A stretch of 64,000 nucleotides of DNA from Salinibaculum litoreum (lineage in GTDB: Archaea > Halobacteriota > Halobacteria > Halobacteriales > Haloarculaceae). Position numbers and translations under genes: made by a program. Under the pieces are notes generated by a model. The model did not search any database and had not been told where the DNA came from. It was given only the letters and a program-made list of their open reading frames with translations. The stretch covers positions 186,001 through 250,000 of the forward strand of contig CP046867.1 in assembly GCA_009789175.1 (NCBI GenBank), in the 5' to 3' direction. Positions 1-64,000 of this stretch are shown here, one piece after another (within the stretch, counting starts at the first letter, position 1; each line of letters begins with the position of its first letter).

Positions 1-627
1 CCTCCCAGTAGTCCAGGGCGTCGAACATCGTCTCGACCGCTTGCTCGTAGGTGTCCTGAGAGTCCGCGAAGCCGGCGGTGTACGCCCCCTGAAGGATCGG
101 TTCGTATATTTTCTCGACGACCGCGTCGATTTGATCGCGCTTTCCTGCTGGATACAGGTCGTACTCGTCGCTCTGGTCTGCGAAGCCCGTCGCGAGTGTC
201 TCCATGATCTCGATGGACTCGTTATTGACGATAGTCTCTGTCTCGCGGTCCCAGAGAACTGGCGTAGTAACGCCACCTGTGTACTCTGGGTCGGCTGCCG
301 TGTACACTTCGTGGAGGTAGTCCGAGCCATGGATCGAATCTGGCGTACAGCCGGGTTTGTCAGGGGAGAACTGCCAGCCATCCTCGCCGCGGTAGGGGTC
401 GACGATGTCCATCGAGATGACATCCTCGAGGCCCAGTAGCTTCCGCACTAGGACAACGCCGTGGGCCCATGGACAGGCCCGGGAGATGTACAGGTGATAG
501 CGTCCCGATTCCGGAGGATATGGTGAGTCAGGAGAGATGCGCTCTCGGAACCCGTCGTCACTCCGCTCCTGGTCGTTTTCAGTCAGTTCGTCAGATGTCT
601 TCCAGTGCCGTCGATGAGGCGTCCCAT
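1..627 (-). pseudogene. Glutathionyl-hydroquinone reductase (Xi-class GST family), frameshifted near its start, 3' end outside the window
   Basis: The minus strand reads a thioredoxin-fold GST with the CPWAH active-site motif (reactive Cys, about residue 50), followed by GLEDVISMDIVDPY and VLWDRET, typical of enzymes that reduce glutathionyl-hydroquinones or, in archaea lacking glutathione, related thiol adducts. The only plausible ATG is at 627 and gives MGRLIDG, which matches the family N-terminus. That frame hits a stop after 14 codons. A one-base shift at about 605 restores TWKTSDEL and then stays open to the window edge. No start lies upstream in the restored frame, so the gene is either frameshifted or carries a sequencing error. 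The C-terminal helical domain continues past base 1. Confidence 0.72.
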
Positions 628-671
628 GTGTGCTGAACTATGTTCTGTTGATGGTCGTGGGCGTGAGGCGA

Positions 672-1076
672 TTACGCTGTCTCTGATACGGGTTCTTTGA
701 GTTCGATGAGGTAGCCGAACGGATCTCGAACGTAGATCGCTGGGGCTTCGCCGGTTGCCCCGTCAGGCGTGCCTTCTCGCTCGATAATGACGCCGGCGTC
801 CTCGAGTTCTTGCTTGACGTCTTCGATGTCCTCATCTAGGATGATTGCGAGGTGGTCGAAGTTCTCTCGCTCGGGGTGGACGAACTCCTCGGTCGGTCTA
901 ACGTGGATGATTGTGTCTGGTGCGAGCCGAAAGTGGAAAATCGGCGTGTCGCCCTCCTCGTAGTCCTCGAACCTTTCGAGTGGAAATCCGAGATGACCCT
1001 GATAGAATTCGATTGCGTGCTCTATCTCGTCCTCCGGAATCTTGAGGTGAACGTGGTCGATGCGTCGTGCGTCCAT
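672..1076 (-). CDS. VOC family (glyoxalase/bleomycin-resistance fold) protein
   Basis: This 134-residue protein has two beta-alpha-beta-beta-beta modules. The first opens with RIDHVHLKI and the second with FDHLAIILDE, each placing a His at a metal-binding position, and the end RDPFGYLIELKEP supplies the usual C-terminal Glu ligand. The size fits a single-domain VOC metalloenzyme or binding protein. The substrate cannot be read from the sequence; glyoxalase-like and fosfomycin/bleomycin resistance-like members share this layout. It lies just upstream of, and in the same direction as, the GST-like gene, so the two may form a small detoxification unit. The ATG at 1076 is the only sensible start. 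Confidence 0.85.
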   Translation of the reverse strand: MDARRIDHVHLKIPEDEIEHAIEFYQGHLGFPLERFEDYEEGDTPIFHFRLAPDTIIHVRPTEEFVHPERENFDHLAIILDEDIEDVKQELEDAGVIIEREGTPDGATGEAPAIYVRDPFGYLIELKEPVSETA

Positions 1077-1283
1077 TGTTCTGGATTGATATAGAATCGT
1101 CTATCGAATATAGTTCAGGCAATCTGTGTCTGATTAGGTCACACGAGGCTAACCACCCACCATCGACGAGAAGCAAAATGGCTGTCGACCCGAAAAATCA
1201 CGAATATTCCTCTCGGCGCATCAGTACTTTCCAGTTCATTCACCAATGAGCCCACTCTCCTTGGAGAAAACAGCGGGCAGCGG

Positions 1284-1439
1284 TCATTCCAATATCCCGG
1301 TCAGCGTATCGCGGTGCGTCCGAATTGTCGCCTTCGAGGCGTTCGCCACGTCCGCGGCCTCGGATTGCGTCCGGACACTCGAGGTCCGAGGCGAGTCGCG
1401 GCACGAACATGCTGGGGGAGACGGGTTCGGCAGGGATCC
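1284..1439 (-). pseudogene. TFB (transcription factor B) C-terminal remnant
   Basis: Two frames on the minus strand carry pieces of the second cyclin repeat of an archaeal TFB. MFVPRLASDLECPD is read at about 1410-1370. After a frameshift and deletion, VRTQSEAADVANASKATIR follows and ends at a TGA at 1284-1286. The first repeat, the zinc ribbon and the middle of repeat two are absent, so this cannot be functional. A similar tail lies at 10605-10733. It abuts the SPW-repeat remnant directly. The call rests on recognising the C-terminal helix pattern only. Confidence 0.5.
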
Positions 1440-1790
1440 TCAGGTCTCATCGATTGACGGATATCCGACCCGCAGATCGGCAAGCTGTGCTGCGGACGCG
1501 TTGTATCCAGCAAATTCCGTTACGAGCACGCCAACGAACACGTCGTTCCATCGGGCTTGACCGGATACGCTCAAGACAAACGGGGCGAAGAGAAGCAAGA
1601 CTCCAAGAAAGGTGAGAGCGCTCCACTTACTCGGCGTTCCCTGTTCCCGCTCACACGAGTAGTTGTGGCCGGCGAGAAGCGAGAGAGCACCATCGACAAC
1701 AACGTCTCCAGGCGCTGACCAGCGGCGCCTCCAGTATAAACGGAGCGGCCATGAGTCAGGCTCCAAGTAGTCCGATGGCTATCGTTATCC
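1440..1790 (-). pseudogene. SPW-repeat membrane protein, degenerate
   Basis: The minus-strand reading frame carries an SPW repeat, seen as SKWSALTFLG, then FAPFVLSVSG, RWNDVFVGVL and FAGYNA: two membrane helices with the W-N-D-V pattern. An upstream, poorly kept repeat reads MAAPFILEAPLVSAW in one frame and DVVVDGALSLLAGHNYS in the next, with a stop two codons before the MAAPF segment, so the N-terminal repeat is broken by a frameshift and a nonsense codon. Intact haloarchaeal relatives are small two-repeat, four-helix membrane proteins of unknown role. The upstream limit is approximate. Confidence 0.55.
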
Positions 1791-1845
1791 AACGAGTAGG
1801 GGACGTCATTCAAAGAACAGGAATCAGGTTTCCGACTAGGTCTGT

Positions 1846-2193
1846 TCAGGAAGCCATCTCGCGACAGGTTTCAGCGCAGTCGCGGAGGACCTCAGCACAG
1901 ACCTGGCAGTGTTCGGCATCGTGGCGCTCACATTCCTCGGCACAGTCCTCGCACGCGTCAGCGCAGGCCGTCGCGAGCTGCTGGCTGTAGTTCGAATTAC
2001 GCGCCATGAATCGGGCGTGCAACGTCGTCATGTCAGCGACGTCCCGGCAGAGACGAGCGCACTCCTCCATCTCTGAGTCGCCGAGACACTCGTCGGCGCA
2101 CCACTCGCACGCCTGGGCAGCTGCAAGGCAGTTGTCAATGCACTCGGCCATCTTCTCGTTCTCGCTAACGTGCGGGATCTCGGTCAAAGCCAT
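1846..2193 (-). CDS. Four-helix bundle copper-binding protein (DUF326, Csp-like)
   Basis: The 115-residue product has the repeating Cys pattern of DUF326/Csp proteins: CIDNC, CEWCADEC, CARLC, CADACEDCAEEC, CQVC and CAETC, spread along four predicted helices. Known members store Cu(I) by lining the core of a four-helix bundle with Cys. The reading frame is open further upstream, but MALTEIPHVSENEKM at 2193 is the usual haloarchaeal start and the 48 residues before it look non-coding. There is no signal peptide, so it is probably cytosolic. It fits the metal-handling context of the YHS permease at 4155-5546. Confidence 0.88.
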   Translation of the reverse strand: MALTEIPHVSENEKMAECIDNCLAAAQACEWCADECLGDSEMEECARLCRDVADMTTLHARFMARNSNYSQQLATACADACEDCAEECERHDAEHCQVCAEVLRDCAETCREMAS

Positions 2194-2448
2194 AGCAGTA
2201 TAGACTTCGACCCCATCGGACTTTGTTATCCACTCCCCGACCCGGAACTGAAGATTGGTGAGATAGGGGATAATGCCTGCTTTATTCAGAATACTAAGCC
2301 GCGAAGCCGAGGAGGACAAGCCGGAGGCCGCCAATTTATCTAGTAATTTCTACTTAGAGACATCCTCAGGAGCGCTCTTGAGTGAAGAGGGATAGATGAT
2401 CTCGTCTTCTGCAGTTGGACTCAAGGGACTCAGGCCCGTACTCTAGAT

Positions 2449-2751
2449 ATGGTCGACACGACTTTCCACACGTTGAGTGCTCTCTTTGCACTCGTGAGCG
2501 GAACTGCAGCGGGGCTTCTTTCTCTCCTATTCTGGCGCGTGCTCCGTGAATCCCCGTTCGGGACGGTTATTGCGCTTCTCTCTGGGACGATGTCCGCGAT
2601 GATCATTTACCACGTCGTTTTGTTTCTCGTCGAACCAAACATCCTACTCCTTGACACGCTCCGGAGTGCCCTCTATACAGTCATTGCAATCTTCCTCTGG
2701 CTCGTGATTGTGACTCACCAACAAATCGACAGCAGCGCGACCGAGAGGTGA
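2449..2751 (+). CDS. Small three-helix membrane protein of unknown function
   Basis: The product has 100 residues with three hydrophobic segments at about 10-30, 40-60 and 70-90, and a short polar tail. I do not recognise a family with an assigned role. Its stop codon is only six bases from the GTG start of the next gene, a membrane-anchored winged-helix protein, so the two are almost certainly co-transcribed. The pair has the look of a membrane sensor and regulator, but that is inference from layout only. Confidence 0.7.
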   Translation: MVDTTFHTLSALFALVSGTAAGLLSLLFWRVLRESPFGTVIALLSGTMSAMIIYHVVLFLVEPNILLLDTLRSALYTVIAIFLWLVIVTHQQIDSSATER

Positions 2752-2757
2752 GATCCA

Positions 2758-3330
2758 GTGATTGACAGTTCCATGTTTGCCTACTATAATCTTGCAATTG
2801 GGCTCGTTACCGGTCTCGGCGTTTGTTACTTTCTGTTCTTCAAGCAGACTGTCGTTGAGTATCAGCAGTATCTGCTGTTCACGGTGGCAGGGCTGATGCT
2901 ATTCCTCGTCGGCGGACCAGTGGTGGAACTGTTCTTCCCGTCTTTCGTCCACTGGTTGCATGGAGCCGCTGCACTACCGGTCATTCTCGGACTGTACGAT
3001 CCCGTCGAGAAAGACCTGCGTCGTGATGCCTGGGCAGACGTGCTCCTCCAGAAGCCCATCCAGATCAGAGAGCAAGCAGACTGGATGTTGCCGATCGACG
3101 ACGCCATCCTCGAACTCTTCAACTCGAAAGAGCTGGTTCTTACTCCCGCGATTATCGCATACAACATTGAGTACAGTCGTGGGGAAGTGAATCGCCGTCT
3201 ACGCACGTTAGAGAAGCGCGGATTCGTCAAGAAGGTCGAACGTGGAAAATATAGGATAACGGCCCTTGGAAAACAGTACGTGACTGGAACGATCGATAGT
3301 GGCCCGCTCACACCTGCCGATGAACGGTAG
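2758..3330 (+). CDS. Membrane-anchored winged-helix protein
   Basis: This 190-residue protein starts at a GTG six bases after the upstream gene. Residues 5-80 contain three hydrophobic helices. Residues about 110-180 look like a winged helix: AILELFNSKELVLTP, IEYSRGEVNRRLRTLEKRGF and the wing VERGKYRITALGKQYV. Similar haloarchaeal proteins pair a small integral-membrane domain with a C-terminal DNA-binding domain facing the cytoplasm. It could therefore couple a membrane signal to transcription. Ligand and target genes are unknown. It converges with the UspA gene (14 bases between stops). Confidence 0.75.
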   Translation: MIDSSMFAYYNLAIGLVTGLGVCYFLFFKQTVVEYQQYLLFTVAGLMLFLVGGPVVELFFPSFVHWLHGAAALPVILGLYDPVEKDLRRDAWADVLLQKPIQIREQADWMLPIDDAILELFNSKELVLTPAIIAYNIEYSRGEVNRRLRTLEKRGFVKKVERGKYRITALGKQYVTGTIDSGPLTPADER

Positions 3331-3344
3331 CGATCGGTCGTTTC

Positions 3345-3794
3345 CTACTCGCTGACTTCAGTTTTCACGACGGTTGCCGGACGAGTCGTCAATCGGAGGA
3401 CGCGGTCGGTAACACTTCCGAGCAGCGCACGATACTCGTCCGGCCGGCGTTTGGTACCGAGTACGAGGATATCCGCGTCGCAGTCGCCTACGTGGTCAAC
3501 GATGGTCTCAGCGGGACGGCCATGTTGCATCGTCGTCTCGACGTCGACACCCATTTCCGATGCTCGACGTCGGAGTTCCGAAAGCGTCTCCTCGCCGTGT
3601 TCTTCGAGGCCGTGTTCAGGGCCTTCGGCTTCGTTGACGTACTCGTCGCCGCTGTATGCGGTCACGACGTCCTCGTCGACGACGTAGAGCACGTGAAGGA
3701 CTGAGTCGTGGGCGGCGGCGAGTTCAAGTGCGTGCGTTTCAGCCTCTTTAGACGCGACAGTTCCATCGGTCGACAGTAGAATTCGGTCGTACAT
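3345..3794 (-). CDS. Universal stress protein, UspA family
   Basis: This single-domain UspA protein has 149 residues. It begins MYDRILLSTDGT, the conserved first strand with the nucleotide-contacting Asp. HALELAAAHDSVLHVLYVVD follows, and it ends with ADILVLGTKRRPDEY and LLGSVTDRVLRLTTRPATVV, the region of the ATP-binding glycine motif. UspA proteins bind ATP or AMP and are induced under stress; the partner is unknown. A second Usp N-terminus, degenerate, is at 53116-53328. Confidence 0.9.
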   Translation of the reverse strand: MYDRILLSTDGTVASKEAETHALELAAAHDSVLHVLYVVDEDVVTAYSGDEYVNEAEGPEHGLEEHGEETLSELRRRASEMGVDVETTMQHGRPAETIVDHVGDCDADILVLGTKRRPDEYRALLGSVTDRVLRLTTRPATVVKTEVSE

Positions 3795-4154
3795 TCAGTC
3801 GGAATTCAAAGGAAGTAACAATAAATCTACCTCCATTATCCACCGGCGGGGACTCACCGTACACCATTTCCCCCACTCGTCTATTCAGATTCGTACTTCA
3901 AGCCCGAAGGGCCACCGAAAATACACTTCCCTCTCTCATCAGAAGGGGAAGTTATATCTGACTGACTGGAACGCAAGTCTGGCGAGTAACTGCGCGGGAC
4001 CCCGCTTGGGTAGGCCGAGGGCAACGCTCATCACGCCCGGTTGCCCCAGCTGGAGGGGGAGTGACGAGTCGGAGCGTTCTTTCGCGGGCTACTCTTGGAG
4101 AAGCTATACTGGCGAACAGCAGAGTTCCTCCTGCCGACTGGATCCGAGTTCGAA
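3795..4154. other. Intergenic stretch without a recognisable gene
   Basis: About 360 bases lie between the UspA start and the permease stop. The only structure seen is an inverted repeat, GGGCAAC at 4019-4025 with GTTGCCC at 4040-4046, separated by 14 bases. It is not followed by a T-run and I do not recognise it as an RNA gene. Confidence 0.4.
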
Positions 4155-5546
4155 TTAATCGTCGTGGTCATGGCCTTCCATTACCATCGGGTGGCCGGTG
4201 GCGTATTCGTCAGGGTCCTCTTCGAAGGTTTCCTTGCAGGTCTGTGAGCAGAAGTAGTACGTCTTGCCGTCGTGGGTCGCCGCTGGTTCGCTGTCGTCAG
4301 TCCGCATCCCACAGACGGGGTCACGGTACTGGCCGGGCGCACCCAGGCCGCGACGATAGACGTACAGGAGAAAGCCCGAAAGCGCGAAGGCGATGATGTT
4401 GAGATAGAACGTGTAATTGAGTTCGAAGTACGTCTGCTCGGTCGCCGTCTCGCCACCTGCCAGATCTGGAACGATCCCCAGGGCGTCGAACAGCAGTTCC
4501 ATGAGGAAGCCGGTGAACGCCATCGTGACGAAGAAGACGCCGAGGATGTACAGCATGATCTTCCAGCCGTAGTACTTCCGGTAGATGTTCAGGACGGGAA
4601 TCGTGATGAGGTCGGCGTAGACGAACGCGATGACGCCCGCGAAACTGATGCCGCCGCCCCAGAGCGCAACGGCGAACGGGACGTTGCCCATGCTGCCGAC
4701 GAAACTGAGGACGGCGATGGCGACGCCCATAATCGCGTTCTCGGCAGTCACGAGAAGCCCGTCGCCCTGAATGAACAGGGTATTCCACACCCACTGGGGA
4801 ACGAAGACGATGACGAACCCCGAGATCAGGAAACCGGCGATGACGTCTTTCCAGATCATCGACCACTCCTTACGGTACTGGTTCCCGACCTTGTACCAGC
4901 CACCCCACGAGAGCAGCTCTTCGCGCCACCCGCCACGGCTCGATGTCTCCTGGCGGTAGGTCTCCATACACCCCTTCGAACAGAACTTCAGCGTCTCACC
5001 GCCATCGGTGGTGAGCGTGTACTCGTCTTTGCCTGCCATCCCGCAGGTCGGGTCCTCAGTGACGCCCGACTCGTGATCGCGCTCGTTGAGCGTCTCTCGT
5101 ACCTCGTCGAAGAGATTCTCCGGGAGCGTGAGATGAACGATGACGGCCATCACGGCAATGAGAATGAGCCCGCCAAGTAACTCTGCGACGAGGAACTCCC
5201 AGCCGAGCAGAATTAGAATCATCAATCCGAGTTCGACGATGAGATTCGTCGACGCGAACATGAACGCGAGGAAGTTCACCGCGTGCGCTCCCTTCTTGAA
5301 CAGTCCTTTTCCGATGGCGACAGCGCCGAAACTGCAGCCACTACTGGCCGCGCCGAACGCAGTCGCCTTGGTGAGTCCGCTTAGGTCCCCGTTGCCCAGC
5401 ACCTGTGCCATTCGCTCTTTTGAGACGTAGACCTGGACGAGACTCGTGATCGTGAGCCCCATGATGATCGCCCAGGCTGCCGTCCAGAGGAAGCCTAAAC
5501 CGATACGTAGAGCTTCGAAGATACCATCAATCATTGTCGCCACCAT
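4155..5546 (-). CDS. DUF318-type permease with two YHS metal-binding domains
   Basis: The 463-residue product is a permease of the DUF318 (ArsP-related) kind with about eight to ten helices. The first half has FGAASSGCSFGAVAIGKGLF, carrying the Cys seen in this family, and the second half has SFVGSMGNVPFAVALWGGG. A YHS domain is inserted between the halves (residues about 165-200, DPTCGMAGKDEYTL then FCSKGCMETY) and another sits at the C-terminus (about 405-445, DPVCGMRTDD then YFCSQTCKETF). It ends in a His/Asp-rich tail, EGHDHDD. YHS domains bind heavy metals in copper ATPases and mercury proteins, so metal or metalloid export is the best guess. It is divergent from the SHOCT gene at 5727. 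Confidence 0.88.
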   Translation of the reverse strand: MVATMIDGIFEALRIGLGFLWTAAWAIIMGLTITSLVQVYVSKERMAQVLGNGDLSGLTKATAFGAASSGCSFGAVAIGKGLFKKGAHAVNFLAFMFASTNLIVELGLMILILLGWEFLVAELLGGLILIAVMAVIVHLTLPENLFDEVRETLNERDHESGVTEDPTCGMAGKDEYTLTTDGGETLKFCSKGCMETYRQETSSRGGWREELLSWGGWYKVGNQYRKEWSMIWKDVIAGFLISGFVIVFVPQWVWNTLFIQGDGLLVTAENAIMGVAIAVLSFVGSMGNVPFAVALWGGGISFAGVIAFVYADLITIPVLNIYRKYYGWKIMLYILGVFFVTMAFTGFLMELLFDALGIVPDLAGGETATEQTYFELNYTFYLNIIAFALSGFLLYVYRRGLGAPGQYRDPVCGMRTDDSEPAATHDGKTYYFCSQTCKETFEEDPDEYATGHPMVMEGHDHDD

Positions 5547-5712
5547 GGTATCATTTCGAAGGGATCATCTATTGCAGTTTTCCTTTAGATGGTTCGGGAT
5601 AGAGCCGTGGTAAGTAGGAATTCAAAAGAATAGCGGTGGACAGAACACACAACTCAAAAGCACAACCGCATTGAATAGTTAGTGCGTAGTATTAGTTGAA
5701 ACCCACACTCAC

Positions 5713-5717
5713 GGAGG
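5713..5717 (+). promoter_or_regulatory. Shine-Dalgarno sequence for the SHOCT gene
   Basis: GGAGG lies nine bases before the ATG at 5727. It supports that start and a leadered transcript, unlike several leaderless genes elsewhere in the window. Confidence 0.6.
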
Positions 5718-5726
5718 GATCACAAT

Positions 5727-6098
5727 ATGCCTACAAGCTCAGACGAGACGCGACTTGTTACACTTCTCCTCGTTATCACCGGCGCCGTCATCATTTTACC
5801 CATGTTCTTCATGGGCTTCGGGATGATGGGGTTCGGTCCAATGATGGGCGGGATGTGGGGAGGTCACATGTGGGGCGACGGGACGATGCCTGGCTGGATG
5901 TTCGTCGTCGGCATCGTGATGCAGATCCTGTTCCTTGCCGCCCTCGTCGGTGGTGGGTACCTCATCTATCGCGGGATTACTGGGGATGAGAGTGACTCAG
6001 ACCAAGCACTCGAAGAGCTTCGGCTCGCCTACGCCCGCGGAGACTTGACCGACGAAGAATACGAACAGCGCCGCGAAGCACTCGAACGAGACACCTGA
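5727..6098 (+). CDS. Met-rich membrane protein with C-terminal SHOCT domain
   Basis: The product has 123 residues. Two hydrophobic segments, about 12-30 and 55-82, flank a loop rich in Met, Gly and Trp with His (FGMMGFGPMMGGMWGGHMWG), a composition common in copper-contacting proteins. The end, LRLAYARGDLTDEEYEQRRE, is a SHOCT motif, a short oligomerisation module. The start is backed by GGAGG nine bases upstream. It is divergent from the YHS permease and followed 23 bases later by a membrane protein, so a shared metal-response role is plausible but not shown. Confidence 0.85.
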   Translation: MPTSSDETRLVTLLLVITGAVIILPMFFMGFGMMGFGPMMGGMWGGHMWGDGTMPGWMFVVGIVMQILFLAALVGGGYLIYRGITGDESDSDQALEELRLAYARGDLTDEEYEQRREALERDT

Positions 6099-6121
6099 TC
6101 ACGACCAGACAAAGTTGAACT

Positions 6122-6760
6122 ATGCCCGGTTTCTCCGATCACCGTCAACAGTCGACCCGTCCGCAACTTCCAGCATGGCTTGACCGATACACGACGCTCG
6201 GACTGTACGGGCTTCTCGTCGGGACGGGTCTCTGTTTGGTCGCGTTCCTCACGAATCCAGTTCCCGATCCCTCCTTTCCGTGGGCGACGCTTCCTGAGTC
6301 ACTACGGCTGCCGATTGCACAGCCTCGGATCGAACACTGGCCGGTGACCTACACTATTGGTATCTGGCTGTGGGTCTTCTGCTTTCCCGCGCTCTTCCTC
6401 GCTGGATACCAGCGATACGGCGACCTAGATCGTGGGACAGCAATGTGGCTCGTTGAGTTGCCGACCGTCGCGATGCTGGGTTGGACCACGTATTGCCGGT
6501 TCTTCTGGCCGAAACTCCATCCACCGACCTGGAACGCCCCGGCCTACACGTTCGTCTGCTGGCTGTACTGTTCGACCTACGACACCATTTGGAGCAACAC
6601 AGCGTTCCTGATTGCGCTTCTCGGCGCCGTAACCACGATTATGATCCTGCAGCGAACACGCAGAACCAAGTACGCACTCATCGGGTTCGGCATACTGGCC
6701 CTCCCTCTCGGCCTCCCTGCCCTCTACGAGGGAGCCCGACGAGCAAGAACTGAGAGCTGA
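6122..6760 (+). CDS. Haloarchaeal five-to-six-helix membrane protein of unknown function
   Basis: The 212-residue product has hydrophobic segments at about 28-48, 85-105, 115-130, 140-155, 158-178 and 185-200. A conserved core reads NAPAYTFVCWLYCSTYD and the C-terminus reads LPLGLPALYEGARRA. I cannot assign a family function. The same C-terminal 75 residues recur as a fragment at 52754-52986 beside another integrase tail, so this gene type travels with these elements or has been duplicated with them. It lies 23 bases after the SHOCT gene and converges on the integrase remnant. Confidence 0.7.
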   Translation: MPGFSDHRQQSTRPQLPAWLDRYTTLGLYGLLVGTGLCLVAFLTNPVPDPSFPWATLPESLRLPIAQPRIEHWPVTYTIGIWLWVFCFPALFLAGYQRYGDLDRGTAMWLVELPTVAMLGWTTYCRFFWPKLHPPTWNAPAYTFVCWLYCSTYDTIWSNTAFLIALLGAVTTIMILQRTRRTKYALIGFGILALPLGLPALYEGARRARTES

Positions 6761-6770
6761 CTTCGGTCGT

Positions 6771-7109
6771 TCAGCCCTGGGATCGTGGTTCGATTTCGTC
6801 AAGTGCCTCTGTCGCCACATCTCCAAGTTCACCGGCCTCGATATGTGAGTACCGCTCACGAACCATCTCCTCCGAATTATCGAGATACCGGGCTGCCACC
6901 GTATACCCGAACGCGCGGACAAGCACCTCTCCCGTCCCTCGGCGACCGCCGTTCGGATCAAGGTAATTGTGTTTCGGATGATCGATATCGATCTCTGCGG
7001 CCTCTGAAAGGCGCTGGAGGATCGATCGTGCGCCGTCCGTCGTGATCGGCGGCGGCCGAATGTCCTCATCGATGGAAAGCAGGTGACGACGGGCATCCGT
7101 AAACTCACG
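6771..7109 (-). pseudogene. Tyrosine recombinase (integrase) C-terminal remnant
   Basis: The minus frame reads SIDEDIRPPPITTDGARSIL, then PNGGRRGTGEVLVRAFGYTV and MVRERYSHIEAGELGDVATE, the catalytic C-terminus of a haloarchaeal phage-type integrase. The nucleophile Tyr is kept in RERYSH. The HxxR box, HGGR in the copy at 51768, is NGGR here, so the catalytic His is lost. A TGA (7110-7112) closes the frame upstream and the N-terminal half is absent. The closest relative in the window is the fragment at 51768-52343. Confidence 0.8.
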
Positions 7110-7127
7110 TCACATCGGTAGTACGTC

Positions 7128-7455
7128 TTGCTGGCTACTCCGAATCTCTCTGCTCAGGGGAAGACACCCGCTCAGACAAGGGACATCTACGAGTACTACA
7201 AATCCGTGGCGGAGGAGTGCGGACGAGATCCACTCACTCGATGTGGAACCCACGAACATCTGCTCGAAATGTGCGATAACGGTATTCTCAAGAACGCGAA
7301 TCGAGTCAGCGGGACGTGGGCGACCGAACAAATACAAGCTTGACACGCCCCTTGAAACCGTGATTGATGTATTAGAACAGGAAGAGGACAGCGAAATCGG
7401 AAATCTCGATAATCTACGTGAACAAGCAAATCAGCAGACTACGCGTACTGAGTAA
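7128..7455 (+). pseudogene. Orc1/Cdc6 replication initiator, C-terminal winged-helix remnant
   Basis: One frame gives NLSAQGKTPAQTRDIYEYY and SVAEECGRDPLT; after a frameshift at about 7310 the next frame gives RGRPNKYKLDTPLETVIDVL and an acidic tail to the TAA at 7455. This order matches the winged-helix domain that follows the AAA+ module in haloarchaeal Orc1/Cdc6 proteins. The AAA+ part is missing and the helices between are scrambled, so it is dead. Beside the integrase tail it points to a lost plasmid or provirus. Limits are approximate. Confidence 0.62.
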
Positions 7456-7718
7456 CTTGGAAGCCGTGGAACGGGTAGAAGCGCTAGTGAGCGATTTTTC
7501 TTTACGTACGATGGAAATTGTGGGGGGTCATTGACTTAAAGGATGGAACGACTGGTTGGGTTGGAAATATAGGGCTGACGTACGTCAGACACTGGGTGGA
7601 AGTCGGGGAATGTTCGTTTAAATACCTGAAAGAGTCGGTCAGCAGCGGTATTCCTGCCCTCAGCCACGCTACCCCAAACTACGCTGTGTGGATTTAGACG
7701 AACTGGCAAGTATAGTCC

Positions 7719-8759
7719 CTATCCAAATGTCTCAGCAGGCCCAAACACCCACGGTTGAGTCACGTCTTGCATTGCTGCGGAGAGCATCTCATCGTGGTCA
7801 TTACCGTATCGATCCCGACGGTAGGCGTTTCCGATAACCGGAATTGACTCTTGGAGGACAACAGGCGCAATGTTTTGAGCTTGGTTTCTCCACTCACACG
7901 AGAATAATGAGGCATATCCAGCTGCCTGTCCAAACGCTTTCTGGAAGTCACGTGTTGAGGTCTTAGTAGCACTATTCTTTACTTCGACAACGAACCAGGA
8001 ATCATCCATCTTGATAATCATATCCGCGATAACTGATTTACCTGCATTATACAGTACTCTGCCAACTGGAACCTCACAGAAGACTTCAACATCTGCCTCG
8101 TTATTCGAGATCCACTCAACGAAACTTCGAGCGAGCTCATCTTCAGCAGGGCTATTGAGTGATTGCTTGCTGTTACGTGATATCCATGATGTGAGTTGCG
8201 GTCGCTGTGTATCGACTGGCGGGCTCACATCGTACATTCCTCTGCCATACCACTGCCCCCCTGCATAGGCTTTGACATCGATTCCAAGAGCCTGACAGAC
8301 AGCGAGAAGGCGAAGATCCTTCGGTCGAATTTTTTCGACGATTATCCGTTGCTCTATCTTCCCAACTGATTGTTTGGGCCGATAGATGGTCTTCCCGTCC
8401 TCGCCAGTGTCTGGATAGACGTGATGCTCAAACGTGCTCACCTGGGTTTTTGAGTCCCAGTAGCCACCGTTTTCAGTGGCCTTCTCACGAACGATCGAGC
8501 GGTCTCGGGGGAAGAGGTACGAATACTGGAGAATCTGTCCGATAGCATTGAAATTCAACCCCGGTATTTTTGCCTCTACAAGGATTACATCACCTCCTCT
8601 TGGAGGTTCTGCGAGTAGATCTATACTATAGCCTAGAATCCCGGCGGAGCCCTGAACTGTCTCGTACTGTCGCTGTACGCAGTTTCCTGTGGGATACTCG
8701 TCTTCGTACGGTTCAGATTGATGCTCGATGTACGCGTCAATGAGTTCGACTTCATTCAT
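7719..8759 (-). CDS. Orphan protein with two PD-(D/E)XK nuclease-like domains
   Basis: The 346-residue product appears to contain two related modules. Module one (residues about 40-100) reads GYSIDLLAEP, then VILVEAKIPGLNFNAIGQIL and QYSYLF. Module two (about 235-295) reads VIADMIIKMDDSWFVVEVKN, then FQKAFGQAAGYASLF. Each has the Asp before a hairpin, the E-x-K signature and a following helix with GQ and a Tyr, as in PD-(D/E)XK nucleases with a QxxxY-type helix. I cannot name the family. The gene is divergent from an unknown gene 112 bases away and sits between mobile-element scars, which suits a defence or restriction role; that is inference. Confidence 0.68.
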   Translation of the reverse strand: MNEVELIDAYIEHQSEPYEDEYPTGNCVQRQYETVQGSAGILGYSIDLLAEPPRGGDVILVEAKIPGLNFNAIGQILQYSYLFPRDRSIVREKATENGGYWDSKTQVSTFEHHVYPDTGEDGKTIYRPKQSVGKIEQRIIVEKIRPKDLRLLAVCQALGIDVKAYAGGQWYGRGMYDVSPPVDTQRPQLTSWISRNSKQSLNSPAEDELARSFVEWISNNEADVEVFCEVPVGRVLYNAGKSVIADMIIKMDDSWFVVEVKNSATKTSTRDFQKAFGQAAGYASLFSCEWRNQAQNIAPVVLQESIPVIGNAYRRDRYGNDHDEMLSAAMQDVTQPWVFGPAETFG

Positions 8760-8871
8760 GGATGGAGTAGGAGCGGCACCCGCCTACGGGTTATCGGTTA
8801 CTGCGAAGTATGTGCATCGGATTCTCCCAAGGCACCTGTATCTCTAAGTATCACTAGTAACATTTCAGGAC

Positions 8872-9417
8872 ATGGATCATCCGTCGGTTGAATTCAAACT
8901 CCCACTCGACGACGGTTATCATCGATTCAAAGTACCACGAAATACGACGCTGTTTTTCTGGGGGGCCATTGCACCAGGTACTCTGGAGCGCATTGCTCCG
9001 ATCGATACCCGTCGCGGTAGCCATCAGTTTATGGCGCTTTGCGAGGCTGAAAAGCGTATCTCGTGGTCACTCTGCGTGGAAGACGATCCGACGTCCCTTG
9101 TTTCAGAGATTTATAGAGAGAAAGGGTACAAGGGATTAGCTTGGTGGATCGCCTGTAATCCCCTGGAGTTACCAACATCTTTGGTAGTTCAGTTTAGAAC
9201 AGAGGGCGATCAACCGACGGTAGAGGGAGAGCCAGTCGTGCTCTGGACCGAGCAGGGGGAGATGGTCCCCTGGGGGACGACCGTCGAGAGTACGATGGAA
9301 CTCGTACCGTCATCTTCACAGGTGACGCAGTTCCCGACTCGGCGCGAAAGTCTGTGGGACCGCCATAAAGTGTACGTACCACTTCAACAACCGACCACTG
9401 AGGAAGTTCATGGGTAA
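8872..9417 (+). CDS. Unknown soluble protein, divergent partner of the two-domain nuclease-like gene
   Basis: The 181-residue product is acidic and has no membrane segment or signal peptide. Readable landmarks are SVEFKLPLDDGYHRFKVPRN near the start, a Trp-rich centre (ISWSLCVEDD, LAWWIACNP) and a basic, Pro-containing end. I do not recognise a domain. It begins 112 bases from the start of the nuclease-like gene on the other strand, so a shared regulatory region is likely. Start at the first ATG. Confidence 0.55.
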   Translation: MDHPSVEFKLPLDDGYHRFKVPRNTTLFFWGAIAPGTLERIAPIDTRRGSHQFMALCEAEKRISWSLCVEDDPTSLVSEIYREKGYKGLAWWIACNPLELPTSLVVQFRTEGDQPTVEGEPVVLWTEQGEMVPWGTTVESTMELVPSSSQVTQFPTRRESLWDRHKVYVPLQQPTTEEVHG

Positions 9418-9463
9418 CCAACGCTCAGATAGAACCGGACTTACTGTTGGTTAAGTAGTAGAA

Positions 9464-9628
9464 TTACATCTCGCGGTTGATCTCGAACTTTCGCATCGCT
9501 CGTTCAAATACGTCAGGATGTCGATGCGCGATGTTCTCGAGATGGTTTCGAACCGATTGCACGGCATCGACGTCGATATCTTCCGTGTCTTGCAGTTCAC
9601 GCCAGAACTGATGCATTTCTTCGCTCAC
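9464..9628 (-). CDS. Small helical protein, probably the 3' end of a gene cut by the IS element
   Basis: The 54-residue frame reads SEEMHQFWRELQDTED then AVQSVRNHLENIAHRHPDVF and ends NREM. It looks like two amphipathic helices. The first possible start, a GTG at 9628, lies exactly against the IS boundary at 9629. Either this is a complete small gene starting there or, more likely, the GTG is an internal Val codon of a longer gene whose 5' part was displaced. No function is assigned. Confidence 0.5.
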   Translation of the reverse strand: MSEEMHQFWRELQDTEDIDVDAVQSVRNHLENIAHRHPDVFERAMRKFEINREM

Positions 9629-10365
9629 GGCACTGTCTAGCCAAAGAGCGAACAGTTCTTAGAGACGGATGTTATGACCGCGCAAGAACTGTTCACCGTC
9701 TCTCTGTAACCGAATCCGCTTGAGTGTTGGGACGACGAGAGCACCGCGAGCGCCCTCAGAGCGCTCGCGGTGCGGCTTCATTCGACAGGAATTTCACTTC
9801 GTGAGACGACCGCCACGTTGGAGCAATTCGGCGTGATCCGGTCACATCAGGCGGTATGGCAGTGGGTTCACCGCACGGCGGAGCATGTGCCAGACCCGCC
9901 GACGGCGAAGCCGTCGCGGGTCGATGTCGACGAAGCTGCAGTGAAAATTGGCACAGTACAGCGCTGGCTGTCCGCCGCGATCGATGTCGAGACGAAACTT
10001 CTGCTCGGTGCAGTCGGATCTGAGCGGCGTGGAACCGATCCAGCTGCCGAGTTTCTCGGCCGACTGGCCGAGAAACACGACTTCTCTGAGACGACGTTTC
10101 TCGTCGACGGAATGGGCTATTTGACCGCGCTCGCGCGGTACGATCTGCGCGGCCACCTCGACTACGTCGAGCGGAATCTGATCGAAAAGTGGTTCCAGAC
10201 ACTTGCGATGCGGATCGACCGCTTTCATCAGACCTAGATGGGCGGTAGCGCCAGCGCACAGCGCTGGTTCGCCGCCTTCGTCTACTACTATAATTTCCAG
10301 CGACCGAATCAAGCGCTCGACGAACGCCTGTCGAGGAGGTGCAAAACTGTTGACTAGACCGTGCC
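9629..10365. mobile_element. IS6-like insertion sequence, copy alpha-1
   Basis: The element is bounded by GGCACTGTCTAG at 9629-9640 and CTAGACCGTGCC at 10354-10365, an imperfect terminal inverted repeat. It is 737 bases long and holds one degenerate DDE transposase on the plus strand. No matching 8-base target duplication is visible: TCGCTCAC on the left, TATAACAG on the right. Related but shorter-matching copies are at 16879 and 23363. Confidence 0.75.
9722..10357 (+). pseudogene. IS6-family transposase, interrupted by in-frame TAG
   Basis: The frame has an HTH region (TLEQFGVIRSHQAVWQWVHR) and DDE residues in RVDVDEAAVKIG, TFLVDGMGYLTAL and MRIDRFHQT. A TAG at 10235-10237 replaces the conserved Trp after HQT; the frame then continues MGGSASAQRWFAAF to a stop at 10355-10357. 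The N-terminal end is also degenerate, with a stop upstream of ECWDDEST. Confidence 0.8.
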
Positions 10366-10394
10366 TATAACAGTATAATATTCTATCATATAAG

Positions 10395-10553
10395 ATGGAT
10401 AGACGGAAATTCCTGACCAGTGGAATATGTGTCGGAGCGATTTCAGCGGCTGGTTGTGTGAGTTCTCCCCGCGGTAAACTACCCCGCCCTACTCCCTCGC
10501 TCCCGCAGTACGCTCGCTCGGTCCTTGAGGCCGGGGCCTCCGCGCTACCATAG
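10395..10553 (+). pseudogene. Lipoprotein N-terminal remnant fused to unrelated DNA
   Basis: The 52-residue frame begins MDRRKFLTSG and reaches ISAAGC, a twin-arginine-like signal and lipobox typical of haloarchaeal lipoproteins. Immediately after the Cys the sequence changes character (SSPRGKLPRPTPSLPQYAR) and stops. The DNA there, including the inverted repeat GCGG/CCGC around 10473-10489, resembles the transposon-end segments that follow TnpB-type genes in haloarchaea. The simplest reading is a lipoprotein gene truncated by such an end. Complete function is unlikely. Confidence 0.45.
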
Positions 10554-10604
10554 GTGAACCGCTCTATGGCATCCTAGGCACGCAAACCAACAGAGTGAGA
10601 GGCT

Positions 10605-10733
10605 TCAAGTAGCCAATTCGTCTAGCGCGTCTCGGTGAGACCGAACGGTTGCCGGTGAGATATCTGCGACCTCAACGACTTCTGACTGCGTGAGACACTG
10701 GGCTCGTTTCCACAGACCCAGTTGGCGAAGTCT
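10605..10733 (-). pseudogene. TFB-like C-terminal helix-turn-helix remnant
   Basis: The frame reads RLRQLGLWKRAQCLTQSEVV, then EVADISPATVRSHRDALDEL and a TGA at 10605-10607. The LTQSEVVEVADISPATVR pattern matches the last helices of archaeal TFB, and resembles the remnant at 1284-1439. It is joined to HsdS-like DNA with no gap, so a deletion or recombination brought the two fragments together. Another HTH family is possible. Confidence 0.42.
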
Positions 10734-11165
10734 TGTGAAGTCGCCATCGGTTCGCTCATGATACCCGAAAAGCCGACCGATGCGGTACGCGAGAGGAAGA
10801 CTGTACTCTCAGGAAGAAGATGTGCCCCGGAATTTTCCATCCCGAGTTTGCTGATCTGGTGCTCGGTTTCGTAGAGATAGCGCTTGCGTCCTTCACGGAA
10901 CGACTTGATGTGGGAGGTCGTGACCCACGGAATGTCGGTGTCCTCCCAGTACTCGTCATTAGAGTGGTCGGGAGTGTGGCTAGAGTGGAGTTCAGCGACA
11001 AAACGGGTGCGGACGACATCCCAATGTTTGGGAACCTGGCCTACCCAGTCCCCCGGAATCGATGAATTCAACGGGTGATAAACTTCCAGTCGTACTCTGT
11101 TTAATCAGTGTCTTCCGTTTCTCCTGAAGGTGGTCTAGCTCTGTCTGCCCGCTGCTGGTCGCGCA
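10722..11165 (-). pseudogene. hsdS: Type I restriction specificity subunit (HsdS) remnant
   Basis: From about 11165 one frame gives the helical spacer ELDHLQEKRKTLIKQ that follows a target-recognition domain. After a frameshift, a second frame gives the start of a recognition domain: GDWVGQVPKHWDVVRTRF, then IPWVTTSHIKSFREGR, ESTVFLSRTASVGFSGIM and MATSQDFANWVCG. The sequence then breaks into the TFB-like tail. Only about a third of a normal HsdS (roughly 400 residues) remains and no HsdM or HsdR is nearby, so the system is lost. Confidence 0.72.
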
Positions 11166-11290
11166 TTGACTGACGTGATCTCTGACTGAACCTCCCGGTC
11201 AGGGAACCGTTTTTCCAGGCGAACGTTGCCAGGATTGGTTGATCTTTCTATTAGATCTTATTTATGTACATAGAATGTTCCGACACGGAA

Positions 11291-11299
11291 GTTTAAGTA
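11291..11299 (+). promoter_or_regulatory. TATA-like element for a leaderless small gene
   Basis: GTTTAAGTA is centred about 30 bases before the GTG at 11325. This is the spacing expected if transcription starts at or next to the start codon. Confidence 0.5.
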
Positions 11300-11324
11300 A
11301 AATTGTGTTGGTTCTGATCATAGA

Positions 11325-11477
11325 GTGACGGAACAGAATGAAATAGGGGAGGAAGATGGGGACGATCCGACCACGAGGACGGTCCACTGTCCGAACTGTG
11401 ACATGGTTCGTGAAGTGCGCGTTACGGTCCCGTGGCAGGATGATATCTGCTTGCAAGGTGGGGAGCCCGTCCAGTAA
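11325..11477 (+). CDS. Small acidic protein with one CPNC motif
   Basis: The 50-residue product starts at a GTG (MTEQNEIGEEDG) and has HCPNCDMVREVRVTVPWQDD followed by a further Cys (DICLQ) and a TAA. It resembles the small CxxC proteins abundant in haloarchaea, many of which bind zinc, but only one full CxxC knuckle is present. A TATA-like element at the leaderless distance supports the gene. No function is known. Confidence 0.5.
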   Translation: MTEQNEIGEEDGDDPTTRTVHCPNCDMVREVRVTVPWQDDICLQGGEPVQ

Positions 11478-11933
11478 GTCGCTCCAGATCGAGTCCAAGA
11501 AGCGGACGTCCGCTCAAGACGCCGACCCGTCGGACCGGACATCCGACGATCAAGATTCGACTGGGAAACGCAGTCACCGTGACAGTAACTCCTCACTCGA
11601 GTAGTCTCGATGTCTGTCCAAGAGTAGCTCATCAGACCCCGCACCGTGGATAGCTGTCTTCTCCCAACAACCTTTCAAGCCTGTCTCAGTGATGACTTCG
11701 ATAACTGCTCGAGCGAGGAGACCCACATTTACCGAACCCAACGAATGTTCGTTCGTAGCGCCCATTTTAGTTTTGCATGCGAGATGTGGATTCTCTCGAA
11801 GGACCCGTACACGCGGTCGTGACACCCGCACCGAGGCTATCAGGATTTGTCGAACTCCGAGTAACGTCAGCCACTCGAAGCACTCAATGTCACGAGAAGA
11901 TACTCTTTTGAACACCAAGAGGAATGTAGCTGC
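11478..11933. other. Intergenic stretch without a supported gene
   Basis: Several open frames cross this 456-base stretch but none has a recognisable domain or convincing composition. A minus-strand frame at 11574-11768 (MGATNEHSLGSVN onward) is the best of them and remains unsupported. It probably holds decayed DNA and the promoter of the glycosyltransferase. Confidence 0.4.
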
Positions 11934-13067
11934 ATGGCGCGACACTCTAAGATGCGGATTCTCCTCTGCTCAGATTACCTCCCACCGAGCGACGGTGGTG
12001 TCGAGCAAGTAGTACAGAAGCTTGCCATGCACCTTATTGAAGAAGGATACGAGGTGGGGATTTTTACGCTGAATGATGGAACTCGTAAGTTCGACTTACA
12101 GAACAATCCTGATATCTCGTTCTATACGGCTTCGGCGATTGATCTCACCGACACGGTTGGCCTGCAAAGCATGTTCTCCTTGTCGGCGTTGCGGGAGTTC
12201 AGACATGTGTTGCAAGGGTTTCAGCCAGATGTCGTACACGTGCATAACCGGTTCTTTTACACCTCAGCGCTGGCTGCCCTCTACTCACTTCGCGCGGAAT
12301 ATAAGCTGGTGACGACACTTCATCTCGGCGACATTGGGATGATATCCGGAGTTGGAGGTGCCGCCGCGCGGACCTTTGAACAGACAGTGAGCCGGTTCGT
12401 CATCTCGCGGAGCGACCAAGTGATTTGCGTGAGTTCGGCTGCCGAGTCGATTGCACGATCTCTCGGAGCGAAACGAACCGCAGTGATTCGGAACGCTGTC
12501 GACATTGAGGAGTTTTCCCCAGTTCCCGCCAAGAAGAAGTCGCTGCTGTACATCGGTCGCCTCGTCCGAAACAATGGCATCCAGGACTTGCTCAGCGCAC
12601 TTCCGGGAGTATTAGAAGCACATCCAGACGCGGAGGTCCACATCGTCGGAAATGGGCCCCTCGAAGCGGAGGTATACAAGTCGATTCGGGTAGCCGGGCT
12701 TTCGGACTCAGTAACTGTCTACGACTACGTGCCGGACATTTCCGAGATGTACGACCGCGCGAGCGTGTTTTGCCGGCCGTCGTATTCAGAAGGCCTTCCG
12801 CTCACAATGCTCGAAGCGATGGCGTCCGGAGTTCCGCCTGTTGTCACAGCCATCGCAGGTGTACCCGAAGTCGTCACCGACCGCAAAACGGGGGTCCTGC
12901 TGGAACCTAGACAGTCTGATAAGATTGAAACGGCAATCGTCGAGTTGTTCAAGGACGAAACGTTCCGGGCGGAACTCGCCAAGAACGCGCGCGAGTACGT
13001 CGCCAATAACCTGACGTGGGAGCAGCGAGCACGAGAAGTCAGCGACGTGTATCAAAACGTTTTCTGA
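11934..13067 (+). CDS. Glycosyltransferase, GT4 family
   Basis: This 377-residue GT-B enzyme has the N-terminal loop YLPPSDGGVEQVVQKLA, with the Gly-rich turn. VVHVHNRFF and VTTLHLGD follow in the acceptor half. The C-terminal half has LLYIGRLVRNNGIQDLLSAL, then VYDYVPDISEMY and SEGLPLTMLEAMASG, the E(x7)E donor-binding motif. It would transfer a sugar from a nucleotide donor to a lipid-linked or glycan acceptor at the cytoplasmic face. An internal ATG six codons in (11952, MRILLC) is an equally good start. It is followed 65 bases later by a phosphatase-fold enzyme and probably opens the glycan cluster. Confidence 0.9.
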   Translation: MARHSKMRILLCSDYLPPSDGGVEQVVQKLAMHLIEEGYEVGIFTLNDGTRKFDLQNNPDISFYTASAIDLTDTVGLQSMFSLSALREFRHVLQGFQPDVVHVHNRFFYTSALAALYSLRAEYKLVTTLHLGDIGMISGVGGAAARTFEQTVSRFVISRSDQVICVSSAAESIARSLGAKRTAVIRNAVDIEEFSPVPAKKKSLLYIGRLVRNNGIQDLLSALPGVLEAHPDAEVHIVGNGPLEAEVYKSIRVAGLSDSVTVYDYVPDISEMYDRASVFCRPSYSEGLPLTMLEAMASGVPPVVTAIAGVPEVVTDRKTGVLLEPRQSDKIETAIVELFKDETFRAELAKNAREYVANNLTWEQRAREVSDVYQNVF

Positions 13068-13132
13068 GAGGTTGCCAATTTCTATCGGAGTGCGTAAACC
13101 TATTATCTGTCGTCGTCAAATAGTTCTCGAAA

Positions 13133-14593
13133 ATGAGTCAGCGACATAATGTGATTCTACTCGTAATGGACACCGCTAGATACGACTTTGCTTACGGGGA
13201 AAAAAACGGGGTGGAGGTCGCACCGGAGATCAACAGTCTCGCGGAGTCCGGCACGAAATTCACAAACGCATTTAGCGCTGCGCCATGGACGTTGCCTTCT
13301 CACAGTTCGCTTTTCACTGGCCAGTATCCATCCAAGCACGGCGCTCACGCTGAATCGAAACATCTCCCGGAAGACAGTGCGACAATCGCGGAGGCATTCT
13401 CCTCAGCAGGATATGATACAGTCGCCGCCTCAAACAACGCCTGGATCAGCGAGTCCTTCGGGTTCGGCCGCGGATTTGACGACTTCTACAAAGGTTGGCA
13501 ATACGTCCAGTCTGAAACCGACTTGGGGAAAGCCGGCTTGATAAATGAAGGGCGGGATATGTGGCGAGCGGTCGCGAAAGAAGTGTTCAACGGGGACATC
13601 GCGAAAAATCTCGTAAATGCGATATACGCCAAACTGCGGTTCAGCGAGTCCAACGACGATGGTGCACGGCGGACGAACGAATGGATCACGGATTGGATAA
13701 CCTCTCGTCGCAGCGACGATCCATTCTTCATGTTCATCAATTATCTTGAGCCCCATTTGGATTACTCGCCACCGCGTGAGGTAGCAGAGCGCTTCCTCCC
13801 CGATAATATCAGTTACGAGGAAGCCATGGACGTGCCGCAGAACGCGTGGAAGTACGTCACTGACCAACTGTCGCTCACGGAGTCAGAGTTCGACATCCTG
13901 GAGTGTCTATACGCGGCGGAGATCGCGTACGCTGACGCCAAGATCGGGAAATTAGTCGACCACCTCAAATCGGAGGAAGAGTGGGACGATACAATCCTCC
14001 TAATACTCGGCGACCACGGGGAAAACATCGGCGACCATGAGCTGATGGACCACCAGTATTGTCTCTACGACTCACTGTTACACGTTCCGCTGGTCGCTCA
14101 CGGCGGTCCGTTCACCGGCCGTGGAGTCAACGAAGACCTAGTGCAACTTACGGATGTCGCCCCCACACTCCTCTCAGAGCTAAACATCGAGAGTCCGGCG
14201 TTCCACGAGCAGACGCAGGCAACCGAGATCTTCGACGGCGAGCGAGAGTCAGTGATTGCCGAATACATCGCTCCACAGCCCTCGCGTGAATCCATTGAGC
14301 AACGGGTTGGTGACCCAGACAACGTGATGGACACGTACGACCGCTCACTGCGGGCGATTCGTACCCAGACGTTCAAATTTATTCGCGGGTCGGATGGTGC
14401 CACAGAACTGTTCAACGTTGCTGACGATCCGAACGAACGACACAATGTGTCCGACGAACACCCGGATGTTAGCGCAGAGATGAGCAATGAACTCGACACT
14501 TGGGAGCAGTCCTTCACCCCGATAGAGGTGAGCGGCGACAACGATGTTGACGAGTCAACGCAGGATCGGTTGGAAGATTTAGGCTATATCTGA
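13133..14593 (+). CDS. Alkaline phosphatase superfamily enzyme (annotated as sulfatase)
   Basis: The 486-residue product has the superfamily metal sites: NVILLVMDTAR (Asp13), the nucleophile region APWTLPSHSSLFTG with Thr53, LGDHGEN (about residue 293) and LMDHQYCLYDSLLHVPL. The true sulfatase signature C/S-x-P-x-R, needed for formylglycine, is absent; T-L-P-S-H stands in its place, as in Thr-nucleophile transferases of the LtaS kind. It may therefore move or remove phosphate or sulfate groups on surface glycans; the substrate is unknown. There is no signal peptide. It overlaps the next gene (minus strand) by 15 bases at their 3' ends. Two paralogues are at 19337 and 26090. Confidence 0.88.
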   Translation: MSQRHNVILLVMDTARYDFAYGEKNGVEVAPEINSLAESGTKFTNAFSAAPWTLPSHSSLFTGQYPSKHGAHAESKHLPEDSATIAEAFSSAGYDTVAASNNAWISESFGFGRGFDDFYKGWQYVQSETDLGKAGLINEGRDMWRAVAKEVFNGDIAKNLVNAIYAKLRFSESNDDGARRTNEWITDWITSRRSDDPFFMFINYLEPHLDYSPPREVAERFLPDNISYEEAMDVPQNAWKYVTDQLSLTESEFDILECLYAAEIAYADAKIGKLVDHLKSEEEWDDTILLILGDHGENIGDHELMDHQYCLYDSLLHVPLVAHGGPFTGRGVNEDLVQLTDVAPTLLSELNIESPAFHEQTQATEIFDGERESVIAEYIAPQPSRESIEQRVGDPDNVMDTYDRSLRAIRTQTFKFIRGSDGATELFNVADDPNERHNVSDEHPDVSAEMSNELDTWEQSFTPIEVSGDNDVDESTQDRLEDLGYI

Positions 14594-15724
14594 GTCAGCA
14601 AGAGCCGAGAAAACAGAATTCGCCTCGTCTTTGAAGTTTTCGAACGTATGAGCCTCCGCTACTTCGCGGCCGTTCTCGGCGAGAGGTCGAAGCGCCTTCG
14701 GGTTAGATAATGCGCCATCTAAGACGTTCGATAATTTTTTCTGATTATCAGTGTCAAATAAAAACCCATTCAAGCCATCCGTGACGTAGTCCCTGATCCC
14801 ATACGTATCAGAACCAATCACAGGTGTTCCTGAAGCTAAGGCCTCAAGCCCGGTTGTCATATAGCCTTCCATGAGCGAGGGGACGACGAACAGGAGCGAG
14901 TCACGATACAAGCGTTGTTTTTCCTCCTCATCCACATAGCCGTGAAATTCGATGTTCTCGACGTCTCGCTCGTCCACCAATTGCCGGATCGACTCCTCGC
15001 GGTTCCCCGTACCGGCGATCGAGAGTGTGTAGTCGTCGTACTTTCCCCCAATGTCGGCCCATGCTTCGATTAGGCACCGTACGTTCTTCCTCGGTGTAAT
15101 TCTACCCAGATAGAGAATCCGTTTTGAATCCGGGTCGAAAGTATACTGGAAGTCCGAGAGATTGATGCAGGGGTTCAAAACGTTTCCATTATCGATCCTC
15201 GTATTGGTCGTCATTCGCGTCTTCGTACTCTCACTGGCACAGACCACCGCTGGATTGTTCATGTACGGGAGAAATCTGTCAATCAAATTCACGACAGTCC
15301 CTTTGATTGGACCGTTGAACGTCCACGCTTCGTTGAAGAAGGCAGTGTGCATGAAAATCGCATTCGTCGAGTCCCCAGACAAGAAATGGGCAGGATAGTA
15401 CGGAATGTGAGAAATGTCATCAATGATTATATCTGGCTCTGTCTCCCTAATCACTTTCCGGAATTTTCTAACGCCCCTTATCGATCCAGTTAGACGACCA
15501 ACTGAAGTTTCCGGATTTTGGTAAGGAAACTCGTAGAAGGTCCCATATGTATTTCTTTTAGAGGTTTTTTCTGTAGGGGTCGGACAAATGATATTGACCG
15601 CCCATCCGGAGTCACTCAAGGCTCTCCCAATGTTACACATCAACCTTCCTGCGCCGCCGGACGGTAACTGGTGAAGCGAACGAGCGGACCGAATCAAAAT
15701 TCGGCGATTTGGTTTCTGTTTCAT
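14579..15724 (-). CDS. Glycosyltransferase, GT4 family
   Basis: The 381-residue GT-B protein has the N-terminal loop LPSGGAGRLMCNIGRAL. Its C-terminal half carries ILYLGRITPRKNVRCLIEAW, then IEFHGYVDEEEKQRLYRDS and PSLMEGYMTTGLEALASGTP with the E(x7)E motif. It is 32% richer in A and T runs than the 30-50 kb genes by eye, consistent with an acquired glycan island. The 3' end overlaps the upstream phosphatase-fold gene tail-to-tail. The ATG at 15724 is preceded by a stop, so the start is secure. Confidence 0.88.
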   Translation of the reverse strand: MKQKPNRRILIRSARSLHQLPSGGAGRLMCNIGRALSDSGWAVNIICPTPTEKTSKRNTYGTFYEFPYQNPETSVGRLTGSIRGVRKFRKVIRETEPDIIIDDISHIPYYPAHFLSGDSTNAIFMHTAFFNEAWTFNGPIKGTVVNLIDRFLPYMNNPAVVCASESTKTRMTTNTRIDNGNVLNPCINLSDFQYTFDPDSKRILYLGRITPRKNVRCLIEAWADIGGKYDDYTLSIAGTGNREESIRQLVDERDVENIEFHGYVDEEEKQRLYRDSLLFVVPSLMEGYMTTGLEALASGTPVIGSDTYGIRDYVTDGLNGFLFDTDNQKKLSNVLDGALSNPKALRPLAENGREVAEAHTFENFKDEANSVFSALADSDIA

Positions 15725-15911
15725 GTCCTCATCGCTTAATGCTGGCCTAGATTAGTCATATAATGCAGTGGCAATAACCTAACCGGTATGCGTTGGGATC
15801 AATTGACACTACATAGAAATATTAGATTTAGTGAATCCCTGCTGAATAATTTATTATAGACTTAGATTGAGGAGTTTTGCAACATTGAATCGTCATCAAA
15901 TACAGTAGCCA

Positions 15912-16829
15912 CTATGGTGGAATCTTTCTAACTATACCCATAGCTGCAGCCCAGCAAAGTTGGACGTAAACCCTCGGTTCTATCCCGTCAAAACACTTAT
16001 AATACCTATATGCTTGGGAGAAATTCGCCTCTCCACAGTGTAATCGCATTAGTTGCCGCATATGTTCATCATACACGTCATATCCGTTTTGTTCAACCTG
16101 CTCAATATCATCCCGGAATTTTTCGAAGAACTTCTCTTTTCCCAACTCTACTTTCTCTGCGGTTGGTGAGTCGTACTCGTGCTTTATCGTAAGGGCCTCA
16201 TCGATATATGATAATTTTCCTCGTTTCAGTAGTCGAATAAGGAATTCATAGTCTTGATGACGTTGAAAATCTTCGTCAAATCCCCCAATCTCACGGACGG
16301 CATCAGTTCTAATAAATAAATTTGAAGCTCCACCCAGGGGGAAACTCATCATCAAGATGGACGGTATTAATTCTTCACCGCCCTCTCTAGGAGGGGTAGA
16401 CCCGTCATCAGTAAATAACAACTCAGACAGATGGCGCTGTATCCGGTTTACCTGCCGATGATCACTTACTGTATAACCACAGTAAGTAGCAACCCAATCG
16501 GACGAGAGTGAACGGAGTTCGTTCAACTGTTCTTCAAGCTTGCTCGGGACCCACTCATCATCCGAATCTAAGAACGCGATGAAATCCCCGTTCGCATTGT
16601 TAATACCTGTATTCCTTGCTGCACTTCCGCCTCTGTTGTCATCATGAGATAGTAGCGTAATCCGGGGGTCATCGTACCCGTATACGACTTGTTCAGTATC
16701 ATCTGTTGATGCGTCATCAACGAGGATCAATTCAAAGTCGTCAATCGTCTGCTGGAGAACGCTCTCTATAGCTCTTGATAAGATATTTGATCTATTGTAG
16801 GTAGGCAGGACAACGCTTATCGTTGGCAT
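15912..16829 (-). CDS. Glycosyltransferase, GT2 family
   Basis: This GT-A enzyme has 305 residues. It starts ISVVLPTYNRSNILSRAIES, continues LILVDDASTDDTEQ, AARNTGINNANGDFIAFLDS and DDEWVPSKL, with the DSD metal motif, and has GGFDEDFQRHQDYEFLIRLL, the acceptor-side ED region. There is no membrane helix, so it works in the cytosol or loosely at the membrane. It is followed within 50 bases (on the chromosome) by an IS copy, suggesting the cluster was cut there. Confidence 0.9.
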   Translation of the reverse strand: MPTISVVLPTYNRSNILSRAIESVLQQTIDDFELILVDDASTDDTEQVVYGYDDPRITLLSHDDNRGGSAARNTGINNANGDFIAFLDSDDEWVPSKLEEQLNELRSLSSDWVATYCGYTVSDHRQVNRIQRHLSELLFTDDGSTPPREGGEELIPSILMMSFPLGGASNLFIRTDAVREIGGFDEDFQRHQDYEFLIRLLKRGKLSYIDEALTIKHEYDSPTAEKVELGKEKFFEKFRDDIEQVEQNGYDVYDEHMRQLMRLHCGEANFSQAYRYYKCFDGIEPRVYVQLCWAAAMGIVRKIPP

Positions 16830-16878
16830 TGATATAGTAGTGGATATCTTATAGTTTCAGTCTTTGGGAAGCCACAAG

Positions 16879-17627
16879 GGCACTGTCTAGTTCTGCCCTT
16901 CCTCGATTGGCGTCTTTCCCTCAAGGGCTTGGTGCGGTCTCTGGAGGTTATAGTAGTGTACAAATTGTTCAACCCATTCGCGGACGCTCACCCGACTGCC
17001 CACCCACGAATTGTGGAAACGGCCGATGCGCATTTTGAGGGCGTGAAACCATTTTTCGATGAGGATTCGGTCAGTATAGTTGACCCGGACCGCTCACCCC
17101 CTACTCGAGCAAGGGCAGTCCGATAGCCGAATGGATCCATGAGAAATACGGTATCGGAGAGATCGTATTTCTCGTCAAGTCGATGCAGAATCGAAGCTGC
17201 CGGATCGATTCCATACCGACCAAATACTGCGACGTCGAGTCTTAGTTTCGTCACGATGTCTATTGCAGCGTACAACCAAGACCACTCGTCGTTGATTGTG
17301 GCACCAGTCTCGTCAACCGCGACCCGCTTCGGCTGCGCCTGGCGAGTCGCAGCCGCTGTCAGCCAGCCGAGGAACCCAATTCCAAACTGCTCCATGTGAG
17401 CGTTTAGCGCCTAATTCAGCCAAGGTCGCTGTTGTCTCACGGAGCGAACAACCGGTTCCGTGGAGGCGGACAGCGAACGCCCTGACGGGCGTCGCCGTCC
17501 GCTCATTCTCCCAAGATTCTTCTAAATCCACGTCATAGCGCTCGCTGAGCAGGTCTGCGAGCGTTCTAGTCCATTTCACTCAACGACCTGCTCATTCCTC
17601 TAACTGGTTCAACTAGACAATGTCACC
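16879..17627. mobile_element. IS6-like insertion sequence, copy alpha-2
   Basis: Ends are GGCACTGTCTAGTT at 16879-16892 and AACTAGACAATGTCACC at 17611-17627, imperfect inverted repeats sharing TGTCTAGTT. It contains a broken transposase on the minus strand. No target duplication is visible. Copy alpha-3 at 23363 is a close relative in the same orientation. Confidence 0.75.
16888..17579 (-). pseudogene. IS6-family transposase, frameshifted
   Basis: The N-terminal frame (17579 down to about 17313) reads MKWTRTLADLLSERYDVDLE and an HTH with SLRETTATLAELGAKRSHG. A second frame holds RVAVDETGATINDEWSWLY and TVFLMDPFGYRTAL (the first two DDE acids). The last part returns in another frame as HQALEGKTPIEEGQN before the TAG at 16888-16890. 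At least two frameshifts make it inactive. Confidence 0.78.
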
Positions 17628-17651
17628 ATAAGATAAGTGACAGTAGAAAAA

Positions 17652-18092
17652 CTAGTTTGTGTTTAAATTTAAACCGTCGTTTTTCTTGATCTTCCTTCTA
17701 TGAACGGGGAAAGTGATAGGACCGTTCGTATATATCACGCTACCTCTCGCCTCTAAAGTCATTATAAAAACCGTACTCGTACTGGTAGAAGAATGCCAGG
17801 CGGCTCGATCAACAATAAGCCCGTCTTGAGCAGTCATCGATACCGGTGTGTTGTACGCTGGAGACACACTCTGGCCGCCTATGCCAGTAGCCACTCTCTC
17901 TGAAGGTTTTTCAGATAACTTGTCAAGTTGGACCGGATCGATACTAATGATGAACTGGCTATCAGGCAAATTGGTCCAGTTGCATATTCGCTTCCCACTT
18001 TTTCGTTGCGAGAACTTCTGAATCCAGATGGATTTGGGCGCTCCGTAGATCAACAAGTGCAATAGATGGTGTACCCGCCTACGAGACCGCAA
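17652..18092 (-). CDS. Unrecognised protein or gene fragment
   Basis: The minus frame is open for 146 residues. The segment from APKSIWIQKFSQRKSGKRI through LPDSQFIISIDPVQLDKLSE to MTLEARGSVIYTNGPITFPV has a protein-like, beta-rich composition; the first 15 residues do not. It is flanked by an IS copy and by the decayed beta-helix gene on the other strand, so it may itself be a fragment. No family is recognised. Confidence 0.35.
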   Translation of the reverse strand: MRSRRRVHHLLHLLIYGAPKSIWIQKFSQRKSGKRICNWTNLPDSQFIISIDPVQLDKLSEKPSERVATGIGGQSVSPAYNTPVSMTAQDGLIVDRAAWHSSTSTSTVFIMTLEARGSVIYTNGPITFPVHRRKIKKNDGLNLNTN

Positions 18093-18149
18093 CTAATACA
18101 GAAAGGATACTCCACAAATCCGGGCTAATGGAAGGTCTCGCTCAATATA

Positions 18150-19330
18150 GATGAACTACGTGGCAATTTCGACTATATGATCGACTTCGTCAGCGATATC
18201 AATACTCTCCCCTCTGATATAAAACCGGGATGGACGATCGCGGTCGCGACTCCCAATACACCCTACGACTGGACCGTCGTGTCGAACAAATTTCGATATT
18301 GTGTTTCAAAGCCCCCAAGCAGGGAACGGCGAACCGATCCTCAAATGCGCTGACGGGGCGCACGTCGTTGGTTTCAAATTTAGCGTCAATAATCCCCTGT
18401 TAGAATTTTCGATTGAAAATTACATTTGGATGGCAACGCTCCGAACCAAGACCGACACAATCATCAAGCAACTCCACGGTTCCATTTCGGCCCCAATGTC
18501 GAGAAAGAGGAGAACAAGGTCATCACCACCCATGCGACCAGAACGAGACCCTACTATGAGTACAATAGTGGAGAAAGCGGATTTACCTGTTGAGATGACA
18601 CCCTCGGAATCCAATTTATCGATTGCGGAGCAACCAATATCGGGGACTAGAATAGCAACTTGCTGACACTGAGCATGAGATCATTCGTCCATAGACCCTA
18701 GCGGTTACGATCAATGATTGCCTTTGACATCCAGAAACCCGATGGGAACTGGTATGGGACCGATAACGTCACGATCAACGACGGCGGCGTCCTCAACTTC
18801 GAGAAAAACTCTCAGAAGAGTTGCATCAGGGTCAGGAAGTACAGCGCGGCGGGCATCAATGTCAAAAATATCAGTACTAAAGGCCAGTTCTGTGGGGTTA
18901 TTCAAGCAGACAAATTCCCGTGTACGAGCAAGCCATAACCCTCGAAGACGGCTTCAGCGTCTCGGGACTTTGGTTGATTAATAATGTGACAACTATCCAG
19001 AGTGCAGGAATCACCATCCGAGATGAGATTCTCATGTCGACAATTCCACATTAGCGTGCGACAGAACGGAGGCAAAACGTCGCCTGTCATTAATACGAGC
19101 AGCCCTGGAACCAGAATTACTGTCAACCCGGGTTCCTTCGGTGGGGGCCGCACGCTACCGGAATCCACCTCAACGGTACAGGCAACTCCGAGATCGATGG
19201 TGTGACCATCAACGAGTTCGGCGACGAGAGGGGAGCGGGTTGAGTATGTGGGACGGCGTGGAAGGTGGCTGTCGATATGCCGAACCTGTAGTGAGGCACC
19301 AATACGTATTTCACTCTTCCAAATGATGAT
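18150..19330 (+). pseudogene. Heavily decayed secreted beta-helix (pectate-lyase-fold) gene
   Basis: Protein-like pieces appear in order across all three plus frames: MIDFVSDINTLPSDIKPGWT, then FQSPQAGNGEPILKCADGAH, TINDGGVLNFEKN, ITLEDGFSVSGLWLINNVTT, IHLNGTGNSEIDGVTINEFG and TAWKVAVDMPNL, separated by stops and frameshifts. Short repeating turns with N, G and D after hydrophobic strands are typical of right-handed beta-helix proteins. These often bind or cut polysaccharide, in keeping with the glycan island. The gene ends just before the phosphatase-fold gene at 19337. Boundaries and family are tentative. Confidence 0.5.
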
Positions 19331-19336
19331 GGCTTC

Positions 19337-20770
19337 ATGAATGCAGAGGACGTCTTTGTTCTTCTCCCGGATTGCTTGCGTTCAGCTGAAATCGACTTGA
19401 TGGAGAAGTTGGAGCGTCGGTCGGACTTTTTGACAGCGAATTGCTATTCGAGCGGAACATGGACCCTCCCCGCCCATGCCACGCTGTATTCAGCAGAATC
19501 TGCGTATGACCATGTGGCTGTTCGGCGGGGTGACACCCTCTCTGGAGGGAAAGTCCAAGTGCCGAAGGTTGCACGGAAAAATGGTTATACGACGGTACTG
19601 GTAAGCGAAAACCCTACCTTTGGGAGTGGGACGGGCTTTCAGGAAGGAGTTGACGTAATGGACGAAGATGTCCATTTAAAGAAATATCCATCAACCGACT
19701 CTCCCGCGAATGATATCTCGAACATCTCTCTGGAAGCGGCATTAACCCTCATTAGTGGAGTTCTCAAGAGCGGCTCCATCCTCAGAAACGGCATTAACGC
19801 GGTATATGGGACATATGAGTACATTCAATCCAAACCGCCTACGGACTATCCACACCACGGAGAGCAAGTGTTATCTCACCTTTCAACACATATAGAGAAT
19901 AACGAGCGGGTGTTCGCGATGGTGAATCTACTTGATACCCATAACCCCCATTATACGCCGCCTGAACGAGGAGCGGGACGCCTCGATGTGACTGTCTCAG
20001 CCCAGGAATCAGAAGCACTTGCAGCTGCGAACCAAAATATAGAGTACATTCTAGGTGAACCCCTTCCCAAAGACGCTCGAGATGGTTTCGAATCACGGGA
20101 CACCGTACAGACTCGGATGCACGACATCTATCAAACGCAAGTGGCCTACGTCGATGACATAATCTCAGATTGGTTTGAACGACACGAAGATCGCTTGGAG
20201 GATGCACTGGTAGTGACCGTGGGTGATCACGGGCAGATGTTCGGTGCAGAAGGGATGGTCGGCCACCACACTTCGCTCCATCCGCACGGGATTAGTGTAC
20301 CAGTCTTCATCTCCTTCCCTGATGCGTGGTCAACCGAGAAACCGGACTTTCAACATCCGACTTCGTTCACTGGCTTGGTCCAAGCGATCGAGAAGACCCT
20401 TGCAGGTCAAATCGGAGATGCCGATAGATTCCTCAATGTTTGGACAGAGTCAGACGTGGTTACCTGCGTTGACGGTCCCACGTGGAATATCGGGGAACTC
20501 CAAGACGACTATGGGGCAGATCTGGTAGATGAACTCGGTGTGCGGAAAATCGGCATCATCGAAGAGGATACCCAGACCGTACACACATGTCTTTGGAAAT
20601 CGTCACAGGTCACTACCGAAACCTACAAAATCACCCCAAACGGGCGTGAACGCATTGATGCAGCACCCGCAGAATTATCTGGACCACAACGAGATTGGCT
20701 CACTGATGGGGACGACGTTCAGGAGGTTGGTGAGGTATCTGCGCGACTTGAGGCACTTGGCTATAAGTGA
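19337..20770 (+). CDS. Alkaline phosphatase superfamily enzyme (annotated as sulfatase), paralogue 2
   Basis: The 477-residue product carries VFVLLPDCLRSAEIDLM (Asp12), GTWTLPAHATLYSAES with Thr43 as probable nucleophile, VVTVGDHGQMFGAEG and GHHTSLHPHGISVPVF for metal binding. As in its paralogues the C/S-x-P-x-R sulfatase motif is missing. Asp12 is followed by Cys-Leu-Arg instead of the usual Thr/Ser-Ala/Val-Arg. It is divergent enough from the 13133 and 26090 genes to suggest a different substrate. The IS copy beta-1 begins 37 bases after its stop. Confidence 0.82.
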   Translation: MNAEDVFVLLPDCLRSAEIDLMEKLERRSDFLTANCYSSGTWTLPAHATLYSAESAYDHVAVRRGDTLSGGKVQVPKVARKNGYTTVLVSENPTFGSGTGFQEGVDVMDEDVHLKKYPSTDSPANDISNISLEAALTLISGVLKSGSILRNGINAVYGTYEYIQSKPPTDYPHHGEQVLSHLSTHIENNERVFAMVNLLDTHNPHYTPPERGAGRLDVTVSAQESEALAAANQNIEYILGEPLPKDARDGFESRDTVQTRMHDIYQTQVAYVDDIISDWFERHEDRLEDALVVTVGDHGQMFGAEGMVGHHTSLHPHGISVPVFISFPDAWSTEKPDFQHPTSFTGLVQAIEKTLAGQIGDADRFLNVWTESDVVTCVDGPTWNIGELQDDYGADLVDELGVRKIGIIEEDTQTVHTCLWKSSQVTTETYKITPNGRERIDAAPAELSGPQRDWLTDGDDVQEVGEVSARLEALGYK

Positions 20771-20807
20771 TCAGTCTAGAGAACTTAGATATTGATCCAG
20801 GAGGCAC

Positions 20808-21502
20808 GGCGCTGTTTCGTTAAGCACGAAACGTGAAGCGGTACGATTTTATCGTGTCCATGCCAAAAATCGTCCGCCTCAGCGGGTGTGGCGACTGGAT
20901 CGATTTGAATTTTGTGGAGCGAGAGTGGACACCGCGCCAGTTGATGGACCTTGGTATTCGACTCCACCTTGCAGGACTATCGCTTTCGAATACCGTTCGA
21001 GAATTATAGAAGTTCGGTGTCGTACACAGTCGAAAGGCCGTTCACGATTGGGTTCACAAGTGCGGTCTACAGCCAGCTGTCGACGAGAATCCAAATCACA
21101 TTGTGCTTGACGAGACGGTGATTCAACTTAACAAACATCGATATTGGCTGTACACTGCTGTTGATCCAGAGACGAAAAAGATTCTCCATACCGGCTGTAC
21201 TCGACGACTACGGCCGTATTGACGGAACGCTTCCTGCAGGAGCTCACCGAGAAACATGATCTCGACGGTACCGTGTTTTTCGTTGATGGAGCAAAACATC
21301 TCCAAACTGTACTCCATCGATCCGGGCTCCGATTTCGATACGAAAAACAGGGAAATCGAAACGCTGCTGAACGTGTCTTCCGTGGGATAAAACGTTGTAC
21401 CTCTTCGTTTTCAAACTGTTTTAGTCACGCAAACCCGTCAACAGCAGAACCCTGGCTCCAAGCCTTTGCCGTCTGGCACAATGCTACAAACTAAACACGA
21501 CC
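20808..21502. mobile_element. IS6-like insertion sequence, copy beta-1
   Basis: The element runs from GGCGCTGTTTCGTT (20808) to AACTAAACACGACC (21489-21502), an imperfect inverted repeat. It is almost identical to copy beta-2 at 25379-26072 and in the same orientation. The flanks GGAGGCAC and CTTTCAGT do not match, so no target duplication remains. On its right it cuts directly into the 3' end of a gene. Confidence 0.85.
20860..21494 (+). pseudogene. IS6-family transposase (beta-1), nonsense codon and frameshift
   Basis: It begins MPKIVRLSGCGDWIDLNFVE with the HTH LSLSNTVREL, which is then stopped by a TAG at 21007-21009. The frame resumes HSRKAVHDWVHKCGLQP, HIVLDETVIQLNKHRYWLY (first Asp), shifts at about 21215 and ends with TVFFVDGAKHLQTVL and NAAERVFRGIK (second Asp and Glu). 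The frameshift is shared with beta-2; the TAG is not. Confidence 0.82.
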
Positions 21503-21643
21503 CTTTCAGTCGACCAAACAGTGAAGGCTGACCAGACGCGACATGCAGTCTTGGTCGATACCCTTGCATCAAACATAGACACTTACGAACAGCTGAATCG
21601 AAGAGGAAGATTCAAACTCGTAACCAGAGAGATAGTGTTATGA
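21503..21643 (+). pseudogene. 3' end of an unknown gene truncated by IS copy beta-1
   Basis: Forty-six codons (SVDQTVKADQTRHAVLVDTL, then NIDTYEQLNRRGRFKLVTRE and IVL) are open from the IS edge to a TGA at 21641-21643. That stop overlaps the ATG at 21640 of the next gene as ATGA, the usual sign of translational coupling in an operon. The frame therefore looks like the true C-terminus of the gene that once preceded the GT-C-like gene. Its family is not recognised. Confidence 0.5.
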
Positions 21644-23214
21644 ACGTCATTGAGAAATCTGGGGTGGTTATATCGTCTCTTCTCGCTGCAGTTACTTTTT
21701 TGACTGCCTTTACCTTCACAGACGTGCCAGAACACACCGTCTATGTCGCACTGATACTGTTATTTGTGTCTGGGTTCAGTTTTTCGTATGTCCATTCATC
21801 ATCACCGGTAGTCTATCTACAATTATTCTTCGTAATATCATGTCCCTTGCTTATTGTCATTGACCCTGTAGAAATCGGACTATACGGATGGGATTCAAAC
21901 CATTCTTTTGTAGCTACTCAACAACTCTTGTCAGGCTCATCAGCCTGGGAAGTCCTCCAGACTCACCGTGATAGACCAATATTATTTATCCTAGTAGCTA
22001 TTCTTTATAAGGTCACAGAGAGTCCGCTGATATCAATATCAAAATATATTCCTATTGTTACCTCTCTCACGCCCATATTTACTTATTTAATCGCAAGGAC
22101 ATTTGGAACTCCAAAACAGGCTGTTGGTGTCGGGTTTGCAACTGCGATCCTCCGGATGATGTTTCTCTTTGAATCAAAGTATGTTCCAGAAGCACTTGCA
22201 ATTCCAATGTTGTATATGGGGGTGTTTATGTATTTCATTCAATTTCGACAATGGAGCGAGAAGAAGTCATCATACACATCAAATATGTTAATTTTATGCG
22301 TTTCCGTCGTTGCTTTGACTCATAGTATGGCCACTGTTTCGATTATTCTCCTATTTGGACTAATAGCACTCTCTGAGAGAATGAAATTGGGATCAAAAAA
22401 TAAAATAAATCCTTCTACAAATAGTAGATTGCTATTAGTCTCTGTATTTGCTTGCGTCATCTTTGCGGTGGTATTTGTTTTCCTAGATTCAAGGACGTTT
22501 CGTGTTCTGGTATTATCCTTGCTTAATCCGTCTCCCGGAGGAAGTGTCGGCAGTGATGGAACCGCACCAGATCTGCTTCAGCTCTTTATAGCAAATGTAC
22601 AGCTCCTAGTTATTCTAGCATTCTCAATATTGAATGGGCTGGTCCTCTTGCCGGGATATGATGTGAAATCATGGGAAATAGGTGTGCTTGTCTACAATGG
22701 GATCTTTATTGGCTTATTTGGCCTCCAATCAGTATTTGGGGCGATAACCCCTCTTGACCCGACGAGAACACTCATATTTTCGGTTCCAACGCTTGTGTTA
22801 CTCGCTCTTCGTGTTCTCGACGGGTTAAAAACTAATATTTCACTGCCGGCTCGGCGTCAAATTGGTGTTTTTCTGATCATTATTTTTGCGGTAGTTCAGG
22901 TAGCCGCTGTCCCCCCACATATTATGTACTCAGACCCAACTGACGAGTCCTTAAAAGAGGGGCACCGGAGCTCTCAGGAACGGGATGCTGCGGTATGGGC
23001 GAATCATTACAGCGACAGTCTTGTAGTGGGAGAGAAAAAAGACCTCTGGAAGTATTTTGGTGGCAATAAATATTCAGATCCATATTTTAATGTTTGCCCC
23101 TCAAAATCGTTACTTGTCGATAGACCTGGGTATAAACTTGATGTCAGTTACAACCATGGCCGCATATATGACAACGGAGGCCTATCACTCAATTACTGTT
23201 TGACAAATAACTAA
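21640..23214 (+). CDS. Polytopic membrane protein, GT-C glycosyltransferase-like
   Basis: The 524-residue protein has about 11 to 13 membrane helices in residues 8-430 and a soluble C-terminal part of about 90 residues. After the third helix comes LYGWDSNHSFVATQQLL, an extracellular loop with an Asp placed as in GT-C enzymes (Pmt/ArnT/Wzy-like), and later loops carry FESKYVPEALAIPM and LDPTRTLI. The likely role is transfer or polymerisation of lipid-linked sugars outside the membrane; a Wzy-type polymerase is the main alternative. It is notably AT-rich, with long runs of AT-ending codons. Start ATG overlaps the stop of the truncated upstream gene. Confidence 0.72.
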   Translation: MNVIEKSGVVISSLLAAVTFLTAFTFTDVPEHTVYVALILLFVSGFSFSYVHSSSPVVYLQLFFVISCPLLIVIDPVEIGLYGWDSNHSFVATQQLLSGSSAWEVLQTHRDRPILFILVAILYKVTESPLISISKYIPIVTSLTPIFTYLIARTFGTPKQAVGVGFATAILRMMFLFESKYVPEALAIPMLYMGVFMYFIQFRQWSEKKSSYTSNMLILCVSVVALTHSMATVSIILLFGLIALSERMKLGSKNKINPSTNSRLLLVSVFACVIFAVVFVFLDSRTFRVLVLSLLNPSPGGSVGSDGTAPDLLQLFIANVQLLVILAFSILNGLVLLPGYDVKSWEIGVLVYNGIFIGLFGLQSVFGAITPLDPTRTLIFSVPTLVLLALRVLDGLKTNISLPARRQIGVFLIIIFAVVQVAAVPPHIMYSDPTDESLKEGHRSSQERDAAVWANHYSDSLVVGEKKDLWKYFGGNKYSDPYFNVCPSKSLLVDRPGYKLDVSYNHGRIYDNGGLSLNYCLTNN

Positions 23215-23362
23215 TTAGAAGGCCATCATATTGTTATCAAATGGCTCGATGATGGTAGATTCCAATATAACTGATCCGAAGCATGGTAGCATATTTACGA
23301 CAGCGATATGTTTCAATTTGTCCAAAGGATACATGTTATTACCTTGGTTTCTCTACCTACCT

Positions 23363-24106
23363 GGTACTGTCTAGTTCTGAACCTCTTCGATCGGTGTCTT
23401 TCCCTCGACGGCTTGGTGCGGTCTCTGGCGGTTGTAGTAGTGCCTGAATTGCTCAAATAATTCGCGTGCGCTGGCCCGACTGCCCACCCACGAATTGTGG
23501 AAACGGCCGATACGCATTTTGAGAGTATGAAATTACTTTTCAATGAGGTACGTCGGTGTAGTTCACCCGACCGTTCAATCCTACTTAGGCTAAGGGCAGT
23601 CCGATAACCGAATTGATCAACGAGAAACTCAGCATCCGAGAGAGCGTGTTTCTCGCGGAGTCCATGCAGAAACGCAGTTGCCGGATCGGTACCGTGCCGA
23701 TCAAATAATGCGACATCGAGGATCACTTTGTCTCGATGTCTATTGCAGCGTACAACCAAGACCACTCGCCGTTAATCTTGACAACGGTCTCGTCAACAGC
23801 GGCCCGCGGCGGCGACGCCGTCGGCAGGTCGTGTCCGCAGTCAGTAACCGATGTATCCAATTCCAGACCGCACCGTGCGAGCGCTCAACGCCTAATTCCG
23901 AAAGAATCGTTCTTGTCTCTCGAAGCGAACAATCGGTCTGATGGAGGCGGACAGCGACTCCTGTTAAGGCGTCGCCGTCCGCTCGTTCTCCCAAGATTCC
24001 TCTAAATCCACGTCATAGCACTTGCTGAGCAGGTCTGCGAGCATTAGTCCAAAGCAACTCAACGGCCTGCTCACTTCTCAAGCTGGCTCAACTAGATAGT
24101 TCTATC
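23363..24106. mobile_element. IS6-like insertion sequence, copy alpha-3
   Basis: The left end GGTACTGTCTAGTT (23363-23376) pairs imperfectly with AACTAGATAGTTCTATCC (about 24089-24106). It sits in the same orientation as alpha-2 and carries a degenerate minus-strand transposase. The right boundary is approximate. No target duplication is seen. Confidence 0.7.
23371..24060 (-). pseudogene. IS6-family transposase (alpha-3), multiply frameshifted
   Basis: Pieces in successive frames read VRLHQTDCSLRETRTILSEL with VERSHGAVWNWIHRL (HTH), then VILDVALFDRHGTDPATAFL and AEFLVDQFGYRTAL (second DDE Asp). The C-terminal piece ends at the TAG at 23371-23373. Many indels separate them, and it is more decayed than alpha-2. 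Confidence 0.72.
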
Positions 24107-24121
24107 CACCAATATTTCTTT

Positions 24122-24130
24122 GTTTATAAA
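24122..24130 (+). promoter_or_regulatory. TATA-like element upstream of a GT4 gene
   Basis: GTTTATAAA is 52 bases before the ATG at 24183, so transcription would begin about 25 bases before the gene. It lies just outside the IS alpha-3 end. Confidence 0.4.
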
Positions 24131-24182
24131 TGGCGATTCCAAAATACGAAAATGTATGTGAATCCTCACGAAAGACTTCATC

Positions 24183-25361
24183 ATGAAGGCCCTCTATGTC
24201 GTCAATAAGTTTCCAAAATTATCAGAGAGCTTTGTGCTAAATGAGATCCACGAACTTGACAACCGTGGACACGATATATCTGTATTTTCGCTTAATCAGC
24301 CAGATGAGAGGATTACCCACGACGAAATTCGCGAGATGGACCTCACTGTCCACTACGCTGAGCAACCATCGTTTCGGTCACTGCCTGATCTTTTCTCAAG
24401 TCGAATCCTGAGCCCAGCCGTGTTACGTCAAGCAGCGTTTATCGACGACCCCCTTTACCACGCCTACTGCCTTCATTTGGGGAAACAACTTATCGAAGCA
24501 GTGGAATCCGAGGGCGATATCGACTTAGTACACGCACATTTTGCAGCGCCGAACCGGCTTGCTATCACGTACGCCGCGGCGTACCACGACATTCCCTGTA
24601 CTGTCACCGCTCACGCCTACGAGATTTTCAAGGATCCAGACGTTCGACGTCTCCAGCGCGTCGGTACTCGCTTCAACCACGTGGTCGTTCCATCGGAATA
24701 CAATAGGCGCTACCTCCGTGAGGAGATCGGCATCAAGACGGACATGACCGTCGTACCAGCGACGACGAGCGTCGACAAATTCGATGCTTCTGACAGCTAT
24801 GTCCCAGGTCGACTCCTTACAGTTGCACGGCTTGTCGAAAAGAAGGGGCACGAGTTCGCGATCGACGCTGTTGCGCAACTTGTCAATTCGGGGTACGACA
24901 TCGAGTACCATCTTGTCGGTCTGGGAGAACGGGAAGAGTTTCTCCGCGAGCGAGTCCGTGAACATGGTATCGAAGAAAATATTGATTTTCTAGGACACGT
25001 CTCCGACGAACGATTGGAGACAGAACTTCAGGAAGCGGAGCAGTTCGTCATGCCGTGCGTTATAGCGTCTGATGGCGATCGAGATGCCGCACCTGTCGCT
25101 CTCAAAGAAGCAATGGCATCGGAGACTGCTTGTATCTCGACATCTATTTCAGCAATTCCTGAGTTAATTACCAATGGAAAGGATGGTTTGTTAGTTGATC
25201 CGAGGAATTCGGAGGCGTTGGCAAATGCGATAGCTACTCTTTTCGACAACCCGGAGCAATGTCGTGAACTTGCGGAGAAGGGGCGAGAGACAGTTGAAAC
25301 AAAATTCGATATTTCAAGGTCAATTGATAAATTAGAAGAAGTCTTTGAGGCTGTGAAATAG
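24183..25361 (+). CDS. Glycosyltransferase, GT4 family (colanic-acid type)
   Basis: The 392-residue GT-B enzyme begins ALYVVNKFPKLSESFVLNEI, the opening typical of WcaL/AmsK-like exopolysaccharide transferases. It has VHAHFAAPNRLAITYA and TVTAHAYEIFKDPDVRRL in the N-terminal half and LLTVARLVEKKGHEFAIDAV, IDFLGHVSDERLE and AAPVALKEAMASETACIST in the C-terminal half. The usual first Glu of E(x7)E is in a D-rich stretch (SDGDRDAAPVALKE). IS copy beta-2 begins 18 bases after the stop, beyond an 8-base target repeat. Confidence 0.9.
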   Translation: MKALYVVNKFPKLSESFVLNEIHELDNRGHDISVFSLNQPDERITHDEIREMDLTVHYAEQPSFRSLPDLFSSRILSPAVLRQAAFIDDPLYHAYCLHLGKQLIEAVESEGDIDLVHAHFAAPNRLAITYAAAYHDIPCTVTAHAYEIFKDPDVRRLQRVGTRFNHVVVPSEYNRRYLREEIGIKTDMTVVPATTSVDKFDASDSYVPGRLLTVARLVEKKGHEFAIDAVAQLVNSGYDIEYHLVGLGEREEFLRERVREHGIEENIDFLGHVSDERLETELQEAEQFVMPCVIASDGDRDAAPVALKEAMASETACISTSISAIPELITNGKDGLLVDPRNSEALANAIATLFDNPEQCRELAEKGRETVETKFDISRSIDKLEEVFEAVK

Positions 25362-25378
25362 AAACTGACTGTACTACC

Positions 25379-26072
25379 GGCGCTGTTTCGTTAAGCGTGA
25401 AACGTGAGGCGGTACGATTTTATCGTGTCCATGCCAAAAATCGTCCGCCTCAGCGGGTGTGGCGACTGGATCGATTTGAATTTTGTGGAGCGAGAGTGGA
25501 CACCGCGCCAGTTGATGGACCTTGGTATTCGACTCCACCTTGCAGGACTATTGCTTTCAAATACTGTTCGGGAATTAGAGAAGTTGGGTGTTCAACGCAG
25601 TCGAAAGGCCGTTCACGATTGGGTTCACAAGTGCGGTCTACAGCCAGCTGTCGACGAGAACCGAATCACATTGTGCTTGACGAGACGGTGATTCAACTTA
25701 ACAAACATCGATATTGGCTGTACACTGCTGTTGATCCAGAGACGAAAAAGATTCTCCATACCGGCTGTACTCGACGACTACGGCCGTATTGACGGAACGC
25801 TTCCTGCAGGAGCTCACCGAGAAACATGATCTCGACGGTACCGTGTTTTTCGTTGATGGAGCAAAACATCTCCAAACTGTACTCCATCGATCCGGGCTCC
25901 GATTTCGATACGAAAAACAGGGAAATCGAAACGCTGCTGAACGTGTCTTCCGTGGGATAAAACGTTGTACCTCTTCGTTTTCAAACTGTTTTAGTCACGC
26001 AAACCCGTCAACAGCAGAACCCTGGCTCCAAGCCTTTGCCGTCTGGCACAATGCTACAAACTAAACACGACC
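25379..26072. mobile_element. IS6-like insertion sequence, copy beta-2, with 8-base target duplication
   Basis: The element spans GGCGCTGTTTCGTT to AACTAAACACGACC and is flanked by the perfect 8-base repeat GTACTACC (25371-25378 and 26073-26080). The duplication length is right for the IS6 family and shows a simple insertion. It matches copy beta-1 nearly base for base except for a cluster of changes in a short stretch of about 75 bases and a few more nearby. Confidence 0.92.
25431..26064 (+). pseudogene. IS6-family transposase (beta-2), frameshifted
   Basis: It opens MPKIVRLSGCGDWIDLNFVE with VRELEKLGVQRSRKAVHDWV intact where beta-1 has a stop. A base is then missing after VDEN, shifting it out of the LDETVIQL frame. 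It also shares the beta-1 frameshift after ILHTG. It cannot make a full DDE transposase. Confidence 0.85.
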
Positions 26073-26089
26073 GTACTACCACAAGCAAT

Positions 26090-27472
26090 CTATAAATATC
26101 CTAGCTCGCGGAGACGCGATTCGGTCGTCTCCGACACCTCCTTCGATTGCGTGTTGTTCTCAAACGGTTCCTGGTCTATATACGATTGTAAGTTCGTTTC
26201 AAAGCGGCTAGTCAGTTTATCATTAATTGAGATTTCCTCTTCCACAATCGCTTCTGTTGAAGAGCCTTCGGTGTTAACTGCAATTCGATAGCTATTTCCG
26301 GCTGTATCCCATTCAAACTTCTCTCCGTCATCGTACGTACACCGAATTGCTCTGTCCCAGTAGTCGCTTTTCTTAGAGTCTAAGTGAAGTCCTTCCCCAA
26401 GTACTTCCACAGAAACAGGTTGTTTTCCGAGCCTATAATCCTCCTCCTCAATTATTGCATTTACCAACGCTGGTAACTCACACAGGCTGAATAATTTATT
26501 TGGTTGACTGATTTCTATCGGGGAGTTCACTACTTCAAAGGGCACGTGGAGTAGTCCCTCGGTTAGGGCACCTGTGTGTTCCATTAGATACCGATCAGAT
26601 TCTCCACCTAGGTTCTCACCATGGTCGGACATAATGATGGCTACAACTTCGTCATTTAGAGTCTCCTCCAGTTGTTCGATTAGTGTTGAAACCCGCCGAT
26701 CAAGATACTCGATAGCGGCCGCATAGAACTCTCTAAATTTTTCAACGTCCTCAGTAAACGTCTCTAACTCGTCTATTTCCGATTCATTATATTCCCAATG
26801 GTCGAAAGTATGGCTGGTCCACGAAGAGGACAGACTAAACTGATCCTGATCCATCCCTCGAAAAAGACGATGAGGGAGGTGTGCCTCCATCATATTAATA
26901 AACATGAATACGTTTTCCTTCTGCTCTGTGGCGATGTCAAGTACTCTTTTCGAAATGGGGTTACACCCATTGTCTAAGAGTCCGGCGACTGGTCTGCCGT
27001 TCGTCAAAGAGTCTAATTCCAAGAGGACCCCATTTAATAAGCTCTTTGTTCTGTAATCCGATCGGAGAGACCGATAGAGATGATCCTGAATACCATCTGA
27101 GTTTTTCGCATCAATCCCTTCGTAGAAATATTGACCCGGCGAAATTGGATAGCCAGAATCAAACCAGAAATCAAACCCAAACTCTGGAGTTGTGAATTGG
27201 TTAGCACTAACGTAGGTAGTATGATGATTATTCAGTTCACCAGTTATTACATTTTCTCTCCCCACCGTAGAAAAGTCCATATTATACGTGTGAATATCGT
27301 GGTCGCTAGGAAGTGACCCAGTGAGAAAGGATGCGTGGCTCGGCACTGACCATGAGCTTCCTGCTCGGCACTGGCTCATAGAGAAGTCCGACATTCGCTG
27401 AAGGTTGTCTGCATGTCTGTCAAAATAGTCCTTTCGTACGGAATCAAGACAGATAACTACGACAGATGTCAT
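26090..27472 (-). CDS. Alkaline phosphatase superfamily enzyme (annotated as sulfatase), paralogue 3
   Basis: The 460-residue protein shows VVVICLDSVRKDYF (Asp10), AGSSWSVPSHASFLTGSLPS with Ser42 at the nucleophile position, MFINMMEAHLPHRLF, AIIMSDHGENLGGESDRYLM and EHTGALTEGLLHVPFEV. The C/S-x-P-x-R motif is absent. This copy uses Ser where the other two have Thr. It ends TESRLRELGYL, an ending shared with 13133 (RLEDLGYI) and 19337 (RLEALGYK). The IS beta-2 target repeat finishes 9 bases beyond its stop. Role on surface glycans is inferred from its neighbours. Confidence 0.86.
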   Translation of the reverse strand: MTSVVVICLDSVRKDYFDRHADNLQRMSDFSMSQCRAGSSWSVPSHASFLTGSLPSDHDIHTYNMDFSTVGRENVITGELNNHHTTYVSANQFTTPEFGFDFWFDSGYPISPGQYFYEGIDAKNSDGIQDHLYRSLRSDYRTKSLLNGVLLELDSLTNGRPVAGLLDNGCNPISKRVLDIATEQKENVFMFINMMEAHLPHRLFRGMDQDQFSLSSSWTSHTFDHWEYNESEIDELETFTEDVEKFREFYAAAIEYLDRRVSTLIEQLEETLNDEVVAIIMSDHGENLGGESDRYLMEHTGALTEGLLHVPFEVVNSPIEISQPNKLFSLCELPALVNAIIEEEDYRLGKQPVSVEVLGEGLHLDSKKSDYWDRAIRCTYDDGEKFEWDTAGNSYRIAVNTEGSSTEAIVEEEISINDKLTSRFETNLQSYIDQEPFENNTQSKEVSETTESRLRELGYL

Positions 27473-28032
27473 AAGTTATAGATACTCCTATAACGTCATA
27501 ACTGTTCCATCTATCGATCTCAATACTAATGAGGAGTTGCAAGCAAATACGATCTAAGTCCAGTATTTTGTCCTGAAGAGTCGCCGTTAGCCGTTAAGGT
27601 AATCTAATAGAGGAACGGTCACAAGCAGTGACGATCAGCCGCTGGCGTGATGATGTTGCCACTGCCGGAGGGTTTTCTCCACCAAATATTATTAAATCAG
27701 GCGGCAGGGTTAGTCCACGAAGTGAATTGGGCGTCTTACGATATTCCGTGTCATTTTCGCCACCGGACTAGGATTGCAGGCGAAGGTACGCATATATCCT
27801 CACCGGGATAAGGAGCAATTCAAAGGGATTCCTTCGGAGAAGCATGTTAACGACTTATTCGGACCATTTCCGCTCAAACTTTGTTCTAAGACGATAGAGA
27901 GCTGTGTTCTAATAGTGGATTTTCTCTATAGTTACAATACGTGGGGAACAAGGTCTCGTCGGCAAGTCCGCCGACGATTATCTCAATTTACATGCTTTCT
28001 GATGTACTGGATATGCTATTCCCTCTCTTAGC
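27473..28032. other. Intergenic stretch of 560 bases, nothing recognised
   Basis: It lies between the start of the phosphatase-fold gene and the stop of the flippase, both on the minus strand. Open frames here are short and without protein-like composition. It includes the promoter of the phosphatase-fold gene and is otherwise unexplained. Confidence 0.4.
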
Positions 28033-29538
28033 TTAAATAACCTGTCTAATTGAGTAGTAAAGTTGGAGGAATTCACACTCTGTGTATCGCTCCGCAATGA
28101 GCATGAATGAAACATAACTTATAACACCCGTGGAAATTAACAACGCCATCTCGGCGAACCCCACTTGAACAAAAAGATATCGATCAACTCCAACTACAAT
28201 CAGGAACATTAGAACGCTACTAATAAAAGGATAGATAAGACGGTCAATGAACTCTTGAATTGTTCCCTCTATAACGAAGAGAACGGCATAGATCAGGGGG
28301 AGTTGCATAAGTAGGGCACTACCTAAAATAACGAAGGCAACACCTGGTACTCCGAAATGTTCTGCTGCTGGAAAAATCGTAATAGCGATTGTACCTGTCT
28401 TAAATGCCTGCAGTTTCACATCGTAATCCGGTCTTCCGACTGCTTTGAATACTGCCCCAGAATTCGCTGCAAAGGCACGTAGACCTCCGGCTATCGCTAG
28501 CACCTGCATAAGTGGTACCATGGGGCCCCATTGATTGCCGAGAACTACCTGAACGAACTGCGGAGTTACTGCAGCAATACCGGCTGCCATTGGGAATCCA
28601 ATAGTAGTTGAAAGTTGTATGACACGGAAATAACCTTCTCGGAGGCGTTCTTTATCATTTTGTACTTTCGAGAACGCGGGAAATGCGACCCGTGATATGA
28701 CGTGAGTTACCTCTGTAGCAGGAGCATTTGAAAACCGATATGCAATTTGATAAAATCCGAGTGAAGTAGCTGTAAAGAACCAACCAACGAAGGCATCATC
28801 CCCCTGCCGGTATAGAAACACAAGTATTGCCGACGCAAACATCCATTTTCCGAATCCAAACATTTCCCTCCCATACCCCAGGTTGAATTCAATATTTGGG
28901 CGGAATTTATGTATTCTGTACGATATTATGAGTTTTATCGCGTTCATTGCGACGATACCTGCTACAAGAGCCCAGACGCTACGGAATACGAACGCGATAA
29001 CTACCGCTACGACCAAATCAACTAGCCGTCCGCCGACCTGATAGATAAACTCTCGGTGGAAGTTGAGGTTCTTCTGGAAGTACATTACCGCCGGATTCTG
29101 CAATCCCAGAACTAAGGGAGAGACACCAATTACACGGATGAGAGGCTCCGCCTTCGGTTCACCAAAGAACACCGCAAGATAGGGGGCGATAAGAAATGCG
29201 GTAAGCGCAATCACGAACCCTCGGATGATTTTTATCATCCAGGCTGTGTTGAGGTAGGCGTCAACGTCCTCGTCTTCATGCTGTATCAATGCCTCGTCGA
29301 ATCCAAGTTTTGAGAACTGTCGGAGCGCCGCAATTGCCAGTAGTGCGATTCCGAGTAATCCGAACGCTCCTGGAGAAAGCAATCGAGCAAGAATAACGAC
29401 CTTCAGCAACTGCAGAATGCGGTCACCGACGTTTATTCCCGCAGCCCAAATTCCGCTCCGTACGGCTTGCTCTGTGGTCGATCCGTCCGCAGTCAAACGC
29501 TGGTATATCGAATGAAACCAGTCAAGCACAGGACTCAC
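28033..29538 (-). CDS. Polysaccharide/lipid-linked oligosaccharide flippase (MOP superfamily, Wzx-like)
   Basis: This 501-residue protein has about 12 to 14 membrane helices. It has the start of the WzxC/lipopolysaccharide-flippase group: SGIWAAGINVGDRILQLLKV, then LLSPGAFGLLGIALLAI and LGFDEALIQHEDEDVDAYLN. MYFQKNLNFHREFIYQVGGR and VAFPAFSKVQNDKERLREGY are further landmarks of that group. It would move a polyprenyl- or dolichyl-phosphate-linked glycan across the membrane, between the cytosolic GTs of the cluster and outer-face steps. It is followed, in the same direction, by no gene in its transcript within 500 bases; AglF-like lies upstream with a 100-base gap. Confidence 0.9.
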   Translation of the reverse strand: MSPVLDWFHSIYQRLTADGSTTEQAVRSGIWAAGINVGDRILQLLKVVILARLLSPGAFGLLGIALLAIAALRQFSKLGFDEALIQHEDEDVDAYLNTAWMIKIIRGFVIALTAFLIAPYLAVFFGEPKAEPLIRVIGVSPLVLGLQNPAVMYFQKNLNFHREFIYQVGGRLVDLVVAVVIAFVFRSVWALVAGIVAMNAIKLIISYRIHKFRPNIEFNLGYGREMFGFGKWMFASAILVFLYRQGDDAFVGWFFTATSLGFYQIAYRFSNAPATEVTHVISRVAFPAFSKVQNDKERLREGYFRVIQLSTTIGFPMAAGIAAVTPQFVQVVLGNQWGPMVPLMQVLAIAGGLRAFAANSGAVFKAVGRPDYDVKLQAFKTGTIAITIFPAAEHFGVPGVAFVILGSALLMQLPLIYAVLFVIEGTIQEFIDRLIYPFISSVLMFLIVVGVDRYLFVQVGFAEMALLISTGVISYVSFMLIAERYTECEFLQLYYSIRQVI

Positions 29539-29638
29539 CGTTGACGATCCGATATCAAATACGCTATGGTATACTCCCCGTCAAAACCGGCTGCCCGGAT
29601 AATGTCTTCACACGGTCCTTCATCAATAAAACCTGAGA

Positions 29639-30367
29639 TTAGACCACCTCTATTTCGCTGTTCTGTAGTCGTTCCTCTGTCTCCTCTCGATCGTCGGGAT
29701 ATCCCACGTCGACACGCCAACCCTCAAGCCCGATTGCATCGATCGTCCGCCCACTTCGAATTAAGAGGTCGATCGCCTCACTGATCTCGTACTCGCCCCG
29801 ATTAGACGGCTGTACCAAATGACACGCATGGAAGATCGTTGGCGTAAAAGTATAGAACCCGGTCATCACTAAATTGGACGGCGGATCGTCGGGCTTCTCC
29901 ACCACATCAGTAATCTCACCAAACTTATTCGTATCACAGACCCCGTACCGATCGGCCTCGTCCCACGGGACTTCCTCAACGAGGAACGCGGCGTCAGCAC
30001 GATCCTCCCGCTGTCGGCGCACGACATCCTCGAGGTTCGCCTGAAACACGTTATCTCCCAGTATCAACATAAAATCGTCGTCGATGTACTCTTCCACAGT
30101 CAACAACGCGTGAGCCAGACCCTGCTGCTCGCGTTGGTGCGCGTAGGTAATCGGAACGCCCTCGTACTCATCGCCGTAGTGATCAACGATCTTCTCTTTC
30201 AAATACCCGACGACGACGATCAGTTCGTCAGCGCCAAGCGACACTAGTTGATCGAGACAGTGGGTGAGAATCAGCTGCCCATCAACTTCGACCATCCCTT
30301 TGGGTTTGTCTTCGGTGAGCGGTCGAAGCCGCGTCCCTTCGCCGGCAGCGAGTACGACAGCTTTCAT
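29639..30367 (-). CDS. aglF: Sugar-1-phosphate nucleotidyltransferase (AglF-like)
   Basis: This 242-residue enzyme has the signature LAAGEGTRLRPLTEDKPKGM, the nucleotide-binding loop with the catalytic Arg and Lys, then DELIVVVGYLKEKIVDHYGD and MLILGDNVF with the metal Asp. It makes a nucleotide sugar, most likely UDP- or dTDP-glucose, from glucose-1-phosphate. In Haloferax the homologous AglF feeds AglM in the N-glycan pathway, and an AglM-like gene starts 124 bases away in the opposite direction. I chose the ATG at 30367 (MKAVVLAAG); a GTG three codons earlier is possible. Confidence 0.86.
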   Translation of the reverse strand: MKAVVLAAGEGTRLRPLTEDKPKGMVEVDGQLILTHCLDQLVSLGADELIVVVGYLKEKIVDHYGDEYEGVPITYAHQREQQGLAHALLTVEEYIDDDFMLILGDNVFQANLEDVVRRQREDRADAAFLVEEVPWDEADRYGVCDTNKFGEITDVVEKPDDPPSNLVMTGFYTFTPTIFHACHLVQPSNRGEYEISEAIDLLIRSGRTIDAIGLEGWRVDVGYPDDREETEERLQNSEIEVV

Positions 30368-30491
30368 GACTGACACCCCATGGCGTCACCATATGGTTTT
30401 TCCGGCTCTGGTAGGCCGGCTCAAAAGGAAGCTCGAATCCAACACTCCGGCGACCACAAGACCGATTTATCCAGCCTATTCTGAGTACGGT

Positions 30492-31777
30492 ATGGACATC
30501 TCGGTCATCGGAAGCGGCTACGTCGGGACGACGCTCGCGGCCTGTCTCGCGGAGGTGGGTCACGAGGTGACGGCGATCGATATCGACGAGGGGATCGTCG
30601 CGGCGCTCAACGACGGGCGGGCGCCGATCGAGGAACCCGGCCTCGAGTCCCTCCTCGCAACCCACGCCGGGGACCGCCTCACGGCTACCACGTCCTACGA
30701 CGCCGTCCCCGACTCGGACGTGACCTTCCTCGCCGTCGGCACGCCGTCGAACGACGACGGGAGCATCGATCTGGTCCCCTCGAGGCGGCCGCCGAGGCGA
30801 CGGGCGAGGAGTTCGTCGGGATCGATGACCGCCACCTCGTCGTCGTCAAGAGTACGGTAACGCCGCCGAATCTCGAACGCGTCCGGGCGGCGCTCGAGCG
30901 TGGTGCCGGGGCCGCTGCCGAACATATCGAGATGGGAATGAATCCGGAGTTCCTCCGCGAGGGGACCGCCGTCGACGACTTCCGCCACCCCGACAAAGTC
31001 GTCATCGGCGCGAACGCCGACTGGGCGACGGACCGACTGAATGCGGTGTTCGACCCGCTGCTCGAGACCCACGCGGCACCGGTCGTCGAAACGGATCCGA
31101 AAACGGCGGCGATGATCAAGTACGCGAACAACGCCTTCCTCGCGACGAAGATCAGCCTGGGCAACAACCTTGGCAACGTCTGCAAGGAGTTCGGCCTCGA
31201 CGCCTACGAGGTGATGGAGGCGGTCGGACTTGACGACCGGATCTCCGAGCAGTTCCTCCGCAGCGGCGTCGGCTGGGGTGGCTCCTGTTTCCCGAAGGAC
31301 GTCGACGCCGTCCGGGCCGCCGCGCGAGACGCCGGCTACGACCCCGCCGTCCTCGAGGCCGCCGTCAAGGTGAACGAGCGCCAGCCCGAACGGTTGGTCG
31401 ACCGCCTAAAGCAACGCGTCGACCTGGAGGGTACGCGGATTGCGGTCATCGGCCTCGCGTTCAAGCCCCAGACCGACGACATCAGGAACTCCAGGGCGAT
31501 TCCGGTGATCGAACTACTTCAGGACCACGGCGCGGAGATCGTCGCGTACGACCCGGTCGCGAACGAACCCATGCGGGAGCGAATCCGGGCAATCGAGTAC
31601 GCCACGACCGCGAGGGCCGCACTGAGCGATAGTGACGGCGCAGTCGTCGTGACTGACTGGGACGAGTTCGCGGCGCTCGACGATGCGTTCGACGAGATGG
31701 CGAACCCCGTCGTCGTCGACGGCCGACGTATCGTCGAGCTCCGGGACGGGATCACGTACGATGGGCTGACGTGGTAG
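30492..31777 (+). pseudogene. aglM: UDP-glucose 6-dehydrogenase (AglM-like), one-base frameshift
   Basis: Frame one gives MDISVIGSGYVGTTLAACLA (NAD-binding GxGxxG) to FLAVGTPSNDDGSIDL. A missing G at about 30773 (GATCTGGTCCCC, expected GATCTGGGTCCCC) shifts the frame. The rest is intact: VKSTVTPPNLERVRAALERG, GMNPEFLREG, KYANNAFLATKISLGNN, GVGWGGSCFPKDVDA with the catalytic Cys, and GLAFKPQTDDIRNSRAIPVI. With the base restored it would be a normal 428-residue enzyme oxidising UDP-glucose to UDP-glucuronate. Sequencing error in a G-run is as likely as true loss. Confidence 0.88.
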
Positions 31778-32100
31778 CAGAGACGAGTCACCGAAAAATC
31801 AACTGCCGAAAGGTCCCAGATATGCGTGGGAACCGGACTACTAGACGGGACGGATCAGTCACCTAGCACCGCTCTACAAGAGATCCACGTGGTAACTCGG
31901 AGTACTATTGAGTTCTCTAGACTACAACGGATATTACCAACGCTGTAAGAACCGGCTGCTCCCAACGGAACGCAAGCCGGCCTCCCGAACTAGATGGAGT
32001 GTCTCAAACCGCTCGAGTACCGACGAGTAAGACTCGGGGCCTGCTACCCGACACTAGTCTCCCCTTGTGTCCGAACTTCACTAGTAACGGAGAAGGTGAA

Positions 32101-32120
32101 CTGCCCTACGGCAGTCGGTT
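32101..32120 (+). terminator. Terminator-like hairpin with T-run
   Basis: CTGCC, loop CTAC, GGCAG is followed by TCGGTTTT. It stands in the 396-base gap between the UDP-glucose dehydrogenase stop and the next small gene, in which I see no other gene. A second stem (ACCCTC/GAGGGT, 32123-32141) follows immediately. Confidence 0.4.
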
Positions 32121-32139
32121 TTACCCTCAGTTACAGAGG

Positions 32140-32149
32140 GTTTATTATG
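32140..32149 (+). promoter_or_regulatory. TATA-like element for a leaderless zinc-finger gene
   Basis: GTTTATTATG is about 27-30 bases before the ATG at 32174, the spacing for a leaderless haloarchaeal transcript. Confidence 0.5.
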
Positions 32150-32173
32150 GTATGAGAGAACAGCTTACGTGAT

Positions 32174-32338
32174 ATGCAACAGCAGGAACATGAAGCCGCC
32201 GAGAACTCGCCGGTCGCCGCACTCGAGAGATCGAACTGTACGTTCTGCGACGAAGGGGAACTCGTTCGAGGGGACTATAAGGGAAACACGGCCGTTATCT
32301 GTGATTCATGTGAGACCCCCGGCGCGCAATTCTGGTAA
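32174..32338 (+). CDS. Small zinc-finger protein with two CxxC knuckles
   Basis: The 54-residue product has an Ala/Glu-rich start, then SNCTFCDEGELVRGDY and AVICDSCETPGAQFW. The two CxxC pairs, 19 residues apart, form a complete zinc-ribbon site, as in the haloarchaeal small CPxCG-type micro-proteins that affect regulation, biofilm or swarming. A TATA element at the leaderless distance supports the start. It lies inside a longer open frame that reads into the epimerase, but the frame with the Cys pairs is the convincing one. It is 85 bases before the epimerase. Confidence 0.75.
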   Translation: MQQQEHEAAENSPVAALERSNCTFCDEGELVRGDYKGNTAVICDSCETPGAQFW

Positions 32339-32423
32339 CACCGACCACTCTGTTTTCTGGGACGAACGACCGATCGTGCCGATTCGAAAATCCGTGCCTC
32401 GAAAAACCACAGTGTTCTCGTCG

Positions 32424-33359
32424 ATGGAAACCCGTCATGCTGGCTTGCAGAACAAACGAACCCTGATTACGGGCGGCGCAGGGTTTATCGGCTCAAATTT
32501 GGCGAATCATCTCGCGGCGGACAACGATGTCGTTGCGATCGACGACGAGTACCTCGGTACACCTGAGAACCTCAATGAAACTGTCGATTATCGGGCTCAT
32601 AGCGTTCTCGAGGACGACCTGCCGACTGACGTTGACATCGTCTTCCATCTCGCGGCGCTGTCTTCCTACGCGATGCACGAAGAGGACCCCACGAAGGGCG
32701 CTCGGGTGAACGTCGAGGGATTTGTCAACGTCGTCGAGCAGGCGCGACGGGATGGCTGTGAGACCGTCGTCTACGCATCGACCTCGTCGATCTACGGCAG
32801 CCAGACCGAGCCCTCCCCGGAGGGCATGCCGGTCGCGGTCGACACCGGCTACGAAGCCTCCAAGTTGGCCCGTGAGCGCTACGGGGAGTACTTCGCCAAC
32901 CACTACGATATGAGCGTCGCGGGCATGCGCTTTTTCTCGGTCTATCAGGGCTACAACGGCGCGGAAGAACACAAGGGCGAGTACGCCAACGTGATCGCGC
33001 AGTTCGCCGACGACCTCGCCAGCGGCGAGGCGCCCGTCCTCTACGGCGACGGCACCCAGACCCGGGACTTCACGCACGTCTCCGACATCGTCCGCGGACT
33101 CGAACTCGCGGCCGATCACGAACTTACCGACGTCTACAACCTCGGCACCGGCGATGCCTATAGCTTCAACGAACTCGTCGGCATGCTCAACGACGAACTT
33201 GGCACCGACATCGAGCCCGAATACGTCGAAAATCCGATTCCGGAAGACGTCTACGTCCACGATACCTGTGCCGACTCGAGCAAGATGCGTGAAGCAACGG
33301 GCTGGGAACCGAAAACCGATCTCGAGGACGGGATCGAGCGAGTCTGCGAACCCTACTAG
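32424..33359 (+). CDS. NAD-dependent sugar epimerase/dehydratase (extended SDR)
   Basis: The 311-residue product has TLITGGAGFIGSNLANHLAA (Rossmann GxxGxxG), VFHLAALSSYAMHEEDP, YASTSSIYG and GYEASKLARERYGEYF with the catalytic Tyr-x3-Lys, then GDGTQTRDFTHVSDIVRGLE. It is a UDP-glucose 4-epimerase or related enzyme supplying an activated sugar to the glycan cluster. I chose the ATG at 32424; the frame is open upstream but overlaps the small zinc-finger gene in another frame. It converges on the GT2 gene. Confidence 0.9.
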   Translation: METRHAGLQNKRTLITGGAGFIGSNLANHLAADNDVVAIDDEYLGTPENLNETVDYRAHSVLEDDLPTDVDIVFHLAALSSYAMHEEDPTKGARVNVEGFVNVVEQARRDGCETVVYASTSSIYGSQTEPSPEGMPVAVDTGYEASKLARERYGEYFANHYDMSVAGMRFFSVYQGYNGAEEHKGEYANVIAQFADDLASGEAPVLYGDGTQTRDFTHVSDIVRGLELAADHELTDVYNLGTGDAYSFNELVGMLNDELGTDIEPEYVENPIPEDVYVHDTCADSSKMREATGWEPKTDLEDGIERVCEPY

Positions 33360-33437
33360 TAACACCTTCGTGGGTCGTTTTAGCGGGACTCGTCGTGCCG
33401 TTAGCAACTAGTGGTGTGTTCAAAAAACGGACGATCG

Positions 33438-34703
33438 CTACCGATTGATCGCGCTCAGGAAAAAGGACGAGAACACGGTCTGAAGGCCGATGATGATCGC
33501 CGTGAACGCGATGAGCGAATTGAGCGTGAACTCGAGGGACGCGAACCCGCTCGTGACCCACTGGTAGACCAGTGCTGCCGCGTAGAGGCTACCGACGCCG
33601 AACAGCATGAGTCCGGCCGTCGCGCCGTGTTCAAGCGACAGCGATGTCGTCACGCGCTCGGTGATCGGATCGGTCGGTTTCTGGATTGGATCACTCGTGA
33701 CGGTTGCAAAGACGCCGAGGCTGCCGATCTGATAGCCGACGATCGTCAGCAGGCTGCCGGCGATCATCGAGTGCGTCCCGAGGGTGACGTTCCCCATCGA
33801 CACGCCGGTGTAGGCGATTCCCATCACGGCCAGTCCGGCGAGACCGAGCAGGAGCCCCGGCACCGAGAACAGGTACCCGGGCGCGTTCACGAGCATGAAT
33901 CGGACGTGACGCCAGCCATCGCTGAAACTGTCGAGAGTCTCTTCGCCCTCGCGTTCGTGGTAGACGATCGGCGTCTCCACGATGTCGAGGTCCTGGGCCC
34001 CAGCCTCCATAATCATCTCCGACGCGAACTCCATTCCGGTCGTCTCGAGATCCATCGTTTCGTACGCGTCCCGCGTAAAAATCCGGAAACCGCTGTGTGC
34101 GTCGCTCACGCCTGCGCCATAGAAGGCGTTCAGAAACTTGGTTAACAGCGGGTTCCCGACGTATTGATGAAGCGACGGCATCGCACCGGGCTTGATCTCG
34201 CCCTCGAGTCGGCTCCCCATCACGATATCGGCGTCTTGCTCCTGAAGGTGAGCCAGCAGGCGCGGGATCTGTTCGAAGTCATAGGTCGTGTCGGCGTCGC
34301 CCATGACGATGTAGTCGCCCCGAGCGCTATCGAACGCGTACCGGTAGGCGTAGCCGTAGCCGGGCTGATCGGGTTCGTAGACGAGCGCGCCTAGCTCCCG
34401 CCCGATTTCGGGCGTCCGATCGGTCGAACTGTCGCTGAGAAGGATCTCAGCAGTCATGCCGAGGTCGTTGATCGCCGTTTTCGCGCGACCGATACACTCG
34501 GCGATACCCGCCTCCTCGTTAAGCGTCGGCATGACGATGCTCAGGGCCGGCGTCTGCTCGCTGTCGGGACCGAGAAGTAAGTCGTCGGCCTCGCGATCGC
34601 CTCCACGCTCGTAGCGGCTCGTGTCCGTCTCGGAGTCATCTAGTAGCTGCTGTGTTAATTCCGTTGCCGACGAGTGCTGCTGTTCGCTCTCTTTTGTACT
34701 CAT
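33438..34703 (-). CDS. GT2 glycosyltransferase with C-terminal membrane helices (polyprenyl-phosphate glycosyltransferase type)
   Basis: The 421-residue product has a 55-residue acidic lead, then a GT-A domain: ALSIVMPTLNEEAGIAECIG, then EILLSDSSTDRTPEIGRELG, GYGYAYRYAFDSARGDYIVM and GDADTTYDFEQIPRLL with the metal-binding DAD. VSDAHSGFRIF and FASEMIMEAG follow. Four hydrophobic segments lie in residues 290-415. This layout is that of dolichyl/polyprenyl-phosphate hexose synthases (Dpm1/AglJ-like), which start or feed lipid-linked glycans at the inner face. It shares a 243-base gap with the DUF1616 gene upstream on the same strand. Confidence 0.9.
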   Translation of the reverse strand: MSTKESEQQHSSATELTQQLLDDSETDTSRYERGGDREADDLLLGPDSEQTPALSIVMPTLNEEAGIAECIGRAKTAINDLGMTAEILLSDSSTDRTPEIGRELGALVYEPDQPGYGYAYRYAFDSARGDYIVMGDADTTYDFEQIPRLLAHLQEQDADIVMGSRLEGEIKPGAMPSLHQYVGNPLLTKFLNAFYGAGVSDAHSGFRIFTRDAYETMDLETTGMEFASEMIMEAGAQDLDIVETPIVYHEREGEETLDSFSDGWRHVRFMLVNAPGYLFSVPGLLLGLAGLAVMGIAYTGVSMGNVTLGTHSMIAGSLLTIVGYQIGSLGVFATVTSDPIQKPTDPITERVTTSLSLEHGATAGLMLFGVGSLYAAALVYQWVTSGFASLEFTLNSLIAFTAIIIGLQTVFSSFFLSAINR

Positions 34704-34946
34704 AACGGAAGACTCTCCCAGTCTGACATCGGTTTGGTAGTCACGTTCATATTAGGTATTTCTGTCGGCCCCGGTATCTGTTGGTGATACGCTATACTGG
34801 AAACCCTTGGATAAGCGTTCGGTATTAGGTGAATTGATAATAATTGCTAGGGGACATATGGCACATATAGGGACCTATTTTGAATCGGATTCACAGAAAG
34901 AGAGTCCCGAAGAGAACGAAACCGTCATCTCGCAGTCCGTAGCAAG

Positions 34947-36062
34947 TTAGCTCCCACTCGGAGCGCTCGAGTTTGATGATGCAGCGACATCGACCCAGAG
35001 ATGAACGAAGTACTCGGTGTCATCCATCGACGGCTCGGCCGGCACGTCGCCATCGGGGAAGAGCAGCCAGACGATCCGCTGGTCCTCACCGACCATGGTT
35101 GGCTCGAGGTCATACTCGTGGTGCCAGCTCTCGTTGTGTGCGATCGTGGTACTGAACCTGTCGAGTTCGCGTTGCTCGCGGACGACGGTTTCGTTGATCG
35201 TCGCGTTCCCCGCAACCGTCTCGGTACCGCTCACCTCGACATCTTGCTCGAGGACCACCACCGTATAGTCCGTCGTCTCGTGTTCGTGGTTGTCGATCCC
35301 GACGATCAGTTCCTGACTCTCTCCCTGTGTGAACTCCTCGGGGTAGTCGTCGGCGACCAGGTCGCCGTCGTCGTCCTCGGTCAGCAGATAGATCGCCGAG
35401 AACTGCTCGCCCTCGGGCGGGACGAGAACGGCGTAGCCCACGCTGCCAGCGGCGAGAAGGACCGAAAGCACTAACAGGACGTTCAGTGCGGCGTCGGCGC
35501 GCGTGTCGGGCTCGAGCAACTCCGAACGGCCGGCGGCGTACCAGTCACGGTAGGGGATCTGGAAGCGGTCCTCGGCCGGCAGCTCCCAGCGGCGAGTGGC
35601 CGCTACGGCCGTCGAAACGAGTGTAAAGCCGCTGACCGCCACCGCGATCGGGGCGAGGCGGATTCCCCAGGGGGTGAAATTCAGCACGAGCCCGATAAGG
35701 GGGACGATCGCGATGCTGAGTCCGAACGAGAGTGCGACGCGCTCGATGCCGTCGATCCCGTCCCGAGCGGAGAGCGAGTCGGACCAGCCGTCCAAATCCG
35801 CAGTCTCGTCTCCTTCTGTATCAGGAGCCGTCTCCTCGGGCGTCTCGCCGGCCTCGGGAAACAATGCTGCGATGAACGCATACCCGGGGGTGAAGAGAAC
35901 GAATACGAGCCCGAGCGCCACGCGCAGCGGTGTCTCCCGAATGATCGGGGCGAACACGGCCACATTCGTTGCGACGACGAACGCCGCGACCGCGGCAAGA
36001 TCGGCTGGCAACTGCCTGATCGGCCGCGGGATTAGGAGCCACACCGACCGGAAAGCGACCAT
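34947..36062 (-). CDS. DUF1616 family membrane protein
   Basis: The 371-residue protein has an N-terminal membrane region with a conserved turn, LGLVFVLFTPGYAFIAALFP, an acidic cytoplasmic insert of about 35 residues, two more helices (FGLSIAIVPLIGLVLNFTPW, IAVAVSGFTLVSTAVAA), a fifth helix near 195-215 and an outer domain of about 150 residues with several NxT/NxS sites (NATINET, HNESWHH). The outer domain resembles a beta-sandwich. DUF1616 proteins recur in haloarchaeal agl clusters with GT2 enzymes; their role is not established. Confidence 0.85.
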   Translation of the reverse strand: MVAFRSVWLLIPRPIRQLPADLAAVAAFVVATNVAVFAPIIRETPLRVALGLVFVLFTPGYAFIAALFPEAGETPEETAPDTEGDETADLDGWSDSLSARDGIDGIERVALSFGLSIAIVPLIGLVLNFTPWGIRLAPIAVAVSGFTLVSTAVAATRRWELPAEDRFQIPYRDWYAAGRSELLEPDTRADAALNVLLVLSVLLAAGSVGYAVLVPPEGEQFSAIYLLTEDDDGDLVADDYPEEFTQGESQELIVGIDNHEHETTDYTVVVLEQDVEVSGTETVAGNATINETVVREQRELDRFSTTIAHNESWHHEYDLEPTMVGEDQRIVWLLFPDGDVPAEPSMDDTEYFVHLWVDVAASSNSSAPSGS

Positions 36063-36136
36063 TCACCCGATAGTATCGGGGACGGCGGTAAAAACGGTCC
36101 GAAAACACCCAGCCGATGACTGTCTCGATCCGCAGC

Positions 36137-36312
36137 TAGCGGTCGCTCGAGTCGAGCGACGCGTTCGTCCGCGTGTCCGCCCCGAGAATTCGCTCTACCA
36201 CCTGTACTTCCTCATCGGCCGAAATCCGCTCGGACTCGAAACACGCACGGAGGACCTTCCGTGCGAGGTCCGGATCGATCGACCGGGATGTACCTATCCG
36301 TTGTTCGAGTGA
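36137..36312 (-). pseudogene. C-terminal remnant of a haloarchaeal regulator, inverted relative to its HTH part
   Basis: The minus frame reads FFGIESLEQRIGTSRSIDPD, then LARKVLRACFESERISADEE and VQVVERILG before a stop. It looks like the C-terminal helical part of the regulator whose HTH part is on the plus strand from 36313. The strand switch at about 36312 suggests an inversion. Family assignment is weak. Confidence 0.35.
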
Positions 36313-36906
36313 CTCGATTCCGAAAAACAGCGAGAAACCCTGCGCGAAATCCGCGAGCGACCGGACGCGACACAGGCTGAACTCGCCGAGCGCCTCGGCG
36401 TCACCAGCGCGACCGTCTGCCAGCGGGTCAATGGCATCGACGGATTCGACTGGAGCGACAGGTAGACATTCGTCAAGCGGGTTTTCGGGAGAGCCGAGAT
36501 CGACGAGGACAACCCAACACCCGGTGACCCGTCAGCTGACCACGATCCCGAAGGCGTCGCTGACGTACGTCGATCGGAACAGGACCCGGCCGACCCGGCA
36601 CTCGGTGACGGCGGTAACACCGATGGGGACGTGGCGTTCAAGACTGCGGAGTCGTCCGCGGGGAACGCCTTGCCATCCGAGAATTGGGACGACGACGCTT
36701 CGGACAGTATCGACCGCGAGGCACGAGACGCGACTTCCCCGACCCGAGCGAGCGCGAGCGGCCGATCGGACCCAGACCTCGCGGCCTGTCTCGGCACGCT
36801 TACGGCACGTCACCTCGGCGCCGTCGGCGAATCGGCCGTGGTGGTCGTTCATAGTCTCATCTTCGGCCGGGTCCCCGTACTCGGAGAGTACCTGTTCGAC
36901 CAGTGA
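36313..36906 (+). pseudogene. Winged-helix regulator, N-terminal part with in-frame TAG
   Basis: After a stop the frame reads DSEKQRETLREIRERPDATQ, then AELAERLGVTSATVCQRVNG and IDGFDWSDR, an HTH in the style of haloarchaeal winged-helix regulators. A TAG at 36463-36465 interrupts it; the same frame goes on FVKRVFGRAEIDEDNPTPGD and stays open, Asp/Ser-rich, to 36906. No start codon remains at the front. On the minus strand at about 37000-36850 another protein-like segment (VVHKRILSEAESRPTASTEA) adds to the jumble. None of it looks functional. Confidence 0.45.
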
Positions 36907-37169
36907 TGTCGTCGCACCGGTGACGTCATCGGCGATCGCCTCCGTCGACGCCGTCGGACGCGACTCTGCCTCCGAGAGGATCCGTTTATGAACGACCGCG
37001 CGTGGAAAGGCGGATCGGTGTCGGTTCGTCGTGTGGCGCCAGTCGGACTCGTGTCACTCATATTTCATCGAATGGTACGAGAGTGGACTCCCCTGTCTAC
37101 TGGCTTAGAGCTTTTCGAGGATGGCGAGACCGTTCATCATATCGGGAAGTCAAGCACCTGAGCGACCGG

Positions 37170-39288
37170 TCAGTCGTCCGCAGGAACGCTGTCGTCCGAC
37201 GACTCCTCGAGGCCGCACAGTCGGCGCGCGGCCTCAAGAACGTACATGGATTCCGTCTTCGAGACATCATCACGGTCGAAGACAGCTCGTTCGTATCCCT
37301 GAGTGACAGCGCGGAGTGACTCCGACTCCGTCGCATCGGCACTGCGGTACGTTTGATAGAACTCCCAGTGAGTCAGTGAATCCTGTCCATCGATCCGGGA
37401 CGCAAGCGCGCGACGAACGGCCGCATAGCTTGTTCGTGCAGCGTCGTCAGGTCGACCGGCAGCGAGTTGGTCGGCCGCCCGTTCAAGCAGGGGTTCGACT
37501 GGATCCGCCGTGGACTCGGTCGATCGGTCGGCGGGAGTCCGTGATCCAGTGACGGCACCCTGATCTCGTTCCGGACTGCCGGGCGACGCTCCCTCGTCCG
37601 AGCGACGGACCCACCAGAGACCGACTCCAGCCGTAATTACTGCGACGAAGCCGACCGCAAGCAGGACTGATGTCGGAATCTGTGATCCTGCTCCGCTGAC
37701 CGTCACGGTGGTTTCGGCTCTCGCTGTCGCGAGGTTCGACCCCTCACCTGTATAGACCGCGGTAACTGTCACGTCGCCACCGCTCGAACTCGGAACGGAA
37801 ACTGTCGTTCCGAACGATCCGCCGTCCTCGGTCGTGACGGTATCGACAGTCGATCCGTCGACTCGGATCTGAAGGGACTCTCCTCGAACACCGTCCCCGT
37901 CGACCGTGGCGAACGATCCATTGACCGTAACTTCCTGCCCGCTGACCGACGCTTCGTCGATCGAGAGCGTACTCTGTGTCTCGCGAACCGTCACGCTCGT
38001 CGTATTAGCCGTTCCGGCGAGTGCCTGCTCCTCGAACGGGAGCCGAACGGTTAGTTCCCGGTCCCCGTCTTCGACGGCCGCCGGAATTGGACTCGAAGAC
38101 CCGAACACCCCGTTTCTGACCGGTATCGTCTCGATCTGTTGGCCGCCAAGAGAGACCGAAACCGGGACACTGTCGACCGAACGACCGTCGACGGTTAGCT
38201 CCCCTGTAACGGAGTGTCGTTCGCCGTATGCTACCTCACTCGGCGTCTCCGTCAAGACGAGCGTCGGTTCGACCTGCTCGATCGAGACATCGACTGTCGT
38301 TTCGTTGCCCAGATAGATCGACTGAGTGTCGGGAACGTACTCGATGTCGAGTTCGTCGGTGGAGAGCGACTCGTCGGTCGGGCGGTACTCGAGGGAGAAC
38401 CCGCCGTCTGCGTCGGTTGTGACCCGTTCGGAGTGGTTGCCGATATCGAGTCTGATTTCTTCGTTCGCGATCGGACTCCCGTCGAACGTCCGTAGTTCTC
38501 CGGTCGCGACCAACGGGTCGCGGAACGAGATTTCCTCGCGCTCGGTCGTAAGGGACAGGACCGTCTCCTCGAACTCCTGTTCACGAACGATGGCCTGTTC
38601 GGACTTGACTTCGTCAGTGACGTTTTCGATTGCGGCGTCGGGTTCAGAGAGGTCGGCATCCGTCTCCGTCTCGATGTCAGCATACCCCTCGCGAATGGAA
38701 CCTCCGAGTGACTCGATTTCGTTGGCCAGCGACTCGAGTTCGCGTGCAAGTTCACGGGGCGCGCTCCTCGTTACCGTCCTGACGAGCCGCTTCGTACTCG
38801 GCTTTGGTGGCCCGATATTCTTGGACAGCCTCCGTCAACCGCGCCTGTTGCTCACCGGTCTCCTTGAACGTCTCTTCGTTGCTCTCTCCCCCGGTCTGGC
38901 CGGCGACGTCGACGTACTGCTCGAGCCGGTCGCGGTACTCCTCGCCAACGTACTCGCTCGCGAGTTCGTACTCGCCCTCGCTCAACTGGATCGCGCTCTC
39001 ACCGAGTTGTGACGCCAGGCGATTCGACAGCCAGCGTTCGACACCCTTGAGGTCGCCGTCCTCGGAGTATTCGGCGGGGTTTCGATGCGGTGTCGTCTCG
39101 TTTCGCTCCTCGGCCGAGTCGTTTTGCTGGACAGCGACGCGCTGTTGTGTCTCACTGTCCGCAACGGCAGTGGCCGCGCCCAGTGGGACGATTCCGCCAA
39201 TAATCACCAGAACGATGAGGGAAAGAGCCAGCACGAGAGCGCGCCCACCAACAGTGTTCACGGGCGGGCAGTTCGCAACGCATCCCAA
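37170..39288 (-). pseudogene. Secreted/membrane protein with C-terminal DUF4129 domain, one-base frameshift
   Basis: The N-terminal part (39288 down) has a signal helix, ALVLALSLIVLVIIGGIVPL, and a coiled region ending EAARQDGNEER. An extra C in the run at 38756-38759 shifts the frame. Reading on, RELARELESLANEIESLGGS, a series of Ig-like or carboxypeptidase-regulatory-like repeats (about residues 250-510), a membrane helix SVLLAVGFVAVITAGVGLWW and a cytoplasmic domain follow. That domain, YAAVRRALASRIDGQDSLTH to LEAARRLCGLEE, fits DUF4129. Restored length is about 705 residues. DUF4129 proteins accompany MoxR/DUF58 operons, as here. Confidence 0.8.
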
Positions 39289-39622
39289 TAACAGTTGTTG
39301 GTAATCAGTTCTCGCCCGCTAATTCATGATACCGTTCGCCAATGACGCTGAGATACTTACGACCAGACCGTGATCGACCGTCTCCAGCCGAACACCTCGC
39401 GTTGCTTCAGTACCTTCTCTTGACAGAGCCAGAAATCGTCGCAGTTCTCGGTTTACTACTACTAAGGGACGAGCAGTCGTTCGCCTCAGGATACTCCGAC
39501 GCAAAAAGATCATATTAGTAACTACTGATGAGATATTCTCTCTCCCGAGACGGCTAGCTGCTTGGAGTGTCTCGGCTAGCGGAATCAGTACTTTCAACTC
39601 ACTCAGCGGAATCTGTCGAGAT
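39289..39622. other. Divergent promoter region between the DUF4129 gene and the DUF58 operon
   Basis: The 334 bases hold no protein-like frame. Both neighbouring transcription units start here and run outwards. No confident TATA box could be picked. Confidence 0.4.
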
Positions 39623-41089
39623 ATGCATCCCATGCGCTGGGGCTGGACGGTCGCTGCACTCGCTGTTGTACTGGCCGTCCTCGCAGTGGTGTTTGCGCGC
39701 CCAGTCGTACTCGGCGGCGCAGTCCTCGTCGGTGCGTGGCTGCTAACCCAGCAGTATCGCTTCCTTCGCGACCTCGAGCGAACGGCTTCCACCCTGTCAG
39801 TCGTACAATCGCCCGCACAGACGACCGTTCACACTGAAACTGAGATCCCGGTTACGCTCACCGCGACGCGCGAGACCGAGACGGCGTTGACCCTCGAGAT
39901 CACTGCCGGACTCCCGGTCGGGGCGAGGACAGCCAAGCCGATCTCGGTGACCCTCGATCCCGGTTCCGAACGAACGGACCGGACGCGGACGGTCGCCTGG
40001 CCCGTCGCCGGTCACCACGCGTTCGACGCCGCCACCGTCACGGCGACGGACGGACTATTCCGGGAGACCATCACGATGGGGCCAGCACCGACGATGACGG
40101 TCGAACCGCCCACCCCCAGAACGCTTCACGTCGGCAAGGGCGGTGAGCGTGTCGCTGCCTCGTACGGTACTCACGGGACTGAGCGGTCCGGGACGGGGAT
40201 CGAACTAGACAAACTACGCGAGTACGTTCCGGGCGATACCGGAAATCAAATCGCGTGGAAAGCGACCGCACGGTACGACACACCGTACGTCCGCGAGTAC
40301 GAGGCCGAGACCGACCGGCGGACCCTCCTCGTTGTCGACCACCGTGCAGCGCTTAGTACCGGCACACGAGCCGAGACGAAACTCGATTCGCTCCGAGAGG
40401 TTGCGCTGTCGATCGCGGGGACTGCCCGCCGTCTCAATGACCCCCTTGGACTGGTGACAGTCGGAGACGCGGGGATCACGGGCCGAACTGGACTGGCGTT
40501 GCCAGCGGTTACCTACGGTGCGATTCGTCGCCAACTGCTCGATCTCGAGCCGACAGCAACGAGTGACGCGCCAGCGACAGCCGTCTCCCATGACGGATCG
40601 CTATCCCAGATTCACGAACGGAGTTCGAACTCGGCTGCTCCCGCAGACGCCCAGCAGTCGTTCAGCGATCTCGAGAAGGGGGATGACGCGTTTTCGCGGA
40701 CGCTTCGCCCGTTCTATGCCGATCGGCAAGTGTATCGCGATCGAGTGAGCGAGGATCCGTTGTACGACGCCGTCCGGACGGGCACGACGAACGCACAGGG
40801 ACGGCTCTGGACTGTCATCTGCACGGACGATTCACGGCCGGCGGAACTCCGTGAGACGGTATCGTTCGCACGGCGACGGGGCAACGTTATGGTCTTGCTC
40901 GCGCCGACGGTTCTGTATGAACCCGGCGGCCTGGCGGATATCGAACGCGCCTACGACAGATACGTCTCGTTCGAGGAGTTTCGACGCGAACTCTCGGCGT
41001 TCGATAACGTGACGGCGCTCGAGGTGGGACCAGCAGATCGGCTGGCAGCGATTCTCGACGCGGGGCGATCAACCGGAGGGCACGCATGA
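39623..41089 (+). CDS. DUF58 domain protein
   Basis: The 488-residue product has two N-terminal membrane helices (residues 8-45), a beta-rich segment (45-150) and the DUF58 core: GTGIELDKLREYVPGDTGNQ, then IAWKATARYDTPYVREYEAE and RRTLLVVDHRAALSTGTRAE, resembling the von Willebrand A metal site region. These proteins are partners of MoxR AAA+ ATPases, here on the opposite strand at 42587. An insertion of low complexity lies at about 320-360. The next gene overlaps by four bases (ATGA). Confidence 0.88.
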   Translation: MHPMRWGWTVAALAVVLAVLAVVFARPVVLGGAVLVGAWLLTQQYRFLRDLERTASTLSVVQSPAQTTVHTETEIPVTLTATRETETALTLEITAGLPVGARTAKPISVTLDPGSERTDRTRTVAWPVAGHHAFDAATVTATDGLFRETITMGPAPTMTVEPPTPRTLHVGKGGERVAASYGTHGTERSGTGIELDKLREYVPGDTGNQIAWKATARYDTPYVREYEAETDRRTLLVVDHRAALSTGTRAETKLDSLREVALSIAGTARRLNDPLGLVTVGDAGITGRTGLALPAVTYGAIRRQLLDLEPTATSDAPATAVSHDGSLSQIHERSSNSAAPADAQQSFSDLEKGDDAFSRTLRPFYADRQVYRDRVSEDPLYDAVRTGTTNAQGRLWTVICTDDSRPAELRETVSFARRRGNVMVLLAPTVLYEPGGLADIERAYDRYVSFEEFRRELSAFDNVTALEVGPADRLAAILDAGRSTGGHA

Positions 41090-41646
41090 GCGTTCGAATC
41101 GACACACGACCGGCAGCAGTCGGCCGCGACTGGGTGAGCGGCGCTGCTCTTGGTATCATCATCGTCGCGTTCGGCATCGTCTCGGGACCGATCGGTATCC
41201 TCGCGGGGATCGCGACCGCACTCGTCGGCTATCTGTTCGGGACGCCGTACGCGTTCGCACTCGGCCACGTCGCCCTCGCCGCGGTTGTCCCGATCGGGAT
41301 CGATCCGATCTCGGTCATCATCGTCGAAGCCGCGTTCGTTGCCGTTTTACTCGCCCCGCTCCGGCGGACGACGAGCCCGGTCGCCCTTGTTGGCGTCGCG
41401 CTTGCGAGTACGCTCGTGATCGCAGGCACCACGTGGCTTGTCGTCAACTCACAGCCGACCGCTCTCGCGGCGCTGACAGTACTCGGTTGTCTTGCGATCG
41501 CCGCATACGCCCTGCACCGACTCGAAATCGTTCGCCTCGGACTCGTTCCCACCGACAGAGGGCAAGGCAGGTCGACGACCGATGAGTCGAATTCCGAATC
41601 TGTCGGGACGGATACCCAGCAACAGATCGAGGAGACTGAGCTATGA
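41086..41646 (+). CDS. Haloarchaeal membrane protein of the MoxR/DUF58 locus
   Basis: The 186-residue protein has five to six hydrophobic segments between residues 18 and 145, for example ALGIIIVAFGIVSGPIGILA and VALASTLVIAGTTWLVV, and a polar Ser/Thr/Gln-rich tail. No catalytic motif is visible. Four-base overlaps with both neighbours show a translationally coupled operon. It belongs to a haloarchaeal family of unknown function (I think one of the DUF75xx families, unverified). Confidence 0.78.
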   Translation: MSVRIDTRPAAVGRDWVSGAALGIIIVAFGIVSGPIGILAGIATALVGYLFGTPYAFALGHVALAAVVPIGIDPISVIIVEAAFVAVLLAPLRRTTSPVALVGVALASTLVIAGTTWLVVNSQPTALAALTVLGCLAIAAYALHRLEIVRLGLVPTDRGQGRSTTDESNSESVGTDTQQQIEETEL

Positions 41647-42530
41647 GTGATGCCGACCAGACCGAGATTACGACAGAGATGGACGCTGATCGAGCCGATG
41701 AAGACGACGGGGACCGACTCGAACTCGCAGCGCGAGCGGAACTCCTCGAAGCTGAAACCAAGCGACTACAATCCGAGTACACTCGCGCCCGTCAATCACA
41801 GTATCGCCGGACTGCGACGGGATTAGCGCTCGTCGGGGTTCTCACAGGCCTTGCCGGTCTCCTCTTCCCCGATGCCCGAACTGTCCTCTTCACGCTCGCT
41901 GCGGTGGGTCTATTCGGTGGTGTCCTTACCTACTACGTGACCCCCGAGACGTTCGTCGCCGCGGGTGTCGGTGAACGGATCTACGCCGCGATGGCAACGA
42001 ACGAAGCAGCGATCGCCAACGAACTCGGCCTGACCGACGACCGTATCTATCTCCCGACCGGCAGCGCCGGAGAGATACGTCTATACGTTCCGCAACGAAC
42101 GACCGACGAATTGCCCAACATGGCCGAACGGAGCGGGCCGATCGTGACCGACCCCGACCATCGCGGCCTCATTCTCGAGCCGACCGGGGCAGGGCTGTTC
42201 GAGTCGTTCGAGCGATCACTCTCCGGCGAACTCGCGACCGTACCCGAACCGCTCGCGACGCAGTTGACCGACGGGCTCGTCGAGCAGTTCGAACTTGCAG
42301 ACAGTGCCGAATCGGACGTCGATGCCGCAAACGGACGCGTGACAGTCGCAATCGTCGACAGCGCGTTCGGTGCAGTCGGTCGGTTCGACCACCCAATTGC
42401 CTCGTTTCTCGCAGTCGGTTTCGGGACCGGCCTCAAGCGCCCGATCCGTCTCGAAGTCGCGGCTGGTGACGATCGATCGGACTGGCTGGTCACCTGCCGG
42501 TGGGATATCGACGCCGACGAAAGCAACTGA
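41643..42530 (+). CDS. Haloarchaeal membrane-associated protein of the MoxR/DUF58 locus
   Basis: The 295-residue protein starts with an acidic coiled region (residues 15-50, ELAARAELLEAETKRLQSEY), then two helices (residues 58-100) and a soluble domain of about 190 residues with IYLPTGSAGEIRLYVPQ and GRFDHPIASFLAVGFGTGLK. I recognise the type from haloarchaeal DUF58 operons but not its activity. It is the last gene of the plus-strand operon and converges on the MoxR gene. Confidence 0.78.
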   Translation: MSDADQTEITTEMDADRADEDDGDRLELAARAELLEAETKRLQSEYTRARQSQYRRTATGLALVGVLTGLAGLLFPDARTVLFTLAAVGLFGGVLTYYVTPETFVAAGVGERIYAAMATNEAAIANELGLTDDRIYLPTGSAGEIRLYVPQRTTDELPNMAERSGPIVTDPDHRGLILEPTGAGLFESFERSLSGELATVPEPLATQLTDGLVEQFELADSAESDVDAANGRVTVAIVDSAFGAVGRFDHPIASFLAVGFGTGLKRPIRLEVAAGDDRSDWLVTCRWDIDADESN

Positions 42531-42586
42531 CGGGGACGACTGACCGTGAGACCGGTGTGGGAGAAGGAGGCCGCGAGTAACGGGAT

Positions 42587-43618
42587 TCAGTCGACGTTGC
42601 CACCGTCGCTCGCTGCAGCCGAACCGAACGTCGGACCCGTATCGGCGCTCGGGGGCTCGATCGCGTCGACGATGTCCGCGACGACCGCCACAGGATCGAC
42701 GTCGCTCAGGTCCGCATCGGTGTTCAACACGAGTCGGTGGCGTAACACCGGCTTTGCCATCGATTTCACGTCGTCGGGGATCGCGTAGTCACGCCCGCGA
42801 ATCGCGGCCTGTGCTTTGGCACCGTTGAGAAACGCCAGTGTCGCACGCGGCGAGGCACCGTGAGCGACATCGGCATGGTCTCGAGTCGCGGCGACCAGAT
42901 CGAGTGCGTACTCCTTGACGGCCGGCGCGACATGAACCGTCTGAACGGTTTGACGCGCATCGGCGATCTGGTCAGGATCGACGACTTGTTCGACTTCTTC
43001 CGGACCGAGTTCGGGGTTCTCGTCGAACCGGTCGAGGAGTTCGCGTTCGTCCGACCGATCCGGAAGGTCGAGCGTTAGCTTGAACTGGAAGCGATCGCGT
43101 TGCGCTTCCGGGAGCTGAAAGACGCCTTCGGATTCGATCGGGTTCTGGGTCGCGACGACCATGAACGGATCCGGCAACGCGAGCGTCTCGCCCTCGATCG
43201 TTACGCGCCGCTCTTGCATCGCCTCGAGCAGCGCGCTCTGGGTCTTCGGCGTCGCGCGATTGATCTCGTCGGCGACGACGAGATTGGCGAAGACGGGGCC
43301 ACGCTGGAGTTCGAACGACTCCGCACCCTGTCGATAAATGTGCGTCCCCGTGATGTCAGCAGGGAGGGTGTCCGGCGTCATCTGGATCCGGTTGAAGTCA
43401 AGCCCGGACGTCAGTGCAAAGAGATTCGCAAGTGTCGTCTTGGCGATTCCGGGCACGCCCTCGAGCAGGATGTGACCGCGAGTCAGAAGGGCAATCGTCA
43501 GATACTCGACGCCGTCGTTGTTCCCGATGAGGACGCGGCCGATTTCGGCCTGCAACTTCTCGTAGACTGCCTCGGGATCGCCACTTGTCCCGTCAGCCGG
43601 ATCGGTGGTGCCGCTCAT
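42587..43618 (-). CDS. MoxR-family AAA+ ATPase
   Basis: The 343-residue ATPase has Walker A LLEGVPGIAKTTLANLFA, Walker B ANLVVADEINRATPKTQSAL, sensor 1 FMVVATQNPIESEGVFQLPE and the C-terminal lid with SPRATLAFLNGAKAQAAIRG. MoxR ATPases act as chaperones that load metals or assemble complexes with VWA/DUF58 partners. The start overlaps the end of the upstream DUF4350 gene by four bases, so they are coupled. The split from DUF58 into a facing operon is the unusual point. Confidence 0.92.
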   Translation of the reverse strand: MSGTTDPADGTSGDPEAVYEKLQAEIGRVLIGNNDGVEYLTIALLTRGHILLEGVPGIAKTTLANLFALTSGLDFNRIQMTPDTLPADITGTHIYRQGAESFELQRGPVFANLVVADEINRATPKTQSALLEAMQERRVTIEGETLALPDPFMVVATQNPIESEGVFQLPEAQRDRFQFKLTLDLPDRSDERELLDRFDENPELGPEEVEQVVDPDQIADARQTVQTVHVAPAVKEYALDLVAATRDHADVAHGASPRATLAFLNGAKAQAAIRGRDYAIPDDVKSMAKPVLRHRLVLNTDADLSDVDPVAVVADIVDAIEPPSADTGPTFGSAAASDGGNVD

Positions 43619-44790
43619 TCGTCTATGGTATCTTCCGAACGTGGATGGTTAAGGGCTGTTATCACGCGCTGAACTCGATCCTCGTCCCAGTCGGGATAGC
43701 GTCGGCGGAGATATTCAGCCCGCTCGGTGTCGGACAGACCGGGAGCCCCGGACGTGCTGTCGCGGGCATCCGAACGCTGCACCCGCATCGGCACACGGGA
43801 CTGAACGGCCTCGAGCGGGGATCGGTTGCAGACTCGAGAGACGAGCCCGACGAGCCCAATACCGAGAACCCCGACGAGCAACTGTAACAGTGGCGAGTTT
43901 CGGATCGCCAGCAACGTGGCAGTTAGCGGCGGGACCGCAGCGTCGTGGGACCGGTCGATAATCACGTGGTCGGCGTCCGCGTACAAGCCGCGCACGAACG
44001 CGGTGTTGTCGGGTTCGTCGTACATCGCGTTGATACTGATACTCGGGTCACCGACGACGACCACCTGTCCCTCGCTCACGTTCTCGACCGTTGCGACCGG
44101 ATACGATCGGAGATCGTCCTGTTCGTCCAAGTCGGCATCTTCTGGCCCGAGATAGGCGAATTCACTGGTCCCGACCAGTACAGTCGCGTTTCCGGGCTCG
44201 ACTGCCGTCGCGTAGTTGAGGGTCAACTGCTCGACGCCGGTCGTAGCCGGGTGATTTGTGACGTTCGTTGCGACCGGCATCGTCGGTCCGTGGAAGTGGT
44301 TGCGTTCGTCCCGCAAGAGTTGGCCGTCGGTTCGCGCCTCAGCACCGACCGTAGACAACAGCGCGTTCCCCGAGTCGCCGAAGTTCTCGAGGACGACAAG
44401 CGTCCCACCCTCGGCGACGAACTCACGGACACGCTCGGCGTCGTCCCCGTCGTAGCGCTCGTCCGGCGCGATCACGAACGCGACCGTTTCGTTGGCCGGC
44501 ACGCGGTCGTACTGCGCAGTGTCACGGACGAGATGACGCTCAACGGTCGAGTCGGTCTCGACGCCCTGGCGGAAGTCGGACGAGCCATCCCAGGATGGAT
44601 TATAAGGGCCGAACGCAGTCGACGATGTCGCGGCGGCGGTGCCGAGCGCGACGACGACGGTGACGGCGAGTGCAAACAGGAGAACGCGCGGCCACTCGAC
44701 GCCGTCCCCATCGCCGAACAGGCCCCCGTGCCAGCTCATCGCGACACCTCCGAAGCAAGCATGAACGACCGCTCTCGAGGGCGGACGCAC
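43615..44790 (-). CDS. DUF4350 domain membrane protein
   Basis: The 391-residue product has an N-terminal anchor (VLLFALAVTVVVALGTAAA), a long outer domain with FVIAPDERYDGDDAERVREF and VAEGGTLVVLENFGDSGNAL, the DUF4350 glutamine-amidotransferase-like fold without its catalytic Cys, and a second helix (LLQLLVGVLGIGLVGLV) before a basic cytoplasmic tail. DUF4350 proteins recur between MoxR and DUF58 in bacteria and archaea. It overlaps the MoxR start and follows the next gene by seven bases. Confidence 0.85.
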   Translation of the reverse strand: MRPPSRAVVHACFGGVAMSWHGGLFGDGDGVEWPRVLLFALAVTVVVALGTAAATSSTAFGPYNPSWDGSSDFRQGVETDSTVERHLVRDTAQYDRVPANETVAFVIAPDERYDGDDAERVREFVAEGGTLVVLENFGDSGNALLSTVGAEARTDGQLLRDERNHFHGPTMPVATNVTNHPATTGVEQLTLNYATAVEPGNATVLVGTSEFAYLGPEDADLDEQDDLRSYPVATVENVSEGQVVVVGDPSISINAMYDEPDNTAFVRGLYADADHVIIDRSHDAAVPPLTATLLAIRNSPLLQLLVGVLGIGLVGLVSRVCNRSPLEAVQSRVPMRVQRSDARDSTSGAPGLSDTERAEYLRRRYPDWDEDRVQRVITALNHPRSEDTIDE

Positions 44791-44797
44791 TGGTGGC

Positions 44798-45079
44798 TCA
44801 TATCGGAACGACCCCCGGCGGAAGGATATCGAGGATTCGCCGTACGACGATGATCGCGAAGACGACGAGTCCGACCGCGATGAGCCATCGGAGCCGGCGT
44901 CGCCACGTCGGCGTGACGTTGAACGGGGCCGTCAGCTCCGTGATGACGAGGAACCCGATCAGCGAGCAGACGAACACCAGTTCGTAGGAGAGAGCACCCA
45001 GTAACGCGAGTACGAGGACCGTCCCAACCATCCACGCGATATTCCCGCGAACGAACTGCATCCGACGCGACGTTGGCAT
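44798..45079 (-). CDS. Small two-to-three-helix membrane protein, first gene of the MoxR operon
   Basis: The 93-residue protein has hydrophobic segments at residues 12-30, 32-45 and 62-82 and a basic loop (NVTPTWRRRLRW). No function is recognised. Seven bases separate it from the DUF4350 gene, so it belongs to the same transcript, whose promoter lies in 45080-45220. Confidence 0.75.
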   Translation of the reverse strand: MPTSRRMQFVRGNIAWMVGTVLVLALLGALSYELVFVCSLIGFLVITELTAPFNVTPTWRRRLRWLIAVGLVVFAIIVVRRILDILPPGVVPI

Positions 45080-45221
45080 CTACGTCAACAAGGTATGGCG
45101 GGCCACCTAAACGTAGCGCACTCTCCGCGAACTCGAGAACTTACTCGTCGGTCTTTGATTGGGTCGGTATGAGATTCAACGAATGCACGTCATTCAGGTG
45201 CGGGCTATAGGGCCGACCACA

Positions 45222-45228
45222 CTTTACA
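45222..45228 (+). promoter_or_regulatory. TATA-like element of the toxin-antitoxin pair
   Basis: CTTTACA lies 25-31 bases before the ATG at 45253, the distance expected for a leaderless transcript. Confidence 0.4.
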
Positions 45229-45252
45229 GACGTGTGCTACTATAGTATTACC

Positions 45253-45582
45253 ATGAAGTACACAAACGTTAGCGTCAAGTTCCCGGAAGAACTGGGCCGG
45301 GAAATCGATCAGTTCCTCGAGGAAACGGGAGTCTACACGAACAAAAGCGAGTTCAGCAAGGAGTCGGTCCGTCGCCATCTGATTGAGTTGAACAACGAGC
45401 CAGCAATCGCAGCGCTGCGCGTCGAGCAGTTACTCGCTCGCGCCGAGCAGGACCCGGTGAGCGACGACGATCTGCACGCCCGACTCGACGGTCTCCGGTA
45501 GCGTGTCGACGAAGCGGAAGTCGCAGACGCGGTTGTAGCCGCTCGCGAAGAAACGGCCGACGAGTACACTGACCACGCGTGA
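45253..45582 (+). pseudogene. Ribbon-helix-helix antitoxin (VapB-like) with in-frame TAG
   Basis: The start MKYTNVSVKFPEELGREIDQ and the helices FLEETGVYTNKSEFSKESVR and RHLIEL form an RHH DNA-binding domain. A TAG at 45499-45501 ends the open frame at 82 residues. The same frame continues RVDEAEVADAVVAAREETAD to a TGA at 45580-45582 that overlaps the GTG of the PIN gene. The longer form looks original: the tail that would wrap the toxin is beyond the stop. The DNA-binding part could still be made. Confidence 0.7.
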
Positions 45583-46046
45583 AAATCCTCGATACGAACC
45601 GCTGGGTTTTCTGAACGCTTGGGACGAACGATCGAGCAGAACGTCTTCTCGACGATATCAAACGAGGCGGGACGGTATCGGCGATCAATGCACACATCGT
45701 GCAGGAGGCGCTCAACGCGTTCGATCGGACACCCGGACTAACAGGGAGGGAACGAGACGAGTTGAAAACGGTATTCCTAACTCGGCTTACCCGAATGACC
45801 GGGCTAATTGAAGCCCCCTCGAGTCGCGATTTCGCCGACTCGCTACTCGATGAACGTCGAGCGAACGTTCATACCCAGCTCCTCGCTAGAATTACCGCCG
45901 TGCAGTCGAAAGACATCCCGATCGTTGTCCACGTATTCGAGCATGGTGATCGGGAACCAATGATCTTTACCAACAATGCTGACTTCGCTGCGTTTACTCC
46001 GACGAAACACAATCTCTCGGAACTTGCTCTCGGGAATGTTGACTGA
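45579..46046 (+). pseudogene. PIN-domain toxin (VapC-like) with in-frame TGA
   Basis: From a GTG overlapping the antitoxin end, the frame reads MKILDTNRWVF and meets a TGA at 45612-45614. It then goes on TLGTNDRAERLLDDIKRGGT, SAINAHIVQEALNAFDRTPG and IFTNNADFAAF to 46046. DTN, the Glu in VQEAL and the NADF Asp mark the PIN RNase metal site. The remaining 115-residue open piece from 45699 lacks the first acid. VapC toxins cut RNA; this copy looks dead unless the stop is bypassed or is an error. Confidence 0.72.
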
Positions 46047-46156
46047 CGTTCCGCAACTTCGGCGTGCTTGATACCGCCTAGACAACGAAGACTGGAAAAG
46101 CGAAGCTCCCGGCGACAACGACACGTCTTTGCCGGCCCCGCTGCAAACCCGACCCG

Positions 46157-46711
46157 ATGTGGCCCTGGGGACACCTCGCCGTCGCGTACCTGCTCTACAC
46201 GGGCTATCACTGGCGACGCGACCGCCGGCCACCGCGAGCCTGTCCGGTGATCGCCCTCGCGATCGGGTCGCAGTTTCCGGACTTAATCGACAAACCGTCC
46301 GCGTGGACGTTCGGATTCCTCCCGGGCGGGCGGACGCTTGCGCATTCGATCTTCGGCGCGGCGTTGCTTCTCCCGGCGGCTTACGATCTGGCCCACCGTC
46401 TCGGTCGCCCCGAGACCGGAGTGGCGTTCACTATCGGGCACGTCTCGCATCTAGTTGCCGATATCCCGCCGACGGCAGTCCTCGCTCGAGACCTGTCGGC
46501 GACGACGTTTCTGTTCTGGCCCGTCCTCGAGCCACCGCAGTACGAGAGTCTCGGAAGTATTCTTGCCGGCTTCCTGCGGTACTCAATGGGATGATACGAG
46601 TGGGTCCAGCTGGGGCTCGTTGGCATCGCATTCGTCGCCTGGTATCACGACGGCGCACCCGGTCTCGGCTACGTTCGGTGCGGTTTCGAGCGCGTCACCG
46701 GAAACCGTTGA
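46157..46711 (+). pseudogene. Membrane-bound metal-dependent hydrolase (DUF457/YdjM type) with in-frame TGA
   Basis: The frame reads MWPWGHLAVAYLLYTGYHWR, AIGSQFPDLIDKPSAWTFGF, GRTLAHSIFGAALLL and GHVSHLVADIPPT: paired His and Asp residues in membrane segments as in the YdjM/YfhO-like hydrolases. A TGA at 46592-46594 follows RYSMG; the same frame continues YEWVQLGLVGIAFVAWYHDG to 46709-46711. The full gene would be 184 residues. The main metal-binding part precedes the stop, so partial function is conceivable. Confidence 0.78.
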
Positions 46712-46930
46712 GCGAGTCGAAACGATGAGCCAATGGACGGCCACTCGAGTCCCTCCGAGAGGGAACGCGGGCGGTTGGCTGTAACAGTTTCAGACGGCAG
46801 GCCATCCGATCGGCCACCGAGTATACGAGACCTGTGAAGGCGGTACTACTGGCTCGTAAGATTATACAAAGCACGGTAAGGGGCTCGAAACAATGAGTCG
46901 TCGCTCGTCGTTCTTCGAACAGTCAAGCGA

Positions 46931-47716
46931 ATGGCCCGCAACTCATCCCCGACCGAGAACGAGAGATCTCGAGTGCGCCCGATCAGCGGCGGTGCTGATC
47001 GAACGATGGAGCCGTCGTCGGTCGCCGTCGGCTGTGAGAGAGTGACTCACGAGTACGGGACAGGATCGACGGTGTCACGGACAGTCACGGCCCTCCGCGA
47101 TGTCTCGTTCGAGGTGGCCACTGGCGAAGTCGTCGGTCTCGTAGGTCCAAGCGGGAGCGGCAAATCCACGGCACTCCATATCATTGGCGGCCTCCTCGAA
47201 CCGAACAACGGAACCGTCGACGTACTCGGGACGGACCTCACGGCACTCTCCGGAGCGAAGCGAACGCGACTGCGACGTGATCATATCGGGTTCGTCTTTC
47301 AGCAGTTTCACCTGCTGCCGGCGCTCTCCGCTCGAGACAATGTTGCCCTCCCACTGATCGAACGTGGCGTGTCACGACGCGAGCGGCAGCGGCGAGCGGC
47401 CGAGTTACTCGAACAGGTCGGTCTCGACGACCGAATGGATCATCTGCCGAGCGAACTGAGCGGGGGTGAGCAACAGCGCGTCGCGATAGCGCGGGCGTTG
47501 GTCGCCGACCCCGAGGTCGTTCTGGCCGACGAACCTACGGGCGAGTTGGACACAGGGACTGGAGCGCGAGTCCTCGAACTCCTCGTCGACGTCGCGGACG
47601 AACGGACGGTACTAATAGCGACACATGACGAGCGTGCGATGGCAGTGACCGACCGTGTTCTTCGACTCCTCGACGGGGAGATGCGACAGGCTGGGCAGTT
47701 CAGCGATGAGCAATGA
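46931..47716 (+). CDS. ABC transporter ATPase, MacB/LolD type
   Basis: The product has 261 residues; an ATG at 47006 (MEPSSVAV) is a better start than 46931 because the first 25 residues are not conserved in type. Walker A GLVGPSGSGKSTALHIIG, Q-loop FVFQQFHLLPALSARDN, signature LPSELSGGEQQRVAIARAL, Walker B VVLADEPTGELDTGTG and the H-loop LIATHDE are complete. It energises the two FtsX-like permeases that follow, overlapping by four bases. Such exporters move lipoproteins, peptides or drugs, or act as mechanotransmitters; the cargo is unknown. Confidence 0.93.
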   Translation: MARNSSPTENERSRVRPISGGADRTMEPSSVAVGCERVTHEYGTGSTVSRTVTALRDVSFEVATGEVVGLVGPSGSGKSTALHIIGGLLEPNNGTVDVLGTDLTALSGAKRTRLRRDHIGFVFQQFHLLPALSARDNVALPLIERGVSRRERQRRAAELLEQVGLDDRMDHLPSELSGGEQQRVAIARALVADPEVVLADEPTGELDTGTGARVLELLVDVADERTVLIATHDERAMAVTDRVLRLLDGEMRQAGQFSDEQ

Positions 47717-49026
47717 GTGGCGATCTCCCGGAACGGAATCGAGACGGACCACGTGGCCGCCGAATTCGTCGATGGATCGGACTCTTCCGGGTCGCGATCT
47801 ACCGGCTGGTATCACGACTGCGCCAAGTGCCGAAACAGACGGTCGTGACGGTTGCCCTCATCGCCGTTACTATCGCCCTCTTGGTGATCGTGACCGGAAT
47901 CGCCGCTGGCATTGCGGCCGATTCAGCTGACGAAAGCGAAGCCGACGTTCGTATCGTTCCGGTTGGCGGCGGGACGCTCTCGTCGGTCATTGACGTCGAA
48001 AACGCACGGCTCGGAAACGTTCACGAGACGTCCGCGACGCTCGATGAGCGCGAGGACGTTGCATCCGCGACACCAGTTTTCGTCGAAGCACTCCGTATCC
48101 AGGTCGACGGGAGCGACGAAACGGAGACCGTCCTCGCGATGGGCGTCGTCCCGCCGGCCGAGCCGATCACGATCGAAGGGCTGTCGACTGCCCCACTCGA
48201 GCCGGGGGACCCCCATTTCGCGAACGGAACGTACGACGGTACTCGAACCGGCGAAGTAGTGCTGACAGACGAAGCAGCCGCCGCTATCAACGCTTCGGAA
48301 GGCGATTCCCTCGAGATCGGACGTTCGACGACGGCTGCAACACTCCGTCAGGAGAACAGTGGTGGCTCACTCGAGTACACCACGACCGCCATCGAAGACA
48401 CGGAAACCAACAGCGTAAGTGGGGAACTTCCGCTCGTCATGCTTCATTTGAGTGAACTACAGTCGATATCGGGGGCCGACGACGATGATCTGGCCGATCA
48501 AGTACTCGTGAAAACCGACCCGGATCCGTCGACGGCCGCAGTCGAATCGGCAGCAGCGGACACGTATCCGAACGCAACGGTCCAAACGGGTGACGACGGT
48601 CAGGTGGAATTGATCCGGAGTAACGATTTCGCGCTCGCGACGAGTCTGGTCGCGATGATCGTCGCAGTCGTGATCTGTTCGCTGTTCATCGCGACTTCGG
48701 CAGCACTGACGGTAGACAAGGACCGACAGACGATTGCCGTGTTCGCAGCGATCGGCTTTTCGGCCCGGTCCCGGCTTGCGATCGTCGCGGTCACGACGTT
48801 GAGTTTGACGCTGGCCGGCGCGCTGGTTGGCATCGTCCTTGGAACCATCGGCACCGCAGTCACGAACTACGTCGCGACGGCGACCGTTGCGCCGGAGCCG
48901 ATCGCGACGCTCCGTCCCACGTTCGGACTCTATGCCATCGCCGTCGCGCTGGTCGCCGGCGTCCTTGCGCTTCCGTATCCGCTCTACCTCGTCGCACGAA
49001 CGAACGTCGTCACTGAACTGGGGTGA
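47713..49026 (+). CDS. FtsX-like permease, subunit 1
   Basis: The 437-residue protein has an N-terminal helix (TVVTVALIAVTIALLVIVTG), a large outer MacB-like domain (residues 60-300) and three C-terminal helices with FALATSLVAMIVAVVICSLF, FAAIGFSARSRLAIVAV and GLYAIAVALVAGVLALPYPL. The topology is that of MacB/LolC permeases. Its start overlaps the ATPase stop and its stop overlaps a possible GTG start of the second permease. Confidence 0.9.
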   Translation: MSGDLPERNRDGPRGRRIRRWIGLFRVAIYRLVSRLRQVPKQTVVTVALIAVTIALLVIVTGIAAGIAADSADESEADVRIVPVGGGTLSSVIDVENARLGNVHETSATLDEREDVASATPVFVEALRIQVDGSDETETVLAMGVVPPAEPITIEGLSTAPLEPGDPHFANGTYDGTRTGEVVLTDEAAAAINASEGDSLEIGRSTTAATLRQENSGGSLEYTTTAIEDTETNSVSGELPLVMLHLSELQSISGADDDDLADQVLVKTDPDPSTAAVESAAADTYPNATVQTGDDGQVELIRSNDFALATSLVAMIVAVVICSLFIATSAALTVDKDRQTIAVFAAIGFSARSRLAIVAVTTLSLTLAGALVGIVLGTIGTAVTNYVATATVAPEPIATLRPTFGLYAIAVALVAGVLALPYPLYLVARTNVVTELG

Positions 49027-49031
49027 TAAGC

Positions 49032-50261
49032 ATGCGCCAGCTACTCACCAAAATGCACGCGGTCGCTCGGCTTACACTCCGCCAGGTGCGTCACGAACGC
49101 GGACGGACAGTGTTCGTGGTTCTCTCGATCGCACTGGCCGTACTGGCCGTCACGCTTCTAGCGAGCGTCGGCCTCGGCGTCCTCCAGACCGGCGAGGAAC
49201 GGTTCGATCGGGCCGGTCAGGACGTCTGGATCACGGCCGATGGCGTCGAGTTGACTGAGACTGGCGGCATCGAAAACCCGATTACCGATTCACACCGACT
49301 CGCCGCGGACCTCGAGCGACGCGACGACGTCAAGACGGCGTCGCCGCTCGCGTTCCACGGCGTCTACGTCGGGACGGGACCGGACGATCTCGAACTAGTG
49401 ACCGGCCTCGGCGTTCCGAACACCCACGGTGATCTCTCGCTCGAGAGCGGCGATGGGTTCTCGGAGGGCGATAGCCACTATGCGAACGGCACGTACGACG
49501 GCCCGATGAGTCACGAGATACTCATCGATCCACAGACGGCCGACCGGTTCGACGTCGACGTCGGCGACACGCTTTACGTCGGGGCGAGTCGCTCGAGTGC
49601 CACCGAACGCGAGTTCGAGGTCGTCGGGATATCCGATGCGTATTCGCAGTTCCTTGGAACCTCGACAGTGACGATGCCACTCAGCGAGCTCCAAACCGTC
49701 ACGGGAACCACTGGCACCGATCGGGCGACGTACGTGACCGTCACCACGGCAGCGGATGCCGACCGGGCGGCCGTTAGTGACGCACTCCAGCAGTCGTATC
49801 CCGAATACGACGTCCGGACGAGCGAGGAACAGTTCAAGTCGCTGCTGAGTGAGTATCTGTTGGTACTCGCCAGCGGTGCGACGCTCGTCGTGTTGGCGCT
49901 GATAGCTGGTATCGCGCTGACGGTGAACACGCTCGTCCTCATGGCCATCCAGCAGCGAAAAGAACTCGCCGCGTTGCGAGCGATCGGGTTGTCACGCGGG
50001 TTCCTCGCTGGGATCGTCGGTGGACAGGGATTGATACTCGGGCTGATCGGCGGCCTCCTCGGTCTCCTTGCGACCCCGGCATTTGCGTTCGGCCTCGATC
50101 ACGTCGCCGCACGGGTCGTCGGCTTTGAGGGCCTGCTACGGACGCCACCGGAAGTCTACGTTGGGGGACTCGTCATCGCAGTCGGTATCGGAACGCTTGG
50201 CGCGATCGTCGCCGGATGGCGCGTGGCTCGTGACGCTCGCGTCGATACCCTTCATGTCTGA
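49032..50261 (+). CDS. FtsX-like permease, subunit 2
   Basis: This is a paralogue of the preceding permease with the same one-plus-three helix layout: RTVFVVLSIALAVLAVTLLA at the start, LLVLASGATLVVLALIAGIA, then LAALRAIGLSRGFLAGIVGG and VGGLVIAVGIGTLGAIVAGW at the end. The outer domain keeps NGTYDGPMSHEILIDPQTAD, matching NGTYDGTRTGEVVLTDEAAA in subunit 1. Together they would form the heterodimeric exporter. I chose the ATG at 49032; a GTG at 49023 overlapping the upstream stop is possible. Confidence 0.9.
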   Translation: MRQLLTKMHAVARLTLRQVRHERGRTVFVVLSIALAVLAVTLLASVGLGVLQTGEERFDRAGQDVWITADGVELTETGGIENPITDSHRLAADLERRDDVKTASPLAFHGVYVGTGPDDLELVTGLGVPNTHGDLSLESGDGFSEGDSHYANGTYDGPMSHEILIDPQTADRFDVDVGDTLYVGASRSSATEREFEVVGISDAYSQFLGTSTVTMPLSELQTVTGTTGTDRATYVTVTTAADADRAAVSDALQQSYPEYDVRTSEEQFKSLLSEYLLVLASGATLVVLALIAGIALTVNTLVLMAIQQRKELAALRAIGLSRGFLAGIVGGQGLILGLIGGLLGLLATPAFAFGLDHVAARVVGFEGLLRTPPEVYVGGLVIAVGIGTLGAIVAGWRVARDARVDTLHV

Positions 50262-50351
50262 ATCGAGGGCGAACGCCGGTGAACGTGGTATACCGCAAAT
50301 TCACTGGGTCCCTTGTACAACGTCACCGAGGAGGGCTAGAATTTGTTCGGG

Positions 50352-51087
50352 GGCACTGCTAGATTGAACCCTTCTGTTTGAGTGCTTGATGACTGCGGTG
50401 GTGGTTGTAGTAGGCGGTGTAGGCAGTCAGCCAGCGCTCGGCGCTGGTCTGACTGCCGTTCCATGTTTCGTGGAACCGCTCGATTCGCATCGTATAGGTC
50501 TCAAAGAGCTTTTCACCGATGTTGCGGTCAGTGTAGTTGAGAACGCCGCTGAGATTAGTTCGGGCAAGGGCAGTCAGGTAGCCCATGCCGTCAGCGAGAA
50601 ACACCGCGTCTGCGACGCGGTGTTTCTCTTTCAGCCCCTCTAAGAACTGTTCAGCGGGATCTCGGCCCCTGTGCCTCGAAAGTCGTGCTTGGAGCACGAC
50701 TTTCGAATCGACATCAATCGCAGCATAGAGCCACGCTTTCTCTTCGTTCTCGAGTTGAATCTGTTTCTCATCGACCACAACCCGATCTGGTTCTGCTGTG
50801 AAGTCTTGCTCGTAATAATCAGCGTACGCTTGGTACCAGTGCTGAATTGTGGCTCGGCGTCGTCCGACGCCGAACCACTCACAGAGGTCTCGACACTCCG
50901 CTAACGAGGCTGCTCCAGCATGGACAGCGCACGCCAGCCTGATCAGCCAGGGTGGCGTGCGCGTCCGATCGCTATTCAAAAATTCCACATCAGAAGAACC
51001 CGTTACATCGACTTGGAGTTCTTCGAACAGCATGTTTCCACTTCCCTCGAAGAACTCCACTCAGTTCAATCTCAATCTTGCAGTGCC
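50352..51087. mobile_element. IS6-like insertion sequence with intact transposase, copy gamma
   Basis: It is bounded by GGCACTGCTAGATTGAAC at 50352 and GTTCAATCTCAATCTTGCAGTGCC ending at 51087 (split here as GTTCAATCTCAATC plus TTGCAGTGCC), imperfect inverted repeats. It is 736 bases long. Flanking octamers TGTTCGGG and ATCCTCGG differ, so no target duplication remains. It sits at the broken 5' end of a regulator gene. It is the only IS in the window with a complete transposase. Confidence 0.85.
50359..51060 (-). CDS. IS6-family transposase, apparently intact
   Basis: The 233-residue transposase has an HTH (LAECRDLCEWFGVGRRRATI, QHWYQAYADYY) and the DDE catalytic acids in PDRVVVDEKQIQL, AVFLADGMGYLTALARTNL and MRIERFHETWNGSQTSAERW. 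It ends with AYYNHHRSHQALKQKGSI. A GTG at 51060 or ATG at 51033 (MLFEELQVDV) could be the start. It could mobilise related copies in trans, though its ends differ from those of the beta elements. Confidence 0.92.
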   Translation of the reverse strand: MEFFEGSGNMLFEELQVDVTGSSDVEFLNSDRTRTPPWLIRLACAVHAGAASLAECRDLCEWFGVGRRRATIQHWYQAYADYYEQDFTAEPDRVVVDEKQIQLENEEKAWLYAAIDVDSKVVLQARLSRHRGRDPAEQFLEGLKEKHRVADAVFLADGMGYLTALARTNLSGVLNYTDRNIGEKLFETYTMRIERFHETWNGSQTSAERWLTAYTAYYNHHRSHQALKQKGSI

Positions 51088-51380
51088 ATCCTCGGAAAGA
51101 TCTCAGAGAGGTGTTTATTCACGTAACGTGCGCACATTGTGGGTACATCGATTATCTTACCGTTGGTGAATACCTTCTCCACGATACGGCTCTAATCTCG
51201 TTCTGCTTAGGTCACGATGTAGATGTGACCAGTGGACCGATTTGGAATTTCGAGTTCGCCGCGACCGATACCTGTGTGACAATGGGGCAAACTGACCCTT
51301 GGACATCAATTTTCACTTACCTTGATGCGGATACGATTCAGATAGACGATTCCTTAGTGACAACCACTTCATTTGATTAA
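51088..51380 (+). pseudogene. Winged-helix regulator, C-terminal ligand-type domain, truncated by the IS
   Basis: The frame from the IS edge reads VFIHVTCAHCGYIDYLTVGE, YLLHDTALISFCLGHDVDVT and SGPIWNFEFAATDTCVTMGQ, then TDPW and an acidic end. A CxxC zinc knuckle followed by this pattern is the C-terminal domain of haloarchaeal ArsR-like regulators (DUF7351-type; unverified). The HTH half is missing to the left of the IS. Confidence 0.6.
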
Positions 51381-51446
51381 CCCAATGTCCAGGCTTCTGG
51401 GAATCTATGATAACTTTTCGAGGAGCCATCAACATATGACAAGAAT

Positions 51447-51569
51447 AATGGCTTAGTACCTTGTGCACAGGTAGAGAAACTGCTTGCGACACGACCTGAG
51501 ATAGAGCACTGCCGGGGTTCGAAGGGGGTTTCACGAATGCGGGCGGCGAGAAACGCTCTGGATGAAGCA
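51447..51569 (+). pseudogene. C-terminal fragment of an unrecognised gene
   Basis: The frame reads LVPCAQVEKLLATRPEIEHC, then RGSKGVSRMRAARNALDEAF and a stop at 51569. It has a protein-like helical composition but no start and no family that I can name. It overlaps the start of the next fragment. Confidence 0.3.
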
Positions 51570-51770
51570 TTCTGACCAGCCGTTAATCGGACTCCGAGAG
51601 TATATGTACTGCCCAGTTCGGGTAATGACGAATCACCGAGAGTGGTCAGGACACAGTACATTCTGTCTCTACGGTCGAGAGCCTGAGCTCGACTGGGACG
51701 ACGTGTGTCTCATGGCCAGCCCTCCCGAGTTCGGTCACTATCTCTACGACGAGAATGCGATCGAAGATTA
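51562..51770 (+). pseudogene. Fragment of an unrecognised gene, 3' end lost at the integrase tail
   Basis: From an ATG the frame reads LREYMYCPVRVMTNHREWSG, HSTFCLYGREPELDWDDVCL and HYLYDENAIEDYVRLSI, then runs into the antisense of the integrase C-terminus at 51768. The first part looks like a real soluble protein with several Cys and Trp. No family is recognised. Confidence 0.35.
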
Positions 51771-52343
51771 CGTGAGACTATCAATCTCTTCTAGTGCTTC
51801 AGTTGCGACGTCACCGAGTTCACCAGCTTCAATATGTGAGTACCGCTCACGAACCATCTCCTCCGAATTATCGAGATACCGGGCTGCCACCGTATACCCG
51901 AACGCGCGGACAAGCACCTCGCCCATCCCTCGACGACCGCCGTGCGGAGCAAGATAATCGTGTTTCGGAGGGTCGATGTCGATTTTTGCGTCCTCTGAGA
52001 GCCGCTGGAGAACCGACCGTGCGCCGTCCGTCGTAATCGACGGCGGCCGAATATCCTCGTCGAGCGCCAACAGAAGGTCACGAGCGTACTCGTTACGTCA
52101 CTTATCGATTACATCCGGCTGTTCCCCTCGGTCGGCCAGCTCGTCTTGTACGAGCGTCGCCAGCGTCCGTTGGTCGTACGTCGGAAACACCGGCCAGCGG
52201 TCCGTCGGCGGGTCCATCAGCTGGCGGTAGCTCCGCAGCGGCGAGAGAACCGGGTCGGGAAGGCTGTCGGCGTCCCACTGCTGTTTCTTCCGATAGACGT
52301 CCATACTCCCCTCATCGAGCGAGAGGTCCTCCCAGCGGACGCC
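51768..52343 (-). pseudogene. Tyrosine recombinase (integrase), N-terminally truncated, in-frame TGA
   Basis: From the junction at about 52343 the frame reads GVRWEDLSLDEGSMDVYRKK, then SLPDPVLSPLRSYRQLMDPP, VFPTYDQRTLATLVQDELAD and a TGA at 52098-52100. The same frame resumes RNEYARDLLLALDEDIRPP, APHGGRRGMGEVLVRAFGYT (HxxR kept) and MVRERYSHIEAGELGDVATE (Tyr nucleophile). CGA to TGA would explain the stop. The first half of the protein is gone. The related copy at 6771 has lost the catalytic His. Confidence 0.85.
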
Positions 52344-52753
52344 GCGCCGGCGCGTCGTTCACGCCGTCGCCGACCATGCCCACGATCTTGCCCTGATCCT
52401 GCAGTTCTTGGACCTTCTCGTCTTTGTCTTCCGGGAGGACCTCCGCAAATACCGTGTCGATTCCAAGTTCGTCGGCGACGGCGGTTGCGACATCCTGGGA
52501 ATCACCAGTCAGCATCGCTACCTCGATCCCGAGATCGTGCAGCGCGTCGACGACTCGATAACTCTCCTCGCGGATCACGTCAGCCATCGCGAATGCTGCT
52601 ATCAACTCCCCTTCACGAACGAGATACACGACCGTCTGCGCGTTCTGACCGGCCTCGTCGGCGAAGCGGTGGAGGTGGTCGGGTATCTCGCTATCGAGTT
52701 GGGTCAACAGGTTCGGCCCGCCGACGTATACCTCGTTGCCGTCGATGTTCGCG
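52344..52753 (-). pseudogene. Heavy-metal P-type ATPase fragment (CopA/ZntA class)
   Basis: The minus frame reads ANIDGNEVYVGGPNLLTQLD, REGELIAAFAMADVIREESY, LGIEVAMLTGDSQDVATAVA (the TGD hinge) and GKIVGMVGDGVNDAPA, the P-domain signature, and then breaks into integrase DNA with RRPLGG. Both the N-terminal transmembrane part with the phosphorylated Asp and the last helices are missing. At its upstream end it is joined to the membrane-protein fragment. It is thus an internal slice of about 135 codons. Confidence 0.85.
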
Positions 52754-52986
52754 CGAACGCCCCGGCCTACACGTTCGTTTGCTGGCTGTACTGTTCGACC
52801 TACGACGTGCTCTGGAGCAACACCGCATACGTTATTGCGCTATTCGGCATCGTCACGACCATCCTCGTTGTGCGACACCAGGACAAAGACCGATATGCCT
52901 TTCTCGTGTTTGGATTCCTCGCACTTCCTCTCGGATTACCAGCCCTGTACGAAGGATATCGACGGATGACGCGACCCGAAACCTGA
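52754..52986 (+). pseudogene. C-terminal fragment of the 6122-type membrane protein
   Basis: The plus frame reads NAPAYTFVCWLYCSTYDVLW, then SNTAYVIALFGIVTTILVVR, LALPLGLPALYEGYRR and a stop at 52986. It aligns with the last 75 residues of the intact protein at 6122-6760. Homology starts abruptly at 52754, where the P-type ATPase slice ends, so the 5' two thirds were lost in the rearrangement. Confidence 0.82.
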
Positions 52987-53115
52987 GGATTTGTAACAGG
53001 TGACTGTCTCCAACGCTGTTCGAAAAAGTGGTGGGAAGACTGCTAATTCGAGGAGGGGGTGATCGAGATTCCTTCACTGATCACAGCCCGAAGAAACATT
53101 TCTGTGGGCAGTTCC

Positions 53116-53328
53116 TCAGCACGAGTGTGTCGACGACTGTCTCAACCCCCTAAACAGACGAGACATGTGCGTACTGTGAATCCCGGATATTCGACCACGA
53201 TCCAATCTGCGTCCGCGATTGCGATGACGAGTGTGGCTCACCAACGTATGGAAGTTTTCGAGAGTGTAGGTGAGCGCACGCTCGGAAAGCGGGGAACCGT
53301 CGAAGGCGACGAGAACATTGTCGGGCAT
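53116..53328 (-). pseudogene. Universal stress protein N-terminal remnant
   Basis: From an ATG at 53328 the frame begins MPDNVLVAFDGSPLSERALT and YTLENF, the first strand and helix of UspA proteins. It then loses the family pattern; a neighbouring frame carries ATLVIAIADADWIVVEYP, the second strand. Frameshifts and loss of the ATP-binding end make it a pseudogene. Confidence 0.62.
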
Positions 53329-53421
53329 ACGAATGGATTCGAGATGAGTTGAAAAGAGTGTAGTGCCGAAAGCTCGGCAGCTGGGCGTACCGTTAACTGC
53401 GACGTGGCCACAATCGTTGGT

Positions 53422-54318
53422 ATGTCTAATCTCCGCACGTGGATCGATCAACACCGCCTCCTGAGCTTCGTCGCAATCGCGTATGCGTTCACCTGGACGA
53501 TCCAGGGGGCGCTCGCGTATTCGGGTATGGAGGCCTCCTGGACGCACTCGATCCTTATCGGCTTCGGTGGATTCGGTCCGCCAATTGGTGCCGCAGTCGT
53601 CATCTGGGCCTCCGGTGGGAGCCTGCGCACCTGGGTCGGCCAGATGTTCAAATGGCGGATCGGCGCGAAATGGTGGGCGCTCGCGCTCGGACTCCCGTTC
53701 ATCATCCTCTCGCTCGGCGTCTTGCTGTTCGTCGTCGCCGGTGGTCCAATCGACCTCACCGAGTTCGAATCACCGTTCATCTACCTGTTCGCGATGGCGT
53801 GGGGGACCGTGTGGGGTGGCGGCCAAGAAGATCTCGGATGGCGTGGTTTCATGTTGCCCATTCTTCAGGACTCCTACAGTGCGCTAGTGTCGAGTGCCAT
53901 CGTGGGCGTCACGTGGGCCGCCTGGCACCTTCCGCTGTTCCTGAACGCTACCACAACCCACGGCGGCTGGCCGCTCTCCCAGCAACTCCTCTGGATGGTC
54001 TCCATCCTGGCTGGATCTATCCTCTGGACATGGATGTACAACAGCACTGGCGGGAGTGTCCTTGCCGTCGCAGTGTTTCATGCCGGCATTAATGTCATGG
54101 GGATCTTCCACCCCGCCGACCCGGAGGCACTCATCCCGAACGGTGTGCCTGATCCCTGGCTGAACCTGCTTGCCGAAGTCACCGGCGCCGTTCCCCTCGT
54201 ATTGGTCGCGATCCTCTTGATCGTCGTCTACGGCGCTGATCGCCTCGCGAACCGCGACCCACCAAGCCCGCAAGATGCCGGCCTCCCAGCGGAGACCGAA
54301 GCAGACGCCGCAGAGTGA
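53422..54318 (+). CDS. CPBP family intramembrane metalloprotease (CAAX protease-like)
   Basis: The 298-residue protein, from MSNLRTWIDQHRLL, has about eight helices. The active-site motifs are GGGQEDLGWRGFMLPIL (motif 1; the first Glu of EExxxR is Gln here), TWAAWHLPLFLNA (motif 2, His) and VAVFHAGINVMGIF (motif 3, His). CPBP proteases process prenylated or bacteriocin-like peptides and often confer self-immunity. A second member is at 61122. It is the first gene of the right-hand membrane cluster. Confidence 0.9.
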   Translation: MSNLRTWIDQHRLLSFVAIAYAFTWTIQGALAYSGMEASWTHSILIGFGGFGPPIGAAVVIWASGGSLRTWVGQMFKWRIGAKWWALALGLPFIILSLGVLLFVVAGGPIDLTEFESPFIYLFAMAWGTVWGGGQEDLGWRGFMLPILQDSYSALVSSAIVGVTWAAWHLPLFLNATTTHGGWPLSQQLLWMVSILAGSILWTWMYNSTGGSVLAVAVFHAGINVMGIFHPADPEALIPNGVPDPWLNLLAEVTGAVPLVLVAILLIVVYGADRLANRDPPSPQDAGLPAETEADAAE

Positions 54319-54468
54319 AACCTACCAACGATGGACATCCATTACAAGTACCGAGTTGCTCCGGCGTGAATCAATGCCTGTGTCGAGCCATGACTCGGAT
54401 GGAGTTACGGGATCTACCAGACTTTATCTGCTGACGTGTTGAACGCACGTACGGAGATGTGAGAACAC

Positions 54469-55049
54469 GTGAGCTCTTTCCTTGTACTCTACGGGACGGG
54501 CGAAGGCCAGACGGCGAAGATCGCAGAACGGATTTCGGATACAATCAGCGAGCGCGGTCACGAGACGAGCGAGATCGACGTGCGTGACCGACCGGACTCG
54601 TTCACCCTGGAAGAGTACGATGCCGTCGTCGTGGGCGCGTCGATCCACGTCGGGAAACACCAGGAGGAGGTTCGTGACTTCGTCACCGACAATCGAGACA
54701 CCCTATCAGAGATGCCGACCGCGTTCTTTCAGGTTTCGCTGTCCTCGGCGAACGAGGAGAAACGCGAAGAAGCTGCGGGGTACGTCGAGTCGTTTCTCAC
54801 GGAAACCGGGTGGTATCCGGATCGGATCGGCCAGTTCGGCGGCGCGCTCCGGTTCTCCGAGTACGGGTTCCTCAACGCCTCATGATGAAACAGATCGCAA
54901 AAGACCTGCTCACTGGGGAGCGGAAACTGAAGGGTGACATCGAGTTCACCGACTGGGACGCTGTCGACGCGTTCGCAGCGGATGTCGCCTCGTTCGTCGA
55001 AGGCCGTCTCGGCGTTGCCCCGGACACCACCGATGATTCGCCGGTATGA
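54469..55049 (+). pseudogene. Flavodoxin-domain protein (protoporphyrinogen oxidase HemG-like), one-base frameshift
   Basis: The frame reads FLVLYGTGEGQTAKIAERIS (the FMN phosphate-binding loop), EYDAVVVGASIHVGKHQEEV and AFFQVSLSSANEEKREEAAG, and ends early at FLNAS. Restoring one base at about 54873 gives FLKRLMMKQIAKDLLTGERK, DIEFTDWDAVDAFAADVASF and a normal 193-residue end at 55049. The family uses FMN for short-chain electron transfer. The stop overlaps the next gene (ATGA). A GTG at 54469 serves as start. Confidence 0.82.
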
Positions 55050-55912
55050 CGGTTTCGCAACCGCCCCGACGCCTCCCTCGGCTCTATCTTGTTGCGTCGA
55101 CGCTGACCCTCCTGCTCGCGGTCGTGGCGACTAGCGTCGGACTGTTCGTCCCCGAGTTCTACCGAGACGCTGAGGTCCTCCTCCCACAGTTGTACGGGCA
55201 GGACCTGCTGACGCTCGTCGTCGCCGTCCCCGCACTTGCCGGCGCCCTCTATTCCGCGCACCAGGGGTCACTCCGCGGTTACGTCGTCTGGCTTGGCGTC
55301 ACAGGCTACCTCCTCTACACGTATGCCTCGTACGCATTCCTCACGGCATTCAACGAACTGTATCTCGTCTACGTTGCGCTGTTCGCACTAACGCTGTTCA
55401 CGCTCATCGGCGGCATCGCCCGTATCGACCCAACAGTTCTGAGGGAAGCGTTCGACGATCACCCGGTTCGCGGATACGTCGCCTTCCAAGCCCTCGTCGC
55501 CGGACTCTTGGCCCTAATGTGGCTTGCTGATGTCGGCCCCGCGAGCCTTGCTGGCACCAGACCCGGGAGCATCGCCGAGACAACGCTTCCAGTCCCCGTC
55601 ATCCAGTCCCTGGATCTCGGCGTCGTCATCCCATCGTTCGCTCTCTCGGCGGCCCTCCTTCGGAAGCAGCGAGCGTGGGGCTACGTCTTCACCGGCGTCC
55701 TCCTCGTAAAAGGCACCACGCTCGGCCTCGCGGTCCTCGCCATGATCGTATTCATGCTTCAGAACGGCCAGACCGTCCCGCTTCCCCAGATCGTGCTGTT
55801 CGCCCTCCTGAGTCTCACTGGTCTCGCTCTCGTGACTCGATTTATCCGCGCCATCCCACACAGTTCCTTCACAACCCAACCGCACGCGGGAGCTGAAACA
55901 CGAATAGACTGA
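55046..55912 (+). CDS. Polytopic membrane protein of unknown function
   Basis: The 288-residue protein has about eight hydrophobic segments between residues 12 and 275, for example LYLVASTLTLLLAVVATSVG, LTLVVAVPALAGALYSAHQG and TLGLAVLAMIVFMLQNGQ. A conserved-looking inner stretch reads VVWLGVTGYLLYTYASYAFL. I do not recognise the family with certainty. Its start overlaps the flavodoxin stop by four bases, so the two are coupled. It converges on the DUF3267-like gene. Confidence 0.8.
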   Translation: MTVSQPPRRLPRLYLVASTLTLLLAVVATSVGLFVPEFYRDAEVLLPQLYGQDLLTLVVAVPALAGALYSAHQGSLRGYVVWLGVTGYLLYTYASYAFLTAFNELYLVYVALFALTLFTLIGGIARIDPTVLREAFDDHPVRGYVAFQALVAGLLALMWLADVGPASLAGTRPGSIAETTLPVPVIQSLDLGVVIPSFALSAALLRKQRAWGYVFTGVLLVKGTTLGLAVLAMIVFMLQNGQTVPLPQIVLFALLSLTGLALVTRFIRAIPHSSFTTQPHAGAETRID

Positions 55913-55943
55913 CAGAGGAGTACTGAGGTATCCCACACAGCCG

Positions 55944-56597
55944 TCAATGTCGTCCGCTCGCCCGAAGATACGCGTAACAGATCCCGATGAAGACGCCGAC
56001 GGCGAGGATCCCAGTGCCCATCGTGAAATCGATACCGCCGTCGGGCGTTTGGACGAACTCGAGGATCAACAGTGGGGTGTCTGACACGCCGAGGGTGAAT
56101 GAATCGAGACCGATTGCACCCAGGACGAGCGGTGCCAGAATACCCCCAGAGACGGCGAGGATCACGACGCCGCCTGCGATGCCGACGAGCAGATCCCAGA
56201 CGACGGTTGCCGGGGCGGTCTCGGTTCGCTCAAGCGACGATGTTCCGTAGATTTCGAGCCCAGTCGTCGTATCGACCACCGGAACAGTCGGAGGATAACT
56301 CAGCAGTGTCAATACCATCCAGAGGTCACCAACGGCGCCGCCAGCGTTCAGCGCCAACGGCAGAGCGAGCCAAGGCCATTCGAACACAAGCATTACTGGC
56401 ACACCGAGTATCGAGAGTATCACAAGTGGGGCGAGTGCAATTACGATGAACTGATTGCGCGAGAATCGCGTCTCGGTCGTTGCGAACGCATACGGGAAGA
56501 CGAAGTACGCGACTCCTCGTCCGAATCGCGGCTCTCCTCCAAAGTGGCGGATTCCCAATCCATGACAGAGTTCATGAGGAATGATGACGACCCACAA
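55944..56597 (-). CDS. DUF3267-like putative zinc metalloprotease, N-terminus probably damaged
   Basis: The 217-residue frame starts almost at the active site: WVVIIPHELCHGLGIRHFGG (HExCH) followed by GVAYFVFPYAFATTETRFSR, LALNAGGAVGDLWMVLTLLS and three more helices. DUF3267 proteins are membrane metalloproteases related to site-2 type enzymes. Full-length relatives have a membrane helix before HExxH; here only VGSSLWVVII is in frame. Protein-like sequence upstream lies in another frame (ELPQRGIDHDVVSTSTAW, 56800-56750). A frameshift near 56600 is likely. Confidence 0.68.
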   Translation of the reverse strand: MWVVIIPHELCHGLGIRHFGGEPRFGRGVAYFVFPYAFATTETRFSRNQFIVIALAPLVILSILGVPVMLVFEWPWLALPLALNAGGAVGDLWMVLTLLSYPPTVPVVDTTTGLEIYGTSSLERTETAPATVVWDLLVGIAGGVVILAVSGGILAPLVLGAIGLDSFTLGVSDTPLLILEFVQTPDGGIDFTMGTGILAVGVFIGICYAYLRASGRH

Positions 56598-57268
56598 CGA
56601 TGAACCGACACGAATTCCTTGACATCGCGACGATCCGGCTTAGTTCTCTCTTCCTGGGTGATTCGAAGTTCTTCGCGCACTCCATCGATTCGCCACCGCT
56701 CGTTGAGATCGCCACGGAGACGACGCCACCGGTCGACGATATTGGTGACCCAAGCAGTGCTGGTCGACACGACGTCGTGGTCGATGCCCCGTTGGGGGAG
56801 TTCGAAGCGGCGTATCTACCCTGGTAATGGCTCGGAGCGGGGTATCCAACGCTCATCTACCACCATGGCAGTGGGGAGCAACCGTTCGGTGTTGGCCGGT
56901 TCAGCGCAAACTCCTTTCTCGCAGACCGTGAGACAATGCTCTCTCGAACAGAAAATCCTCGGTTCGCTACACCAACCGATTAAGGAATTTATGCGAATTT
57001 TCGGTGGAACAGAGACTGTCAGAACCCCGAAATCAGCATCTCAGCGCTACAGCCACTGGGACGTACTCCGATCCGATTCGTTCGCTGAAAGTCGTGACGG
57101 CCAAGGGTGGGGATCCGGTAATCCGTCAAACTGCTACGTTCAGAGGTTGATCGCTGTGAGAAAGAGATATACCTCAATGTCCTATCGCAAGTTCGTGGTC
57201 GTCAGAGTGCTGTCGCGTGCTATCCGGGGGCTCAACAGGATTATCGTTGATATGAACGTAGTCACGGT
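56598..57268. other. Region between the DUF3267-like gene and the next operon
   Basis: On the minus strand 56600-56810 carries a likely frameshifted N-terminal extension of the DUF3267-like gene (WRRLRGDLNERWRIDGVREE). From about 56860 to 57268 I see no gene. The plus-strand open frames here are not protein-like. Confidence 0.4.
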
Positions 57269-58099
57269 ATGGTTTCCTTGAAGCAGCTCCTCGTGCTCGC
57301 AGTCGCGGTCCTCGTCGTTCTCGTACCGATCGCAGCCGTGGGTTTTCTCTCCTTCCCTCCGGACTTCGCGTATTCGCATACATCGACGTACTCCTATACC
57401 ACCTCTCTCAGTACGAATACGACGATCGAGAACGCCACGGTCCATCTCCCGTTCCCCGCCGGCGCTAACGTGGAGTCTGACGCCTTATCGAACCTGTGGA
57501 TCCACGATGATAACGGCACGGAACTCACAAACTGGGATACCGCTATCGTCCAGACCGACCGCGGACCGATGCTGCGTCTCAACGTTGATCGACTCATTGG
57601 TGAGGATCAGTACATCCTCTGGACCTACGCACCCAACGGCTCGGTGATAGACCGCGACGAGATCGGTCCCGACGAAATCCCTGACGATATGAGCAACAAG
57701 GAACTCTCACCAGACCCGACTCGGTACTCGATTTCGTGGCAGCACTCGGTCGACCACGACATCGAAACGCGATACCCGATCGGGAACGCGTCGTTCCTTG
57801 CACCAATCACTGACGTGGCCACCGCCGACTGCGAGTATAGATGGGACGACTCGGACACGTGCTGGGATTTCGCTACCGCCGCTGCAGCCACGTACGAGTC
57901 ACCGAACCAGGCGACAGTTGTCATCGACGAGATCAGGTTCGAAGCCTGGAACGAATGGGGATTCTGGCTCTCGAACAGTTTCAACACGTTCGAAGCGACA
58001 ACGTCTCCTGCAATCTATGTGGACGACCGCCAGGGATGGACGCACCTCGATGGCCATCTCCATGCCGGAATGGGAAGGTACGACGGTCCATCACGATGA
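57269..58099 (+). CDS. Membrane-anchored extracellular protein of unknown function
   Basis: The 276-residue protein has one N-terminal helix (LLVLAVAVLVVLVPIAAVGF) that serves as signal anchor, then an extracellular domain with NxT/NxS sites (NTTIENAT, NGTELT, NGSV) and aromatic strands such as DQYILWTYAPNGSVIDRDEI and RFEAWNEWGFWLSNSFNTFE. Two Cys (CEYRWDDSDTC) could form a disulfide. No family is recognised. It is followed by 99 bases and the MFS gene. Confidence 0.72.
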   Translation: MVSLKQLLVLAVAVLVVLVPIAAVGFLSFPPDFAYSHTSTYSYTTSLSTNTTIENATVHLPFPAGANVESDALSNLWIHDDNGTELTNWDTAIVQTDRGPMLRLNVDRLIGEDQYILWTYAPNGSVIDRDEIGPDEIPDDMSNKELSPDPTRYSISWQHSVDHDIETRYPIGNASFLAPITDVATADCEYRWDDSDTCWDFATAAAATYESPNQATVVIDEIRFEAWNEWGFWLSNSFNTFEATTSPAIYVDDRQGWTHLDGHLHAGMGRYDGPSR

Positions 58100-58198
58100 T
58101 GAATACGTGGATCGAGGGAACGCAGCGACGAGGGTTCGATTAGCGACGACACCGTATTTAATGGCAATCCGTGTGTACGACTGGTCAAGACGGCTCAA

Positions 58199-59506
58199 AT
58201 GGAGTTCAGCACGCATGTTCGAGAACGCCAGTGGACGACGATAGCAGGATACGGGCTCTTCGTCGCGCTGATGGTCGCCGGGTACTACTACAATATCACG
58301 TTCGTCCAGCTGGGGCTTATCGATCTCGGGACGCGCCTCGTCGGAATGTCCGAGACTGCTGTCTCGATGTGGATGGCGGCGCTCGCGCTCGTGACCCTCG
58401 TCGTGGCGGCCGTGGCCGGCGTGACGATGGATCGTCGTGGCTGGAGTACGGATCTCCGGACGAAGCTCCGACTCCTGTTCGGCGTCGTCTGCGTGCAGTT
58501 CGCGCTCACGCTTGTCGCACCGATGGTTCGGACCGTTCCCGGGTTCGGTGCATGGATCATCCTCGCGTCGATCGGGCTCGGGGTCGGATTTCCGGTCTCG
58601 TTCTCGCTTGCGATTGATCTCGTTCCGGTGCCGGACCGGGGGTATGTCGCCGCGGCGATCACAGCGATTGCGTACTTTCTGGCGAACGCAATTCCGCTCT
58701 CTTGGTCGGTCGACATCTTCAGTCGGCTGATGGTCGCTGCAATGGCCCCAGGTATCCTCGTACTCGGCATCTTGTCGTTCGCCAATGTCGACCGTCTCGA
58801 TTCGATCATCGACGCACTCGGGGTCCAACACGAGACGTACGGCAGGGGGCGGTTTTGTTATGATGACCTGATTCGGACTCGCAGTCTCGCGTTCGCGATC
58901 CCCGTTGTCTTGATGTTCGGCGTGTTCTTCATCGACAGTCTTGGGTTTCTCCGGATTATCGATACGCCGTCACTCCTTCTGAGTTCCTGGCAGTCTCCGG
59001 AGTTCTCGACGCGACTGTTCATCGCCGTGGCACACGTCGTCGGTGCCGTAATGGCTGGCGTCATCTATGCGAACTACTCGCTCTCGCGCATCTTCCTCTG
59101 GACGTTCACGCTGTTCGCGCTCACACACGTCATGTACACGTCCGACCTGCGATTTGCCGAGGTGTTCCCCGCGATCGCGGGCGCCGGAACTTCCCCCCTG
59201 AATCCCGCCCTGTACGCGATCGCCGTGAGCTTCTACACGACGCTGAACTTCGCGATCTGGCCCGATCTCTCCACGCCAGAAACGATCGGCACCCATTCCG
59301 CCATCGGGATTGGCGTCGCCGGGTGGCTCGCTACGTTCTCCAGTACTGCGCTTGCGCTGTACTTCCAGGCAGCGGACCTCACGCTCCTTTCACATCTGAA
59401 CGTGGTGCAGGCACTCTCACTCCTCCTCCTATTTGGGCTCGCAGTCGGTCTGTACGTTAACCGGATGATCGAACTCGCTCGTGAGAACGGAGGTGCGAGT
59501 GCATGA
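58199..59506 (+). CDS. Major facilitator superfamily transporter
   Basis: The 435-residue protein has about 12 helices in two halves. The loop between helices 2 and 3, GVTMDRRGWSTDLRTKLR, corresponds to MFS motif A in degenerate form. Other landmarks are LGVGFPVSFSLAIDLVPVPD and GTSPLNPALYAIAVSFYT. The substrate is unknown. Its stop overlaps the bactofilin-like start by four bases, so the two are translationally coupled. Confidence 0.8.
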   Translation: MEFSTHVRERQWTTIAGYGLFVALMVAGYYYNITFVQLGLIDLGTRLVGMSETAVSMWMAALALVTLVVAAVAGVTMDRRGWSTDLRTKLRLLFGVVCVQFALTLVAPMVRTVPGFGAWIILASIGLGVGFPVSFSLAIDLVPVPDRGYVAAAITAIAYFLANAIPLSWSVDIFSRLMVAAMAPGILVLGILSFANVDRLDSIIDALGVQHETYGRGRFCYDDLIRTRSLAFAIPVVLMFGVFFIDSLGFLRIIDTPSLLLSSWQSPEFSTRLFIAVAHVVGAVMAGVIYANYSLSRIFLWTFTLFALTHVMYTSDLRFAEVFPAIAGAGTSPLNPALYAIAVSFYTTLNFAIWPDLSTPETIGTHSAIGIGVAGWLATFSSTALALYFQAADLTLLSHLNVVQALSLLLLFGLAVGLYVNRMIELARENGGASA

Positions 59507-60375
59507 GTCCGACGGAAGCCATCCCGCTGCTCATCGTCGTCCTCCTCATGATCTCCATCGGCGGGGGCGACGTCCAAGACATGTCCGTGACGTTCCAAGG
59601 CGACAACAATATCGACTCCCTTGCGGATATCCACGTCGTCGCCGGCGGAACCACCACCGTTCCCGAGGGTGCAACAGTCGACGGAGACATCTACGTAATC
59701 GGTGGCACTGCGGCTATTGAGGGAACCATTGACGGGGACGTGACACTCCTCAACGGGAACCTTTCGGTACGTGACGCCGCAACTGTGACCGGGACCATCC
59801 AGACCTATTCGGGATCCGCCTCGGTCAGTTCGGACGCCTCAGTCGGGGCCGTCTCGCAATTCGAGGCGCCCACTCCCTCGAGTTCGCCTGCCCAACGGAT
59901 TGGGGCGTTCCTCCTACAGTTCCTCGTTCTCGGCGGGTTCGGGTGGTGGCTCGTTACCTGCCACCCGCTCGTGATCGAGAACGTCGGTACCGCGATCACC
60001 GAGCATGCACTCGTCAGCGGCGTCGTCGGCAGCCTCGGCGCAACGACCCTCCTCGTGCTGTTCGTCTATATGGCGTTCACCCTCATCTTGCTCCCGGTCG
60101 CCATCATCGGGCTGTTCGCCGAGTTCCTGATCATTCTCTACGGACAGACCGTGTTCGGATACCTCATCGGAAGGCGCCTCCCGATCGAGCGAGACGGCGT
60201 CGCGACGCTCGCTGGTATCGCCGCGTTCCTGCTCATCTTTGAGCTCCTCGGGCTTGTACCGTACCTTGGTGGGATCACACAATTGCTCGTCGCAGTCGTC
60301 GGGTTCGGCGCCGTTCTGAACACATACTTCGGCCTCCAACGGTTCGAGCCTGTCGCCATCCCAGGAGGAAGTTAG
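59503..60375 (+). CDS. Bactofilin-like polymer-forming protein with C-terminal membrane helices
   Basis: The 290-residue protein has a signal helix (residues 8-22), a beta-solenoid of short turns (DIHVVAGGTTTVPEGATVDG, DIYVIGGTAAIEGTIDGDVT, LLNGNLSVRDAATVTGTIQT) as in bactofilins, a Ser/Pro linker and four helices (residues 135-285, for example FLLQFLVLGGFGWWLV). The solenoid would lie outside the membrane. Such proteins polymerise and shape envelopes in bacteria; the haloarchaeal role is unknown. It is coupled to the MFS gene. Confidence 0.83.
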   Translation: MSPTEAIPLLIVVLLMISIGGGDVQDMSVTFQGDNNIDSLADIHVVAGGTTTVPEGATVDGDIYVIGGTAAIEGTIDGDVTLLNGNLSVRDAATVTGTIQTYSGSASVSSDASVGAVSQFEAPTPSSSPAQRIGAFLLQFLVLGGFGWWLVTCHPLVIENVGTAITEHALVSGVVGSLGATTLLVLFVYMAFTLILLPVAIIGLFAEFLIILYGQTVFGYLIGRRLPIERDGVATLAGIAAFLLIFELLGLVPYLGGITQLLVAVVGFGAVLNTYFGLQRFEPVAIPGGS

Positions 60376-60427
60376 CCATGTGTGAAGCACTCCACGACCC
60401 CAGTACCCGAATCGAGGTATCCATGCG

Positions 60428-61117
60428 ATGATACCAGCACTCCACATGGGCTGGCGGCACGTCCTATTCGCGAACTGGCCCGTCAACCCTGACATCGTCG
60501 ACGCCCATCTCCCATCGACACTCTCGGTCGATACGTACGACGGCGACGCGTGGCTGTCCGTCGTCCCCTTTACGAACGTCGACGTTCGCCCGACGTGGGT
60601 CCCCGAAGGGTGGGGATTCCCGCTCTCCGAACTCAACCTCCGGACATACGTCACCCATGACGACCACGATGGAGTGTACTTCTTCAGTCTCGACGCCGAG
60701 GGCATCTTCGGCGTCATCGGCGCGCGTCTCTTCCATCACCTCCCGTACTATTACGCGCGCTGTTCGCTTGTTGAAGTCAACGGCGACATCCGGTTTCGGA
60801 GCAGGCGATTGCATCCCGGCGAACGCCCCGCTCACTTTGAGGGAACCTACGGTCCGACGGGTACAGAACTCGACGTACAGTCAGACTCGCTCGAAGCGTT
60901 CCTCACTGAGCGCTACCGGTACTACACAGAGGCACAAGACGGCTCGCTACGGTACGCAGCCATCGACCACGAGCCGTGGCCGCTGTACGAGGCCGACCCG
61001 ACGATCGAGATCAACACGCTGTTCGAGGCCAATGGATTCGCCCACCCCGAAACCGAGCCGGTGCACTACTACAGTCCCGGCGTGACGACAATCGCGTCCC
61101 CGAACCGTCGGGTGTAA
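60428..61117 (+). CDS. DUF2071 (YqjF-like) family protein
   Basis: The 229-residue soluble protein begins MIPALHMGWRHVLFANWPVN, then VVPFTNVDVRPTWVPEGWGF, LNLRTYVTHDDHDGVYFFSL and ARLFHHLPYYYARCSL, all hallmark segments of DUF2071. It ends with a PWPLYEADPTIEINTLFEA segment and VHYYSPGVTT. The fold is acetoacetate decarboxylase-like; the biochemical role is not settled. Four bases separate it from the frameshifted CPBP gene, so they share a transcript. Confidence 0.9.
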   Translation: MIPALHMGWRHVLFANWPVNPDIVDAHLPSTLSVDTYDGDAWLSVVPFTNVDVRPTWVPEGWGFPLSELNLRTYVTHDDHDGVYFFSLDAEGIFGVIGARLFHHLPYYYARCSLVEVNGDIRFRSRRLHPGERPAHFEGTYGPTGTELDVQSDSLEAFLTERYRYYTEAQDGSLRYAAIDHEPWPLYEADPTIEINTLFEANGFAHPETEPVHYYSPGVTTIASPNRRV

Positions 61118-61121
61118 CTGA

Positions 61122-61954
61122 ATGCCGGCGCGCCCGCACGACGTCGCTGTCGCAGGCTGGTCGCCTCGGGCGACACTCCTCGGGTACACCGTCCTCACGT
61201 ACATCATTTCGTGGTCGCTGTGGAGCGTGTGGGCGATCAGCGAGACCGGAGCGACGTTCACAGGAACGGTCCTGTTCGTGCTCAGTGGGCTCGGACCGGT
61301 CGTAGCGAGCGCCATCCTCGTTCGGGCATCGGGCCGATCCCTGAAGGCGTGTTCCGAGACATCTTCCAGGCGCACATCGCACCGCGGTACTACGTACTCG
61401 CTCTTGCGCTTCCGGTCGCCCTGTTTCTCGGTGCCGCCGTGATCCATGTCGTCTTCTTCGATGTCGTCGTGACACCGGACGTGCTTCCGGGCGTCATCGA
61501 GTATCCGCTCTTTCTCGGGTTCGTCATCCTGTTCGGCGGCGGGCTCGAGGAACCCGGCTGGCGCGGATACCTCCTGCCGGCACTCCAGGAGACGTACAGT
61601 CCGCTCACGGCCGGCCTCCTCGTCGGCGTCGTCTGGGCTGGGTGGCACCTCCCGCTGGTATTCATTCCGGGTACTATCCAGCACACGCTTCCGCTTGGCC
61701 TATACCTGCTCCAGCTCGTCGAACTCTCGATACTATTGACGTGGCTCACGAACCGGGTCGAGGGGAGTGTTCTGCCGGCAATACTCTTGCACGCGGGTGG
61801 CAACGCGCTCCTGAACTACTACCCCGTTGGGGGTGTCGTGGGTGTGACGACGCCCCTCGGGCTCGGACTTCTCGTCGCGGCGCTTACCGTCGCTGTCCTC
61901 ACACTCGTCATCGCCGCTAGGAGATCGCTTGGCGCTGACCGTCCGGCTCGCTAA
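61122..61954 (+). pseudogene. CPBP family intramembrane metalloprotease, one-base frameshift
   Basis: Frame one gives ATLLGYTVLTYIISWSLWSV and LGPVVASAILVRASGRSLK. A G appears to be missing at 61346-61347 (AAGGCG, expected AAGGGCG). The next frame gives VFRDIFQAHIAPRYYVLALA, GGGLEEPGWRGYLLPALQET (complete EExxxR), VVWAGWHLPLVFIPG and ILLHAGGNALLNYYP. Restored length is 277 residues with all three CPBP motifs, so the enzyme would be active if the frame is really intact. Confidence 0.86.
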
Positions 61955-61988
61955 CGTATTTCTCGGAGGGCGTACAACGATTGCATGT

Positions 61989-62644
61989 ATGGCAGCGTCG
62001 AACGTGACCGAACTGATCGGTCGCGTCTCGAACCGAATCGGACGGTGCGTCAACCACGACGACATCCTCGTCCGATTTGTCTCCCTGTGGATCGTCGTCG
62101 CGAGCGTGTTCACGGCAGCGTGGGTCCTCAGCTACCTCTTTCTCCCCCAGGGGCTGTTACGCGGAGGGAACCCGGGTGCAGCTACTGGGTACGCAGGGAG
62201 TATCACACGGGAATTCCTGTGGCTGTTCGGGTGGAATGTTGGTGTCTCCCTGATCGCTGTCGGCGCGAACACGCTCCGGTCGGTGAACACACCGATGGGT
62301 ATGTCATCGAGGTCGTCCAGGCGCCCTGGTACGGGGCAGTCTGGGGAACCGGATCGCTCGCTATCGGAGCGGGAGAGCGCATCGTGCCGTCGTTGGGCGT
62401 ACTCATCGAACGAAGTGGTCCGATAGAGATCACGGCACTCGTCGCGATCGTGGTCGCGACGCGTGGTGTGATGCTGTGGCATCAGGAATCCGGCCCCCGG
62501 TGGAAAGAGGAGTTTGACCGGGTACAATCCCCCAGCGACTGGTCGTTAGCGCGGCGTGAGTGGATGCTTCTGATCGGCGGGTATCTGTTGCTGGCAGTCG
62601 CCTGCTACCGGGAGGTCGTCGCGATAGCACAGGTTGCGGGGTAA
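61989..62644 (+). pseudogene. SpoIIM-like (DUF95-type) membrane protein, one-base frameshift
   Basis: Frame one gives MAASNVTELIGRVSNRIGRC, VASVFTAAWVLSYLFLPQGL and LWLFGWNVGVSLIAVGANTL up to NTPMG. A G is missing in the run at 62297-62299, and the next frame gives YVIEVVQAPWYGAVWGTGSL, ITALVAIVVATRGVMLW and EWMLLIGGYLLLAVACYREV. The restored protein has 218 residues and about five helices. The order of helices resembles SpoIIM-like proteins linked to ABC exporters; the assignment is tentative. Confidence 0.65.
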
Positions 62645-62787
62645 CGAGGGGTCAGATCGCGTATTCTCGTGAACATCAATTCTCGGCACTGTATTCTCGG
62701 AGATCAATGAGTTTGGTCGAATATCTCCTTTCGGATCGGGATCCCACAAACCTGTCTAGCGTTCTTGACAATCTAGGAGACAACCTT

Positions 62788-62994
62788 CTAACTGTCGTCA
62801 TCCGGGTTCTTTCCCCACCAGAATGCAACAAGAACGAATACAAGTCCTTCGAGTCTGGCGAGACTGTATACCCATGGCTTGAGCTCGTATGTCGTCTCCG
62901 CCGTGGTCGAGACATCCATCATGTAGTCGACGATCTTTCGCGGGAAGAGCAGCTCTACGATCCCGAAGACCGCCAGGACGATACGAAGCAGCAT
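62788..62994 (-). CDS. Small two-helix membrane protein
   Basis: From the ATG at 62994 the 68-residue product reads MLLRIVLAVFGIVELLFPRK, IVDYMMDVSTTAETTYELK and RLEGLVFVLVAFWWGKNPDD: two hydrophobic segments around a short polar loop. This type is common and uncharacterised in haloarchaea. The frame is open 17 codons further upstream, but that part is not protein-like. Confidence 0.65.
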   Translation of the reverse strand: MLLRIVLAVFGIVELLFPRKIVDYMMDVSTTAETTYELKPWVYSLARLEGLVFVLVAFWWGKNPDDDS

Positions 62995-63152
62995 ATGCTC
63001 AGATTCGGTCGTCGATAGAAAATGCCTATCGATGCTTCCAGTCACTCAACGCGATAGCGCACGTAACCAGAATCCCAACATATCCTGTACTGTTAGAAGA
63101 AGAGGGTCAACTATATCCACTCAGCAACCGACATCATCCCTGAATTCCAACG

Positions 63153-63920
63153 ATGCCCTCCATTGAAACGACCGCGCTAACCAAACGCTACGGTTCGACG
63201 ACCGCAGTAGATCAGCTCGACTTCTCGGTCCCCGATGGCACAGTCTATGGATTCCTGGGCCCGAACGGGGCCGGAAAGACGACGACAATGCGGATTCTCA
63301 CAGGTCTCACAACACCGACCAGCGGGTCGGCAACCGTCGCTGGCGTCCCGGTCACAAATCGAGATTCGCTCCGACCACACATCGGGTACCTTCCTGAGGA
63401 GCCCCCGCTGTACGAGCAGGCCACCGCCTACGAACAGCTGGAATACGTCGCCGGGCTCCGTGACCTTCCCTCCCGGGAGACTCAGAATCGTATTGACGAG
63501 TTGCTCGACCGACTCGACCTCTCACCGGACGACGCGGCGACGCGCATCGCGGAGTACTCAAAAGGAATGCGCCAGAAGGTGGCGTACGTCCAGGCCGTCC
63601 TCCACGACCCTGACGTCGCGTTCCTCGACGAACCCACGTCAGGACTTGACCCGCGCGCCGCACGGACTATCCGCGAACTCATCGGCGAACTCTCCGACGA
63701 GGGCACGACGGTATTTCTCTCGACGCACATCCTCCCTGTCGTCGAGGAGGTCGCCGACACAGTCGGTATCCTCTACGACGGCAAACTCGTCGCAGAGGAC
63801 ACCCCTGACCAGTTGACTCAACGCGCCGAGACCGGCGAGACGCGTACGCTCGAAGACGCCTTTCTCGAACTCACGAGCACCGATCCGGCGCAGGACGACA
63901 CGGAGGAAACGTATGGCTGA
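63153..63920 (+). CDS. ABC transporter ATPase (ABC-2 exporter type)
   Basis: The 255-residue ATPase has Walker A GFLGPNGAGKTTTMRILTGL, Q-loop IGYLPEEPPLYEQATAYEQL, signature IAEYSKGMRQKVAYVQAVLH, Walker B VAFLDEPTSGLDPRAARTIR and H-loop FLSTHIL. The C-terminal EDTPDQLTQRAETGETRTLE is usual for ABC-2 exporters of drugs, lipids or peptides. It overlaps the permease gene by eight bases, so they form one unit. Confidence 0.94.
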   Translation: MPSIETTALTKRYGSTTAVDQLDFSVPDGTVYGFLGPNGAGKTTTMRILTGLTTPTSGSATVAGVPVTNRDSLRPHIGYLPEEPPLYEQATAYEQLEYVAGLRDLPSRETQNRIDELLDRLDLSPDDAATRIAEYSKGMRQKVAYVQAVLHDPDVAFLDEPTSGLDPRAARTIRELIGELSDEGTTVFLSTHILPVVEEVADTVGILYDGKLVAEDTPDQLTQRAETGETRTLEDAFLELTSTDPAQDDTEETYG

Positions 63921-64000
63921 GCCGAACTGGCTGCAGCACGCACTCGGTGTTGGCGTCTTCGAGTTTCGGCGTTCAGTCAGAGCTATCTGGCAGGACAAGG
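63913..64000 (+). CDS. ABC-2 permease, 5' end only
   Basis: The frame MAEPNWLQHALGVGVFEFRR and SVRAIWQDK is the cytoplasmic N-terminal helix typical of ABC-2 permeases ahead of the first membrane span. It runs off the end of the window. The eight-base overlap with the ATPase supports the ATG at 63913. Confidence 0.75.
   Translation, partial: MAEPNWLQHALGVGVFEFRRSVRAIWQDK

Follow-up and report, generated by a model that had tools for sequence, protein, structure and literature searches.

A duplicated RecB/Cas4-type nuclease-like protein with catalytic-type residues in both modules, and its linked partner gene, on a haloarchaeal plasmid

The DNA analysed here, called the window below, is a stretch of 64,000 nucleotides from contig CP046867.1 of Salinibaculum litoreum. 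Near one end it carries the gene of P0001, a nuclease-like protein, and divergent from it, 112 bp away, the gene of P0002 (Table 1). The original prediction had seen in P0001 two segments that each hold an Asp, an E-x-K and a GQ..Y stretch, and both are present in the 346-residue translation: residues 61-64 read VEAK and 258-261 VEVK, residues 74-83 read GQILQYSYLF and 277-286 GQAAGYASLF, and the Asp preceding E-x-K is D47 in module 1 and D246 in module 2. Two segments were thus rightly recognised, and only their spacing, put earlier at about 190 residues, was slightly short, as it measures 197-203 between equivalent residues.

Table 1 Features of the P0001/P0002 locus, with positions counted in the window
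Feature	Position	Strand	Basis or remark
P0001, 346-aa tandem RecB/Cas4-type PD-(D/E)XK nuclease-like protein	7719..8759	-	Translation, conservation, profiles
Catalytic motif of module 1, residues 47-79 (D47, E62-x-K64, G74-Q75, Y79)	8523..8621	-	Conservation, hhalign against module 2
Module 1 E21 codon	8697-8699	-	Invariant in six family members
Catalytic motif of module 2, residues 246-282 (D246, E259-x-K261, G277-Q278, Y282)	7914..8024	-	Conservation, PDB 4ic1 profile match
Module 2 E229 codon	8073-8075	-	Invariant in six family members
Upstream region common to divergent P0001 and P0002, 112 bp	8760..8871	.	Sequence, coordinates
P0002, 181-aa partner gene	8872..9417	+	Homologues adjoin nuclease-like genes elsewhere
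Remnant with Orc1/Cdc6 C-terminal winged helix	7128..7340	+	Pfam Cdc6_C 1e-7; context
IS240-type DDE transposase remnant	9770..10234	+	Pfam DDE_Tnp_IS240 1.1e-4, below cutoff; context
Partial type I R-M specificity (HsdS-like) gene	10622..11068	-	Pfam Methylase_S 1.7e-6; context

The divergent gene at 8872 and the mobile-element remnants around P0001, both of which had been pointed out before, are indeed there, and the partial R-M specificity gene lies about 1.2 kb beyond P0002. Repeats around the gene pair amount to short two-copy matches and imperfect inverted repeats only, and no RNA family was matched in positions 5000-13000. The contig of the window (G000:C2 in our numbering of genomes, G, and contigs, C; 316,107 bp) is 99.7-99.9% identical to the Halostella pelagica plasmid unnamed2 (CP040680.1, 316,071 bp) over the 50 kb that were compared, namely window positions 1-25000 and 39001-64000. 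The second 25 kb match in two pieces across about 33 kb, which indicates some insertion or rearrangement. The same plasmid DNA is therefore carried by genomes placed in two different families, and this sharing may reflect either a transfer in the very recent past or culture or assembly material common to both.

Homologues of P0001 were found in 4 of the 391 genomes of the class by genome search and in 5 of them with a five-member profile. One family search (matches in 2 of 125 genomes) added a further member, G429, another (2 of 148 genomes) returned already known homologues only, and tblastn against plasmid records gave homologues in 5 of 72,556. The window copy is identical in H. pelagica unnamed2, a second family copy lies on H. 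pelagica unnamed1, and further members with intact motifs occur in G219, G164, G429 and on pHS1 of Halobacterium salinarum R1 (OE_RS14835). The six proteins that were aligned (the window copy and those of H. pelagica unnamed1, G219, G164, G429 and R1) are 31-70% identical and share 49 invariant alignment columns, among which are E21, D47, E62, K64, Q75 and Y79 of module 1 and E229, D246, E259, K261, Q278 and Y282 of module 2; the D, E and K that had been singled out earlier are thus kept in both modules of every member. The closest pair of homologues bears the mark of purifying selection (dN 0.19, dS 0.76). Cysteines behave differently: none is conserved in all six members, no alignment column holds more than four of six, and one member has a single Cys.

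A seventh, distant relative in G174 is 18% identical to P0001 and has lost the residues in both modules. Its gene adjoins that of a protein of 743 aa which matches a CHAT protease weakly (E 0.011), the two lying at L054 4566-7924 (L numbers denote loci), and this motif-degenerate relative is perhaps a dead nuclease that has taken on the role of a sensor. Broken copies exist as well: on pNRC100 of strain NRC-1 the P0001 homologue is truncated beside ISH8C (L009 7995-9946), and on pHS1 of R1 an insertion some 0.5 kb long breaks up the P0002 homologue (L007 9672-10550), next to a full-length nuclease gene. Such insertion-broken copies in Halobacterium are as expected of dispensable genes. No relative was confirmed in viral contigs or in 50,697 phage records, the best phrogs match of P0001 is weak (E 0.032), and no title or abstract in the open-access literature searched describes the family. 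The family is, in the genomes and plasmids covered, rare and patchy in distribution, and the label of an orphan, under which P0001 had been introduced, has to give way to that of a small family with a linked partner gene.

Profile alignment of the two halves of P0001 with hhalign gave a score of 47.4 (E 3.1e-7) with the catalytic-type residues in register. The scores of 100 column shuffles did not exceed 19.4, the reversed profile gave 14.6, and the alignment of the unrelated P0002, used as a control, gave 11.5 against module 1 and a less clean 20.8 against module 2. The internal duplication proposed for P0001 is thereby established at the level of sequence, and because the catalytic-type residues are intact in both of the aligned halves, two active centres that arose by internal duplication are predicted in one chain. 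The doubled motif of P0001 also exceeds what chance would give. The strict pattern D-x(8-22)-hEhK-x(5-25)-GQxxxY occurs twice in P0001, but among 20,000 shuffled versions of the protein at least one copy appeared in 3 and two copies in 0; the loose pattern D..ExK..QxxxY appeared at least once in 806 and twice in 14 of the 20,000. With our own simple gene caller, 360 genes of at least 100 aa were predicted in 26 stretches, some of which overlap and all of which were picked around P0001/P0002 genes, so that this survey gives no true background rate of nuclease neighbours. Six of the 360 genes have the strict pattern doubled, all of them P0001-family proteins, and eight have the loose pattern doubled, the same six and two proteins of a second tandem family described below. 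At least one loose motif was present in 15 genes. Of these, 13 either belong to the P0001 family or stand immediately next to P0002; the remainder comprises the Natrialba relative of the second tandem family and a transposase-like gene of 695 aa. Judged by the shuffles and this survey, the doubled pattern of P0001 is not a product of chance; conservation among homologues and the profile alignment of the halves are, as sequence evidence, stronger than these motif statistics.

With regard to the class of nuclease, the module 2 profile has one convincing match in the PDB, 4ic1 (E 0.0011; the next has E 0.18), and the alignment runs through E, AD, ExK and Q..Y. We take 4ic1 to be the Cas4 protein SSO0001; its PDB row itself reads "uncharacterized protein". 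This identity is borne out by the D99A primer given in a passage of PMC3466216, which reads GRA-A-AIIRN against GRADAIIRN in the match. The same passage states that the D99A variant cuts no DNA, and it is with D99 of SSO0001 that D246 of module 2 aligns. The module 1 profile had no match in the PDB. A single-module protein encoded on the chromosome of the genome that carries P0001 (L038 6585-7070) matches module 1 at a nominal E of 7.6e-5, its D and ExK standing some 45 residues further apart in the alignment, and the assignment of module 1 as a nuclease module accordingly relies on module 2, on the motif and on this relative. In both modules ExK is followed by the invariant QxxxY (Q75/Y79 and Q278/Y282) in a putative helix. 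The motif order of PD-(D/E)XK nucleases that had been read from P0001 is therefore upheld in both modules by motif and conservation, and in module 2 also by the profile match to SSO0001. No Pfam match of P0001 reaches the cutoff (XisH, AHJR-like, NERD and PDDEXK_1 are all below it), and the best E values among family members are 3.3e-4 for PDDEXK_1, which three of five members match, and 8.7e-4 for HSDR_N_2. Single-sequence AlphaFold2 models were unusable, both for the whole protein (mean pLDDT 33.3) and for residues 197-316 (mean pLDDT 44.8, with the order H-E-E-E-H-E); with this poor partial model Foldseek found nothing at E 0.001 in the PDB (best kinases, E 0.32) and a best E of 0.17 in BFVD, and the best rows of VIA-align were YfiA-type proteins (Z 5.6). 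That P0001 is, by its sequence, an internally duplicated RecB/Cas4-type nuclease devoid of the conserved cysteines of Cas4 is well supported, and it probably works as the predicted RecB/Cas4-type nuclease, yet not as a Cas4.

P0002 homologues were found in 18 of 391 genomes at E 0.01, in 14 of 382 with a profile at 1e-4, and in 10 of 72,556 plasmids. P0002 has no match in Pfam, where among 16 members searched one reached E 0.075 and one 0.18, neither of them convincing, and nothing was found in NCBIfam, PADLOC, the PDB or, for P0002 itself, phrogs. A P0002 homologue adjoins five of the six P0001-family members within about 0.7 kb, with varied order and orientation, so the linkage of P0001 with the gene at 8872 extends to other haloarchaea. 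Besides the divergent pair of the window, the two genes lie on the same strand about 0.1 kb apart (L011), on the same strand with a 4-bp overlap (L010), convergently about 0.5 kb apart (L056), and on the same strand about 0.7 kb apart with one opposite-strand gene between them and P0002 itself interrupted (L007). At the sixth locus (L012, in G164) there is no P0002 in the 13.4 kb around the nuclease gene, and G164 is absent from the list of genomes that match P0002.

Seen from the side of P0002, 21 non-redundant loci were obtained after matches weaker than 1e-4 had been dropped (G317, G318, G360 and two in G264) and identical copies (G000:C2 with G053:C3, and R1 with NRC-1) and broken pieces had been merged. 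Ten of them have a nuclease-like neighbour of one of at least four types; without G429, which entered through P0001 and hence is not an independent draw of P0002, the count is 9 of 20. These neighbours are P0001-family proteins at five loci, the single-module protein at L038, the second tandem protein at L052 and HSDR_N-type proteins at three: an HSDR_N_2 gene (3.9e-8) divergent from P0002 with a CoiA-like gene beyond (L033 3321-5843), an annotated restriction R-subunit-like protein, likewise divergent and with a CoiA-like gene beyond (L051 5651-7866), and an HSDR_N_2 gene (8e-6) on the same strand as P0002 (L037). An HSDR_N-type gene and a CoiA-like gene thus stand together, divergent from P0002, in two haloarchaea. 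In addition, L011 has a PDDEXK_4 gene (E 3.2e-7) on the other side of P0002, and L056 a single-module-type remnant just downstream of it. Two loci were left out of the ten: in G339 a small frame separates P0002 from a DUF4011-helicase-MTES_1575 protein, and in G046 the HNH-like genes in the vicinity were judged by eye. The count draws on neighbours read by eye and motif scan at G149, G328, G091 and both G325 loci and scanned with Pfam at the others, and on our own simple gene caller in unannotated stretches. The 11 loci without a counted nuclease neighbour have zinc-finger-like genes (L034, L036, L040), a distant helicase-REase (L035), HNH-like genes (L045) or nothing notable. The zinc-finger gene is small, C2H2-like and upstream of P0002 (L034 6593-6802, L036 5764-5973, L040 5406-5660), with one gene between the two at L040. 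Two other proteins that resemble each other also lie near P0002 homologues in two genomes (262 aa at L044 7150-7938 and 248 aa at L042 8695-9441), and this pair is possibly a further associate of P0002.

The second tandem protein is OE_RS14750 (WP_197535912.1), encoded on pHS2 of H. salinarum R1 (L052 6850-7941) and annotated as hypothetical, which has two D..ExK..QxxxY modules. A relative on Natrialba magadii pNMAG02 (L057 5992-6996) is 36% identical to it and likewise has two such modules, with the motif residues conserved between the two proteins; no P0002 was found in the 12.9 kb around this relative. The halves of OE_RS14750 align with each other at a score of 34.9, and the best of 60 shuffles gave 26.9, a weaker margin than that of P0001. 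When the halves of the P0001 family and of OE_RS14750 were compared in all four ways, one comparison gave 22.0 (E 0.009), with its 60 shuffles staying at or below 17.2, whereas the remaining three fell within the shuffled range. OE_RS14750 lies divergent from a P0002 homologue in the same layout as the window pair, and it is thus like P0001 in having two modules in one chain beside P0002, but unlike it in that there is no clear profile similarity between the two.

The reading that we favour, with a probability of about one half, is that P0001 and P0002 form a horizontally mobile gene pair which acts against foreign DNA, such as a virus or a rival plasmid. P0002 would then recognise, mark or be triggered by the invader DNA or its replication, and would recruit or license the P0001 nuclease, and the two centres of P0001, held in a fixed relation in one chain, could cut or trim both strands without dimerising; this both-strand action is proposed by analogy with single-chain two-site restriction enzymes. 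The motif [DNS]PP[YFW] of amino-methyltransferases was present in none of the 123 predicted genes around seven family loci, a search that a cytosine-5 enzyme would escape. Classical restriction-modification is thus unlikely and was set aside, and the earlier suggestion of a restriction module has lost ground. We also entertain, more tentatively, the idea that P0002 could be the constant component of a defence or plasmid-competition system, and, with the same reserve, that its exchangeable effector nucleases would be the P0001 family, the OE_RS14750 family, the single-module nuclease and the HsdR-N-type nucleases. The doubling of a nuclease centre may have arisen twice beside the same partner, which, if true, would suggest that cleavage of the two strands has to be coupled when P0002 gives its signal.

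The same observations can be explained without any partnership, if P0002 and assorted nucleases merely gather in the same mobile islands. Varying order and orientation, the 11 of 21 P0002 loci without a counted nuclease and the remnants of mobile elements and other genes in the region all suit such a view, but a gene matched in so few genomes would hardly be expected within about 0.7 kb of five of six family members by mere gathering, and one pair overlaps by 4 bp; we therefore consider it unlikely. An antidote generally fits a single type of toxin. The company that P0002 keeps with several nuclease types is unlike this, and it weakens the reading in which P0001 would act as a DNA-damaging toxin to secure the plasmid, with P0002 as its neutralising partner, even though the two are linked plasmid genes, overlapping by 4 bp at L010, and P0002 genes without a recognised nuclease would be orphan antidotes. 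G164, moreover, has the nuclease gene and no P0002 match listed for the genome, and on pHS1 of R1 a full-length nuclease adjoins an interrupted P0002, yet that strain has another, full-length P0002 on pHS2. This reading appears quite improbable to us.

A role in DNA repair or recombination, with RecB/AddB-like end-processing for plasmid or chromosome maintenance, P0002 as an accessory and no part in defence, is a doubtful alternative as well. It draws on the PDDEXK_1 matches given above and on the closest solved relative, since a passage of PMC3466216 describes SSO0001 as a 5'-3' ssDNA exonuclease that leaves circular ssDNA uncut; fusions of RecB-family nuclease domains to helicases are frequent in repair, as stated in part of PMC5704561, and helicase genes lie near some P0002 loci (AAA_11/AAA_12 beside P0002 in L051, DUF4011/AAA in L035), as does, at L056, a gene that weakly matches Exonuc_V_gamma, some 2.6 kb away from the P0001 homologue. 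Nevertheless, P0001-family proteins carry no fused helicase, no helicase was recognised as their immediate neighbour, the distribution is very patchy, and the swapping of nuclease types beside P0002 is unlike a repair pathway. It may also be that only one module of P0001 is catalytic and that the other, with its residues kept, serves mainly in DNA binding or shape, as in Sau3AI and COG1395. A tandem PD-(D/E)XK arrangement with one degenerate copy is on record there (a passage of PMC1189080), and the distant G174 relative has lost the residues in both copies; all six motif residues are nevertheless invariant in both modules of the six members, which makes this rather improbable.

To our knowledge, haloarchaeal antiviral systems beyond CRISPR and restriction-modification have been little explored, and P0002, as the companion of several nuclease types, offers a handle for finding them. 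A nuclease with two intact RecB/Cas4-type centres per chain would be a simple and testable example of built-in two-strand cleavage, and the named homologues in H. salinarum R1 and NRC-1 put the question within reach of ordinary laboratory strains.

Compared with known systems, module 2 has the same order of E, D, ExK and Q..Y as the Cas4 protein SSO0001 of Saccharolobus solfataricus (4ic1). According to part of PMC5704561, all Cas4 family members carry four conserved Fe-S cysteines, whereas none is conserved in the P0001 family, which has two nuclease-like domains instead; Cas4 membership is ruled out on this ground. No CRISPR-cas genes were noticed among the neighbours listed at P0001/P0002 loci. 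PADLOC placed no family member in a recognised defence system and gave weak local LmuA and Cas4 matches only: the LmuA match covers residues 191-283 of P0001 and model positions 509-593 of 655 (E 3.4e-4), two of the six members match this model at E up to 1, and no LmuB-like partner was noticed among the neighbours listed. The Type IIT enzymes Mva1269I, BtsCI and BsrI have two sites per polypeptide and, as a passage of PMC4081073 puts it, generally cut both strands per binding event. P0001 resembles them in its two predicted catalytic sites per chain, but they have a recognition sequence, whereas the P0001 loci are without the amino-methyltransferase motif and module 2 is RecB/Cas4-like with QxxxY. 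With Sau3AI and COG1395, P0001 shares the tandem domains and differs in keeping the residues in both copies. Tandem PD-(D/E)XK domains as such are thus already known, and P0001 is a variant in which both predicted copies are intact; the newer part is possibly a system of exchangeable effectors around P0002.
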